Notes under the pieces: generated by a model | What the model saw: the letters and a program-made list of their open reading frames with translations, nothing else | Database searches by the model: none | What the model was told of the DNA's origin: nothing | In this document: positions 1 to 64,000 of the stretch, piece by piece | Layout of the letters: every line of letters begins with the position of its first letter | Numbering within the stretch: the stretch's first letter is position 1 | Made by a program: the position numbers and the translations under genes | From: Acanthochlamys bracteata | Taxonomy: Eukaryota > Streptophyta > Magnoliopsida > Pandanales > Velloziaceae | DNA: 64,000 nt | Reading direction: 5' to 3' | Assembly: GCA_019914995.1 (NCBI GenBank) | Contig: CM034138.1 | Location: 3,534,001 to 3,598,000, forward strand

Positions 1-1803
1 AACACGAAAATCATGGTCAATCTGTACTGCCCCTAGGTTCTTCCTGGCATCTGTGATCTGATTCTGAAGCTTCTCCTGTTCATCAAGGTATGACTCACGG
101 AACGCCTGGGGATCCTGATCGAAGCGTGCCCTCTCCTCCACAATCTTTACCCTAAGCTCAGCATCACGTACTGTACCAACCTGTGCATGCATGCCAAACC
201 GATCAAGCAGCTGCGGCCGAAGTTCACCCTCCTCTGGGTTCCCTGACCCAATGAGAATAAACCTTGCTGGGTGTGATATCGAAATCCCCTCTCTTTCCAC
301 TGTATTCCAACCAGAAGCAGCCGAGTCGAGCAACACATCAACAAGGTGGTCATCAAGGAGATTGACCTCGTCGACATACAGAATGCCACGATTTGCTTTA
401 GCAAGCAGTCCAGGTTCAAATGCCTTAACACCCTCAGTAAGTGCTTTTTCAATGTCGATGGTTCCACAGACACGGTCCTCTGTGGCACCAAGTGGGAGAT
501 CAACCATAGTAATCTTAGTGGATGTGGTAGGCATAGACTCACCACGGGCAACCAGCTCTCGGACATCAGGCCCCATTGATTCAGGGTCTTCTGGGTCTGA
601 GTTAAATGGGTCACCAACAACCACACGAATCTCTGGCAAAAGGTCAACCAGTGAACGAACGGTAGTTGACTTGCCAGTACCACGGTCGCCCATGATCATA
701 ACGCCACCAATTTTTGGGTCAATAACATTGAGAAGTAAGCAGAGTTTCATCTCTTCCTGCCCAACTATAGCTGCAAATGGGTACACTGGTCGCTGGCTCT
801 CCTTCACTGCCTTTGCTGCTGCATTCTTTGCCTGAAAAAGAACCCACACCTCATTAGAAATTATTGGTTTTTATCTTAACCTTTGGAGTCAAAAGACGTC
901 CATAGGGTACTGAAACGACTAACCTCTTCAGCAGAGCCTGGCTCAGTTATGGCCACATTGGTGACTGTCAGCCTGCGGGAACGCTTTGGGGCACCAAGTT
1001 GCACTGTGCAGTGAGACCTCATGTGGCCTGTGATAGAATTCAAATCCAGATTTAGACTGAGATTGCTTCATCAAGTGCTTTAGTAAGCATCAAACAAGTA
1101 GTTCCAGTCTACTACTAACCCTAGGAAAAAGGGAACACAATGTACTTCTCCAAACCCATTACAGGAATAAGTATTTATTATAGTCCAAAAATCAGTAGTT
1201 TTAGTATCTAATACAATTCGCAAAATTTCATAAAAATGACAATCAAATTCGAAGCTTCGTGAATCCAAAAGCTGTAAAGGACTTCAACTAGTTTTATCCA
1301 GTAGAGAAAAATGTTGTTTAAATACATCAGAGTAAGATTCGTGAAAAACAAAACTTCTCGATAGCAGTTTCATGAAATAATTTCTACATGCTAGTACCAA
1401 ATTATCTATGACTGTATGAGCGATTTCAAATTACATTAACAAGTTCAATATCAAGAGGGTAGAGTTCAATATCAACATACACAGGTACATGTCTAATTCT
1501 TGGGCTTGAAAATTTTAACTTCAAACAAATAACTATCCATCAATGTTAAAATCCATAATATAACTAGGAATTACCCAAAAAAAAAAGAAACATGTTCTCT
1601 CTAGCAAACCAAGACAACAAGCACAAAAGTAGTAACTCACTACCAAAACAGCATCATATTACATATATAAACAACATAACTCCGAATTTAAACAAGCAAC
1701 TAAAGAAATGCTTACAGGGGAGTGAAGTGAGATAGTTGAGATTGCAAGCTCTGGGACAAAGCACAGATGAAGAAGACGAAGATAAACCTAAGATTCCTGC
1801 CAT
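1..1803 (-). CDS. CHLI: Magnesium chelatase subunit I, 5' part (3' end outside window)
   Basis: This is the AAA+ ATPase subunit of chloroplast Mg-chelatase, which puts Mg into protoporphyrin IX in chlorophyll synthesis. Exons on the minus strand are 1803-1716, 1027-924 and 831 to beyond the window start. Introns are GT-AG and the phases fit (88 + 104 nt = 64 codons). The start [13 protein letters not shown] begins a Ser-rich plastid transit peptide of about 60 residues. The mature part begins near [16 protein letters not shown]. Walker A GDRGTGKS is at residues 112-119, Walker [13 protein letters not shown] near 215, followed by the [18 protein letters not shown] stretch. Residues 1-341 of an expected 420 or so are present, ending at VQIDHDFRV. 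No breaks are seen. The segment after GDPFNSDP ([17 protein letters not shown]) differs from the Arabidopsis and tobacco sequences I remember, so the exact paralogue is open. The first intron is 688 bp. Confidence 0.95.
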
Positions 1804-2080
1804 GGGAACAACTCATACAAATTTCTTCAAGCTCTCGAATAGCAAACTCGTAATGCTTTCGTAGAAAGAAGATAACGGACAGAAAAAGAGAAGATAAGAA
1901 AGAAGATTACAAAATAGATCGGGCAAATCGAGTTCTCGATAATTTTCTTTGCTGTTTTTCTTTTTGCTGGTGTGGCGATTGCTGGGTTCACAAACAAGAC
2001 TTGGGCTTTTACCTAATAAATAAGGCCCACTTAAAGACGCAATATGTGAGTCCCACGATGGTCGATTCACGAAGGCTTGG
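1804..2080. promoter_or_regulatory. Divergent promoter region between CHLI and an orphan 5' exon
   Basis: This short space separates the CHLI start codon from a plus-strand TATA box. It holds two site-II type motifs (TGGGCT at 2002-2007; GGCCCA, the reverse of TGGGCC, at 2024-2029). Such motifs are common in plant housekeeping and plastid-related promoters. The part next to CHLI is pyrimidine-rich on the minus strand and is probably CHLI 5' UTR. Transcription start sites cannot be fixed from sequence. Confidence 0.45.
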
Positions 2081-2276
2081 GTATAAATAGCTGGTGTGGT
2101 GTTCGAATTCGAAACCTTCTTGCTGCTGCTGTTTGCCTTCTATCGTTTCTCTCAATTGTTTGTCTTTTTTGGTTTCTGTTTTCCCGGTTTGTTTTGAACA
2201 AAACCATCGATCTAATCGTACTCTTAGATCTGATCTCAGATCGATCTCGCTGCCAAGCAGAGGTGTTCGATCCGGT
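2081..2276 (+). other. TATA box and 5'-UTR-like first exon of an orphan transcript
   Basis: A good TATA box (GTATAAATAG, 2081-2090) is followed by a pyrimidine-rich leader that ends in a strong splice donor (CCG|GTAGGTTT, about 2276). This looks like a non-coding first exon of a plus-strand gene divergent from CHLI. No matching coding exon can be recognised downstream: the next 2.2 kb is transposon remains and the next clear gene is CLE at 7635. It may be a promoter separated from its gene by insertions, a noncoding RNA start, or a chance match. Confidence 0.35.
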
Positions 2277-2337
2277 AGGTTTCTGTTACGATATGAGATT
2301 ATATATATGTAGCTAGTGGCTCAATCACTTAGGAATC

Positions 2338-3640
2338 ATGTGTCTAAAAGGAGTTCTTATTTTAGTTGAGTACTTGTGGTCAGGATAAGAAAGAGTTAGG
2401 CGTCCCAGTTAGGTTGAAATTCTAATTGAAGATGAGTTGTATTAAGTTTAGAACAGTACTTATAAAGTATGAGTTCCAAACTATAAATAAGAGTGCTTGG
2501 CACTCAATAGGTATAAAAAGTTATTTATTTTTTTCTTCAAAACTTTTAACTATTTTTGTCTCTTTTGCTCTATTCTTATCTTGTTTGTTTTTTATTTTCG
2601 TCTTATTTCCGATTACTTCGTAACGATTGATATCAGAGCTAGATCGATTTTATGAAGAATCGAGCTTCTACTGCACTGCCAAACTAATCATATTATCAGC
2701 AATATTATCATTATGATTTATACCAACAATATCTGCAGCATCACCAGTATTCCAAATGTTATCAAAATTTTAATCCTCACGAGCAATATTGTCAGTAATA
2801 CTATCAGCAACAAGATCGTGCGATGCCTCAATCTAAACATCACTTTGAGTTGCAAGAGCGACTAGACAATTTAAACATGCATATCAATACAATAGACGCC
2901 TACTTAAAGGAGTTTCTTGCTATTTTCGCAAAACTAATCAGTAAGCAAAATATGCGAAAATAAAAACTGCAACAACAGCTAAACTCCCTTCCTATCTCAC
3001 CTTCACATTATACTTTTCCTACTTCGTCAGATCCCCTTCAGATCATAACCTTTGTCATTGAATCCGAATCCAACATTGAGCCTATGAGTACCATAAAGCC
3101 GAGGCCAAGCATCCCTACCATCCTGAATTCACCAAGCCCAAGCACTAAACATGCTGTAAATTTCACCGCTACCACCAAAATCCAGCACCCGCTAGCAATG
3201 GCTACATCAATCACATTACCTTCGTCATTGCCGCCTCCTTTACCGAGCCGGCTAAATTCAAACTCTCCTTACCACCAACATTGCCGACACTCACCGAATC
3301 CAAGTCCTTAATCAAGAAGCTAATGGCGGCATACTTATTGGTGAACTTCAATCAAAAGAAATCAACGGCAGTTCGTCGAACCCTAAATTGGTTGTAAACA
3401 ATGATCAGACGAATGATGAACTCTTCAACCGGCGCGGTTTGAGCTTGCAACATCATGCTCTTGCAGCCTTCTCGTTCTCAATTGATCCTGAAGGCCAACA
3501 TACTGTTGCATATCAATTCTTCTTACCGAGATCTGAAAAAGCACCGCTGGAAGAAACATGCAGGGACTTGGAGTTGTATTTTTCTATTTTGTTGGACGTT
3601 TGTATTTTCTCTGCAACAGCTTCATAACTTGATTGATAAT
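2338..3640 (+). mobile_element. LTR retrotransposon fossil, 5' end
   Basis: A probable 5' LTR (about 2338-2625) is followed by a primer-binding site at 2627-2638, TGATATCAGAGC, one base from the usual initiator-Met tRNA type. After it comes a decayed internal region rich in Gln, Tyr, Ser and Pro codons that could be leader or gag-like sequence. I see no reverse transcriptase, integrase or clear 3' LTR, so the family (Copia-like or a non-autonomous relative) is uncertain. It is broken in several places and looks old. Confidence 0.5.
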
Positions 3641-3779
3641 TAACAAACACCAAATATATTGATACATAATACTAAACAATAAATATATTTTATTCTCCAA
3701 CTTAATTAAAATTTCCAAATCCTAAATATTCTTTGTCATTTCTTAACCCAAACTAGAAACAATCGCTCTTGCATATTTA

Positions 3780-4451
3780 AACAATTCAAATTGAACAAAC
3801 TTCAAATTTATAAACAAGAAACACATACATAATCAAACCACCAAACTGCTTACCTGTTTTCGGCGAGACGGCAGCGGCATATTTGAAATTGCAAGGCAGA
3901 GGGCTCCTTCTTAAATTAACAGAACGGTAGCAAATTCGACGAGACGGAGCAAATTTTAGAGAACAGGAACAGAATGGATCGGAAATTTTTGCCCTAGCAA
4001 AATATAAACGGATCTGGCGAAACGGAAGCAAACCCGACAAGATGAGCGGAATAAAATCGGTAGAATGACTGACCAGCGGTGAGAGAACAGTCTGGCGAAA
4101 ACCTAGCTTTCTAGAGAGGAGAGAAAATAATTGAACCGTCTCGCGTTGATAAAGATAAATTACCGATTGAATCAAAATTTAGTCGATAACATTAAACAAA
4201 ACACCGACTGTATTATACAAGTATAAGTAGTCCTTGTCGACAAAGATATAAATAGTTAGTAATATATCAAGATTTCTGACTAGACGATATTAGAGTTGGT
4301 AATATGTTCCATTTACCAACGGTTTGCTATATCAGTCGGTAAACTTATATATTTTTATCGATTGTTTTTATTTCAGTCGATATTTAACACTATCGACTAA
4401 ATAAATTCAATCGGTAAAATTTAGTCGGTAATAATTATTTTTGTAGTAGTG
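3780..4451. mobile_element. CACTA (En/Spm-type) transposon, right end
   Basis: The segment ends at 4451 with TTTTTGTAGTAGTG, the reverse complement of a CACTACTACAAAAA terminus typical of CACTA elements. The 250 bp inside the end carry many copies, in both directions, of a subterminal motif built on TCGGTAA / CGACTGAA / TTTAGTCGATA, the usual arrangement of transposase-binding repeats in this superfamily. The matching left CACTA end was not found, so this is a truncated copy. The left boundary given here is a guess. The inner part (3850-4130) is richer in GC and could be captured host sequence, but I do not recognise it. Confidence 0.6.
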
Positions 4452-7400
4452 CTGTGAAATGTTTATGTAGAAAGATACTAAATATTATGTATAATGACCT
4501 CTTATAACATTGCTTGCAATATCTTATATATTGAAGATTAGCTTGGCAGGATGAACTTTAATTTCAGTAACACACATAAAAAAAGCTTCTATTAGGTTAT
4601 GAAAAAAGATGAAATAATCTTTGTAAGCAAAATTGTTTGTCGTCTTATTACAACCAGCTTCTCTTCACCCAATTGAATAAATGCATGTAAGAAGATCGGA
4701 GGATCGGCATCCACACCATCAAGTTTTTCAAACTTATATCATGCAATCGGTTGAATGAGTTGAATGCTTTAGAAGGTGGCTCCTTTTCTTGAAGAACTAA
4801 AGCCTGTAGTTCAAGAGTGCATTAGCCTGCAGCCAATCTACAAACTTATATAAAGCTATGCGATTGGAAACATGTGCTACGAACAGTTGAAAAAGTAGCA
4901 TTCTGAGTCCGACAAGAAGAAACAAGAAGTGATTCACAACCCTACACTACCATGGTCCCATGAAGAACGCCAAGTGTGCAAACCAAATAACGGCAAAGAA
5001 CAATACCATCGCTATCCTCTGCTGCAACACTACACACCATGACCTGTGAAGAACGCCTAGAGTGCAAACCAAATAGAAGGCAAGCAACAATATCATCATT
5101 ATCAACTGGCATAACAGATCTTTATGTTAGACCGAAAGGAGGCAAGTGTTATGATGGAAGAGAAATGACACCATTCTAACCTTTGTTATCGATAAGTGAT
5201 AGAGATAGCAGCAATACTAATTATTGACGAATCTTTTCTGTCTTTGTAATGAGTAATGTGTCTCTACTTTAGTGATGCTTAAGGGTAAAAAGGCACCAAA
5301 AAAAAGAGATAAAGGATAAGAAAAAAAAAAGAAAATAGTAGAGGGATAAATAATTAGGTGAGAAAGATTCAAAGATGAGCAATTACTAGGTCTAACGACT
5401 CCTTGTAGTACTTTGATCTAATGAGAAAATTACTTACCAGTATGGAATTGGTGTTTGGAACAAATATCCTAAACTTTATGCAGGCTTACTTGTATTAAGT
5501 GAAATTGGTAGGGTGAGAAAGGCTTTTGCGAAAGACTTCTTAGATTGCTATTCTTAAGGGCTATGATTTGTGCGATCAGGAGAGAATTGGTGAAGTCTAT
5601 GATGCTGCATTAAGTACTCTTAGCAAAGGTGTCGTGAATTTAAACTGAGTTGGCAATTGAACCACGTAAAAATTTCCTGTGTGCTTTTTTATTTGTGTAG
5701 TCCATTTGTTACTTCATGTTAACTACCTTAATTATCTAAGATCACTCTGTGTAGAAAACAGCAGCCTTTTCATCTGACTTTTTGCTTGTTATATATTGAG
5801 CGATAAGTTTTACATTTCATATTGTATTATACAGCTCAATTTATCCTCCGTTTTTTAATTATTTTGCACTAGAACTGTAACAAGCATGAAAACAATAAAA
5901 AATAAACTCGCAACAAAAAGAGTGAGTATCAAATATCAATTGAGTAGAAAATATTAAATTACTGTTTAGCTTAAAGTCTTTACTACCCTTTAAACAGAAA
6001 GAAACCTGTCTAATCTTAAAAATTAGTTCTATCAAAAACAAACTGCAATTCGAAAAGCAAGACAAATGCTTATTTATTTAATTAAAACGGATAATTTAAA
6101 ATACTCTAAAACCTATCAAAGAAACACTTAGACGGTTAACTTTTCCATAAGCGGTTACCGGCATCAACTTCTTCTAATGTTGTTTCATTGTGTACTCCCC
6201 TGCATCACAAGTCTTAGGTTGAGTATTTGGCTGAATATTACTCTTCATTTGCTGTAAAACCTATTGTTTTAGGGCATGTCTTGTGAACTTGATTCTTATC
6301 AAAGTATGAACAAGTAACCGCGGTATAAAGCAAGTAGAAGTTTTAGTATTGTGTTTAACTCATAATGGTTCAAAATATTCAAATAAAATGACAACAATAC
6401 ATAAATAGACACATTATACAAAATTCATACTCAAGGAATAGCGCATCTGCTAAGTGCTTTCCTTCTCCATATTGCCTTAATTGAGGAAATGAGATCCAAT
6501 CAACAGAAGATAACAATATGAAGCTGTTGTCAGGATGCATTGAACAGGGAACTGAGTGGAGACTGCATGAGAGGCCACAAAAATCACACACAACTTGTTG
6601 TATTCTCGTTTTAATTGAACAAAGAAAACAAATGACTAGATTTGCACCCAAATTACTTGCAGGGTATTTAGCATAAGTTTTGCAAGGAAGATGTTTGGTC
6701 TACGTTTTGGTATGTTCCATCCGACTCTGTCATACTAGTAGACTTAAATCTAATTTTTCAAATTGAGGAGAATTATCCAAATTTAACAATTAAGAATGTG
6801 TTACTAATTCTTGTGATAGTATTTTTCATTTGGACAAAGGAGTTATAGACATCAACAGGTCATTCTTTCAAAATAAGAGTCCACATTTGTATTGAAGATA
6901 TGAGTCATCAAAAAGTTGATTTGCCAAAAAACAATAGACAAAGATAAGGCTGTAAACCAATTGAGTGACTCTAAGTCGGGTCTTTAGAATGAGGCATTTG
7001 AGTTGGACAATAGAGTACCATTATCTTCCCGTGGTCGGTTTTAGTTAGGGAATAAGTTATGAAAGAGTTAGAGAAACTTCATAAGATTGTTTTAAGTTGA
7101 TTGTTCTATGTATAAAAAAGAGTTTAATTGAGCAGCATTATCATGGATTATCTGTATGGTATGACAAACCGTACTTGTTAAATTGCCGAAGTCGGCAGAT
7201 GTACAATGTTAAGCATAGGCTTCTTAGGGTTATTTTAAATTCAGAAGTAGTTTCGGATTACTTGGACGGCAACTACGGCTATAGGATATAAGCGAAATCC
7301 AAAAAGAAAAAGCCCACTGATAGTTATAATTTAAGAGAGAAAAATTCAACCTTGGACTCTATATATAATGCGATAACATCTTGAGCACTTCAAAGTCCTA

Positions 7401-7463
7401 TACATTGTTAGAATTACAAATCAAAACTCATGTATTCAATTTGGAGTTTTTTAGTTGTAATCT
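4452..7463. other. Intergenic, no gene recognised
   Basis: Apart from the short duplication at about 4943-5105, I see no supported gene. Open frames are short (up to 90 codons), lack recognisable domains, and the sequence is AT-rich. Direct upstream sequence of the CLE gene makes up the last few hundred bases. Confidence 0.5.
4943..5105. repeat. Imperfect tandem duplication, two units about 86 bp apart
   Basis: A block containing GAAGAACGCC...GTGCAAACCAAATA...GGCAA..AACAATA..ATC occurs twice, with the first GAAGAACGC at 4962 and the second at 5048. The copies differ at roughly a quarter of positions, so the duplication is not recent. Function unknown. Confidence 0.6.
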
Positions 7464-7473
7464 CTATATAAGG
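7464..7473 (+). promoter_or_regulatory. TATA box of the CLE gene
   Basis: CTATATAAGG lies about 170 bp upstream of the CLE start codon, which would give a 5' UTR of about 135-140 nt. A second TATA-like run (TCTATATATAA) lies near 7356, so an earlier start is also possible. Confidence 0.5.
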
Positions 7474-7634
7474 TGCTTGTAGCATGTTATTTTGCATCAA
7501 GTGAAAATCAAGTCTTCTAAAGAAAAATTCTCCTCCAAAGAAAGCTTCCAATTTTTCTAGTGATAAAAATTCTAAGTTGGTAAACTTTAAACCAACATAC
7601 AGAGCTTACTGATAACTATCTGGCCAAAGTAATC

Positions 7635-7862
7635 ATGGAGAGTTTGAGTCTTAAATGTTTCTTCTGCATCATCTTGGTGTTGTCCATCTCCATTGGTATG
7701 TTGGAATCCCGAATACTCACCGGACCGGAGCTTGAGGAAGCTTTTCCTAAGTCGAGAGCTGTAGGTGCAACTTTTTCAGCAGCCTATGATTTGATGCGGC
7801 TTAGTCCTGGTGGACCAGATCCACAGCATCATTCCAGAGGTCCTTCCAAATTGAATCCATGA
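7635..7862 (+). CDS. CLE: CLE signalling peptide precursor (CLE1-7 type)
   Basis: This is a secreted precursor of a 12-residue CLE peptide hormone, perceived by CLV1-type receptor kinases at the cell surface. The 75-residue protein starts MESLSLKC and has a hydrophobic signal peptide (about residues 1-24), a short variable region, and the CLE motif RLSPGGPDPQHH at residues 55-66. The motif is identical to the peptide I recall for Arabidopsis CLE2 and close to CLE1 and CLE3-7, a group linked to roots and to nitrogen or sugar signals. A nine-residue tail (SRGPSKLNP) follows. Single exon, as is usual for CLE genes. The first ATG after the TATA region was chosen. Expression and receptor cannot be told from sequence. 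Confidence 0.93.
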   Translation: MESLSLKCFFCIILVLSISIGMLESRILTGPELEEAFPKSRAVGATFSAAYDLMRLSPGGPDPQHHSRGPSKLNP

Positions 7863-10721
7863 TGAGCTTAATTGGTGTTGCTAGTAGAAGTTGAATCTTG
7901 TATTGAAGGATCTCTTCGGTGTTGTAACATTATGAGTGTTTCTCTCCGATGTTCTTAGTTTATCAAACTCCCTTTTGCTCCCATTTAGGTAAGTAGTGGA
8001 AGAGTTGGAAAAGTGGAAAGTGAACTTTCAATAAGAGTATCTGATTGTGATGTATGTTTTTAATCATTTTCCTAGTTGATAATATTAGTAGTTGAATAAA
8101 ATCGGTTTGAGAACTTTCATTCTTATCGTAAGTGCTCTATCTAGTGGCTTTGACTTATACGATTCTGAGTATTAAATCTAACAACAATATCTTTTATATC
8201 CTTCACCTTATTAAACTTCTTATTCTATGTCATCCATCTTGATTAATTCCACCTTATGAATCTCTTCATTGTCATTACAAATTGTTATTCATATTAAAAT
8301 TGATGCGAGAATCATGTTTGAAATGAATGTTAGTAGAACTGTAGTGCTGCTTGCTCATGCTATGGTAATCATTGATGAAAGTGATTATAAACCATTTTAT
8401 CTTAAAACTACAGAATTATAATTATTATTAGTTTGTCGTAAAGTTTGCACAACCTTATGTGCTGACTAACTGCAGTGCTCAACGGTTTGTGTACGATGTG
8501 CTATTTCTGTTCTGTTTGTACTTTCAATTTTTTTCTTCAAGATAATAACTGAAAACTTCGGGAGTGTTACGTGCATATATAGGAGAAAAGTATATTTGTT
8601 GTTACTACTGCAACTTGTATTTATCTTGTCGACGGCCTCTTCCATATTATACTATGTTAGTGATCCAACAGCGGAGGAGTTATTGAGGAGATTTGGCTAT
8701 TCATGCATCAGACTGATTACCTTCCAAAGATAGCGTGGATCATGAAGGTATATCTGCTGACGATAGTTCTGAGAAAGTTTCTTACATGGCTTATATGCAG
8801 TATTTTGAATACAGAACTCAGTTTGATCGAAACTATCATATTTGTGAACCTAATTAGTATCGAGAAAATAACTCTAATTACTAGATCAACAGAATCCGTA
8901 TTTTCATCCTACTGAACATAGGAAAGGCAGCATGCATTAATACCCAAAATCTAGTACCATTTCAGAATCTGAAAGTACGAGTTCACACATGAAAAATCTC
9001 ATTGCATAAAGTTGATTTTGCATGTGTATCATAGAAACGTGGATTCTTCAAGTACCAAAAGCATCCACATTTCTCGCATATAATTGCATTATACGTCACT
9101 CTTGCTCAAAATATGATGCACCTTTTCTAGGATTTTTTTGGATTTTCTTTTTCCTTGTGGGAAGAAATGGCTAGCCTAAAAGTGCCATTTCAAAGCAACC
9201 AATCGCATCTTGTTGAGAATTGCATTAGAGCATGAGTAGAGTCTTGCTTTTGAGTTCAAGGTGTATGGATTAGCTTAAAGTTGCACGGAGTTGTAAGATG
9301 CTTTGCATGTCCGAATATCCCTTAGTTCTTCGCCTTATACGTCGACTGCCATCAACAATGTTTCTGCAAAAACCTGCTGCTGCATTGGCCGTCTTATTCC
9401 AGCAGCAAAACTCTATACGAAATCAGTTCTTTATGCATTTGATAATAGGAGCCTGATACATCAATGTATAGCTTCTAGTTTTTCTTATGAACCACATAGA
9501 TAAGCTTCGATAGGCTTAATTTAATATTTCATTCACATGTAAAAAAGTATATGCCATCCTGTATTAAGATAATTTGGTTGTTATAAAAACTTTTAAGAAA
9601 AGTTTGTTAACTTTATTCATAATGACTCACCATCCTTTCGCTATTCGTTTTTCACCGGAAGAGTTGTAACTGCTTAATATACCAATTTCTAGCTATGTAC
9701 TATGGCAATTACATTTCATTCTTTTGTTTTTTGTACACTCTTCATATTTTCTGGATTGTCATTTGGAAAGTTCATATTATGAATCTCTTAAAAAAAAATT
9801 GTACAAGTCAACAATTTTTCTACTACTAATTAAAAAGCATATGACCTTAAAAGAGTTGTTCATTTTTCTAGATTTAATTCTAGCTGCAATCACAAGTACT
9901 ATGTTTTATGTTCTCAAAGCACCCCGTAAGTATAGACACGTAAGATGTCGATTACTTAGATTAATGCATTTCTTTCATCATTGCTCTAAACAAAACAACT
10001 TTAATGAGCACATTGACGGCGCCGGCTTGTGCCTTATGCCTACACGTAGGACAGTCTTTTATTCCTGCCACTTGATAAAGGAAAACAAAAATTCTAATAC
10101 TATATATCTCTACACAACGTAACACTAAATCATTGAATACTACTATTCATTATGTCAAGATTTTCAGGATTGATATGTTAATAAACAGGTTGTTTACGTA
10201 AAAGTGGAACAAGTTAGTACTTTCTAGGTTCGATAATTCTTTATTCAATCATAGGTTTCACATTAAATTTTAGATTGAGACAGTGAATGTTATATAAATT
10301 AAACACTTTTAACTCAACATCTAATTTTTGAAGTGTAATTTCGGTCTGATCTGCTAACATAATAGGTGGAGCTTAATATGACGTAAATGTCTATCTGGAT
10401 ATACAAGATGTAGAAAGAGATAAAATATATTCTAATACTGATGCCAGCTCTTATAGTTCATACTGTGCGTGAGAATGAGCGTAAAAATAATTTCAAATTA
10501 AAATTTAGATTAAAATGGTAAGTGTTATATAAATTAGTGATCCTTATCTCAATAAGTAGCTTTTAGGGTGTAAACTCAGTCCCATTTTTTAACAAATACA
10601 AGACATATATATTGGTCAAAATGAGTACATATTTTATGTATTTCTTGAGTAGAGATAGTATGGTAACACAAAATGGAACAGGTAAACAACCAAAAAATCA
10701 TGTCGCTTCTTTAACGCGGTA
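7863..10721. other. Intergenic, no gene recognised
   Basis: This stretch holds the probable 3' UTR of the CLE gene and then AT-rich sequence with only short, featureless open frames (the longest, 132 codons at 9724-10122, is Lys/Ile/Phe/Leu rich with no family resemblance). The last few hundred bases precede the PPR gene. Confidence 0.5.
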
Positions 10722-12962
10722 ATGTTTTTCAGACCTTCCCGGTCTCTCCTCTACCGCATCTCCACCGTCCATATTTCTCCGAATCATCACCAACAAACGA
10801 TCTTAGCCATCCATCCAGCTCTTCGCTGCACAACAATTTCATCCAACCTGTTGTCTACCTATTCACTCCATGCTCTCACCGTAGTCGCCGGCCACACCCT
10901 TCCACTCTCCGTCAACCACATCGTTATCTCTTCTTACATTTCCCAGAATGCCCTCGACACAGCTCAGCAGGTGTTCGACAGAATGTCTAACCGAAATGCT
11001 GTTTCTTATAACTTACTTATCTCCAGTTATAGTAAAGGTAGCAACGTCTTTGAAGCTTTCTCGCTTTTTAATAAACTAACGTCGGCTGGTCTTCGACCGA
11101 CGGCACACACGTTTGGTGCAATGTTGTCTTGCCCGTTGCTGAGCTTTGTGCTTGCTGCCCAGTTGCATGCATGGGTTTTGAAATCTGGGTTGATGGATAC
11201 TGGACCCTTTGCTGCTACCGCATTGGTGAATTTTTATTTGAAGAAAGGAAAACTAGATGCTGCATTCATGGTGTTTGATGAAATGGTTGAAAGGAATTTG
11301 ATCACTTGGAACACTGTTATTTCTGGTTATGCGAAAATGGGTATGGCTGATGATACCATGGGATTGTTTAAGGAAGTTATAAGAAGAGGAATTGAACCAT
11401 CTGATTGTACTTTTTTGAGTGTTTTATCTGCATTCTGCTTAGCAGAAGATGTGTTGTTGTTGGAACAAATTCATACTTTTCTTGTAAAGACAGATATCAA
11501 GTCTTGCCTTTGGGTAGCAAATGCACTTCTTGATGCATATGCGAAATGCTCAGCAACACATGCAGCAGAAAAATATTTTAGTGAAATGCCTTTGAAAGAT
11601 ATTGTTACCTGGAACACAATGTTAGGAGCATTTTCAAAGAATGATCTGCTTGGGATGGCTTTAGGGCTCTTCATTGCAATGTTATCCGATAGAGTATTGC
11701 CAAATGAAACCACTTTGGCAACCATCCTGGGTGCCTGCTCTGATCTGAGTGCATTGATATATGGGGAGTTCGTCCATGCAAAAGCTATAAAGTACAACCT
11801 TGATTCAAGTGTTTATATAAGTTGTTCTCTAGTCGATCTCTATGCAAAGTCTAACAGACTTGCCAATGCCAGTAGAGCTTTTACTGAGACTACTCCGAAG
11901 AGTGTTGTGTTATGGAATGCTTTGATATCAGGTTATTCTAGTCAAGGTTCACGAACTGCAATATCTCTCATGAAAGAGATGGTTCATTCAGGGTTTATTC
12001 CTAATGAGTTCTCATTCTCTTCTGCTCTCAAGGTGGCTTCAGTCTTGGATCTCCTGCAGCTCCATTCCCTCATAATTAGGTTGGGTTACGCTACTAATGA
12101 GTATGTATCAAGTGCGTTAATTGGCTCATATGCTGCTCATGGTACCATTTTGGATGGCTGGGAATGTGAAGAGGCTGCAAACTCACGAGTTCCAGTTGTT
12201 CCTATAAATGTCATTGCTGGCATCTACAATAGAGAAGGTCAATACCAGAAGAGCCTGGAACTACTTTCCAAGCTTCAAGAACCAGATAATGTGTCTTGGA
12301 ACATTCTCCTTACAGCTTGTGCTCGCAATGGTGACTACTGGCAGGGATTTCAGTTGTTCAAGCATATGCAATCTGGTGGGTTTGTGCTTGATAGATATAC
12401 TGCCGTTTGCATATTGAATATGTGTTCAAAAACTAACAGCCTCATAGCAGGTGCTTCGCTTCATGGACTTATCTTCAAGACAAATGTTGGGGACTCTGAA
12501 GTTTTTCTTAATAATATCTTGCTAGATATGTATGCAAAATGTGGTAGCCTTGAGAGTTCTCGGAGAATCTTTAGGGAAATGGAACAGAGAAATCTCATCT
12601 CGTGGACATCTTTAATCTCTGGCCTTGGGCTGCATGGTTATGCTAGTGAGGCATTGGAAATATTTGAACAAATGGAGTTTGAAAGTTTCCTGCCTGATCG
12701 AGTTACTTTCCTTGCAGTCTTATCTGCCTGCAGACATGGTGGCTTAGTCAATGAAGGAATGATGATATTTGAACGGATGCAGGCAGTGTATAAGATTGCA
12801 GCTGATATGGATCACTACATTTGTGTGGTTGACCTCTTGTGCCGATATGGGTATGTCAAGCAGGCAGAACATGTGATTGGTGGCATGCCTTTCTATCCAA
12901 ACACTATAATATGGAGGATTTTTCTGCAAGGTTGCAAAAATTTTGTGGCCGAAACGAAATGA
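10722..12962 (+). CDS. PLS-class pentatricopeptide repeat protein, intronless
   Basis: A 746-residue PPR protein, expected in mitochondria or chloroplasts, where such proteins bind RNA to direct editing, splicing or processing. From about residue 65 to the end it is tandem 31-36-residue PPR units, with repeated WNTVISGYAK-, NALLDAYAK- and FLSVLSAF-type helices mixing P, L and S motifs. The first 40 residues (MFFRPSRSLLYRISTVH) are Arg/Ser-rich with few acids, like an organelle targeting peptide. The protein ends at WRIFLQGCKNFVAETK, so it lacks a full E or DYW domain; if it works in editing it would need a partner for deamination. Length and layout recall Arabidopsis At3g58590, which I name only from memory. 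No introns or breaks. One segment (about 480-495, DGWECEEAANSRVPV) fits the repeat poorly. Confidence 0.92.
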   Translation: MFFRPSRSLLYRISTVHISPNHHQQTILAIHPALRCTTISSNLLSTYSLHALTVVAGHTLPLSVNHIVISSYISQNALDTAQQVFDRMSNRNAVSYNLLISSYSKGSNVFEAFSLFNKLTSAGLRPTAHTFGAMLSCPLLSFVLAAQLHAWVLKSGLMDTGPFAATALVNFYLKKGKLDAAFMVFDEMVERNLITWNTVISGYAKMGMADDTMGLFKEVIRRGIEPSDCTFLSVLSAFCLAEDVLLLEQIHTFLVKTDIKSCLWVANALLDAYAKCSATHAAEKYFSEMPLKDIVTWNTMLGAFSKNDLLGMALGLFIAMLSDRVLPNETTLATILGACSDLSALIYGEFVHAKAIKYNLDSSVYISCSLVDLYAKSNRLANASRAFTETTPKSVVLWNALISGYSSQGSRTAISLMKEMVHSGFIPNEFSFSSALKVASVLDLLQLHSLIIRLGYATNEYVSSALIGSYAAHGTILDGWECEEAANSRVPVVPINVIAGIYNREGQYQKSLELLSKLQEPDNVSWNILLTACARNGDYWQGFQLFKHMQSGGFVLDRYTAVCILNMCSKTNSLIAGASLHGLIFKTNVGDSEVFLNNILLDMYAKCGSLESSRRIFREMEQRNLISWTSLISGLGLHGYASEALEIFEQMEFESFLPDRVTFLAVLSACRHGGLVNEGMMIFERMQAVYKIAADMDHYICVVDLLCRYGYVKQAEHVIGGMPFYPNTIIWRIFLQGCKNFVAETK

Positions 12963-13559
12963 AATCAGACTATCGTTAATCTGCATTCAAGTTTGTCTAG
13001 AACCATAGGTTCTCTTTTCCTTTCAATGCAACACGTCACATTGGTATATATACCCGACGATGGCATGAAGGAGAAAATACTGTAGAGTCTTGGTTAAGTC
13101 TCTGCTTAACGTGTTCTGAGATTTTGTTTTCAAGTGCTCTCCCCCAACTTGAAGGTCCAAGTTTCCCTTCTTGTGGTGAGTTCATTTTGCTAAGACCTCC
13201 TCTGGCTGAAGCATCTATTTTTAACAAACTGTAAGGAGACAGTTCAGTGAGGCCATCAGGTAACTTTTAATAGCACACAGCAGATTCGATCTCTCTGCAT
13301 ACTGTTGTTTCATTTAGGTGGTAATGATTTCAGAACTACATTCTCTCCCTCCCAAACGTTGACTTAGCGCACATTTTGGCATCAACTTCTTGCTTGTCGT
13401 CTTCATTTTGTGATAGTCGCTTGATTAGCTCAACCTGATTTGGCATATTAATGTGCTCCCAGAATATCTTAATTGTTCATTCTTCTGTAAATAGTCTAGT
13501 TTATTGCTTTCTTTTTCACCTAGACCTTGAGTTTATATTGGATGGTGTATTCACTAGTG

Positions 13560-14525
13560 TTGAAGTAGTAGTAAAGCCACTTAGCAAAAAACCTGTCCCA
13601 AGCTTAAGCAGTTTATGGCTGCATGGCAGGCAGGAGGATGAAGCAAGAAGGCAAAGCATCTTCCTGGCAAGCTGCTTTGCCACCTTCCAGCAAAGGCAGC
13701 TAGAAGGCTCTTCTGGAGGTGGCACTTGTTGGGCAGCAGCTGAAGAAGGAGGACAGGTATCAAGCTTACTCACTGGGGTGATGCCTAAGCTTCACCAGCC
13801 TGTTTCAGCAAGATGCACACCTTGGAGCTTCTGGGGAACACCAGCAGCTGATTAGAAAGACCTACTTCAGCTTATCTAGTTCACCTGACATTGTGATGCT
13901 CTTGCTGACAGAAGAACTGTTTCACCAACTCATACACAAAGGTGAAGGACTTAAGTAATGACATCTTATAGAGCTTAAACATGAGCCGACAGCTCATGGC
14001 ACCTCTACCAACATGTTGGCAGCTGCTTCAACATCTCTGGCCGACCTTGTGCAGCTGCTTCAGATTGCCACCTTAATCATGGAGCTTGACAATCCATGGA
14101 GGTGTTATTGTTACTGGCAAAAGGACAGACTAAGGAGCTGCTCGCTAGCTTAAGAATGCCTATAAAAGTAAGGTAAGGACTTGCTCAGAGAAACAGTTGA
14201 GTGGCATCAATTTCAAGCAAAGGTGAATATTAGGTTTGTAAGACGACACTTTTGGTGTCCTACAATCACCGGCAAGAAAGTTCTGTTGGTTGTGTTAGTG
14301 GTAGTTATTTAGATCCTACACTTACATACTAAGTGAGAATAAAGTGTTTGTTTGGTTGGCAGAATTAGTTGTTACTATTCTGGATTGGAGAAAACGTGTA
14401 ACATTGTATACTCAGTGGATTTATTCATGGGGTCCGTCTGGGGTTTACTCCTCTTTTCGAAGAGATTTCCTACGTAAGACTTATCTTTTCTATAATTTGT
14501 TCTTCTATATAAGATTCTCTGCTTG
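13560..14525 (+). mobile_element. Copia-like LTR remnant (solo LTR or fragment)
   Basis: The stretch contains the run of signals typical of a plant Copia LTR: a TATAAAAG box near 14160, a transcribed part, then ACTCAGTGGATTTATTC and a pyrimidine-rich U5-like part near 14410-14480. No coding region of a retroelement is attached and no target duplication was found, so the ends are approximate. Old and degraded. Confidence 0.35.
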
Positions 14526-14663
14526 AACAGTAAGGTCCCATGCTGCTAGGGCTGCTCCTATGCGGCCTCAAAGACCAAATCTTGTGAAAACGTAATTGAG
14601 TTTGAGAGACCTCCTTGCCTATGCAGCAATTTTATTTTATCTTGCAGCCTAGACGTTTTTAAG

Positions 14664-14908
14664 GAATGTTTGGGAGTGTTTTTAAAAATAAATTTTTTTA
14701 AATAAAAATATTTTTTAAAATTTTAGAAAAGAAGTTTTTTTATTTCAAAAATAATTATAAATAAATAATTATAAAATTTTGTGATATAAAATTTTTATGT
14801 ATGTTTAAAATTTTTTAAAATTTTCTATTGAATATTATATAAAATTATTAAAAAATATGAAATAAAAAATTGTAATGAAAAGGAGTTTATAAACAATGCC
14901 AAACAGCG
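14664..14908. mobile_element. AT-rich MITE-like element
   Basis: An extremely AT-rich block bounded by short, imperfect inverted ends that share a TGTTTGG core (AATGTTTGGGAGTG on the left; GCCAAACAGCG on the right). Such ends recall Tourist-like (PIF/Harbinger) MITEs. Just outside the right end a 19-base word (TAATCTTATTGCAAGGCTT) occurs twice, at 14911 and 14953. Confidence 0.4.
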
Positions 14909-15835
14909 TTTAATCTTATTGCAAGGCTTTCTTTTGTTATTTTATTAGTGCTTAATCTTATTGCAAGGCTTCCTTCTTGGTATTTTTTTCCGTACTTTCA
15001 GCTGTCCTTGTCTTAACCTATGATATTTGGTGCAGGCCATTGTATACTGTGCTGGTTAGGTATATGTGCACCTATTGTTGTTGTAGTCTTATTAACGGTG
15101 TTGAGGTGTTTGAGAGATTTCCTGCTATGGTCTCTCGTGGGTCCAGTGTCTCTCAAACTTCATTAGGCAAGCTTCCTAATCTCTTTTGTCAACATTATGA
15201 ACCAAGACCTCTCATTTTACTCTTCGTTTGCATTTCTTATTCCCACTGATAGCATATATATGTTGGTGATTTAATTCCTTAGGTTAGTCGTTTCGCTAGT
15301 TGTTCTATTATTATTTGTCTGTTCGAGAGGAAATTGCTTACCTTAATATCTCCTGATTCACAATGTTTAGCCCCAACAAAAGATATTCTTACTAGTTTAA
15401 ACTTTGAGAGTACGTATCTACAATTCCCCGTTCAATTGCTGCTAGTGATTTTCCCGTTTTATCCATCTATGTCAAAGACATTTTTTGCAGGTTTCTATTT
15501 CTTGTCTTGCCTTTGAGTTGACAATTTCAGAGAACTATGCACTTGCTTAACTATACAGGACAAAAGTATAGAAATAGAAGATCTCCAGTTATTGAGGTTA
15601 TCTGTGAAGTAAAATAGAAGCAACAGAAAGTAGAGGTTATTTTTGCTGGGACCTACTGAAGCAGTCAGCTCCTTTTATATGCTAATATAACACTTGTATG
15701 GACGAACACATACATTATATGCTAATATAAAATTTTCTTGGCTGACAATTTTCATCCTTTCTCACTACAGAGAGTGAAAATGATAGCAACATTCATCTCA
15801 GTCTCTCATGATATGTTTGCTGGCTGTTGTCACAG

Positions 15836-16075
15836 GTTGAAAAACTCTCGCAGGGGGACAAAGGGTTGCCTAAGTTCCAGGCATCAATGATGAGACATTG
15901 CTTGCGTTCCATTTCTAGTGACAATTACAAGAACAGGAAGAGGGTCGACCTCGCACTTAGTAAGAGTTCTCTTTCAACATTGTCTACTAGCGTATCAAAT
16001 GTCCTGCATATCCCATTAAGATCTATACTACTAGTTGAATGCATCGATAAGCTTGGTGGCTTTCAAATACTCTAA
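15836..16075 (+). other. Exon-like open frame, unrecognised
   Basis: A frame opening after a good acceptor (GTTGTCACAG|GTTG) reads VEKLSQGDKGLPKFQAS... and is open to a stop at 16075. Its start looks more protein-like than the surrounding sequence (mixed, basic composition with NYKNRKRVDLAL). No family is recognised and no linked exons could be phased. It may be a last exon of an unknown gene, part of a long 3' region of PPR transcripts, or chance. Confidence 0.2.
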
Positions 16076-16364
16076 CAAGAATGAAAAAAGCATGCAGAAG
16101 CTGAATAATACATACCTACTCCACAGTTTAACTGCTGTTATTCAAAGTTCCAACTGTTACAGAAGTGGTATGCAACTACAAAGAACCTCATTTTGTGAAA
16201 ATTTCACAGGACTATTGCTACATTCCACGATACATCTTATGGAACATGGTCAGTCATGCATAGGACTGACAAGTGCAAACTACAGTGTTATTTACTTCAA
16301 AAGCTCCAAATAATAGTAGGAACACTAGTTCAAGGAAGAAGATACAAACACTATTCAGATCAGG

Positions 16365-16613
16365 CTAATGGTGTTGTGCATCAGGTCCTCCAGGAACTTC
16401 TCGCTTGTAGTCAGACTGCATCATGGACCTTGCCTTCCACGCCTGCACTGTCAATCTCACTTGTTCCGCCTGAAGCAAGAACCCATCATGATAAACCTTG
16501 ACTGAATGCGCTGTCTTCTGCAAATGACTGAAGCTTACATTTCTGGCTTCAGTCATTAGCATTACATTGAAACTAACTATCAAGACTATCGCCATCATTA
16601 TCCTGATTGCCAT
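16365..16613 (-). CDS. CLE: CLE signalling peptide precursor with unusual Ala in the motif
   Basis: An 82-residue secreted precursor. Residues 1-23 (MAIRIMMAIVLIVSFNVMLM...) form a signal peptide, followed by a variable basic region and, at the very C-terminus, REVPGGPDAQHH at residues 71-82. That is a CLE dodecapeptide ending at its last His with no tail, as in many CLE proteins. Position 9 of the peptide, nearly always Pro (GPDPQHH), is Ala here, and position 2 is Glu. The frame is intact and the signal peptide is good, so I call it a real gene rather than a relic. A TATA box lies about 50 bp upstream of the ATG. Single exon. Receptor and role are unknown. Confidence 0.85.
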   Translation of the reverse strand: MAIRIMMAIVLIVSFNVMLMTEARNVSFSHLQKTAHSVKVYHDGFLLQAEQVRLTVQAWKARSMMQSDYKREVPGGPDAQHH

Positions 16614-16663
16614 GCTTTAGACTAGCTAACCAGAGTCAGTATAGTGTGAAGAGTGTTGTATTA

Positions 16664-16676
16664 CTTTATTTATAGA
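16664..16676 (-). promoter_or_regulatory. TATA box of the minus-strand CLE gene
   Basis: On the minus strand CTATAAATAAAG lies 51-63 bp before the start codon, implying a very short 5' UTR of about 20-30 nt. Confidence 0.5.
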
Positions 16677-19152
16677 TGCATTGTGGGTCAAATACATAGC
16701 TAATGGAGGACGTTCTGCTGGCAACCCACCAAACTGTCTTCCCCAACTGAAAACTAATCTTACCTCAGTGCCCACCTTTAGTTTGCTGCAATTCAGTGAC
16801 TACATATGAAGCTCCTATTTGTTGAATCGTCCTTATTAATTGTTTGCCAAACTGGGTGATCTTTATGTGGATTTGAACATCCTCATCTATTGAGCTGGAT
16901 TTTGGGGTTGAATTCTATAGAAGACCCATCTCACACTATTATCTTTTGAAGCATAATGCGCATTCAAATACTTGTATAAAATAAGCTGTATAATAATAGA
17001 CATTTTTGTTGCTACCCCGAAAGTGTAGCCACAAAGATGATACTAGGTCTCAAAGATGTAAGGTCTTCATTACCGCTCATTAGTGCAGCTCAAGTGCGTT
17101 ACTAATCAAACATTAAATCAACTGATAGTTTATATACTTTTCAATAGTTGGCATTGTTTAGAAGTTTGCATTGCGAGTTTTTCATATAATTCTGAGGGAA
17201 CCCACTGTTCAAACTTAGTTAGTTTATGATAGGAAGGGAGTACTACAATGAACTGTGCTGTTTAGTTTGATACAGAAGTTGAAGATTCATTTCTAACTTT
17301 GTAGTGAAAGCTCTTCTTATTGGATCTCCCGTAAGATCAACTCAAGAGGAGAGAGGTGAATTGAGTTGATAAATAAAAATTTCCGTACAAGATAACAATC
17401 CTACAGACAGCAAGTGTATAGCCGGCTGTTAGTAATATTATATCCTGCAGACAGAGAGAGTTAGAATATGTGGCGACTTAGGTAAAGAAGCGAGTACTTA
17501 TAGTATTTTTACGTGGTTCGGTAAATTTTTTTGTCTACATCTACGGGTGCTTTATCACAAGAGTTAAGCTTCACTAAACTTTTAACAAGCTACACATAAT
17601 CAAGAGCAAAGTGCTTCACCAAGCACACTTACTCCTTAAGAATTTCTTTATCAAGACAACCCTTCACAGCCTACTAGACTTTCTAGTCCATCTGGCTGAC
17701 ATACTAGCCCTGTTACAAAGTTAATGAACTTTCACCAAGCTCCAACCGAGCTTCTTTATCATGTGCTCCAAACACCCTATCACAGAATTGTAAGTAGTTA
17801 AAAAAATAGGTTAGGCACATGATCTATTTCAATGTATATAGATATTCTCAGGAGTTTTCTGTTGAGAAGATCAAGCTAGTTGCTGAAGATGATGCTTTCT
17901 GTGTGATCAACAGTAAGAATTCTTTCTTTATTTGAGTGATTTGAACATTGTAGAGCAGATGAGTTTTTGAGCTTTTGTTCGTTGATCTCTCTCGGTCCTC
18001 TGTTACTCTGCTTTTCTTCTTATAAACTCTATCGTCTTTGTAGGATGATTTTTCTTGTTGAAGAAGATTATCGTTGGCGTCCTTTTTGCGTTGATAGATT
18101 TTCAAAATAGAGAGGAGCAGTTTATTCAATGGTTAATCAATCACCTCCATGATCAGTTTCGGCTACTCTGGTGCAAGTTCTCAATTGGCATTAAATGCAA
18201 TGTTGAAGGAAATTTGAATTTACCCGCCAGTGATTCTAGACTTGCTTCAGCTGAAATGTTGTGTTCAATTTTCAAGCTGAGTTGGCTTGTCCCGATTTAA
18301 TGCATTACAGGTTGTCTGCTTTGGATTTGTTTAACTTCACCATCTTGACTTGATTAGTCAATTTTAGTTGTATTAATCTCTTTTCTTTCTTTGAACGTGG
18401 AGCTTTGTCTTTCTTGTGAAAAGAGTGATTTTTTGCTCGTTATAAATCTTATATCATCTGATTTATTTCAGTGAAATGTGAATCTAAAAAATGTTGAGAT
18501 GAAGGGTTTGAGCAGGAGTTACGTTGCTGAATCCAATCCTCTGTTTTTGAACGTCACAGAAAAATCTTCGTATAATTAATAGTTCGAGTGGCTGGCTGTT
18601 GAGTGACTGTAGGATTTTCTGTTCTGTATGCTATTTGACTATTATATTGACAGTAGCAGAGCAGCTGGCAGTTTAATAACTGTAATTATTGTCTGCCGTA
18701 TATAAGATAAACTTGTTTTGTTTAATTCTGCAGAATTTGATCTTAATTTATTAGTCCAACATAAATTATAAATTATTATTATCATCAAAATTAACTTTGA
18801 GAGTTTTAACGCTTCTTATCATAATTTGCATTGCTAGACCAAATTTTTGAGAGATCGTTTTGATGGATGTTGATAAGGCCATGAAGATATGAATGGATAG
18901 AAGGATCTAGAGCTGCAATAGCATTGCCTTATCGCAGAATACCATGTTGAGCCTTTTTCTTTTCTGGAAAGCAACACCACAGAAAAAATTAAGTGTAGAC
19001 CTACGGCGCTATATTTATTCCAACAAAACCCATTGCTCCTTTAGTTCAATATTGTTCAGTGATCATGCTACTAATAGCCATGAAACGGATTACTTAGTTT
19101 TATGGTATGAGGTAGTTTGACTTTAGAGATCACAACAACCTCAACGAATAAG
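16677..19152. other. Intergenic with diffuse repeat remains, no gene recognised
   Basis: No supported gene. Between about 17330 and 17800 the sequence has phrases often seen in dispersed plant repeats (GAGAGAGGTGAATTGAG near 17350 and TTTTTACGTGGTTCGG near 17510), which suggests a degraded transposon-derived repeat of undecided class. Open frames here are short and featureless. Confidence 0.35.
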
Positions 19153-19542
19153 GGGTGTTTGGAATTATTTTTTCTCAATATTTTTTTTTAATTTTTAATT
19201 TTATATTTTTTAATATATATTTTATAAATATATAAAAATTTTATTTAAAAATTTAAAAAATGTAAAAAATTATACGAAATGAGATTTTTTTATTATATAT
19301 TTTTATTATTTTTTTAAAAATAAAAAAATATAACTTATTTTTTAAAAAAAACAAAAATATTTTTTATTTTAGAAAAATTCTATTTTATAGCAAGAATGTA
19401 TTTTTTAACGCTTCCTCTCTACTAAAAAATTATTTTTAATTTATTTTTAATATAAAAAAATATATCACTTTTAATAATATTATTTCTAACAACTCACATT
19501 TAAAATTTTATCTTAAAAAATTTACTTTCAAAAGACGCACCC
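19153..19542. mobile_element. AT-rich MITE-like element
   Basis: A very AT-rich block with outward GGGGTGTTTGG at its left end and GACGCACCC at its right end. The ends pair only over GGGTG, so this is an old or divergent copy. It resembles the better-preserved element at 31903-32163. Confidence 0.35.
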
Positions 19543-19740
19543 AAATGAGACCGACTCTTTCTAATTTCTCTAATTGATTCGAAATGATTCTTCTAAGCTG
19601 CAATAAGGACTGGTTTCTACGAACTGAAAAAAAAATGCAAATCTCCTAGAATCCTACGGGGTCCACTTGTTTTAGTTTTTCTAATGGAATAAATTGAAAT
19701 CCTTTAACGAACTAATTCCAGAACTGGTTAGCATTTCATT

Positions 19741-19946
19741 TCACAAAATAATTTTTAATTTTAATAAGTATTCTTAAATATTTTTTTATAATTTTTTTAT
19801 AAAGTTTTTTAAAATTTTAAAAAATATAAAAATATTTATAATAAATTTTATTATTATTATTATTTACATAAAAATATAATTTATTTTTAAATAAAATATA
19901 TTTTTATTTTAAAGAATTATTTTTTTAAAATACTTTTAAAGGCGGC
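19741..19946. repeat. AT-rich block, possible MITE
   Basis: About 200 bp of nearly pure A/T with runs such as TTTTTTATAATTTTTTTATAAA, ending at a sudden GC-rich edge (AAGGCGGCC). Composition and length match the other MITE-like blocks, but no terminal repeats can be defended. Confidence 0.25.
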
Positions 19947-20204
19947 CTCCATTTTGTGGACTTTTTCGGAAAGCATATATCAATGAATGTCAACCACCGG
20001 ATTATGACCTATAAATGGAAAAAGTCTGCAATCGAAATGATGACAAAACAAAAGTTAAATTAATAGTTCCATGCTGAAGATGAGGTGACAGTAAATCTCA
20101 ATGTACTTGATTTGCTTATGGAAAACTGAATTGTTAATAATCTGAAAAACACTCTTTGTTGTCACCCGTAAAAAAGAGTACGAGTGGTAAGAGCGACACC
20201 TATA

Positions 20205-20405
20205 TTTAGTAATAGATTTTATGAAAGTATTTTGTAAAATAAAATTTTTTTAAATAAAATTTTTTAATGAGTTTTATTTTTTTATTTTTAATGAATAACA
20301 AAAATATTTATATTTTCTAAATTTTTAAATAAAATTTTTAATACTTTTGAAAATATATTAAAAAATATAAAATTTTTAATACTTTTTGTAATAAGTAATA
20401 CAAAA
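20205..20405. repeat. AT-rich block, possible MITE
   Basis: A further 200-bp A/T block between ordinary sequences, similar in composition to its neighbours at 19153 and 19741. No clear ends were found. Confidence 0.25.
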
Positions 20406-20469
20406 CGTTCCAACCGTATCCATTAGATCTCAACAGTGATAAATTTCATACCACAATACTCGGCCTGTG

Positions 20470-21370
20470 GTTGATAAAAAGAACTACATGTTTTTTTATT
20501 TATCTTTTTTTTTTCTAAAAGAAGAGAGAACCAGCAAAAAAATGCAAAACTCTATAGTGGACTTATGATCAATTGGATCACTAATGCAATCAGCATCAAA
20601 ATATACACGAAACACTAAAAAAGAAGTCCATAGAAATATCAAACTCCGGTATAAGTACCTCAAAAATACAACAGAATGCCAAGAGCAGCAACTCAATAAA
20701 CTGTAGTGAGAGAAGCAACGAACTCATTAACAATATGGACAACATAAGCTATATGCATGTGAGTAATAGTGAGATAGACTAAGTTAGCAACAGTAGTTCG
20801 ATATAAAGTGGGATTAGACAGAGGGATACCACCTATGGAGGAATAATGGATGTTGAGCTTAAGAGGAGCATCAACATTCCAAGGGTCAGTAAGAAGTGCT
20901 TTTGAATTATATTTGTTGTGTATTTAGATTGAAAAAGATGGTAGCTCTTAATTAGAAGACGAAGATATCTCAATACCTAGGAAATACCACAAAGAATCAC
21001 ATCTTGAATTTCAAACTGATGTGCTAATTCAGTTTTCAACTTGCAATATCATTTACATCACTCGTAATAATTATATCACCAATGTATAATAAAAGAAGAA
21101 GTAATCCTACTAGCAAAAGTGGACTTAGAAAATGATCATGAGCACTAGAGTGAAAGTCAAGAAAAGTAATAACAGTAATGAATTTCTCAAACCAAGCTCG
21201 AGAAGCTTATTTGAGTCTATATAAAAGCTTCTTGATCACCACATGACACTATGCAATGGTTTATTGAGGATTATACAGCTCATTGATATGCCAACTTGTA
21301 TAAAAACTGCAGTAATTCATGCTTCCATGCCTCAAACAAGTGTATAAATTTTAACAGGTAAAATTTTCAA
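20470..21370 (-). mobile_element. Ty1/Copia retrotransposon fossil (part of pol)
   Basis: Read on the minus strand, this region shows Copia polymerase fragments: a reverse-transcriptase piece (words like KASRAWFEKF and LLLLLYI-type strands near 21000-21230) and a later RNase H region piece (SNPTLYRTTVANLVYLT near 20750-20850). Integrase, gag and LTRs are not seen. It is a truncated, heavily decayed copy with many breaks and is probably old. Confidence 0.7.
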
Positions 21371-23490
21371 CTTGTATTCGCAGAAGATCACCTTTTATTT
21401 CAATAATAGTTTAAGTTAATAAGCTTATCGTTGCATGAGGTGAGCCATAAAAGAGAAAGATCATTTGACCTTTCCTATTACAAATTAATTACAGAATTAC
21501 AAATGACCCTTTTCTTTATATATTCTTTTTTAATTTACATATTAATGCTGTTCGCGTCATAATAGTTCTTGTTTTAGGATATGCCTGCTTTACAGATAAA
21601 GAAGTGCTAAATATAATTTTTCTGAGTACCCCCCACTTGAAAAATCATGAATAATCATCATTGTGTTTTCAGATAAACAAATAAAAATTTTCTCAACTTC
21701 TTTTTTTAAAATAAAAACTTTCGCAACTTTAGTTAAAGGCAAGAACAAATAGCTGTTTCTTTTATTGTCAACTCTAACCGATTCTCCACAAACAATAGAG
21801 GGAGTCACACACGAAGGTTTGAAGCGGCAATGTTTGACTGCGCTGTTGCTCGTAATGATCCACTGTAAGTAGTAGCCAATGAATTAACTTCGTAGCAGAA
21901 TCTTCTTTTAAAAATTTGCACCTTTTTCTTTCACGCATCTGTGTGTTTATTTGTTGCAACGTCACTAGTTTTTTAACCATTTGAATGTTGGTTTTGTGTT
22001 CCAAGCTTTTGCACATTTTGGAGGTCGTTTGCATTTTTGGAAGTGAGTTACGGAAAGTGAGGTGTTAAAAAGGCGAATTATTGAAAAAATAGATGTTATA
22101 GGTGAGTTCAGTTCTATATTTAGTTATAGTTAAAAATAAATATTGAAAATGACTTTTATGTTTAGAATAATAATTATCAAAAGTGAATATTGAAAGTTAA
22201 TTGACTTTGGTGAAATAATTAACAACGAACTCATTGGATTTCAGTTTTTTGTCAAAAAAAATTGACTTTTAGTGAAATCGCAAAGAATTGAGTTTCCTAA
22301 ATAATAAGACATTGTTGAATGACTATAAGAAGAAATGTACGTGTAGTTCATCAGCAGGATAAAAACAAGACTCAAACAAAGATACTGCTGCTAGCCTGCT
22401 ATGCTAGAGTATATAACCTGATTGTCTCTGCTTTTGAAATGCTAAGAATTCTCATGCTTTCTTCTTAATTTTTTAGGATAGCATTTTTGGTACGCTAATA
22501 ATGTATCCCATTTCGTTACCTCTTTTTTTCTAATTCACTACTCATTATTAAAGTAAGAGTATGGGTATCTTGTTTTGTACGTTCCTTTCTATTGTACGGT
22601 TGGAATGAGGTACCCACCCATCAGGGTACCCAAAATATTATCACATCTTTTTAACACTCATCATGGGACATATATTACATCTCATCCCAACCATATAATG
22701 AAATAGAATTTACAAGAAAAGGTACCCATCAGATACTCATAGTATTGCTGTTATTATCAACATAAATTAAATTCAGAAAATAATTTCCTTCTATGTCTCA
22801 ATTTGAAAACCCTCCCTCCGTACGTAAAAGTTTTCACCTAAAGCTTTTCAGAATACTGGCAACTCATAGAGGTTACATATAATCATAAATAATGTTACAC
22901 ATTGCGTCCGCAATTTTAATTTTTCTAGTCAGAATTAAAATTTTAAAAACTTTACATATTTCAAATATAAACTAAATTCAAAATTATATTTTAAATTTAC
23001 TATACTTTACTTTTAATCCAATTTAAAAAATAAATATTAAATTTCACTTCGAGCCTATTTCAAAAAGCAATTAAAACAATAAAAATTAAACTCTATTTTC
23101 AATCTATTTTTTAATAGACTCTATAGTTTATTTTCACAAAACAAACTTACCTACGTTTAAAACACGCCCCTTATAACCCAACTGGAAAGTGCTAAGTAGT
23201 TCATAGCGTACGCTAGACGGATTATCATGTATCTAGTACAACATTTAACCAAAATCTCTATTCACACAGAAGAAGTGACAAAAGTCACTAAAGTAAACTG
23301 TTACTTCCGTTGTACCAGAAAAAACATTGAAGCGAAGATCATAATTACATGAATAACACTAGCTAAACACAAAACTAGTTCTTCCAAAAACACTTATTCA
23401 TATGTTGACATGCCCACCCAGTATCACAAACAAGCAAGAATTATACACTCTTTAAGTACCGCAACAACTCAATATAAATATTAACTGCTC
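21371..23490. other. Intergenic, no gene recognised
   Basis: AT-rich sequence without supported genes. A block at about 22910-23168 ends in AAACACGCCCC, which resembles the inverted end of the MITE at 31903-32163, but a matching left end is not convincing. The last 300 bp before 23491 is probably KDSB 3' UTR and downstream sequence. Confidence 0.4.
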
Positions 23491-26400
23491 TCAGGAAATG
23501 TTCCTTTCACGCATTAGTGCTTCTATCTTTTCAACATCATCTGGAGTATCTACACCATGGGCATCATGGTCAACCTTTATTACCTGTGTATCAAATAATT
23601 CATCAGCGACAAGTCATTGAAGGGTTATATGTCAAAAGCGAACACAGAAGCCAGTCTAAAAGCGAAACCGTACAAGAGTACCAAGAGATCAGGAAGACCT
23701 CATGCATATGACGGAATTTCACTTTACCTTCATCTTGTACCCATTCTCAAGAACTTTAAGTTGTTCGAGATCTTCTTCTAACTGCAGTGGACTAGGTGGA
23801 AGTTTCGGATAGATCTTCAAGAATTTTGTGTCATAGCTCTGCTTAAACCATCCAAAAGAAAATATCACTAGCTGGGCTGATACTAGAATAAGTAGATATT
23901 AGCTGCTAGTACCAATTTAAAATCAAAATGATATAGCACTACGTTCAAGAGAGTTGATCTACTTTCTACAAATCCCCTGGAAGTATCACCAAACACATAT
24001 AGAACCATGATGCATTATACACAACAACTGGAGGACCAGTCAGTTCATGTTTCAGTCAAACAAAATTCCCCCCCACCCCCGCCCCACAAAAAAAATAATA
24101 ATAAATAAATAAATCTTAGACACAATCCTTCATGAAAGTTACTTCTAACTCGAGGAAGGACGAGGGCTTAACCTGAATTCCAAGATGAAGTAGATATGGA
24201 TACTTCGTATTGACTTTCCCTGACCTATCACATATCAAACAAATTACAGAGGGATAAATACATAGAAATGGAAGTGGAACTGCAGTTTAGAGAAAATTAA
24301 AAAACACACTTGTTGAAGGGTATCAGTCCCCTAGAAAAGTATATGGCATAACCATTTTTGTCCACCACACACTTCACTCGATTGGGATCGCTTCCATCCT
24401 CTGGCTTCAGGGATGTTACAGCTGTGCTAAACACTGCATCAGGAGCTCCCTATAGCGAAAGTGCACTTTATGATATGCATACTAAAACCATGAAGGTATT
24501 ATGAAATTAAAGAGTTAGATGGTACTTTGCATTTCAATACTTTTTTAAGGCATGTGTTGTATACAGAAAACCTATTTATTAAAGAATGCATATAGTGAAA
24601 AATCAAATTTAAATGGATGAAAGAGGTTAAAAATAGAACAGATCGCATCAAGTTCAGGTATACAAAATTGCATCGAGAAGGTGCAGATACATTCCGAACT
24701 TGCTGATTGTTCCATAACATCGAGTACCATTTGAATCAAATTTCAGTAAAGATCATGTCTTCAATAGATTAGGGTCATTGCACTAATAAAACCAATTTAA
24801 TTTAATGAAAACTGAAATATGACATCTGCATTACAGATCTTCATTTTATGATTTCACATGAATGGAATTCTAAGAAGAGCGAAATAATTAACACCACTTT
24901 TTACTCCTGACAAGGAAGGGACAATCCAGTATGCCTAATCTACATCCCTTATCCTTGCGCATTCCGAAGACTCAGTTTTAATTCTAAACATACACAAAGA
25001 TGCTGCTTGGTACAAATGTGCTAATAAAATTGGTCTCAAGAAGTACATGACTTAAATATACCACATCTGAATATAAAAGGATTTTGGGTTTCATGAAATT
25101 GTCATACTTACTAAAACCTAAAATCCAGGTTCTACTAAACTTCTGACCTCATGATTAAAGGAAACCAATACCAGGAGAGAACTACATCCATGAAGTTTCT
25201 AAAAATTCTAGTTTATAACGAAACAGGATTATTATATGCAAGTATCTGGAAATAAGTTCTAATAATATTGTAACCAAAACCAGTTTTGGTAAGGCATATT
25301 ATCCAATTAGGCCAAAGTCAATATAAAAGCGGCAGACAAAGAGACAAGCTCTAGATGTCTGATTGAAATAATTTCCAGTTACTTTGAGGTTTACTTTAAC
25401 TTTTTGAAATGGTAACTGATAGTGGATAGGCATCCAACAAAGAGTCCGTGCATCATACTTCAGAAACATATGCCAATGCCTACTGGCAAAATGCCATCTA
25501 CGAAATAGGAAATCAAAAAAATACTTCCATACACAAAACATCACGTTAATGAATAAACAAAACCTGCAAAGCTTGAACAATTCCGTCAATGATCTCTGGT
25601 TCAATAAGGGGTTCATCTCCTTGGATGTTGACAACAATATCATACTGCTTCTTGAGCTTCTGAAGTGCATCATTGCATCGCTCAGTCCCTAAAAGTAAAG
25701 TTAATTCTATAAAATCCATGTTGCAATCCTGATACAATAATTAACATAAAGACAACCCCTAAGAATAACAGATGAAAAAATCAATATAAGCTACCATTTC
25801 TGCAAGACACTGACGTCATTATCACATCAGCTCCAAAAGCTCTACAGCATTCTGCAATTTTCTCATCATCGGTAGCCACAACTGATACAAGAAGAGAAGA
25901 CAGGTATTACAACACCAGGTATTACAACACAGATAATGTATGCACAAAAGCATTTTGGAGCTTTATGTTCCCAAAGAGTATTAAAACTTTGGAAAAGGAC
26001 CATAGACAAGGAAGAATAGTTCCAACAGTTATCTAAGATGTGGCTATGCTTTTACCAATTTGTAAGCATTACTGAGACAAAAAGACTTCATCTAGAAAGC
26101 CTTTTATGCTTAATGGAACAGTATTCCCACTACTCTTAACTAAATGTGGCCGACATCTAGGTACTACTGTCTATGTCTCATATGTTCAAGGTATATTGAT
26201 GTATGAGTATGTTGCAATCCACAAAACAGTAAAACGTCCAGGAAAAAATACTTGTATGATAGAGGAGAAAGCGGGGAGCAGTGGAAAGCTGCATTTACAT
26301 AATGTATCTAATCTATATCATGGATGGACAAACACAATTTCACAAATACATCCCGTTGCATCTCTCCCCCACCTACATCAATCCAAACATGCCTACCTGC

Positions 26401-29039
26401 AGATCATAGAGGTCTACACTACAAGGCAGATGAGATATGGTCCTTATATAACAATAAAATTGGACTTGTAAAATCTAAAAACATAACTGCAAAGACCATG
26501 TTACACAAGGGGAGTTGAAGTGCTTTCCCAACTTAGTTTTGGTTACGTAAGAAAGCAAGCTACACATACATCTACTAGTTTTTCTAACTCGCAACCCTTA
26601 CCCAATCGAGTTTATGCAAGGACAGAGTTCATAAACCTGATCATCTAAAACAACATTAAACGTGCAAATAGTATAATTATACAAAAACAATAATCATTCA
26701 TGCTTACCAACTTGATCCAAAGTGGAGGCCAGCTTTGCTCTCTCCCATGTCCTCTATTCAAAGATAACAACATTAGTCTAGGTTCAGCTTATTAGTTACC
26801 CATTCCTAATAACTCTTAAATAACATATCATAATAAAACAAAACAAAACAAAAGGAATTTGTATTAAAAAAAGTTAAATTAAAAAAAATCTAACCATACA
26901 TAAAGCGGACTTATAAGAAAACTTTGAATGCAACTTCGAATCCTATCTTTTCTATAGATTTTTCCTCAAGTTAGAGAATCGTGAAAAGGTTATTACAAAG
27001 GTTAAATAAATGCAAACATTCTTAAAATTAAGGGATATCCAATATTGCTTAATAAATCATTTTAAAAATAGTTTTCAAAATAAGTGCTAAAAAACAGTTA
27101 TCCTCCTATTTAAAAAACAAAAAGTTCAAATAATCAGCAAAAGCTGAAAAGTCTCCAGAAATAATATACACAATGAGAAAGCAAAGTAGATCAGACTTGT
27201 CATGGAGAAAAAAGTTGTAGGTGTGTTCATTCATCAAGCAATTTAGAGCTTTGAAGTACCAACCTATTCATTTGTTTGATTTTGTACAAATAAATAAATA
27301 AATAAATGTAGTCTTTTATTGTTATCAAAAGGAAAAGATGCTAATCTTTTGTTCAAAAAGCTGTAAACATCAGTTCCTTCCTTTTTTTGATAAGAAATTG
27401 TAAATCTCAACTTGATGGTATTTCCATCTGTTTGCTTTATTCAATTGACTACCAGATTAATTCAACCAATTTTCCTATCAAAGTTGATCGAGTATTGGAA
27501 TATGCACATTCAAGCTAGTGCTGGCAAAGACTGCTGATGCACATTCAAGTCTTAGGAAACCAAATTCATCAAAGTCAATCAGCTACTTGAACATCAAGGG
27601 ACTGCTTGATCTGACTTGCCAGATTGTTGCTGACATGATCAAGGGGAAGACACTTGATGAGATTTGCAAGACCTTCAAGAATGATTTCACACCTGAAGAG
27701 GAGGAAGTTCGTAGGGAGAAGTAATGGGGCTTTTGATGAGTAATTGAATCAAGATTCAAGAGTACCTTCAGTAGTTGTAGGATGTGGCATATGACTAGGT
27801 AGTATGGCTCTAGCTGGTCGAATGTAAAGAATCGAGAAGTACCTCAGAAGACTTTCTTAACTTTCTTAATTGGAGTTTGATTTTGTACAAAAAAAAATCA
27901 AAGAATGCAAATCATTTGGTGATTCTTTTATGTTACATGAGGTAAAATTGAATGGTCATTTTAAATAGTAAAATAAGCAAAACAAAATTATAAAAAAATA
28001 CATACTAATAATAATAGCATTATGATTACACATAAATGAAGAAATTGAGCATTCTCTAAGGAGAAAAAAATTATTTGTACAGTTTGGGTGCACAAGGATA
28101 GAAATAAAAAGCAAGTAGCTCTCAATAGATAAGATTAAATTAGATGAAACACGACCAAAAAAAAACCATAAAGAGACAATTGTCTTAAAAGAGATAAAGA
28201 TACAATGAAAATTTAAAAAATAGTAAAACAATACTAAAATTTGCTAAACTTATTTGTATGGCTAAAAGAGAATTAAAAAAAAAAACATTGTATAGTGGAA
28301 TTTGTATATGTTCACAAAGTTTCATAAAATATTTTTTAAATTTAACCGTGCAGCGCATGTCATTCAAATTTATAGTAGAGTTGAAGCAATATTCCATGTC
28401 TCTAGAAGTTGTCATTCATGCGCGCGCTCATACAGTAGCGCAAAATGGTGTGCATTGTCGAATGCATGGCTTGAAGATTATGCGCATTGACTGGAACCGC
28501 TACTCGCTTTGAATTGTACCTCTAATCACTGAGTCTATTTATCTTATGACCCAAAAAAAAAGAAAAAAACATGCACCGCAAGAGCATACCAACTAGTTAA
28601 AATTTAAAATAAAAAATCCGTGAATGTTTAACATTTCTAGCACGAAATTGATCAGTATTCATTCAAACCAGCTAGAATTCGAATTCATTTACAAAACAAT
28701 CTATGTCGTGGTCATGTCATGCCACGCCACGCCACGCCACGCCACGTCAGCAAACTAGAATAGAACAGAGAAGGGAAAGAGAATGAAAACCTGGATCATG
28801 GGTTTGCCGAGAATTGGAACGAGAGGTTTGCCTTCGAACCTTGACGAGGCCCATCGAGCCGGGATGATTCCAACCACCCGGCTCCGGAACCTTCGCCGCC
28901 GAAAGTAGTAGTGGGCCCCAGCCACCACGGCCATTGCAGCACCGGCTACGAGCGCGTGCGCCAATAACACCTTGCCTCCACCTCCTCCTCCGCCGCCGTT
29001 CTCCGCCGCCGATTCTGGGATTGACGAGCAGATCATCAT
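23491..29039 (-). CDS. KDSB: CMP-KDO synthetase (3-deoxy-manno-octulosonate cytidylyltransferase)
   Basis: This enzyme activates KDO with CTP to CMP-KDO, the donor for the KDO residue of rhamnogalacturonan II in pectin; in Arabidopsis it is reported on mitochondrial membranes. Eight exons, all GT-AG and in phase: 29039-28791, 26753-26708, 25881-25795, 25688-25564, 24449-24310, 24224-24173, 23838-23728 and 23583-23491, giving 903 nt and 300 residues. After a Gly run (15-22) comes one membrane segment (about 24-46), then the nucleotide-binding [17 protein letters not shown], the substrate loop [12 protein letters not shown] and the conserved [16 protein letters not shown]. It ends [15 protein letters not shown]. 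All key motifs are intact. Intron 1 is 2037 bp and holds an SKP1 pseudogene fragment. A GGCCCA motif lies at 29158-29163, about 120 bp upstream of the start codon. Confidence 0.96.
27583..27740 (+). pseudogene. SKP1-like pseudogene fragment inside KDSB intron 1
   Basis: On the strand opposite KDSB lies the C-terminal third of an SKP1/ASK protein, the adaptor between cullin and F-box proteins in SCF ubiquitin ligases. Readable parts are [30 protein letters not shown] and [14 protein letters not shown]. Compared with functional SKP1 it lacks two residues after KTF, has a stop where the ENQ of the usual ENQWAF(E/D) tail should be, and has no recognisable BTB-like N-terminal part. There is no intron and no start near the homology, so it is most likely a truncated processed copy that landed in the intron. 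It should not make protein. Confidence 0.85.
28721..28745. repeat. (GCCAC)5 microsatellite
   Basis: Five perfect GCCAC units lie in KDSB intron 1, close to the end of exon 1. Likely length-variable between individuals. Confidence 0.95.
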
Positions 29040-29332
29040 CAGAGAGTGAGAGAAGCAGTAGAGTGAATAAAATTTTGTTGTTGCTTTTCGGAAATGTGAG
29101 CGTTTGTTTGATCAATGGAATTGTTTGTTATATAGGAGGAGGAAACATCTGTTGTAGGCCCACTGAAGACTTGTTGAGTTTGTTTTAGCTTGATGAGGAA
29201 GAAAAAGAAGGTTCTTCGAAGATTTTTAGTTTTGGCTTGAGGAAGAAGAAGATTAATACTTGCACTTGGCAGTGCATTTTGTAATTTTAATATTTTAAAT
29301 TTTATAATAAATTTTAGATTTTATATATATAT

Positions 29333-29688
29333 GAGAGTGACACGAGAATCACTTTTTTTTTATTTATAACAGGAGTGATATCGAAACCAATCTCGATCAT
29401 TAAATATAAAAAATTATGAGTTAAAAATTTTAATTCAATCGAATCACGAATTTATCTCCATCATGTCATTTGATTAAGATGATAAAAATTATATAATATA
29501 TATTTTTTTAAATTTTTTTTATTTTTTATCATCTTAATTAAACCACCGGATGGAGATGATTCGTAGTTCGATTGAGTTGAAATTTTATGACTATGTTTAA
29601 TTCATAGTTCTTCATATCAAACGGTAGAAATTAAATTTGAAAGTCACTCCGGTCATAAACTAAAAAAAAAGTATCATTATTCCTCCCT
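29333..29688. mobile_element. Foldback (MITE-like) element, two arms of about 160 bp
   Basis: The left arm (29333 to about 29495) and the right arm (about 29510-29688) are inverted copies of each other. Matching words include CAATCGAA..ACGAATTTATCTCCATC against its reverse complement at 29541-29570, and ATGATAAAAA against TTTTTATCAT at the centre. The whole is set in TA repeats on both sides, consistent with a TA-targeting Stowaway-like or foldback element, although the terminal bases do not closely match the Stowaway consensus. A transcript would fold into a long hairpin. Confidence 0.7.
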
Positions 29689-29708
29689 ATATATATATAT
29701 ATATATTA
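29688..29708. repeat. (TA)n microsatellite
   Basis: About ten TA units directly abut the right end of the foldback element. A shorter TA run (29322-29332) abuts the left end. Confidence 0.9.
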
Positions 29709-30039
29709 TTTGAAAGTAAGAAAAAAAATTTGTATCTTATAAATTTTAAATATAATTTGAGAGTTAACTAAGATTTTTCTAAAAATATAAAATATTTTAA
29801 GAATTAAGTTTTTATTTTAATATAAAAAATAATAAAATATAATTTTAGTGCATCTTTTTGGGGCGAACATGCTTTATTAAAAGTGCATTATAGAAAGTTA
29901 TTATAAATAATATTATTAAAAATAAGTTTAAGTTTAGATAAAAATTGAGATGATTTATATTTTTTTGGATAATTAAATTATATTAGAAGTTATTTTAGTG
30001 GAATAAATAAGTTGTTCTTTCTTGATGGCTAGTTAAAAC

Positions 30040-31714
30040 TATAGTTGGCAGATCTGGACCGAATCGTCTGGATCGATCCAAAAATTATCGATCTGGACGA
30101 CAAATCAATCCGGATCTGCAAATAGACCGTACATTCCATTGACCCATTTCTACATGTTTGAACTATTTTGATCAGTTTGATACGTACGATCCGCCCGTCC
30201 GGGTCTACCTGGTCTGCTATTAAAATTTAAAAAAATTAATAAAAACCTAACTTTATCATTACCCGGCTCAATTGAATCCTAAATTTCTAATCAATTTCGT
30301 TCTACTTCTCCTCTCCGGTGCTCCGACCAGCTCGTCCGTCTTTCCCGACGAGATCTCCTGATAGCTAAATTTCTTCTCGGACTAGATACCACTCTCTACT
30401 CGCATACGGCAATCCTGTGTACGAGCAGCAATAGCACGGAGCCTATGGTGCTATGGTTGAAGCTGGCTATGGTGCTCATCACTAGCCCGAGAAAAAACGA
30501 CTAGGCGAGAAGCTTGGTGAGAAGCTTCATCGATCCAGTAGCTTTAGCTCTAGCAGCTCTGTAAGTTCTTATCTTTCTTCATTCTTTGAGAATTTTGATA
30601 TCGGTGGAAAGGACAAAATTTTGAACTTTAGTGTATAACTACAATGCAGGAGAGTGATGGAGAAGGCGGTAGGAGGAAGAAGGAAGTGAAGGATAAGATC
30701 AAGGAGAAGATGACAGGCAAGAAGAAGGACCCAGTGACCATGTGCATCCGTGCTGGTTCTGTTCTTCGTCTTCGCTGCAATTTAATGATGCTGCAAAAAC
30801 AACGAATGTTTACAATGTCGACGACAGAGAAGGTTGAAAGATTCCTAAGAAGGACCAAGTTGATTTCTAACAACAGTAGATTAGCAAGATTAATTTTTTG
30901 TTGGAGACTTTATGAGTCTGATTTTTTTCTCTGTCTTTTTAACATGTTCGCATAATTTGCATGCATGAAAAAACTTGTTCTAATCACTTACGTTTTAGGT
31001 TTTCTGAATCAGTGTTTAAATATAAGAATGATTCAGTAGTGAAAGTTGAGAAAACAATTTACTATCACTGCAATGAAAGCGGAAGCGATTAGGTGTTCAC
31101 GGATGGAAGAACTTTGCTATTGTTAGACAGGATTCTACTACTTCGTTAGCAGTGATTAAAAGCACTGCAAGAAAGGAATAAGGCTGATGATTGAAGTTAT
31201 GAATTTGCCATTACCTCCGGAATTAGGTGCTGCTCCTTCACTGTTGCTGAATTCAAGTAATATTGTCTCAAGCAGTGTTTCAGTGATTGGTTCAGTCATA
31301 GCTGTTGGTATCTTTTCTTTGCCATGGCTTTTTCTTCTTACTGCATTCTAACATAGAATGAGGATTTGCTTAGTCTATAGGATTTGTCTCATTTATCATA
31401 GAGAATATTGTTGTTAGTTTTCTTGGGATATCATAATATTAAAATCTGCATAATAGCTGTATGAGAAAGTGAGAGTGGAGAACGTGGTTGTAGGCTGATG
31501 ATATTAATTACAATTTCAGTTAAGTATTGACCATATTTAGAGCACATTGTTGGTTATTTATGACATTATCTTTTAGTTTTAAACTGCTGTATATTTTACA
31601 AATTATTGTATGGATTAATGTTTTGGAATAATATTACTAATTGTGACCGACGGATTAAACTGCCGATCTGGACATAAATTCGGATCGATTGTCGGGTCGG
31701 ATTTTACAACTACG
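30040..31714 (+). mobile_element. Non-autonomous hAT transposon carrying a dehydrin gene fragment
   Basis: The element is bounded by a perfect 8-bp target duplication GTTAAAAC (30032-30039 and 31715-31722), the hallmark of hAT insertions. Its ends are inverted and related: TATAGTTGGCAGATCTGGACC on the left matches the reverse complement of GGTCGGATTTTACAACTACG on the right. The subterminal regions are rich in GATCC/GGATC words (TGGATCGATCC, GTCCGGGTCTACC). No transposase is present. The interior holds the dehydrin fragment at 30405-30745 and about 1 kb of unidentified sequence. A second member of the same family, inverted, lies at 36159-37597. Confidence 0.85.
30405..30745 (+). pseudogene. 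Captured dehydrin (LEA group 2) fragment with its intron
   Basis: Inside the hAT element one reading frame gives, in order, a Y-segment core (YGNPV), a Gly/Tyr-rich linker, KLHRSSSFSSSSS, a GT-AG intron (30561-30649, 89 bp), then ESDGEGGRRKKEVKDKIKEK and MTGKKKD. That is the Y-S-K order of a YSK-type dehydrin, with the intron inside the Ser tract, where dehydrin genes have theirs. Two in-frame TAG stops interrupt the linker, no start codon or terminal K-segment is seen, and the K-segment has drifted (EKMTG for EKLPG). Retention of the intron means it was copied from genomic DNA. Dehydrins protect membranes and proteins during drying; this copy should be dead. Confidence 0.88.
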
Positions 31715-31902
31715 GTTAAAACATGTTACCAAGAACATTTTCTCAATCATGTGCCTTCAATTGCAATTCAAGCCACTCATATAGTTATATACAATAGAAT
31801 TAATTAAAGAAATTAAAAGATGTATTTATAACTCATTGGTTACTGCTATAATCCTATACGATGTATACTTTGATATTTGTAAATTCTTTTTAGTTATACA
31901 AA

Positions 31903-32163
31903 GGGCGTGTTTACCTAGGGGGTGGAAGTGAAGTTTTGGGAGAAGTGGAGTTTTTAGGAAATAAATTTAAAAAATAAAATAAAAAATAAAAAATATTTAA
32001 TAAAAAATAAAATTTTATATTAATTATATATTTTTAGTAAGTTTTAAATTTGAATTTTAAAAAAAATTTTATTGATAAAAAAATTTATTTTAATTTTTAT
32101 AAGTATTTATGTGAAATTTGAGTTTAAAGGAAGTGAAGTTTAGGGGTGTTGGTAAACACGCCC
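31903..32163. mobile_element. Tourist-like MITE with perfect 13-bp inverted ends
   Basis: This 261-bp element starts GGGCGTGTTTACC (31903-31915) and ends GGTAAACACGCCC (32151-32163), an exact inverted pair. It is flanked by AAA on both sides, which could be a 3-bp target duplication (PIF/Harbinger type), although the usual TWA target is not seen. The interior is very AT-rich and codes for nothing. Confidence 0.8.
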
Positions 32164-32734
32164 AAAATGAAAAAGAGAGAAATTTTTTTTACTTATAGTA
32201 ACAAAATTTTATTTTAGTGATTAATTTTTGTTTGTCGAACATTATATCATTCATAGCTAATTTAAACAGTCTTTAAAACATGAATTTTAAGAATAGGATA
32301 ATTACATTGAATGCTAATGATTTAATTTTTTAAGAAAGTTCTATTAATACTTTGATTTTTCTACTTGACTTCTTTTATAGATGATATCGTCAATTAATAT
32401 TTAGTTGTTGGTTACTAGTTTATTTTGTAGAAGTTTAATTAGAAAATAATGAAAAGTTTTTTTTAAGAATAGCGTTAAAGGGACTTTTAAATCCAAATTT
32501 CTATATAATATAGATTTTAACAGCACAGATCACATAAACATACATCTAAAATTATATATGTCATCACTACTCATTTGTAATTCACTATTTCTTGTGATAA
32601 TGATCAAAGCTTAGTAGGAATTAGTAAAATTTAGTTTGTAAACGTTAGTAGAGGCTAAAAGTAAAAGGTAAATTTGAACATTATAATATTCTGAGATGCA
32701 GGGATTCTTCTAACCAACTTGAAACAAAAAAATT

Positions 32735-33000
32735 TTGGCTCACCTTACCCAAAAATATTTTTTTAATTTTTAATTTTAATTTTTAATATATATTATATAA
32801 ATATTTAAAAATTTATTTAAAATTTAAAAAATATAAAAAAATTATATGTAAGTAAGATCTTTTTATTATATATTTTTAGAAGTAAAAAAATAAAATTCAT
32901 ATTTAAAAAAATAAAAATATTTTTTGTTTTAAAAAAATTCATTTCAAAAATTTTTTTAATATTTTTTAAATTTAAAAAAAATTATATATGAATATTTTTT
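32735..33000. repeat. AT-rich block, possible MITE
   Basis: Nearly pure A/T runs, similar in composition to the MITE-like blocks at 19153 and 31903, starting after a CACCTTACCCAAAAA edge. No defensible terminal repeats. Confidence 0.25.
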
Positions 33001-33336
33001 TTCGTCTCTCCTTCCACAGTACAAAATATAAATATCAACACGTTGTTATTGCTACTGAGACGTATTTTTTTGAATAGAAATAAATTATTAAAATTATTTA
33101 AAAAATAAGTTATTATAAATAATATTATTAAAAATTTTAATTTAAATTTATATAAGAAGAAATAAATTTGAATCAATTTTTCATATTTTTTAGCTGAAAA
33201 TAAACTAAAAATAGTTTTAATTGAAGAAAATAATTTATTAAATAAGGAAAACACCTTAATATCCTTTATCATCTTCAACTGCCCAACTTTCTATTAAAAA
33301 ATATTTATAAAGAAATAAAGCAAAAAGCGTGCAGTT

Positions 33337-33342
33337 CACGTG
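33337..33342. promoter_or_regulatory. G-box (CACGTG) upstream of the FLOE-type gene
   Basis: TTCACGTGCTG lies about 260 bp before the start codon. CACGTG is the core bound by bZIP (ABRE-type, ABA response) and bHLH factors. An ABA/seed role would fit what is known of FLOE1, but a single G-box is weak evidence. Confidence 0.45.
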
Positions 33343-33600
33343 CTGAACCAGACTCACTACTCTTTTCATTCTGAATATGTTACTCGAATAGTTCGTCCGA
33401 CAAATTCCCAGGAGAACATCAGAGGTATATATGGAGCTTTAGTTATCGGACTAACTTTCGGACATTGTTAGCATTCGTGTCTTTATTAACCTATCGTATC
33501 AGCCAACGCGCACTTGCATTATTTCTTCCGTTTTTCTTCAGAGGAAGACGAAATCAAGAAGAAACCAAGAAGTATTGGGAATCTGATTGATTGATCTTCG

Positions 33601-35850
33601 ATGGCTTCTGGTAGTAGGAATGATTCGGATTCAAGGTCGTTCGATTTCGGTTCGGACGATGTACTTTGTTCCTACGATGATTACAACAACAGCAGCAACG
33701 TTCAGCAGGACAACGCCGTCAACGGCAAACGATCTGATCCATCCGTCAAGGTATTGATGAAACTTCTCTCCTTTTGTTTCTGTCGATTTCTATGTTTCTT
33801 TGATTAAAGATTTGTTGTTTGTTGGATAGTTGCTGAAAATTTTCTTATCAGTCTGTTGATTTAAAAGGAATTGTCAAAAACTGTTCTTTTGGTTGAGGAA
33901 GGAACGAAAATTTGTCAATTCTAGCCATTTGATTGGTTTTTTAGAGTTGGAATTAATTTTTGTGAGATTCCAAGATTCGAAAAAGCGTATTTTTTATTAT
34001 TATTACCATTATTTTTTTGCGCTTGTGCCTGTTACCTATTTCTGCTGAATTTTTTGAAAATTCTTTAAATATTTTATAGGTTACGTTCTATGTACAGTAC
34101 TAAATTTTTTGGAAAGTTATTTGTTGAATCTCTGATACATGGAATTGGAATTATTAAGTTTGCACTATTTGCAGGATTTCCATGAGAACAGAAGCGGGAG
34201 AACATCACTGGATGTGTATCATGAGGATGGGTTTTCAAAAGGAGACTTGATTAACGCTGTTGAGAAGTCAATGAAGAAGAATGCTGATAATCTACTTCGG
34301 TATCTCGAAGGCATCAGTGGGAAGCTGTCACAGTTAGAAGTTCACTGCTACAAGATTGAGAGAGCAGTAGGGGAACTTCGATCCGACATAGCCCGGGATC
34401 AGGATGAAGCAGATCGGAAGATTAAGTCGCTTGAAAAACATCTTCAGGAAGTAAGTCAGTGGTTGTTATGTGCTACATCCTGAATATATTGAGTTTTGTG
34501 ATGTATTGCAATGTTGCAATACGGTAATGCTATATTGTTGAGACTTGGTATTAGTGGTTCATGCTAATTGCAATTCTGAATATATTATTTTGTCTGCATC
34601 AGATTCACAGGTCGGTGCAGATTTTAAGGGACAAACAAGAGTTGGCTGAAACACAGAAGGAGCTATCCAAACTTCATTTGAAGGAATATGCTAATTCTAG
34701 TAATTTAAAGCCGAGTGAGTTTAGTGCCACTCCATCTATCCCCGAGCATCAAAAGGTTGATGTTCCAGACACTCCTAACTATCAGTTGTCTCTTGTCTTG
34801 CCGCACCAAACACCTGCACCAACTTCAGACCCTTCTGGAGTAGAGCAGCATATTGCAGCTGCACCTTTGGGTGTGCAACAAGGTCACTACAACTTGAGCC
34901 ATACAGGTGGCTATTATTCACAGCAACAAAACATTCCTAATATTCCAATGAAACCCCATAGTCATGATCTTCCTTCTCAAGCACCGGCACCCCAGCAACC
35001 TGGTATTCCTAGTCAGACTCACTTGCAGTCGACCGCTCAGTACACGCCACAATGGCATCAACAGGCTCCACAGCATGGGCCTCAACAGGTAATCCAGTCT
35101 CTGCTGCCGCCACAGCAGCATCAGCTTCGGCCAAGAGCACCACCAAGTTATCATGCATACCCTCCACCTCAGGCATCGAATGTTGCACCTGAGTCGTACC
35201 CAAGTAATGCCATGGTTCAAGCTCCATATTCTGCTATTTCTCAACCTAGCGGAGCCCGCCTTGAAGCTGTTGCTTTGAATTATGGAGGACCTGGAAGTAC
35301 ATTACCGCAGCCATCAGCTCAACAGCAAAGGTCTGAAGCTATCCCTTATGGTGGACCAGGAAGTTCAGTTCCTCATCCTTCATCGCAGCACCAGCATGTC
35401 ATTCAACAGGTACCACCTCAGGCAACCCAGAGCTCTTTCTGTCCAAATGTGAACAAGGGTGGTTACTTAGCAACTGCTGTTTACACCCCTTTGCCGCCCC
35501 AGCCTAGTGGTCAAGGATATAACACTGTCTATGGCATTGACGGAGGCAGAGCTGCTCATTCTCAAAGCTTTCAGGCAGCTAATAACTATCAGGTAAGTAG
35601 TGCCCCACTGCCAAAGAGTCAGCAGCTTCTCCCAGGAAGTAATGTTGGTGTGCACCATCCTGGCCCACAGGTCATCAACATGCACCCCTATGCTGACACG
35701 GTTGACAAAGCTATCAATATGGGTTATCCAAGGGACCACGTCCTGAGCGTGATCCATAGAATGGCGGAAAGTGGGCAGCAGGTAGATATTAATGCTCTTC
35801 TGGATAGGCTGAATCCTCGCTCTTCCACAGCATCCCCCAGTGGATGGTGA
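33601..35850 (+). CDS. FLOE: FLOE-type DUF1421 prion-like protein
   Basis: A homologue of Arabidopsis FLOE1, a prion-like protein that forms condensates on hydration and tunes seed germination. Exons 33601-33750, 34175-34450 and 34603-35850 are all phase 0 with GT-AG introns, giving 557 residues. The N-terminus is Asp/Ser-rich (MASGSRNDSDSRSFDFGSDD...). Residues about 70-165 form a coiled coil (LLRYLEGISGKLSQLEVHCY, then IHRSVQILRDKQELAETQKE), the predicted nucleation/oligomer part. About 170-505 is a long disordered Gln/Pro/Ser region. The C-terminus (DKAINMGYPRDHVLSVIHRM...VDINALLDRLN) is the UBA-like DUF1421 end. Which of the FLOE paralogues it corresponds to is not clear. A donor-like CAG|GTAAGT inside exon 3 (35593) could allow an alternative isoform. 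Two related hAT elements flank the gene. Confidence 0.93.
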
Positions 35851-36409
35851 AAGTCGAAAACACTTAACATTCTGTTTTGGTGAGTGGCAACCGTTGTGCA
35901 TTTGGCAGTATGATTGCAAGAGTCTAATAATACTTACGGGGTGAATGTCCAAGTATTTGTATTATGAAGGGTGCTTCAACTCTAGCAACTGAATATCTTT
36001 CTTGGGTTTTATCAGAGATATCTTATGTGCTAGTTTCTGTTGGCGTTTGGTCATGTACTTTGAAGAGTAGAGTGCTTATTTCCGAAACTCTGCTCTGTGG
36101 AAGTGTTTGATAATGCTTATGAAAAATAGAGTTTTTATAGAATGGATAGTATTTTTGTTATAATTGTAAAATTTCAACCGGATGTCGATCTGAAAATTAT
36201 AGTTGTAAAAATTGAATCAGATCTCAATCCGAAAAGCTTTTCAGATCAACTATTTTCGAATTGATCCAGCAGATCAACGGATCGATCCGGCATGTCAACC
36301 GTATACATACGGTAGTACATAAGGTCAAATTAAAAAGACAGCGGTAGTGTTCTCGACGGAGGAGCAGCTGTTGAAAACTAGTTTTCTTGACAGGTCAACA
36401 GTATTTTTA

Positions 36410-36500
36410 TCCAAATGATTAGCTATCACAGGTTGATATCAATAATCAGGTTGATATCCACTGATTAGCCACCACATGTTGATATTAATAATCAGGTCGA
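36410..36500. repeat. Short imperfect direct repeat inside the hAT element
   Basis: Two roughly 50-bp copies of GATTAGC(T/C)A(T/C)CACA.GTTGATAT..AATAATCAGG lie one after the other, just before the captured LEA sequence. A third partial copy (CAGGTTGATATCCACT) lies between them. Confidence 0.6.
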
Positions 36501-36761
36501 TACGGCGATGTTTCCGGTGAGAGGAGAGCTGGCTGATGAAGTGATCAAACCTCATGATGCAGCGATAATGCAGTCAGTAATGATGCACTCCGTTAGTTAT
36601 TTTCCATCTTGTAAAAATTATTGCGTTAGCAATACTACTGAGACTGATGAAATCTTTGCTTTCGATTCCTATAGGTGGTAGGTCAGTTCATGCAGTCAAC
36701 TCCGGTGCCAACAGAAGCAGCAAGCGTCGGTGTTAGTCCGGAACCATCTTCGATATATTAG
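36499..36761 (+). pseudogene. Captured seed-maturation-protein (LEA D-34 / SMP) fragment
   Basis: Two pieces of an SMP-domain LEA gene. The first reads MFPVRGELADEVIKPHDAA then IMQS, matching the SMP opening pattern (Y)GDVF.V.GELA...I.P.DAAMMQS. The second follows an acceptor-like TTCCTATAG and reads VVGQFMQSTPVP...PEPSSI to a TAG at 36759-36761, matching the GQVVGQ(Y/F)V(E/Q).. region of the same family. The YGDV start is out of frame with the rest. Sequence between the pieces looks intronic, so capture from genomic DNA is likely. LEA D-34 proteins accumulate in drying seeds; this piece is not functional. The identification is by eye from remembered family sequences. Confidence 0.7.
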
Positions 36762-37970
36762 ATATCAGACATCTTCTCTTTGATCGAGATCTCTCCGGCT
36801 ATCTCCGCGTTACCGAACGAGCTCTCGATCTCGACGGAGAAACAATGGTAGCGATCTCTCTCGATATAGGTCTCACGGAACTCTCGATCTCGACGGAGGA
36901 GCAGCGGCAGCGATCACGATCTAGCCGAGCAGAACGGAGGAGCAGGAGCCGAACGGGAAAGCCGAAGCCGGAACCAGAGCCAGAGCAAAATCTGGATGAA
37001 AAATGGAAGAAGAAAATACAGTTGATTTTGATGTAATCTGTATATGGTGCGGTGAAGAGACAGTTGTGCCGGAGAAGGGTTGAACGCAAGCCGAGAAGAA
37101 GGGCCGCCTGAGGTAAATCGCCGTCGGGAGGGGATGTAAGGGTGAAGAAGAAAATAAAAAAATAGTTATAAATAATGAGAAATTTATTTAAATAAACCAA
37201 GTGATGAGAATAAAATAAAATAGTTATAAAATAAAATTATTAAAAAAATATAAGTAAAGCAAAATATTTTTTGATATATATGTCTGAGTATTTTATAATA
37301 TAAAAATATAAAAATTACTAATAATTAATATTTACTGATAGGGTATAATAAAAATTTTTTGTATTATCAATCCAAATATAAATATAAAAAACATATTCAT
37401 AATCAATTTTGTACCAAATATATCACTAATTAAAATTTTTTTATTTTATTCAGTCCGGATTGATCCGAGCAGGCTGATCGTCCGGGTCATATTCGGTCGA
37501 AATGGATCAATTACATAGACGGTTTATTTGCAGATTCGGACTGATTTTTTGTTCAGATTAATGATTTATAGGTCAACTTCTAGATCTGATAACTACAATT
37601 TTGGTCTTATTTCAAAATGCAAACTTTATTTTTACTTAAAATAATAGTAATAATAAATAATATTACGATTTTTTGACGTATAATTTTTTTATATTTTCTA
37701 AAATTTTAAATAAATTTTATAGAATGTTGTAGAAAATTTATTGATAATGTGAATTAGTTTTATGAAATGAAAAGTGAGGAGAAGCAATGTCAAATGCACT
37801 CTTAAAGTTATCAAAAGAAGTGAAAAATGTTGTAGTTTTTCATTTAACTGCATGATACATGCCGCCAAATTTCTACTAAAAACTTCGAAAGTGCGGTAGC
37901 AATGTGACATGGTCCCTCTTTCATAGAGCTTTTATTGTCTAAGTAATAGTTGACCTGCCAAATACAAACA

Positions 37971-38524
37971 TAGGGGTGGTAATATCAGTTAACAGCTCGA
38001 CTTTGATTTGGCTCATGTAATAATATGATCAAATTGCTCAACTCTAACACAATCTATATATTTATACGGATCAAATTACTAACCCTAATTCAACCAATTT
38101 TTAAAATCGGATCAAATTTTAATTGATTCATTTAAAAATCAAAACTATTAAAACGACATAAACTTAATTTCTAAATAAAGTGAAAGTTATTAAATATTAT
38201 ATATCCAAGATACGAAAAACTAATTTATCAAAATAATAAATTAAGTAAGAAATTAATTAAAATACGACAAACTAAGAAAAATAATATAATGCAATAGATT
38301 AAAATTGAATATAATTATTCTAAATGCTTTCTATTTATCAAGTAATATATAATTATGCAGGTTAAATGAATCTTTCAAATCACCTCATACCCATTTAATT
38401 TATCAGATTAATTTTGAATTGACTCGAAATTGACCCAAAAACGATTAAGATCAAACTCGAATCAAATTTAAATTAATTAATTTTAAATTAGATTCGCGAG
38501 TCGGGTTTTATATTGCGACTCCTA
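37971..38524. mobile_element. Non-autonomous hAT-like element
   Basis: A 554-bp element with inverted ends TAGGGGTGGTAATAT and ATATTGCGACTCCTA (12 of 15 pair), flanked by a decayed 8-bp duplication (TACAAACA at 37963-37970, TACAAATT at 38525-38532; 6 of 8). The interior is AT-rich and noncoding with ..AATTGACTCGAAATTGACCC.. style subterminal words. Confidence 0.6.
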
Positions 38525-38532
38525 TACAAATT

Positions 38533-40071
38533 TATAGGGTGTAAGTGCTACGGGTAAAAAAGCTTCATGATGATGCAAGCCTGTTGTGTTCTCTGTTTAA
38601 GTCTTTATATTGTAATGCTCCTTCCAAGAGCGTTTATAGCTATTTTTCTAGAAACATTAACTAAGAAAATGTCACTTAATACAACACAACACTAAACTAA
38701 GCTTCATGCCATTTGAATATGATCGCATATTTGAATCTATTATTTCCATTTTATTTGATTAAAAATGTCAACTAAGCAATGTGGAGATCACTGAGATAAA
38801 GAATCCTTGCATAGAATGACATAAAAGGTTAGGTTGATCTTTGTAAATTGTCATGCAGCTTTTCAAAACTTTTTACACAACAATTGTGCAGCATAGAAAG
38901 AAAGAATAAAGCAATCTATCTTCAACAAAAGAATATTCTTTTGCATATGAAATACAACAATATTAAATCACAAAATATGAAATACAACAAATAAAATCAC
39001 AAATAATAAAATTACGCTACAACTAAGAGACGAAATACATCACTATATATCATGTCATGTCCTACAACAAACTCGCTATCGATTATCAAAAATACATTCT
39101 GCAGACTCATATTTTTTTAGTAAAAAATGAGTTATAAAAATAAATTACTATAAATAGTATTACTAGAAATTAGTTTAATTTATACATATATGTTTTAAGA
39201 AAAAGTGAACTGAAATTGGTACTATTATTATTATTTTTGTAGCTGAAATAAAAGTGTTTTTTCAGTAGAAAAAAGTGAATGAAAAGAACAAACTCTTATA
39301 TAATCATCAAGTTACCCTCCTTCTGGTCTTTTCTCCGACATGTCCCTTACAGGTCCCTGGGCATTTCTCCAACATATTATCGCCTCCAGGTTTCGAGCAT
39401 TTCTTTTGACTATATCTTTATAGGTACCGTACATTTCTCCGACATATTATTCTCTGCAAATTCTAGGCATTTGTCCAACATTAATATTAATTAATAATTA
39501 TTTTATTATAATTAGTTTAAATATATAAATAAATAACTATTACTAATTAATAGTTAACAATATGTGAATAAATGAATTTTTAAAATTCTCAAGACAGAAA
39601 TGTCAAATTCTATAAGTAAAAATATCATGGAAAAATAAGCTATATGGCTTATTTCAAAAAGTATGATCCATAACTTATTAAGAAAACGTAATAAGTGGTT
39701 TAATTTGCAAAAGAAGTTCTGAATATAAATATCTCAAAATACTATGTAACTCTTACAATTAGTGAATTACATGAAATAAGCACATCCAAATATGCTTTTA
39801 ATCTGTGTTACTACAAAGCCTTTTGAATTGCTTTGCCGCCTATCAGCATGTGTTTATAATTGTTGTAATCCTCCAAGATTAATAAATGTATCATAGTTGC
39901 TTCGTGTGTCTACCCTTCTAGTTATTGTACAATTAGGAAAACATAAGATACATAATCTTTAAAATAGTTACATTTTAAAACAAATATTTCATGATTAATA
40001 ATGGAATAGAAAAGAATATATACCTATATAAAAACTATCCATATTTTGTAACAGTATTTGAAATTGCTGGT
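38533..40071. other. Intergenic, no gene recognised
   Basis: AT-rich and gene-free. A short internal repeat of CATTTCTCCGACATATTAT-like words (39362-39385 and 39430-39452) is present. No terminal repeats or coding frames are supported. Confidence 0.5.
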
Positions 40072-42607
40072 CCTACAATTAGAGATAAAAATATTAGCCA
40101 GGAAAAATGAATCAACTTGGGGCCGGACTAGGTTAAGGCCCGCTCGGTCCATGGTAGGATCAGGCCGATCCGTCATGTTCGGTCACTGTTCAAGTTGACC
40201 GGTCAATATTGAAATATTGATCGTTGATCTGATCAATAATAATAATTGATTACGTCAACATAGAATGAAATAATTTTTTAAAAAATTTAAAAATATAGCA
40301 ACAATGTTCAAACAACGTCATAATGAGATCATTATTGAAGTCATGCTGATGGCAACTTGTCCGTTAATGATGATTTTTATCATTGGACCCTACCAATAGT
40401 TGATCATGGATGGTAGGCGATTTTAACCGTCAACGAGTATGTTATTATTGGTTGATATCATGCCAACTCCAACAATGGTCACACACTCGTCGGTTGACAT
40501 TTTTATTTATTTAAGTCACATATATACATCATATTTTTATTTTTATTTCACACAATAAACTTTCGTGCTCATTTTTTATTATCAAACTCATACAAATTTA
40601 TGAAAATCCTTCTTGCTTTCTTAAAAATCTTTAAATCACATTTTCACATTATAAAAAATTTTAGTATTTTATTTCAAATGAATCCAAATATTCGTGTTAT
40701 TAATCTTGGTATGGATAATTATGACATGAATAATCAAAATTTGAAAAAAATAGATGTTGCTCGTATGAAAGAAGGCGATGAAGTTCCTGCAATACAAAGA
40801 AGAAGTTTTATCAACTATGCGACAAAACTTCTCAAATTTTGAGTGTTGGAAATAGTTCAAGTTCATGATCATCATCGATAATAACAAAACGTTCAAAAGC
40901 CACAATATCTGAAGCCTATAAACAACTTCACCTTTGAATATACAGTGCACAATGATAGTATTAAAATAAAACAAATTGCGGGATATGAATTTTGTATAAA
41001 AACTTCTCAATGTTAATCCAAATGTTGAAATCAGATATTTAATAACCAATGGTATGAAATGTGCTACCAGAAAAGGAATATGAAAGGAGCCTTTACAAAC
41101 TCAATTTGAATTCAATAAAGATGATTTAGTAAATATTTGGTCCTATGACTCTAATATAGTTAGGAAATCTCTAATTTGTATGATTTGTGATATGAATTTG
41201 TCTATTAATTTAGGTATTTTTTATGAAAAAGCATATTAAAAGGTCATATTATACACAATTTTAAAAAATTAGTAAAATAATTATTAGAAGTGATATCATT
41301 AATTATTATAATAAAACACATCCTATATTAAAATCTAAATTAAGGTCAATACATTTTTCCTATTAACATATGATAATTGGAGCAATATAACTAAGCAAAA
41401 TTACTTAAGTGTTGTCGTATATTAGTTAGAGTCACAATGAATTATGCACAAAAAAAAAAGAAAAGAAAAGATTGATTTTAAACTTATTGACTGCATAATA
41501 ATACATTATGCTAATAATATTTTTTATCGTATTGTAGTTGTAGTTAAAGATTTCGGCATAAATAACCGCATCATATCCATTACATTAGACATTGCTACAG
41601 CAAATAAAAAATTAATTCGATTTCTTGAGTTGGAGCTAAACTCATACATGGATGAAACTTTTCAATTCCAATATTATGCTTGGCATATATATCAACTTAA
41701 TCATTTTAACAATCAGGTATGAAGCCGGTAGGTAAACAGGTAAATAATATATGTTTTGTTATTTCTTAGCTTACTAGTTCAAACCAATATTTCTAAATTA
41801 AGAGATATTGCATACAGTATAGCAGCACGTTTAAAGTTTTGAAAGTTCAATCTTGATAAACCAATCAGATGAAATTCTATTTATTTAATATTAAAATATC
41901 TTAAGTTATAAAAATATATTTATGATTTTTTATAATACAGGAATAAGTATATAATATATTTACAGAAGCTCATTGAATTATTATTGAAAATTTTCAAAAT
42001 TTTTAAAAATTCTTTGTGATGGTACTATTTTATTGTTTAATATTTACTGTTCCATTTCTGCATTACTTTTACATTCACTTCCAAATATGACTATATTATT
42101 GCATTCGCATCTCACAGATAAAATTAGTTGGACATATAGTTGTAACAATGACAAGCAAATTAAAAAGGTATTAGTATGATATTCTTTTTTTATATTATTT
42201 TGGTTTTATATTAGATTCTAAATTTTAATTTGTGTATTTTTTCAATACTCTTACTTATATTAGTATAAATTTAGATATTTTCGATATTCAATTATAAATT
42301 ATTAGTACTCATAACAAGTTGTACAAAATTTATGATTTTGTGAGACTGGATTTGGCAATTTATGGAATTAACGACAATAACCGACAACGGTGCAAACTCA
42401 TCAAAGTAGAATAAAAAGTGTTTAATTAGTCTTTGATTTTCATTAAGCATGGCTCATATTCAACACTAGTTTTAATTTCAAGCAAAATACAATCTTCATC
42501 GAATTTGAACAAATATTTTGGAGGAGATACCGTTATTGTCGATCACAACGACAACTTAGAAAGTTTTAATATCCAATACTTTCTTAATTAGCACGTGATA
42601 TCTTGAC

Positions 42608-45158
42608 TAGACGCGTAAAAACAGACGAGCCGGCTCGGCCACTTTTCTAATCCAGGTCGGCCTGGCTCGGGTGTAGATTTTGAAGCCCGGCCTGACCCGT
42701 CAGGTAATAGTTGTGTTCTGCGTTCTTCAATTATCCTTCTAGCTGTACTAAATGTCGATTCTAAAGACACCGTTGAGACATGGATAGTCAAAATATCAGG
42801 TGCTAGTTGAGATAGTACTGGATATCTAGTTGAATTGTCTTCCATCAATTCAAAATATTAAAATATTTTGGATTTTCATCGTCTTCTACAATGACAGTAT
42901 CTCCACAAAATATTTGTTCAAATTCGAAAAAGATTGCATACTGCTTGAAGTTGAAAATGGTGTTGAACTTGAGCCAGGCTTAATGAAGATAAAAAACCAA
43001 TTGATCATTTTTTTCTTCTTACTTTAATGAGTTTGTGCCGTTGTTGTTTTCTGTTATTGATTCCGCAAATTACCAAACCTAAATTTATAAAAATCATAAA
43101 CTCCCTACAACTTGGTACGAGCGTTTGTTATTTGTAATTAAAATATCAAAAATATCTAAATACATACCAATATATGTAAGAGTATTAGAAAAAATACACA
43201 AATTTAAATTTAGAATCTAACATAAAAGCAAAACAATATAAAAGAGAAATATTATACCAATATTTTTTTAATTTTGTAGTCATTATTGTAACTATAGGTT
43301 CAAATAATTAATCTATTACATATGAATGTAACATAGTAGATATTAAAATTGAGTGTAAACTAATAGAAAAATAGGATAGTAAATACCAGATAATAAAACA
43401 GTAGTATCATAAAAAAATTTTAAAAATTCTACCAGCTTTTCAGCAATAATCTAATGAGTTTCAGTAAATATATTGTTACCCATTCTTTTATTATAAAAAA
43501 TCATATGCATATGTTTACAATATAAAGTATTTTTTAACATTAAATAAATAGAATTCTATCTTACTGGCATATCAAGGTTGAATTTTCGGAGCTTTAGATG
43601 TTCTATTATGCAATATCTATTAAATGCAGCTAAACGTTGGTTTGAACTAGTTATATAAGAAATTGCAACATGAATATCATTAATCTGTTCAATTACCAGT
43701 TGCATAATTGATTGTACGATCAAGTTGATAATATGGCAAGCACAACATTGATGCAGTAAAATTCTTCCCATGTATGAGCTTAGCTTTATATCAAGAAATC
43801 GAATTGTTTTGGTATTTGCTGAAGCATTATCTAGTGTGGTAGAGATAATGTGGTTGCTTATGCCGCATTCTTTAACTACACTTATAATGCGCTCAGAGAT
43901 ATTTTTAACATCATGTGTGAAATGAATAAGTCTAAAGCCAATAATTCTTTTTTGCATAATCCATTGTGAATCTAAATAATGTGCAGCAATACTTAAATAA
44001 TCTTATGTAGCTCTACCGCTCCAAATATTAGATGTTAACACAATAGAAAAATTTAATGAACTTAATTCAGATTTTAATATAGTATCCATTTTATTGTAAT
44101 AAGTAATAATATCGCTTCTAAGTAGTTGTTTTACTAATTTTTTGAAATTGTGGACAATATGCTATTCATAAAAAAATGATTCAGCAAAATTAATAGATAA
44201 ATTTATAGCACAAATCATACATATAAGAGATTTCCTAACTACATTAGAATCATAGAACCACGTATTTATCGAACCATTCGTGTTGAATTGAAGTTGAGTT
44301 TGTGAAGGTTCTTTCTAATTTCTTTTTTAGAAACACATTTTTTACAATGTACTATTAAATATCAGGTTCGTATTTAGGATTAGCAGTTAGAAGTTTTTCG
44401 TAAAACTTATATTTCGCTATTTTTTATTTAATACCATCACTTTGCACTGTATATTCGGCGGTGAAATAATTTCAGACTTCAGAAGTTATGACTTTTGATG
44501 TTTTGTCGTTGTTGATGTCGATCATAAAACCGAACTACTTATAACACTCGAAATTGGAGAACTTTCATTGCATATTTGGTGGAAATTTTTTCTTTATATT
44601 GGAGAAACTTTATCTCCTTGCTCCATACGGACAATATTTATTTTCTATAAATTTTGATAATCTATATCAAGAGTAGTAGCACGAATATTTGGATCCATTT
44701 GAAATAACAATTAAAATTTTTTGAGAATTGAAAAATGTGAATTTAAAAAAGTAAAGTAAAAAAATATTTTATAAATTTGTATGAGTTTGAGTAGAATGAA
44801 AATGAGAAGTGAGAAAATTGTGTGTAAAATAAATAAAAATAGAATGTATTTATAGATAAAATGATGAATTATAAAAAATAATAAATAATAAAAAACTGCA
44901 GCCAACGGTCTGCTGACGTCAGTATGACCGTTTGGTTGATCATTTTGTTGAATTAGTCAATGGTCAATGTTGACCAAATCAATATCAATATTGATCGGTC
45001 AATACTGAAAGTACCGGACGGGCATGCTGATAAAATCGGCTCGATACTGCCTATTAGGTCGGGCCAGACTAGCTCAGTCTTGGCACTATTTATCGAACCC
45101 GCGGGCCAAAAGTCGGACCGTAGTCCGGTCCGTTTGGCCCCTCATTTCTGCATCTCTA
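42608..45158 (-). mobile_element. hAT transposon (inner element), inserted into the outer hAT
   Basis: A 2551-bp element with a perfect 8-bp target duplication ATCTTGAC (42600-42607 and 45159-45166). Its ends are TAGACGCGTAAAAAC (left) and ATTTCTGCATCTCTA (right, the reverse of TAGAGATGCAGAAAT). It lies on the minus strand inside the C-terminal transposase region of a relative. GC-rich subterminal words of the GGCCCG/CCGGTCC type flank the ends, as is common in plant hATs. The perfect duplication against a 5-of-8 duplication outside says it arrived later. Confidence 0.93.
42680..44698 (-). pseudogene. Broken hAT transposase of the inner element
   Basis: Starts MDPNIRATTL at 44698. A readable 133-codon stretch (43957-43556) carries the catalytic region: IIGFRLIHFTHDVKNISERI, then STTLDNASANT and HQCCACHIINLIVQ. 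The C-terminal hAT dimerisation region (42848 to about 42680) reads YPVLSQLAPDILTIHVSTVS and then FSTARRIIEERR. Stops and shifts in the N-terminal part and between these pieces make it non-functional. It resembles plant RICESLEEPER/DAYSLEEPER-type transposases. Confidence 0.88.
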
Positions 45159-45965
45159 ATCTTGACTATTTATATCTCAATAATTTTTTTAAAATCGGCA
45201 TTTAGCATAACTTAAAGGATAATTTCTGAATAAATAATTGACTAGTGAGATAGTTGAGATGCTAACTTGTCTCAAAGATTGAAAATTTGTAACTAAAAAA
45301 ATGTAGCATATGATTCATAATGAAGATTTATTGTAATAATTTTCTAAATTTTTTTAAACAAAAATATTACAAATACAAGTAAAAATATATAATTATACAC
45401 ATATTATAATAAAGTTATTATTGTATTTTTACTATCTTAATAGTAATATTTTAAAGTTTTTTCTTAAACTTTTTATTTTTTCTTCTTTTGTTAAATAAAT
45501 AAACAAATAAGTAATACCAAATCAAAAAAATTATGCCGGACTGAACCAGACCTGACGTGTTCATTCTGTCTGGACCGTCTATATTTGCATCTCTAGCTAC
45601 TGTGGATTTAGCATCGACAAAATAAAGTTTTGTACACTACTACTTTGTGTCCGTTATAGTAAAAATCAAAATTATTAAGATAGTCATATATAGAATTTCA
45701 GTGTTTCTAGATCTTCATAGCTCATTGGAAAGAAATATTTTGCAAGTTATGTCTAGCAAGTTCCAACTCGCAACAATATGCATAGACCTTGAGCTGCTTT
45801 CTTTTATTGACCAGACTAGATGCATCTGTTTGTGAACTAATTAAACGTACAGCTTTTGCAATGATCAGTAAACAAGGTATGAAAGAAAAGGACTGCTTTT
45901 GAAAAAGCACAGAAAATAGTGGAACCCGCTTTAAAATAAAATCCGATATTAGAAGTTCATTAAAA

Positions 45966-46200
45966 GTGTTTATTTAAACATAAATTTATTTTTAGTAAAA
46001 AATTAAAATTCAAATTAATTTAAAAGAAATATAAAAATTAAGCTTAAATATTTTACCCAAAATTTTTGAAACTTTAAAATTTGAAAATTAAAATTAATTC
46101 AATTCTAAACTTGTTTTTAATATTAAATATTATATAATTTTTATATTAAATTTTTAATTGAAATTGTTTTTCTATAAATTTATTTTAAAATGAGCGTAAA
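45966..46200. mobile_element. AT-rich MITE-like element
   Basis: An AT-rich block whose left start (AGTGTTTATTTAAACATAAATTTATTTTTAG) pairs loosely with its right end (ATAAATTTATTTTAAAATGAGCGTAAAT) as an inverted repeat. Similar in style to the element at 31903, but much more decayed. Confidence 0.35.
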
Positions 46201-46452
46201 TGTTAAAGTAAATGCGCAGTAATGCATTACCAGTTCCTAAAACTTTCCTGGTTATGGTTGTTTATCTAACTCAACGGTCAGAATGTCAGATAACCTTTTC
46301 GTTTGCTTTTGGCTTTTTTTTTTAAAATTAAACACCATGTGCGCAACATGTGCTCCTCTCCAGATTCAATAAAAAGCAACACAATCAGATTTTAAAGAGA
46401 AATCTTTCAATAATTATTCTGAATCCAATCTCCATCTCCGCCGCCGGTGATC

Positions 46453-47246
46453 ATGTCGCGATTCCGTTCCGCTCCATTTCAGGTATATCTAGAAACTTAT
46501 TCTTCTTAGTTTTTTATTTTATACAAATCAGAATCATTAGATATTTGAATTTCAAAAGCGTGTCCTTTTTTTCTCTTTTGGTATAAATTTTCAACTCGAT
46601 TACTTAATTGGTTTATCAGTTTCTTTGAAGCCCGTTGAAAGAAACGCTGGCTTGACGATGAGTAGACTCAAACAAACATCTTTAAAAAAATTTTACATGG
46701 TGGCATTTTGGTAGATAGAGCGGATATACCCGGCGTGGTCTGCCAGTACGGAGCGAGCTTTATCTAATTGGCGAGCTCCAACATGGCACGTGGTTTTCAC
46801 AGTCTCCCTACAATTTAAACCCTCCGATCCAAACCTTTTCTTCAATCCGATGGTTCTCATTGCCTGAAATTTCTGTTTGCTCCAATTTGCCTTTGTTTTT
46901 TCTGGTAAATGTTTTCCTTTTTAACTTTTTAACCTCTTTCTCTCTCGATGTAGTCGATCAGTACTGGACAAACTGTGATCAAGTAAAAATTGAAAAAAAT
47001 TAATAAAATCTAATGGCGTTCACCTTCCTCGTAGGTCGTAACTGCCAATAAATCTATACAGATTCCTATTCTTTTCCTTAATTTTAGCGCTCTAAATATT
47101 ATAATTATTATTAATATGACAATAATGATGTTAAATGGTTGCTTGTATCTTTTTCAAGTTTCAATTTTAAACGCACAGTAATAATGCAAAGTGATTACCT
47201 ATCAACTCAATAAGATCTTTCTTCTCTCTTTCTCTTTGTTGCTTAG
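46453..47246 (+). other. Putative 5' exon and leader intron of the callose synthase gene
   Basis: A leader-like exon ends at 46482 (CATTTCAG|GTATATC), and a strong polypyrimidine tract with TTGCTTAG lies at 47219-47246, so a leader intron of about 760 bp is plausible. The exon holds an ATG (46453) reading MSRFRSAPFQ. With the strongest acceptor this frame stops at once. With a weaker AG at 47259 it would join the callose synthase frame and add about 45 residues. A separate start downstream, near a GCACGTGG box (46785-46792), is also possible. Confidence 0.35.
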
Positions 47247-47344
47247 CTAGCTTAGCTAGAAGTGTTTGAGCTATTCATCGCCGGAGAACGGCGGCGGAGG
47301 GAACAAACAGAAATCCATTGCTTTACCGCCGGTATACAGATCTG

Positions 47345-47356
47345 ATGCACAGATGA
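47345..47356 (+). promoter_or_regulatory. Minimal upstream ORF overlapping the callose synthase start
   Basis: ATG CAC AGA TGA encodes Met-His-Arg. Its stop overlaps the main start in an ATGA arrangement (main ATG 47353-47355). Such a tiny overlapping uORF can lower or gate translation of the main frame by leaky scanning or re-initiation. Confidence 0.5.
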
Positions 47357-50300
47357 GTCTTCGACAACGCCAGAACCAGCCACGCCCCAGTGCTCCGCCA
47401 CCGCCTTACTTCGCCACCGGTGGAGAACCTCTTGATGGCCGCCGTGCTCAACCACCACCACCACAACAACACCAGCGGCAGGAAGGTGCAGTCGGCGGAG
47501 TAGGTGAAGGAGATGTATACAATATCATTCCCATCCATAATTTTCTCGCGGAACACCCGGCGTTACGGTTCCCTGAAGTTCGCGCCGCCATGGCTGGGCT
47601 TCGCGCTGTTGGAGATCTTCGAAAACCTCCCTTCGTACTGTGGAACGACGGCTATGATTTGCTTGATTGGTTAGGGCTCTTCTTTGGGTTTCAGAGAGAT
47701 AATGTTAGAAACCAGAGAGAGCACCTTGTTCTTCTCCTCGCTAACGCTCAGATGCGTCTGCAACCACCACCGGACAACATTGACGCTCTCGATTCAGATG
47801 TTGTTCGCCGTGTTCGACGAAAGCTTCTACGCAACTACACAGCTTGGTGCGCATACCTTGGTCGCCGACCGAATGTTTGGACTCCTGATAACAGCCCTGT
47901 CCTCACCGCCGCACGACAGCGGCCATCTGATCCCCGCCGTGATCTTCTCTATTCTGCACTCTATCTTCTCGTTTGGGGCGAAGCTGCGAATCTCCGGTTC
48001 ATGCCAGAATGCCTCTCTTACATTTACCATCACATGGCTATGGACCTTAACAGGATTCTAGAAGATTACATTGATGATGCGACCGGGAGACCGGCGATAC
48101 CTGCTGTCAATGGCGATTATGCATTCTTGAATAAAGTGGTTACTCCGATCTACAAAACTGTGAAAGCTGAGGTGGAAGCTAGCCGTAATGGTACTGCCCC
48201 ACACTCTGCGTGGCGAAACTATGATGACATCAATGAGTATTTCTGGTCCCGTCGGTGCTTCGAGCGGCTAAAGTGGCCATTAAATCTAGACAGCAACTTC
48301 TTCGCCACCCCACCAAACCGGAATCGTGTCCGTAAGACTGGGTTTGTTGAGCAGCGGTCGTTCTGGAATCTGTACCGGAGCTTTGATCGGCTCTGGGTAA
48401 TGCTGCTACTTTACCTCCAGGCTGCCATGATTGTTGCTTGGGAAGGGAATAGTTACCCATGGGATAATCTCCGAAGCCGTGATGTACAGGTTCGGGTGCT
48501 ATCAATCTTTATTACCTGGGCTGCACTCCGTTTGATTCAGTCAATTCTTGATGCAGGGACACAGTATAGCCTTGTCTCCCGTGAGACTTCGTTACTGGGC
48601 ATTCGAATGGTTCTCAAGACTGCTGTTGCAATTGTCTGGACAATTGTATTTACAGTGCTTTTCATCCGTGTCTGGGACCAGCGCAACCGAGATCGCCGTT
48701 GGTCTCAAGCTGCCAATCAGCGCCTTGTTAACTACCTTGAGGCTGCTGGCGTCTTCGTTCTTCCTGAAGTGCTCGCTCTTGTGCTCTTCATCATTCCTTG
48801 GATTCGAAACTTCCTGGAGAAGACCAATTGGAGGGTGCTCTATGTTCTGACCTGGTGGTTTCAGAGCCGGACGTTTGTTGGTCGTGGGCTGAGGGAGGGG
48901 CTGGTAGACAATATCAAGTATGCTCTCTTCTGGGTTCTACTTCTCGCTGTGAAGTTCATATTCAGCTATTTCCTCCAGATCAAGCCTATGGTTAGACCTA
49001 GCCAAGTTATATTCAAACTTAATGGTGTTAGGCCACTATGGCATGAGTTCTTCTCTCATACCAACCGATTTGCTGTCGTTGTCTTGTGGATCCCTGTTGT
49101 GCTAATATACCTCATGGATATTCAGATATGGTATGCCATATTTTCGTCTCTTGTGGGGGCACTTGTGGGGCTCTTCTCCCACTTGGGTGAGATTAGGAAT
49201 GTGCAGCAACTGAGGTTGAGGTTCCAGTTCTTTGCTAGCGCAATGCAGTTTAACCTGATGCCTGAAGAACAGCTTTTCAAGGAGCATGGCAATTGGAGGA
49301 ACAAGTTGAATGATGCAATCCTCCGTCTCAAGCTCAGGTATGGGCTAGGGCGACCATACAGGAAGATTGAGTCTAACCAGGTAGAGGCGTACAGGTTTGC
49401 ATTGGTATGGAATGAAATCATTGCAACATTCAGGGAGGAGGATATCATCAGTGACAAGGAACTGGAGCTCCTGGAGCTGTCTGCAAGTGCATGGAACATA
49501 CGGGTGATACGTTGGCCGTGCCTCTTGCTTTGCAACGAGCTACTTCTTGCTCTTGGGCAGATGAAGGAACTGGATGCATCAGACCGGACTCATTGGGTCA
49601 AAATTTGTAAGAACGAGTACAGAAAATGTGCAGTTATAGAAGCTTATGATAGTGTCAAGTTCTTGCTGCTTAGGATCCTCAAAGAAGACACTGAAGAGTA
49701 CTCGATAGTGACTCAGATTTTCATGGGGATTGATAATGCTATCAGTTACGAGAAGGTTACATTGGATTACAACATGAAGGTTTTACCGAACATGCACACC
49801 CAGATGATAAGTCTCCTTGAAATACTGGTCAAGCCGAAGAAGGATCTGAACAAGCTGATCAACATATTGCAGACCTTATATGACATTGCTATTCGTGATT
49901 TTCCATCTAAACAAAAGATGGAAATTGGCAACTTGAAGCAAGCAGGTCTGGCACCATTGAGGCCTAGTGCTTCTGGGTTGCTTTTTGAGAATGCTGTTGA
50001 GTTGCCTAGCGAAGAGGAGATGACCTTCTACAGGAATGTAAGAAGATTGCACACTATTCTTACCTCCAGAGACTCCATGAATAACGTCCCAAAGAATCTT
50101 GAAGCCAGACGCCGAATTGCCTTCTTTAGCAACTCTCTGTTCATGAATATGCCCCGAGCTCCTCAGGTAGAGAAGATGCTCGCATTTAGTGTTCTGACCC
50201 CTTACTATAATGAGGAAGTTCTTTACAGCAAGGAGCAGCTTCGCACTGAGAATGAGGATGGCATCTCCATCATCTTCTATCTGCAGAAGATTTATGATGA

Positions 50301-52803
50301 TGAGTGGGCCAACTTCTTGGAACGCATGCACGGGGAAGGAATGGTCAATGAGTCGGAGCTCTGGGGAGAGAAGCTGAGGAATCTCCGCCTCTGGGCATCC
50401 TACAGGGGCCAGACACTGAGCCGCACAGTGAGGGGAATGATGTACTACTACAAGGCTCTTAAAATGCTTACCTTTCTTGACTCTGCGTCTGAGGTTGACA
50501 TAAGAGACGGATCTAGAGAGCTTGCTTCTGTTGGTTCTTCAAGACGTTACGATGGTCCTGATAGTTTCGTTGATGCTGAGGGATCTTTATCGTCTCGAAA
50601 CTTAAGCAGAGCAAGTAGTGGTGTGAGCTTGTTATTCAAAGGCCATGAATATGGGACTGCACTGATGAAGTACACATACGTTGTTGCATGCCAAATTTAT
50701 GGGGCACAAAAGAGTAAGAAGGATCCGCATGCTGAAGAAATCTTATATCTGATGAAGAACAATGAAGCCCTCCGCGTGGCCTATGTTGATGAAGTCAAAG
50801 AGGGAAGGGAGGAAACTGCATACTACTCTGTTCTTGTCAAGTATGACCAACAGTTGCAAAGAGAGGTGGAGATATATAGGATCAGGTTGCCAGGGCCCTT
50901 GAAGCTTGGAGAAGGCAAGCCAGAAAATCAGAACCACGCTTTGATATTCACAAGGGGTGATGCAGTACAGACAATAGACATGAATCAAGACAATAACTTT
51001 GAAGAGGCTCTCAAGGTGCGGAACCTGTTGGAGGAATATAAACATTACTATGGTTCTCGGAAGCCAACACTTTTGGGAGTCAGGGAGCATGTGTTTACAG
51101 GCTCCGTTTCCTCACTTGCTCGGTTCATGTCTGCACAGGAAGCTAGCTTTGTCACCCTTGGGCAGCGTGTCCTTGCGAATCCTTTGAAGGTGCGCATGCA
51201 TTATGGACATCCTGATGTTTTTGATCGGCTTTGGTTCTTGAGTCGAGGTGGTATCAGCAAGGCGTCCAGGGTGATCAACATTAGTGAGGATATTTTTGCA
51301 GGTTTCAACTGCACATTGCGAGGTGGAAATGTGACACATCATGAATACATCCAGGTAGGTAAAGGCCGCGATGTGGGCTTGAATCAGATTTCAATGTTTG
51401 AGGCTAAGGTTGCTAGTGGAAATGGTGAACAAGCATTAAGCAGGGATGTCTATAGATTGGGCCACAGGCTGGATTTCTTTAGAATGCTGTCCTTTTTCTA
51501 CACAACCGTCGGTTTCTACTTCAATACCATGATGGTGGTCCTTACTGTTTATGCATTTGTGTGGGGTCGGTTTTATCTGGCGCTCAGTGGACTTGAGGGT
51601 GCAATCAAGGCAAGAGCTGATTCTACTAGCAACTTATCATTGGGAACTGTTCTCAACCAGCAGTTCATCATCCAGCTTGGCCTCTTCACTGCATTACCCA
51701 TGATTGTAGAAAACTCTCTTGAGCATGGGTTCCTTCCTGCAATCTGGGATTTCCTAACTATGCAGTTCCAGCTTGCATCCGTTTTCTACACCTTCTCAAT
51801 GGGGACAAAGAGTCATTACTTTGGCAGGACGATTCTTCATGGAGGTGCAAAATACCGAGCAACAGGACGTGGTTTTGTTGTGCAGCATAAGAGCTTTACA
51901 GAGAACTATAGATTGTATGCACGCAGCCACTTTATAAAGGCTATAGAGCTTGGTGTCATATTGACTGTCTATGCATCTTATAGTGCCATCTCCAAGGACA
52001 GTTTTGTTTATATTGTGATGACTATCTCAAGCTGGTTTCTGGTGATATCATGGATCATGGCACCATTTGCATTTAATCCATCTGGTTTTGACTGGCTGAA
52101 GACTGTTTATGACTTTGATGAGTTCATGAACTGGATGTGGTATCGCTGGACTGTATCAGCAAAGTCGGAACAAAGCTGGGAGGTTTGGTGGTACGAGGAG
52201 CAAGAGCATCTGCGAACAACTGGGCTCTGGGGAAAGTTGTTGGAGATAATATTAGATCTTCGCTACTTTTTTTTCCAGTATGCAATTGTCTACCGACTTC
52301 ATATTGCCAGTGGGAGCAACAGTATTGCTGTCTATTTACTTTCCTGGATCTACATAGTTCTTGCTGCTGGGCTCTTTGTTCTAATGGGCTATGCTCGAGA
52401 TAAGTACGCAGCAAAGGAGCATATCTACTATCGTTCGGTACAGTCCTTCGTGATCATTCTCATAATATTGGTGATAATAATACTGCTCAAGTTCACCAAT
52501 TTTCATATTATCGATATATTTACAAGCCTTTTGGCATTTATACCTACGGGTTGGGGTTTGATCTCAATTGCCCAAGTGATCAGACCTTTCATTGAGTCCA
52601 CTGTGGTATGGGATAGCGTTGTTTCTGTGGCTCGCCTATATGATATATTGTTCGGAGTGGTTGTGATGGCTCCAGTGGCACTCTTGTCTTGGTTACCTGG
52701 GTTCCAATCAATGCAGACAAGGATTCTCTTCAATGAAGCATTCAGCAGAGGCCTTCAAATATCCCGTATTATAACTGGGAAAAAGTCCAAGGTTGACTTC
52801 TAG
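47353..52803 (+). CDS. GSL5: Callose synthase, GSL5/PMR4 (CALS12) type, single coding exon
   Basis: A plasma-membrane 1,3-beta-glucan synthase (GT48) that makes callose from UDP-glucose at wounds and pathogen papillae. The reading frame is open further upstream to a TTG at 47266, but the first in-frame ATG is at 47353, which gives MSLRQRQ..., like the MSLRHR start I recall for Arabidopsis GSL5. The protein is 1816 residues. A Pro-rich start is followed by the N-terminal FKS1-type domain (RFPEVRAAMAGLRAVGDLRK; WGEAANLRFMPECL), a first membrane group (about 340-640), and the large cytosolic synthase domain with RRIAFFSNSLFMNMP (about 919), RGQTLSRTVRGMMYYYKAL (about 1017), GEGKPENQNHALIFTRGDAV (about 1185) and KYRATGRGFVV with the RxTG motif (about 1499). 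A second membrane group follows, to the end GKKSKVDF. The lack of introns across 5.4 kb fits the GSL1/GSL5 subgroup; other GSL genes have dozens. No breaks. Confidence 0.94.
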   Translation: MSLRQRQNQPRPSAPPPPYFATGGEPLDGRRAQPPPPQQHQRQEGAVGGVGEGDVYNIIPIHNFLAEHPALRFPEVRAAMAGLRAVGDLRKPPFVLWNDGYDLLDWLGLFFGFQRDNVRNQREHLVLLLANAQMRLQPPPDNIDALDSDVVRRVRRKLLRNYTAWCAYLGRRPNVWTPDNSPVLTAARQRPSDPRRDLLYSALYLLVWGEAANLRFMPECLSYIYHHMAMDLNRILEDYIDDATGRPAIPAVNGDYAFLNKVVTPIYKTVKAEVEASRNGTAPHSAWRNYDDINEYFWSRRCFERLKWPLNLDSNFFATPPNRNRVRKTGFVEQRSFWNLYRSFDRLWVMLLLYLQAAMIVAWEGNSYPWDNLRSRDVQVRVLSIFITWAALRLIQSILDAGTQYSLVSRETSLLGIRMVLKTAVAIVWTIVFTVLFIRVWDQRNRDRRWSQAANQRLVNYLEAAGVFVLPEVLALVLFIIPWIRNFLEKTNWRVLYVLTWWFQSRTFVGRGLREGLVDNIKYALFWVLLLAVKFIFSYFLQIKPMVRPSQVIFKLNGVRPLWHEFFSHTNRFAVVVLWIPVVLIYLMDIQIWYAIFSSLVGALVGLFSHLGEIRNVQQLRLRFQFFASAMQFNLMPEEQLFKEHGNWRNKLNDAILRLKLRYGLGRPYRKIESNQVEAYRFALVWNEIIATFREEDIISDKELELLELSASAWNIRVIRWPCLLLCNELLLALGQMKELDASDRTHWVKICKNEYRKCAVIEAYDSVKFLLLRILKEDTEEYSIVTQIFMGIDNAISYEKVTLDYNMKVLPNMHTQMISLLEILVKPKKDLNKLINILQTLYDIAIRDFPSKQKMEIGNLKQAGLAPLRPSASGLLFENAVELPSEEEMTFYRNVRRLHTILTSRDSMNNVPKNLEARRRIAFFSNSLFMNMPRAPQVEKMLAFSVLTPYYNEEVLYSKEQLRTENEDGISIIFYLQKIYDDEWANFLERMHGEGMVNESELWGEKLRNLRLWASYRGQTLSRTVRGMMYYYKALKMLTFLDSASEVDIRDGSRELASVGSSRRYDGPDSFVDAEGSLSSRNLSRASSGVSLLFKGHEYGTALMKYTYVVACQIYGAQKSKKDPHAEEILYLMKNNEALRVAYVDEVKEGREETAYYSVLVKYDQQLQREVEIYRIRLPGPLKLGEGKPENQNHALIFTRGDAVQTIDMNQDNNFEEALKVRNLLEEYKHYYGSRKPTLLGVREHVFTGSVSSLARFMSAQEASFVTLGQRVLANPLKVRMHYGHPDVFDRLWFLSRGGISKASRVINISEDIFAGFNCTLRGGNVTHHEYIQVGKGRDVGLNQISMFEAKVASGNGEQALSRDVYRLGHRLDFFRMLSFFYTTVGFYFNTMMVVLTVYAFVWGRFYLALSGLEGAIKARADSTSNLSLGTVLNQQFIIQLGLFTALPMIVENSLEHGFLPAIWDFLTMQFQLASVFYTFSMGTKSHYFGRTILHGGAKYRATGRGFVVQHKSFTENYRLYARSHFIKAIELGVILTVYASYSAISKDSFVYIVMTISSWFLVISWIMAPFAFNPSGFDWLKTVYDFDEFMNWMWYRWTVSAKSEQSWEVWWYEEQEHLRTTGLWGKLLEIILDLRYFFFQYAIVYRLHIASGSNSIAVYLLSWIYIVLAAGLFVLMGYARDKYAAKEHIYYRSVQSFVIILIILVIIILLKFTNFHIIDIFTSLLAFIPTGWGLISIAQVIRPFIESTVVWDSVVSVARLYDILFGVVVMAPVALLSWLPGFQSMQTRILFNEAFSRGLQISRIITGKKSKVDF

Positions 52804-55664
52804 TCTTAGGTAAGAAGATATTTGCCTGTACTTCGATAAGACGATATTTATATGAGGTTTTCCTTTAGCTTTTCCAAATCTTTTTGGATGTAACTAGTAG
52901 TTTCCAAAACTAGATACATTAAGGACAAAGATGGATCTTATGCTTCTCCTTGGTTCTTCTAGTGGGATTGATTGAAAAATATTTGGTGCACACTGCCTTA
53001 CTAGTTATGATTGTTAGTTTCTCTGGTAGAATAATCACTGCTTTTTATGTGGAAATGGTGATCAAAGATGCATTTGGAGCATGGTGCATATACTTAAGGA
53101 TGCTTGATTGATATTTTTGGGAGAATTTTAGGACAAAAAATGTTCATCATTAGGGGTTAGTAAAACAATAATACGTTGTAAGGCTGTTGCATTAGATTAT
53201 TGCTTTTCACTAGTTTAAAATCTTTAACATACATCATTGGATTAGTAATTTGGAATGATATCTTGATTTATGTAGGAACAAGATGCATTGTCTTAAAAAT
53301 CATTGTTGTTGAATCAAAGATAAAGGTGAATTCATAAAGGAACTTATTCCTGGAGTAAACTTATGACTCCTGAAGGAGTACATGTTCAAGGCTCATTGGA
53401 AGTAACAAAGTATTATGTAACAGCAGCTCTCAGACAACTTGTTAAATTTTTAATAGTAGGCTTGTAATAGATTCTATGCAGATGATTACTCCCGTTTGAC
53501 TGGCAATGATGGATATTTATCAGACTCTAGGCTTTCTAACCTGTTATACTGCCTTGGATACGGACTTTCTTATCCTAAATCTCTGTGATTTTTGGAGTTG
53601 GCAAGAGTTGCTATCACGTGGCATTATTTGCCTCAATTGGGTTGGTGGCCTTCGCGTGAGGTGTGAGGTTTTATATTTCCTGATGATTAATGATATCGCT
53701 AAAAACTGAGTAGCTTTCTCTATCTAAGATTTGTTGCAAGAATCAAGTATCTTTTAACAAGTTCAAGGGCATGCAAGACAAAATAACAGGATCTTGTGAC
53801 TGAGCTATTTGTCAATAACCTGTTCAATTGGCCATGTACTTTGAGCACATTTCTGACACAGATGATGGCAATGAGTTCTGCTATGAGTTTGTTCGGAGTA
53901 TGGATCTTGTAGAATCCATCGCATAGTTCTGGAGTAGGCTTGCTTGAAAGGGACAGTATACTTGCTTCCAGCTATGGTGTTGTATCTTTACCAACAGCGT
54001 AGTGTGACTGGGAGACAAATTACCATTTGAAAGTTGCTTACTTAGCGTTATTGTTTTATGCCTGAGAAACTCATAGAGATACGAAACTACTGAAGGATTT
54101 CTCTGTTTTGTAGTTACATATTCTTCAAGGTTGTGTTTGTGCTTGTCCAACGAAGAAGGTTGCAGCACATACTTCTTCTTGCTGTTTGTATCTGCTGCAT
54201 CTATGTTCTTTAGCTTTACATTTATCAGAGCTTTAGGCTTATATCCCTTAAAACACGGCTGAAGTTATTAGTTTTGTGAATGCTAAAGAAGTTCGTGGAG
54301 TATACCGTTTCTGTTTCTCATTAAAGACGATGGTTTTATCCTGTTTTGGTACACACTTTTTGTTTGATCTGGTTGTATTTTAGAAAACAAATTAACAATT
54401 GCCTCTCTGATAAATCGTTTTATTGTTTTGCAGGTTTTTCAGTTTGTCCAGTTAGTCGGTAGAGCTGCTAGTTTCTCTTTGTATAGCTTGTTTCTTCAAT
54501 TTATTGAGGTGCTGTAACGTTTATTCACCTGTTCTTGTCCTCTTAATATACTGCATCTTATAAGGTCCGCTGTTCATTCATATGCCTTTTTCGTCGTCAT
54601 GTAATTATCCTTTAAATCTGGAGTTTTCTTTATCTAGCTCCAGAATGGCATTTATTTTATATCTAATCTTTTTTTAGTTAGCATTTTATTTTTGGTGTAG
54701 TGGACACCCAAGTCCTCAATAGGCTGTTGATATGGACTGTAGTTAGAGGTTAGATAAACAACCCCTTTCCCTTATTTTGTAAATGGTAGTATATCGCTGT
54801 TTGTATATATGAGATGAAAGATGTTTGCACGTTTGTGTCTAGGGAAAATAATTCTTCGTGTAGTACGATTTTTAATCTTTACAAATTATTGATTGCAACT
54901 GTGAAGTTCTTTGTGCTACTGCTAGTTCCTATGGAGAAACTTCGATATGCAACATACGAAACTTCCAGATTTTTTATCAGCTTGATGGTAGCTTGGATTG
55001 GTTTGAAGAAAATTGTATATGTAGAGCAGCACATATTATTTATTAACCTTTGTTGGTAATATTGGATGAGAAAGGTACTCATTCTGAAGTCAATGTTTCT
55101 ACATGTGGATCCTAAGTACCTGCTTTTATAGTCTCCATGTCTAGTCTAGTGATACATATATTTGGTAATACTGTGGATATGCTTGAGCACACCCTTCTGT
55201 GTACTGCTTGTTTTGTATGATATGGGTGAAGAGAGGTACTCCTCGGGATGTCTTTAAAAATGAGGTGGAGTTCAATTCTGTGCGCTTGAAAGTACACAAG
55301 GATGTAGCCGTAGTTTTATTCATTTTGATGGCCTTGTTTTAACTCTATTTTTCTATAGCTTCATTACTCTTGTTGTCTATAGCTTCATTGCTGTTGTTTT
55401 CAACTTATTTTACATTTGGCTGTAAATGGATCATATAAATGTTAATCTTTAGCTATAAATCCTTGATGATATAATCTGTGGAAGGTATAATAGTGGGGAG
55501 TAACATATAGCTAGCAAGTTCTGAAATTATTCTATTTTGCCCAACCATAAGATGCATTGTAGAATGTTTTATCATCTTTTAAGTAAAAAGTGGAACTGCT
55601 TATTGGTTTTTTCTTGTTTATAGATGAATACCTTACCAGTTAATTAATTGCTAGAAATTTGCAG
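52804..55664. other. 3' flank of callose synthase, no gene recognised
   Basis: Contains the callose synthase 3' UTR and then unassigned sequence. Several donor- and acceptor-like sites exist (a TTTTGCAG near 54430, for example), but I could not phase a coding transcript through them. Confidence 0.4.
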
Positions 55665-56259
55665 TATTTCATGCAAAGAGATGGACGTGTTTCTGTATGA
55701 AACGAGAAGATCAAAGCAAGCAGACCCTTCCAGACATTGTAGGGGAGCTTCAGAGGTAAATCAATGGAGCAACATCTATACACGAGAATTGTGTTGGAAA
55801 CTTGTTGAATCAGCTTTTGGTCTTTATCCTCAATCCATGATACGATCATGCCTGGCAAGTGATCAACTTGACGATTCCTTAAGAGTTTATCTCTGCTGAC
55901 TAATGAGTTGTTTTCAGAACCAGTTGGTTTAACTACGCAGAATGTTGCTTTTAAATCTATGGAAGATCCTCTAGAGATTGATACTGAGGCTGTAAGACTG
56001 AAGAATTTTGTCAAAGTTTTCATATACTCGAGCCAAATTATCTTCGTAGATGCAGTCGTTCATTTTTTATCTGAGTCTTATACAATCCCTGCTATTTCCG
56101 TCATTGCTAGTCAAGGCTTTGATTCATTTAGTTTGCTGGCAACAGCAGTTAATAAAACTAGGGCTACATGGATCACAATTTGATGCAACAGTTGAAGAAA
56201 TAAGGTCCCAAGAACATCTTCGTCCTGGAAACTCGTACGTGCTACTTGTTTATGAATAA
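55665..56259 (+). other. Possible spliced gene or gene relic, unrecognised
   Basis: Three pieces look coding. 55665-55755 follows ATTTGCAG and reads FHAKRWTCFCMKREDQSKQT, ending LPDIVGELQ at a donor AG|GTAAAT. 55918 to about 56014 follows TTTTCAG and reads PVGLTTQNVAFKSMEDPLEI and on to VRLKN. 56149-56259 follows CAACAGCAG and reads LIKLGLHGSQFDATVEEIRS, ending GNSYVLLVYE and a TAA. Composition is protein-like, but the phases of the first two pieces do not join directly and I recognise no family. It would be convergent with Di19, whose stop is 64 bp away. It could be the end of an unannotated gene or a decayed duplicate. Confidence 0.3.
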
Positions 56260-56322
56260 ATTTGAACTTCGGCGATCTAGAAAATCTGCCTCTTTCTCTT
56301 TCGCTGATAGAGTTCACCTTCA

Positions 56323-59300
56323 TTAACTGCTGCCGAAAATAGTTGATAGAAGTAGCTCTTGCACGAAGTTTGCTCTAGCAGTCGCCTGTTTCCACCTCTG
56401 TTCCCTCCCCTCATGGCTCAACATTGAATCACTGCACATAAGAAAAGATGTGCTACGAGATAGTCAGTTAGTCACAGTGAGCTTCAGGAAGGACACAAAG
56501 GTAGCCCAAGCATTTTGTAATGCCCATTGACACAGTGCAGAAGTTGTGCTTGAAAACCAAATTGCTCGTACTGACAGCGAGATTTAAGAATTGGCAGGCC
56601 AAGTTGCAAGAAGGAAAGAAGGCGCAGACTCAAGCAGGAAAATCTTTGCTATTGACGACCTTCTAAAGGTAAGAACAGGCTACAATGACACCTTAAAACT
56701 TTTGCGTCTCCCCGGAGAAATATACTTGAAGAGATCCTCACAAGTAAAACAACAACAATCTCCATATCTAATACTCTCTCAGGAACATTCTTTTACACAC
56801 ATTTTTAGTTTTAAGCGGCCTCTCCTCAAAATAGTGCAAATACTTTCATTTGAACAACATATCAGGGCTGTATACTGCGAATACATAACACTAGAAATGC
56901 CAAAATAAGAAACCATCCATAAATGAAAAAGATAGCTCCCTTATGTATCGTCCAAAACTATTTCATCCTATTAGAATCTCCAAGTTGCTCAACAATCATG
57001 AACCGAGGTACATGATGCCTTGCTTGAATAAGAAATTGAAATTTGGGTATATACTAGCAGTCGCATATGCAAAGGCATCCGCATAACATTATGGGGGCTT
57101 ATCTTTTGCCTTAAAGAAGAAACAGAAAGTTTAAAACTAAAGCATATGCATAGAATCTAACATTACACCCAAATATGTAATAGGCTTTTTATCATCCAAA
57201 CAAAAATCAAGTTATTCTACCAGTTATTCCTGAAGCAAAACAAAAACTTTTAAAACAATGTGATGTTACTCTCATTGGGCACAAACTCAGTAAGATGATG
57301 AACTTGCATGGACACGTGCACTATAATAGGTGGGAGAAGCAAAATATGTAAGAGAAAGGGAGGAACAGAAATATGTGGATAGTGGTAATACAGAAACTAC
57401 CTTGACTTCCACGTGGGTACTAAAGCTGTTTTTTTTTTGCAGAAACATCATCTGAAGTGCCGATGGAAGATTTTGAAGCTTCTTCTGTTTCAGGTGTAGA
57501 CAAATTCAAAACGAGCGATGTCAGATATGAATCACTAACTGCAACGATTGACGTATTAGTATTAGTATTTTGGGATCTGTAGGTTCCACTTCCTAAAAGC
57601 ACTTGTAGATGAGCCTCACGAAGATCCCTTCCTAGAAGGGAAAGTGCCTGGCTGCTAGTTATAGCAACTCTATGGAGCCGTCGACGTCTCTGCAAGTGAT
57701 CTATCGTCAAGGAAAGTGCAAGTACTTGCACCATGAGCACATTAATATGCTGATACTGGATCACATTGTCCTAAATATAAAAGAAAAAGAAATATTTTTG
57801 ACAAACAAAAGGATATCTTAAACAAGTGTCCATGGTGCAAGGTGATATGATGCAGCATCTCTCTCAGAACCTTCACTGAGCAGATTGGGCAAACCTGAAA
57901 GATAAAAGAGGGAAAAGCATTTGCTTTATTGCCTGCAATAGCAGTAGTATTATATTTCTTAACAGATGATTTAGGAAGACGCCTCTGGTTCACTATCTTA
58001 CTCAATAAAAACCATGCAATTTATTCAGCAGAGGGATAAATAAAACCCATTCCAAAATCCATGAAAGAAACGAATTTCTGATCTTCTCCAACGAAACAGA
58101 ACCTATCGGGTAGAATCTACATTATTTAGGGTATGTCTTCAACATTAAATTCGCTTTTCATGTATGTGAAATGAGAATACAATAGGGAAAAAGCTAATAA
58201 TATGCCAAGAATCGAGAAGAAAGTCATAAAGGTCTTTTCTTTATAAAATCACTTGAACCAAGCTACCTATTTTTGAAGTTTTAGCCCTTGATGCTCAAGT
58301 ATAGAAAAAGAGAAAACAGAAACAAAATTTTCTCAAACTTTGAGAAGTAATGGAAGGGCACTAACCGGATCTCAAGGTGCCATCATACAGAAAACAATAA
58401 CAACTTCCAATCAAGTTCGGGGTTCGAATGATAGCAACAGGTCAATCATGTTAACATTTTCAGGAAAGGAAGATCATCGTAGCTCAATCTTTTAGCTCTA
58501 TATCAAAAAATTTATCTTCTATTGAAGGAACAAGAGTGCGGCCCAACCAAATAAGTAAGACATCCAATCTTCACATCTTTTTAACAAAGTTACCGTTTTT
58601 GACAGGCAAAAATAAATAAACCAACAAGTGAGAAACCCCATTATCTGCTATCATTTCATTTCTAATAGACCAACAAACAATTCAATACAACAAAGATCAG
58701 GTAATTCAATGTTCACCGTGGCTCTGGACTCGAATGGATGCTCATCTTCTAGGTGAGAGCATAACGACGCAATGTCATGGTCCTCATAACAGTATGGGCA
58801 TGGGTAATCTGGGCGGTTCTCATCTTCAGCCTCAAAATCTTCCACGCCACATGTATCTCCTACAGAACACAAAAAAACGCATGGAACAAAAAGGCAGAAT
58901 CCGCAAAATAAATAAAAAAAAATATTATACCCAAACAAAATTAAAAGAAACAATTTTTTCAACTTATAGAATAAAAACTAGCATGAAAATATCAATCTTT
59001 GGTATCTTATAGAAGGAAACCACATCTGCAACACAAAACATTTAAAAAGTGAAAACTACTGAATATCATCATAATACCAGGACCCATACATCAGACTAAA
59101 AACAACCAACTTGTACTACCACAAAGTACATGCACGGGAAAAGGAGCATCTTTCTTCACAAAAAAGAAGATATTTTTCATCATGTCAAATAACCCAGCTT
59201 AATATACAAATAAAAGAGAAGATAAAAGAAACAAATAACCATTTCCGTAACAGTGTATTAAAATCAAGATTGGAAACCAGAAAAAGAAGGGATCTTTAGG

Positions 59301-59385
59301 TACCTGATTGAGAGCTGCGCTGATGCTGGATCGAGTATTGCCTCTTGACCGCTCCAAGGCGTGAGATCCACATTTCGGAATCCAT
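56323..59385 (-). CDS. DI19: Di19 (drought-induced 19) zinc-finger protein, frame broken at an A10 run
   Basis: Nuclear Di19 proteins carry two Cys2His2-like fingers and act in drought, salt and ABA or light signalling. Exons: 59385-59304, 58859-58717, 57894-57817, 57695-57401 and 56431-56323. Readable parts are MDSEMWISRLGAVKRQYS, finger 1 YPCPYCYEDHDIASLCSHLE, finger 2 VCPICSVKVLREMLHHITLH, the basic RRRRLHRVA, SLLGRDLREAHLQVLLGSG, and the Di19 C-terminal region REQRWKQATARANFVQELLL. Intron 3 (57816-57696) is a U12-type AT-AC intron. In exon 4 a run of ten A (minus strand; 57438-57429) shifts the frame: as given it reads SAKKKQL and stops at 57420. Family-like VPTWKS and the in-phase last exon need 8 or 11 A. 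So either the assembly miscounts the run or this allele makes a C-terminally truncated protein. About 235 residues if the frame were continuous. Confidence 0.88.
57429..57438 (-). repeat. A10 homopolymer in Di19 exon 4
   Basis: Ten T on the plus strand. The length sets whether the Di19 frame continues into its conserved C-terminus, so this short run is the decisive site for the gene model. Confidence 0.9.
57696..57816 (-). other. U12-type AT-AC intron in Di19
   Basis: On the minus strand the intron begins ATATCCTTTTG (57816 onward), the minor-spliceosome donor consensus. It carries the branch-site consensus TTCCTTGAC (57714-57706) and ends ATCAC (AC at 57697-57696), 11 nt after the branch A. 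Removing these 121 bp joins LFK to LQRRRR exactly in phase, as in Di19 proteins. No GT-AG pair here gives the family sequence. Confidence 0.9.
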
Positions 59386-59460
59386 TTTTTCAAGAATTCA
59401 ATATTTCTCTCTCTCTCTCAAGAATCTAAAAGCAAAGACCAATTTAGCTCAAGAGCTTCT
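59386..59460 (-). promoter_or_regulatory. Di19 5' UTR with CT/GA repeat
   Basis: Directly upstream of the Di19 start codon is a (TC)7 run (59406-59419; GA repeats on the coding strand), a common feature of plant leaders and core promoters. Transcription start unknown. Confidence 0.4.
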
Positions 59461-62400
59461 CTTCCTTCCTCGCTTCTTCTTCGGTTCTCGTATTAATAAA
59501 TGATTGTATAAACTGTGAATCGTTTCCCGAATGATTTCTTTTCTCTCTTGTCGTAGTTGTTGCTAGTTTTCCTTGTTGCTTTCAACCAAGAGATGCAAGG
59601 CAGACGAAAGAGAGGAAGAAGAGAAGAAACAGGATAAAAAATTTAAAGCTTTTTTGTAGTTGTTGTTTTGTTTTTATAGAGATGCTGGCGTGCCAACTAA
59701 GATGTGGTCTGAACAAAGAGAACGGCAGGAGTCTGCTGCAACTAATTTTCTTCTCTGAAAAAATAGTACAAGATAACCAACAGTTTCTATATTTTCTGTG
59801 AATTAATAGATACATATACTTATTTCTTGATTGTTACAATGACTTCTGACGAAAATGGTGAAAATATTTTAAAATTTAAAGATAGAGAAAATTGTAAGGG
59901 TTCAATAATATCATGTTTCTCTCTTTCATGGTCTCAGTAGTAACTAACCCTCATGATAAAGTTTTAGTTGCAGATTCCTCTTATAAGGATGTTGGTTGAT
60001 GTTGTGCATGTTTATACTAAAAATGGGAAGCAATTCTTTTTTGGCCTAACATAGACACCACAACCTCATGTACTATTCGCTTTTATTCTTTACTTCAAAG
60101 CTGAAACTTCTCTGCTGCATCTGCTGAAACGTAACTTCCATCACTGTGCATACTACGCCAACACTTGAGAGAAGAATTTGCTCCTTTTGGTAGCAGGTAG
60201 TTTTAACATATTTTTTCCCCCTTTTATAACATGCTACGCTCAACAAAGATGTAGCTGAAAAAAAAATCAGTGAAACAACTGGTAGTTTTGATGGAATAAT
60301 ATGCCAAACGGCTCACAAGATGAGACCGTTAACACATATTTGCCAAGAAATTCAATACTACGCGCACCATGCAACAGCAACTTGCAAAACTATAATCCAT
60401 AAAGAACATAGATTCTAGATTATGTAGAAGAACGGGGACTAAAGGCATGAAGAATGGATCACAACTGTACCAATTTCTGCAGAGATCATTTCAGGATCAT
60501 GCCCATCCCCTCTAGAAAGTCAAGATGAATTTTTTGAACACTAATGAACAACATAAAATTAACAAAAAAGACCCACTGTAGCTAGATACACCACAAATGC
60601 ATGCAATGTCAGAGGAATCAATTATTGGGTCATGACTCAGCAAGTCAAACTCTGAATCAATTTGCTAGATACCACACAAATTTGCGGAGACTACTTTTCT
60701 CAATCCATCCAAAGAACATGAACATATGACCTTCAGCAAGCAGTTGGCTCCCAACTATAGTAAGAGTATGGCATTGCGCAACCTATCCCCTTAGAGCATA
60801 TAATCTAACAGCAGACAGGACAAACTAAAAAGTTATACAGAATTCTTAAGACTGCTTTGCACGGTAATACAGCTACAGCATTTAAAATTATCAAAGAATC
60901 CACTGATCATCCAAGAAAGTTTATGGTTCTTGACAAAGATAAAAGTCAGTACACCGGACAAATGTTAGCCATCTCAGTCTACAAGTATGCGTCTTCCTTT
61001 GATCAAAAGACAACAGGTAGAAGTACCTTGAAGTGATGAACTGTGCGCTGTGACCCAGCCAAAGATAGCGCCTCCAACAAACTACCACTCATCCGTCTAC
61101 AATACAAGAATAATACATCTAGATTCAGTTTAACATAATTAAAAGCATAGTTTTTTCAATGACAATAAAATAGCCTGTTCATGATGAGGAAGAAAAGCAT
61201 CGCAAGAGAAACAACAGGATAGAGGAAAGGTCTGCCACCCCAATGCTCCATGCTGAAAATCACAGACCTAAACAGATGAAAAATAAGTCAAATAACAGTT
61301 TGATCTTAAACAGCATACTCAAAAATAGTCCTTAATGTACCATCTGCTCTAAATTCCGAGTTCTTCAGGTCAAGTACCAAAGGGGACAGAAGAAAAGAAA
61401 AGGAAACATTGACAGTCTCAAAAGTGTAACAAGTTGCAAAAAACTTCACATACATCCTAACAGAATGTAAAGTCCTTTGACAAATATAATAACAAAATAT
61501 CCTTACTTGCAGTGTCCAAAAACCTCTAAATTGAGTGGCATTAGCCCAGTCCTTATACCATCTATACAAACTAGATAATAACAATAGTATATCATTATCT
61601 AATCATGCAACTATAAAACACCAACCCAACTCATATAGGCTAGATTATTCATGATTGAACAGAGAAATACATACATATAAGGAAACAATGTACCAACAGA
61701 CACAGAATTGACGACATATTATCATGGTTTATGCTAGGTATATTATGTATATCAAGGTATCCCCTTATCCCTAAGAACATAAGCTGGTCACATGAAGAAG
61801 AAAATAATATGAGTACCAATTGAATAGGATTGTTGAAAAAAAAAAAGAAAAAACCTGGAAATCACATTTTTCACTTGTTTCACTACAATAAACATCTTAA
61901 ACATAATCCTGAATACATCAAAGTCCGCAAACTGGTCATTCTAGAAAGAAAGATCACAGGATCCCAGGCTTCACTTGATAATGGCTTGGGAAAAAAATCT
62001 ATCGAGTGCTTTCTAGCACTTGGATACATGTTTGAGTCAAAAACTTCGCTGGATCCACTGATGCTCGTCATACATCATCCTTCCCAGCTGATTATATACA
62101 TCAGAACAGTATATCTCAAGCTCAGACAATATAATAAACTTTTGAAAGATGATACACAAGTTAGTTCTCTCAACAGGAGAACTTTAAAATGCATTTTCCA
62201 CAAGGGGTTCTACCTGATCTTTATAAGCAACTTTGCTTATATGACCAATTACTGTGAAAAAATACAGCACATTGACAAGAAAAGAGTCTGAACATGGGAA
62301 TGCAACAGAATATCTATTTTTAAGGGGGGAAAAAAGGGTCTACTACATGTGTGTAACAATCTAAAGGAAGACTATTATTCAACAAAAGGTCGAGATTCTT

Positions 62401-64000
62401 TATTCTACCTTTGGATGAATTCACCTTTCTTAATTAAACCAGTAAATAAAGTAAAATCCACTTCATGCGGCTAATAATATCATAACCTAACACAACAGCT
62501 CAAACCTCGAAATCGTCAGACAAAACAGCAAACCCTTATGATCACGTTGGCAAATTCAAACAAGCATCCTTACATCCAAAACTTGTAGCCGAAGTTCTAA
62601 AAAGGGAAACTTATCTGAAAACAAAACAATATTTTTTTTCTAAGAGATTTGCTAGAAACTCCAGTACATCTAATTTTATAATCTTTATAACTTAAATCTT
62701 TAATCAGTACAACAATGATACCATCCATGTACTTCAACATCTAAATCTTCCACCAAGTCAACCTATGACTCTGGAGCACTCCTTTCCGGTATTGCTGGGA
62801 GGTCTTTATAGGGATTGCATAGAGTCCAGACAGTGTTCGTTACACATCATCATTGCCCGCTGATTAAATGCAAACAATCAGCATTAGGTCACATATACAA
62901 CTATCGCGACATTCACAAAAAAGGTTTCAGTTTTCATTAGCAACATTTTAACCATTGCAATTCAGTAAGATACTTCTATCCTAATCAAACAACACACTGG
63001 AAAGAACACACCTTATGGAAAGAATATTGAAACTGTTACATAGCCACTAAAGTCCCATAGACATCATGCAACTGGCTAACAACTTATGACCATCACTTAG
63101 AACACATTGGGAAAACATGCCACTCACCCACCAATTAATCTACCCAAAGGGCTGCCTTACCTGGACGTAATTGCAGCTTCCTCAACATGCAGGAAAACCA
63201 GCACTTATGGCCATTAATGCATGGATGTAAGATCTAGTATTGCTTCCTAGAGAAGATTTCTTAGCTGGATCCGCAGTTATTTCGTATTGCCATATCAAAC
63301 ATATTATAGGTGTTCTTGAGTCTCCTTGTAAAACTATAATAAAAGAAATAAAAGAAAGAGGAAGAAAACCTTCAGCACAAGCTCATGAAATAACCTAAGA
63401 GGTTTGCATGAGCTCAAAGACTAAAACAGCAGATACAAGTTTCATACCAGTATCAGTATATCATCATGTCTTACAGGTTCATAAAGAGCTATCCAATTTT
63501 AAAAACTGACCAATTATCCAACTTATTGACAAAACCATCAATCAGAATGTGTAAGCACATTCAGAGATTTCATATTATTCACCTTTTATCTTGACCTTTC
63601 ATCTAGTTTCATCTTGCCCTACAAAGGAAAAAAATGAGTATGTTTCTTGAAAAAAGAAAGACAAAACAGTATGAGATATGATTGAAGACTAATAGGAGAA
63701 TTAGAAAATTAGGAAATTATCAAGATTTGTGATATTGCACCGCAACGTTCTGGCATGGCAGGGTGTTGATGTTTATGACATCCTATTTCTGATGAGATAA
63801 AGAAGTAACTAACCAAAAGTCTGTGAAGAAATAATGTCATCCATTAACAAGTTTTTATTTAGAAGCAAACAATCAAGTGGTGCTACATTACTTAGACATG
63901 CAGCAACGGACTGCAACATCCATTGCGAAATCAGTATTAACCAACAGAATCAAATATTTTGGTCAAAAGTGTCACTTCAAGGGCCTAAATATTGGAGTCT
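59461..64000. other. 4.5 kb without a recognised gene; weak exon candidates
   Basis: No open frame here shows a known domain. On the minus strand a few acceptor-donor bounded pieces exist. 61570-61507 reads LYRWYKDWANATQFRGFWTL and can join in phase to 61096, which then stops after TDEW. A piece ending at 63163 (MLRKLQLRP) could join to about 62846 and stop after AGNDDV. 60511-60471 is a third acceptor-donor pair. These may be parts of a minus-strand gene whose body lies beyond 64000, or chance. The rest is AT-rich noncoding sequence. Confidence 0.25.
61082..61570 (-). other. Candidate 3'-terminal exon pair of an unknown minus-strand gene
   Basis: Exon 61570-61507 (after TATTATCTAG, ending CTGCAA|GTAAGG) reads WYKDWANATQFRGFWTLQ. 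Exon 61096-61082 (after ATTGTAG) adds TDEW and a TAG. Splice sites are canonical and phases agree, but no upstream exon was found and no family is recognised. Confidence 0.2.

Follow-up and report, generated by a model that had tools for sequence, protein, structure and literature searches.

An SMP-type LEA gene fragment in the Acanthochlamys bracteata genome lies within what is very probably a non-autonomous hAT transposon with a captured pseudogene fragment, that is, a Pack-hAT element. We analysed a stretch of 64,000 nucleotides, hereafter the window, which corresponds to C13:3534001-3598000 in a genome of 195.5 Mb and 557 contigs. Positions are those of the window unless a contig (C) or another extracted locus (L) is named. 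The features discussed below are collected in Table 1.

Table 1. Positions, strands and supporting evidence for the features in the window
Feature	Position	Strand	Evidence and remarks
SMP element, very probably a non-autonomous hAT (Pack-hAT), 1439 bp	36159..37597	-	TIR and TSD scan
TIR of SMP element	36159..36174	+	TGTAAAA-type end
Left TSD of SMP element, ATTTTTGT	36151..36158	.	
Right TSD of SMP element, ATTTTGGT	37598..37605	.	
SMP exon 1 piece	36500..36577	+	First half of first SMP domain; 95%, 80-bp alignment to C6 gene
SMP intron and start of exon 2 piece	36586..36755	+	82%, 170-bp alignment to C6 gene
GC-rich filler of SMP element	36756..37140	.	52% GC; partly common to L031, L032 and L033
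AT-rich family core of SMP element	37142..37597	-	22% GC; common to the short AT-rich members (574-811 bp) and many dispersed copies
DUF1421 gene, between the two elements and outside both	33601..35850	+	ATG at 33601 and exon joining read from sequence
Dehydrin element, second family member, 1675 bp	30040..31714	+	Perfect 8/8 TSD GTTAAAAC on both sides
Dehydrin fragment (exon 1, intron, exon 2)	30401..30739	+	84% to C7 dehydrin gene; Pfam dehydrin 37 bits, cut-off 30.6
Phytocyanin (plastocyanin-like) fragment	30739..31468	+	84% to C3 gene, 75% to C5 gene

Ends, cargo and probable donor of the SMP element

The SMP element is bounded by the terminal inverted repeats (TIRs) TATAATTGTAAAATTT and TGTAGTTATCAGATC, and its target-site duplications (TSDs) are identical at seven of eight positions, with one mismatch. 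For one fixed pair of ends and this base composition, a match of at least 7/8 would arise by chance with a probability of ~7e-4. The right end is of the CATAGTTGGCAGATC type; in the dehydrin element, this type is at the left end. When reversed, the right end of the SMP element aligns with that left end at 77.8% over 72 bp (E 5e-12), and the left end of the SMP element also matches the right end of the dehydrin element. Both elements have the 8-bp TSD (7/8 and 8/8, respectively) and the shared short TIRs of hAT transposons. The coordinates given in the first-pass annotation, and the end-to-end homology with a dehydrin-carrying hAT that it described, were correct, and its placement of both elements in one hAT family is borne out by the matching ends and common TIRs. 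A Pfam search with six open segments of the SMP element gave no hAT domain among the best 25 of the 41 families listed, those reaching E 0.14.

A search of the plant's own genome gave an intact SMP gene on C6 (L029) with which the interior of the element aligns. This gene has three SMP domains (66-76 bits), of which exon 1 encodes one and exon 2 the other two, and its domain-bearing frames are without stops; in the reverse complement of L029, exon 1 extends to position 1897 and is followed by a 101-bp intron and then exon 2, the exon borders having been set by eye. The “intron-like gap” noticed on the first pass corresponds to ~211 bp of donor sequence, comprising the end of exon 1, the 5′ splice site and the first intron bases, that are missing between the two captured pieces; after it comes most of the donor's intron, lacking the first 17 bp, including the GT. 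Since intron sequence is retained, we conclude that the fragment was captured as DNA and not through RNA. A 2-bp deletion in the exon 1 piece, upstream of the ~211-bp gap, breaks the reading frame. The peptide of the fragment scores 13-14 bits against the Pfam SMP family (PF04927; E 0.05-0.12), under the cut-off of 22, and hence the identification of the interior as an SMP-type LEA fragment, which the profile alone would not have upheld, rests on the DNA alignment with the C6 gene, where it holds. The captured piece derives from a gene of the SMP/LEA D-34 family but is itself partial, with a broken frame, a lost splice donor and a score below the Pfam cut-off, and is no working member of that family. 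It is a pseudogene unable to encode an SMP protein, and any effect of it would be via regulation or small RNAs.

All three copies of the SMP fragment that we compared (window, C2 and C8) are fitted better by the C6 gene than by seven other SMP gene regions, which makes the C6 gene the best-fitting intact donor candidate. On this comparison we rejected the SMP genes of C10 and C4 as donors. Divergence from the C6 donor is uneven, at 95% for the exon 1 piece versus 82% for the intron/exon 2 piece. A single capture date alone does not explain this difference; coding constraint on the donor, if present, would.

The SMP fragment is present in at least three places, on C13 (the window), C2 and C8. 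The C2 copy (L030) contains both SMP pieces and lacks nearly the same stretch between them (~213 bp); it is enclosed by family TIRs and flanked by a 7/8 TSD of its own. The C8 copy (L031) has only the 3′ part, that is, the intron/exon 2 piece and the same 3′ junction, without the exon 1 piece; it was counted by its cargo and 3′ junction, whereas the window and C2 copies are bounded at both ends. The shared missing stretch and 3′ junction therefore point to one capture elsewhere that was later multiplied, and the SMP capture predates insertion at the window locus. Consistent with a Pack-hAT, the element has a host gene fragment between its TIRs with an intact donor elsewhere (the C6 gene), its captured DNA has multiplied with it (C13, C2 and C8), and it has no transposase of its own.

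A large family with varied cargo and a transposase-encoding relative

A family terminal pattern near CATAGTTGGCAGATCCGGACCGAAC occurs at 374 sites genome-wide (203 forward, 171 reverse) when up to three mismatches are allowed; the reversed pattern had no sites in the same scan. We scanned 42 sequences (the window, L029-L068 and L071) for TIRs and TSDs, allowing up to two TSD mismatches and accepting pairs by eye. This yielded 24 elements in 23 of the sequences, with perfect TSDs in 10, one mismatch in 11 and two mismatches in 3; the other 19, which included donor genes, yielded no accepted TIR/TSD pair. The family also has five short, AT-rich members (574-811 bp; 25-28% GC).

The dehydrin element is a chimera of dehydrin and phytocyanin gene pieces. 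It shares a further 34-bp upstream match with the C7 dehydrin gene, and a Cu_bind_like match (E 0.04) in the open segments of the elements led to the phytocyanin donor genes (Cu_bind_like E 6e-11 in the donor). The dehydrin fragment is found in at least 10 places genome-wide. Six copies have both the dehydrin and the phytocyanin parts (window, C15, C14, C6, C9 and C2), and a TIR/TSD pair was accepted in three of these (window, C6 and C9). Four other sequences (L056, L058, L059 and L060) share the dehydrin 5′ part with other cargo beside it; the left boundary of L058 in the dehydrin donor is nearly identical (975 versus 971), and its second part matches a locus on C12 (L069). L058, L059 and L060 cluster at C1:6.49-6.60 Mb (L060 is C1:6496268-6502042) with the flanking octamer CTCAAAAC in common, the octamers of L060 being GTTTTGAG/GTTTCGAG. 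These clustered elements may be segmental duplicates with their flanks and not separate insertions. A short element adjoining the dehydrin element, at 31903-32163, has exact 13-bp inverted ends (GGGCGTGTTTACC / GGTAAACACGCCC) and is probably a MITE.

For a wider view of the cargo, 261 open segments (at least 38 aa, low-complexity removed) were obtained from 15 elements, and 131 of these, from 14 elements, were searched against Pfam; those left out were mostly shorter, together with all segments of L062, which resembles L065. Only dehydrin, in two members, was above background. Pieces of other genes were recognised through their donors: a TIFY gene in the L065 group (donor L070, TIFY E 6e-13), a Myb gene in the L038 group (donor L076, Myb E 5e-6) and a DUF630 gene in the L067 group (donor L074, DUF630 E 5e-23). 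The TIFY and Myb names assume that adjacent open segments form one gene, the domain lying in the donor locus outside the captured stretch. We take the TIFY donor to be of the PEAPOD type from its motif; a PDB sequence search with its first open segment returned nothing useful. The first part of L067 matches L072 and L073, which, again by motif, we presume to be possibly a phosphatase gene. The captured sequence is often from the 5′ region of its donor gene, as in SMP (exon 1-exon 2), dehydrin (exon 1-exon 2) and DUF630 (5′ UTR and first codons; L029, L057 and L074, respectively).

A 5470-bp relative at C9:7265261-7270730 (L071:362-5831) has the same kind of TIRs and a perfect TSD, TTTTAAAT. 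Its open segments match DUF659 (E 1.5e-38) and Dimer_Tnp_hAT (E 9.7e-14), and more weakly zf-BED (E 0.005, below its cut-off). The dimerisation-domain transposase of an autonomous hAT is thus found in this relative and not in the SMP element. From its TIRs, TSD, DUF659 and hAT-dimer domains, we conclude that the family is hAT. Over 58 bp, the right ends of the relative and of the dehydrin element show 84% identity. A blastn comparison of the relative with the SMP element gave no match beyond the TIRs, and the tie between these two is indirect, via the dehydrin element and other members. Elsewhere in the window, on the minus strand at 42699-42869 (C13:3576699-3576869), a degenerate match to the hAT dimerisation domain (52 bits, one internal stop) is a putative decayed transposase fragment.

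We infer the following course of events. Part of the C6 SMP gene would have been taken up by a hAT element situated within it or close by, with ~211 bp being lost inside the captured piece. The loaded element would have been multiplied by transposase from relatives such as that on C9, and one SMP-loaded copy would have inserted a short way 3′ of the DUF1421 gene. The dehydrin/phytocyanin element, likewise a cargo-bearing member of this large family, would have arrived in the neighbourhood by a separate insertion.

Proximity of the two elements and alternative explanations

The SMP and dehydrin elements are 4.4 kb apart and inverted to each other. If the 374 sites were spread evenly over 195.5 Mb, ~3.2 pairs within 4.4 kb would be expected by chance, a rough figure because one end type was counted and a few sites may be both ends of one element. 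With about three chance pairs expected, the spacing needs no special cause. The SMP element begins ~300 bp past the stop codon of the DUF1421 gene, an ordinary near-gene position. The first-pass annotation had envisaged two captures made 5 kb apart, reflecting either open seed-gene chromatin or chance. The cargo counts speak against captures at this locus: as both fragments are multi-copy, the captures predate the insertions, and the window received one copy of each. A special role for open seed-gene chromatin is likewise unsupported, given captures elsewhere and a spacing expected by chance; it is the alternative of chance that agrees, on our rough estimate, with a family this large.

The pair could instead be read as a composite, or macro-transposon, of 7.6 kb, in which the DUF1421 gene and the element on either side of it could move as one unit. 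The outer TIRs are compatible and the elements close, and the published model of capture, in the part of the source available, uses just such an arrangement: Pack-TYPE elements are thought to gain new DNA between two neighbouring same-family insertions with compatible TIRs that flank a gene (PMC8903248). However, each element has its own TSD and so arrived alone, no other place with both elements was present among the best 40 matches scored for each, and the two are of different subfamilies and mutually inverted, unlike the local pairs described in that part of the source, most of which share a cluster and an orientation (PMC8903248). We consider a composite highly improbable. Still less credible, in our view, is a host pseudogene origin of the SMP sequence, with transposon ends having fallen into or next to it by coincidence: the piece is indeed degenerate, but in the C2 and C8 copies it retains the internal or the 3′ junction seen in the window, and on C2 it again lies between family TIRs flanked by a TSD.

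A different question is whether LEA or seed genes are favoured as cargo by the family, as might happen if it moved in maturing embryos, at a time when such genes are open and strongly transcribed. LEA genes make up roughly 0.2% of genes, and two of the six donors with Pfam support (SMP, dehydrin, phytocyanin, TIFY, Myb and DUF630) are LEA-class, far above this share. However, SMP and dehydrin are the two that defined the finding, none of the other four donors is LEA in a sample that is tiny and not random, the category was picked afterwards, and the two belong to unrelated families. These figures do not show an enrichment for LEA or seed genes, and we regard such a preference as very unlikely. 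That the family transposes during seed maturation, sampling highly expressed LEA genes, strikes us as a little more doubtful still; if true, captured cargo would record the developmental time of the family's activity.

Relation to known gene-capturing transposons

The study of the grapevine hAT elements Hatvine-6 is reportedly that of Benjak et al. in 2008. In the excerpted account, the variable interior of these elements often matches host introns and exons, as here, but they share transposase coding sequence (PMC2528002), whereas the window elements are without a detected transposase domain. The maize hAT elements Ds2 and Ds-l4 have, in the available portion of the article, an 8-bp TSD and filler that occasionally comes from genes, introns included, as in the window; their 11-bp TIR is of the Ac type, unlike that of the family here, and gene capture is called rare in the hAT superfamily (PMC3260210). 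Pack-hAT and other Pack-TYPE elements (Gisby and Catoni 2022, PMC8903248, in part) are likewise non-autonomous TIR elements with an 8-bp TSD and gene fragments, their cargo sometimes coming from more than one locus and being amplified as clusters, as we observed; those described are in maize and rice, have other TIRs, and no LEA gene is named in that portion. Gene-fragment capture by hAT elements is, from these partial sources, already known (PMC8903248, PMC2528002, PMC3260210), and capture mechanisms were reviewed in 2026 (PMC13317346, in extract). Among the papers listed by our literature searches, none was seen to describe LEA genes as cargo of such transposons, nor a seed maturation protein in a Pack-MULE.

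The present analysis describes a Pack-hAT family of considerable size from a compact plant genome, together with its donors, its junctions and a relative that encodes transposase. It also serves as a warning for gene searches, in that dehydrin- or SMP-like matches can be transposon cargo: three of the four lowest-scoring dehydrin matches above the cut-off in this genome (on C13, C15 and C2) are located within copies of this hAT family.
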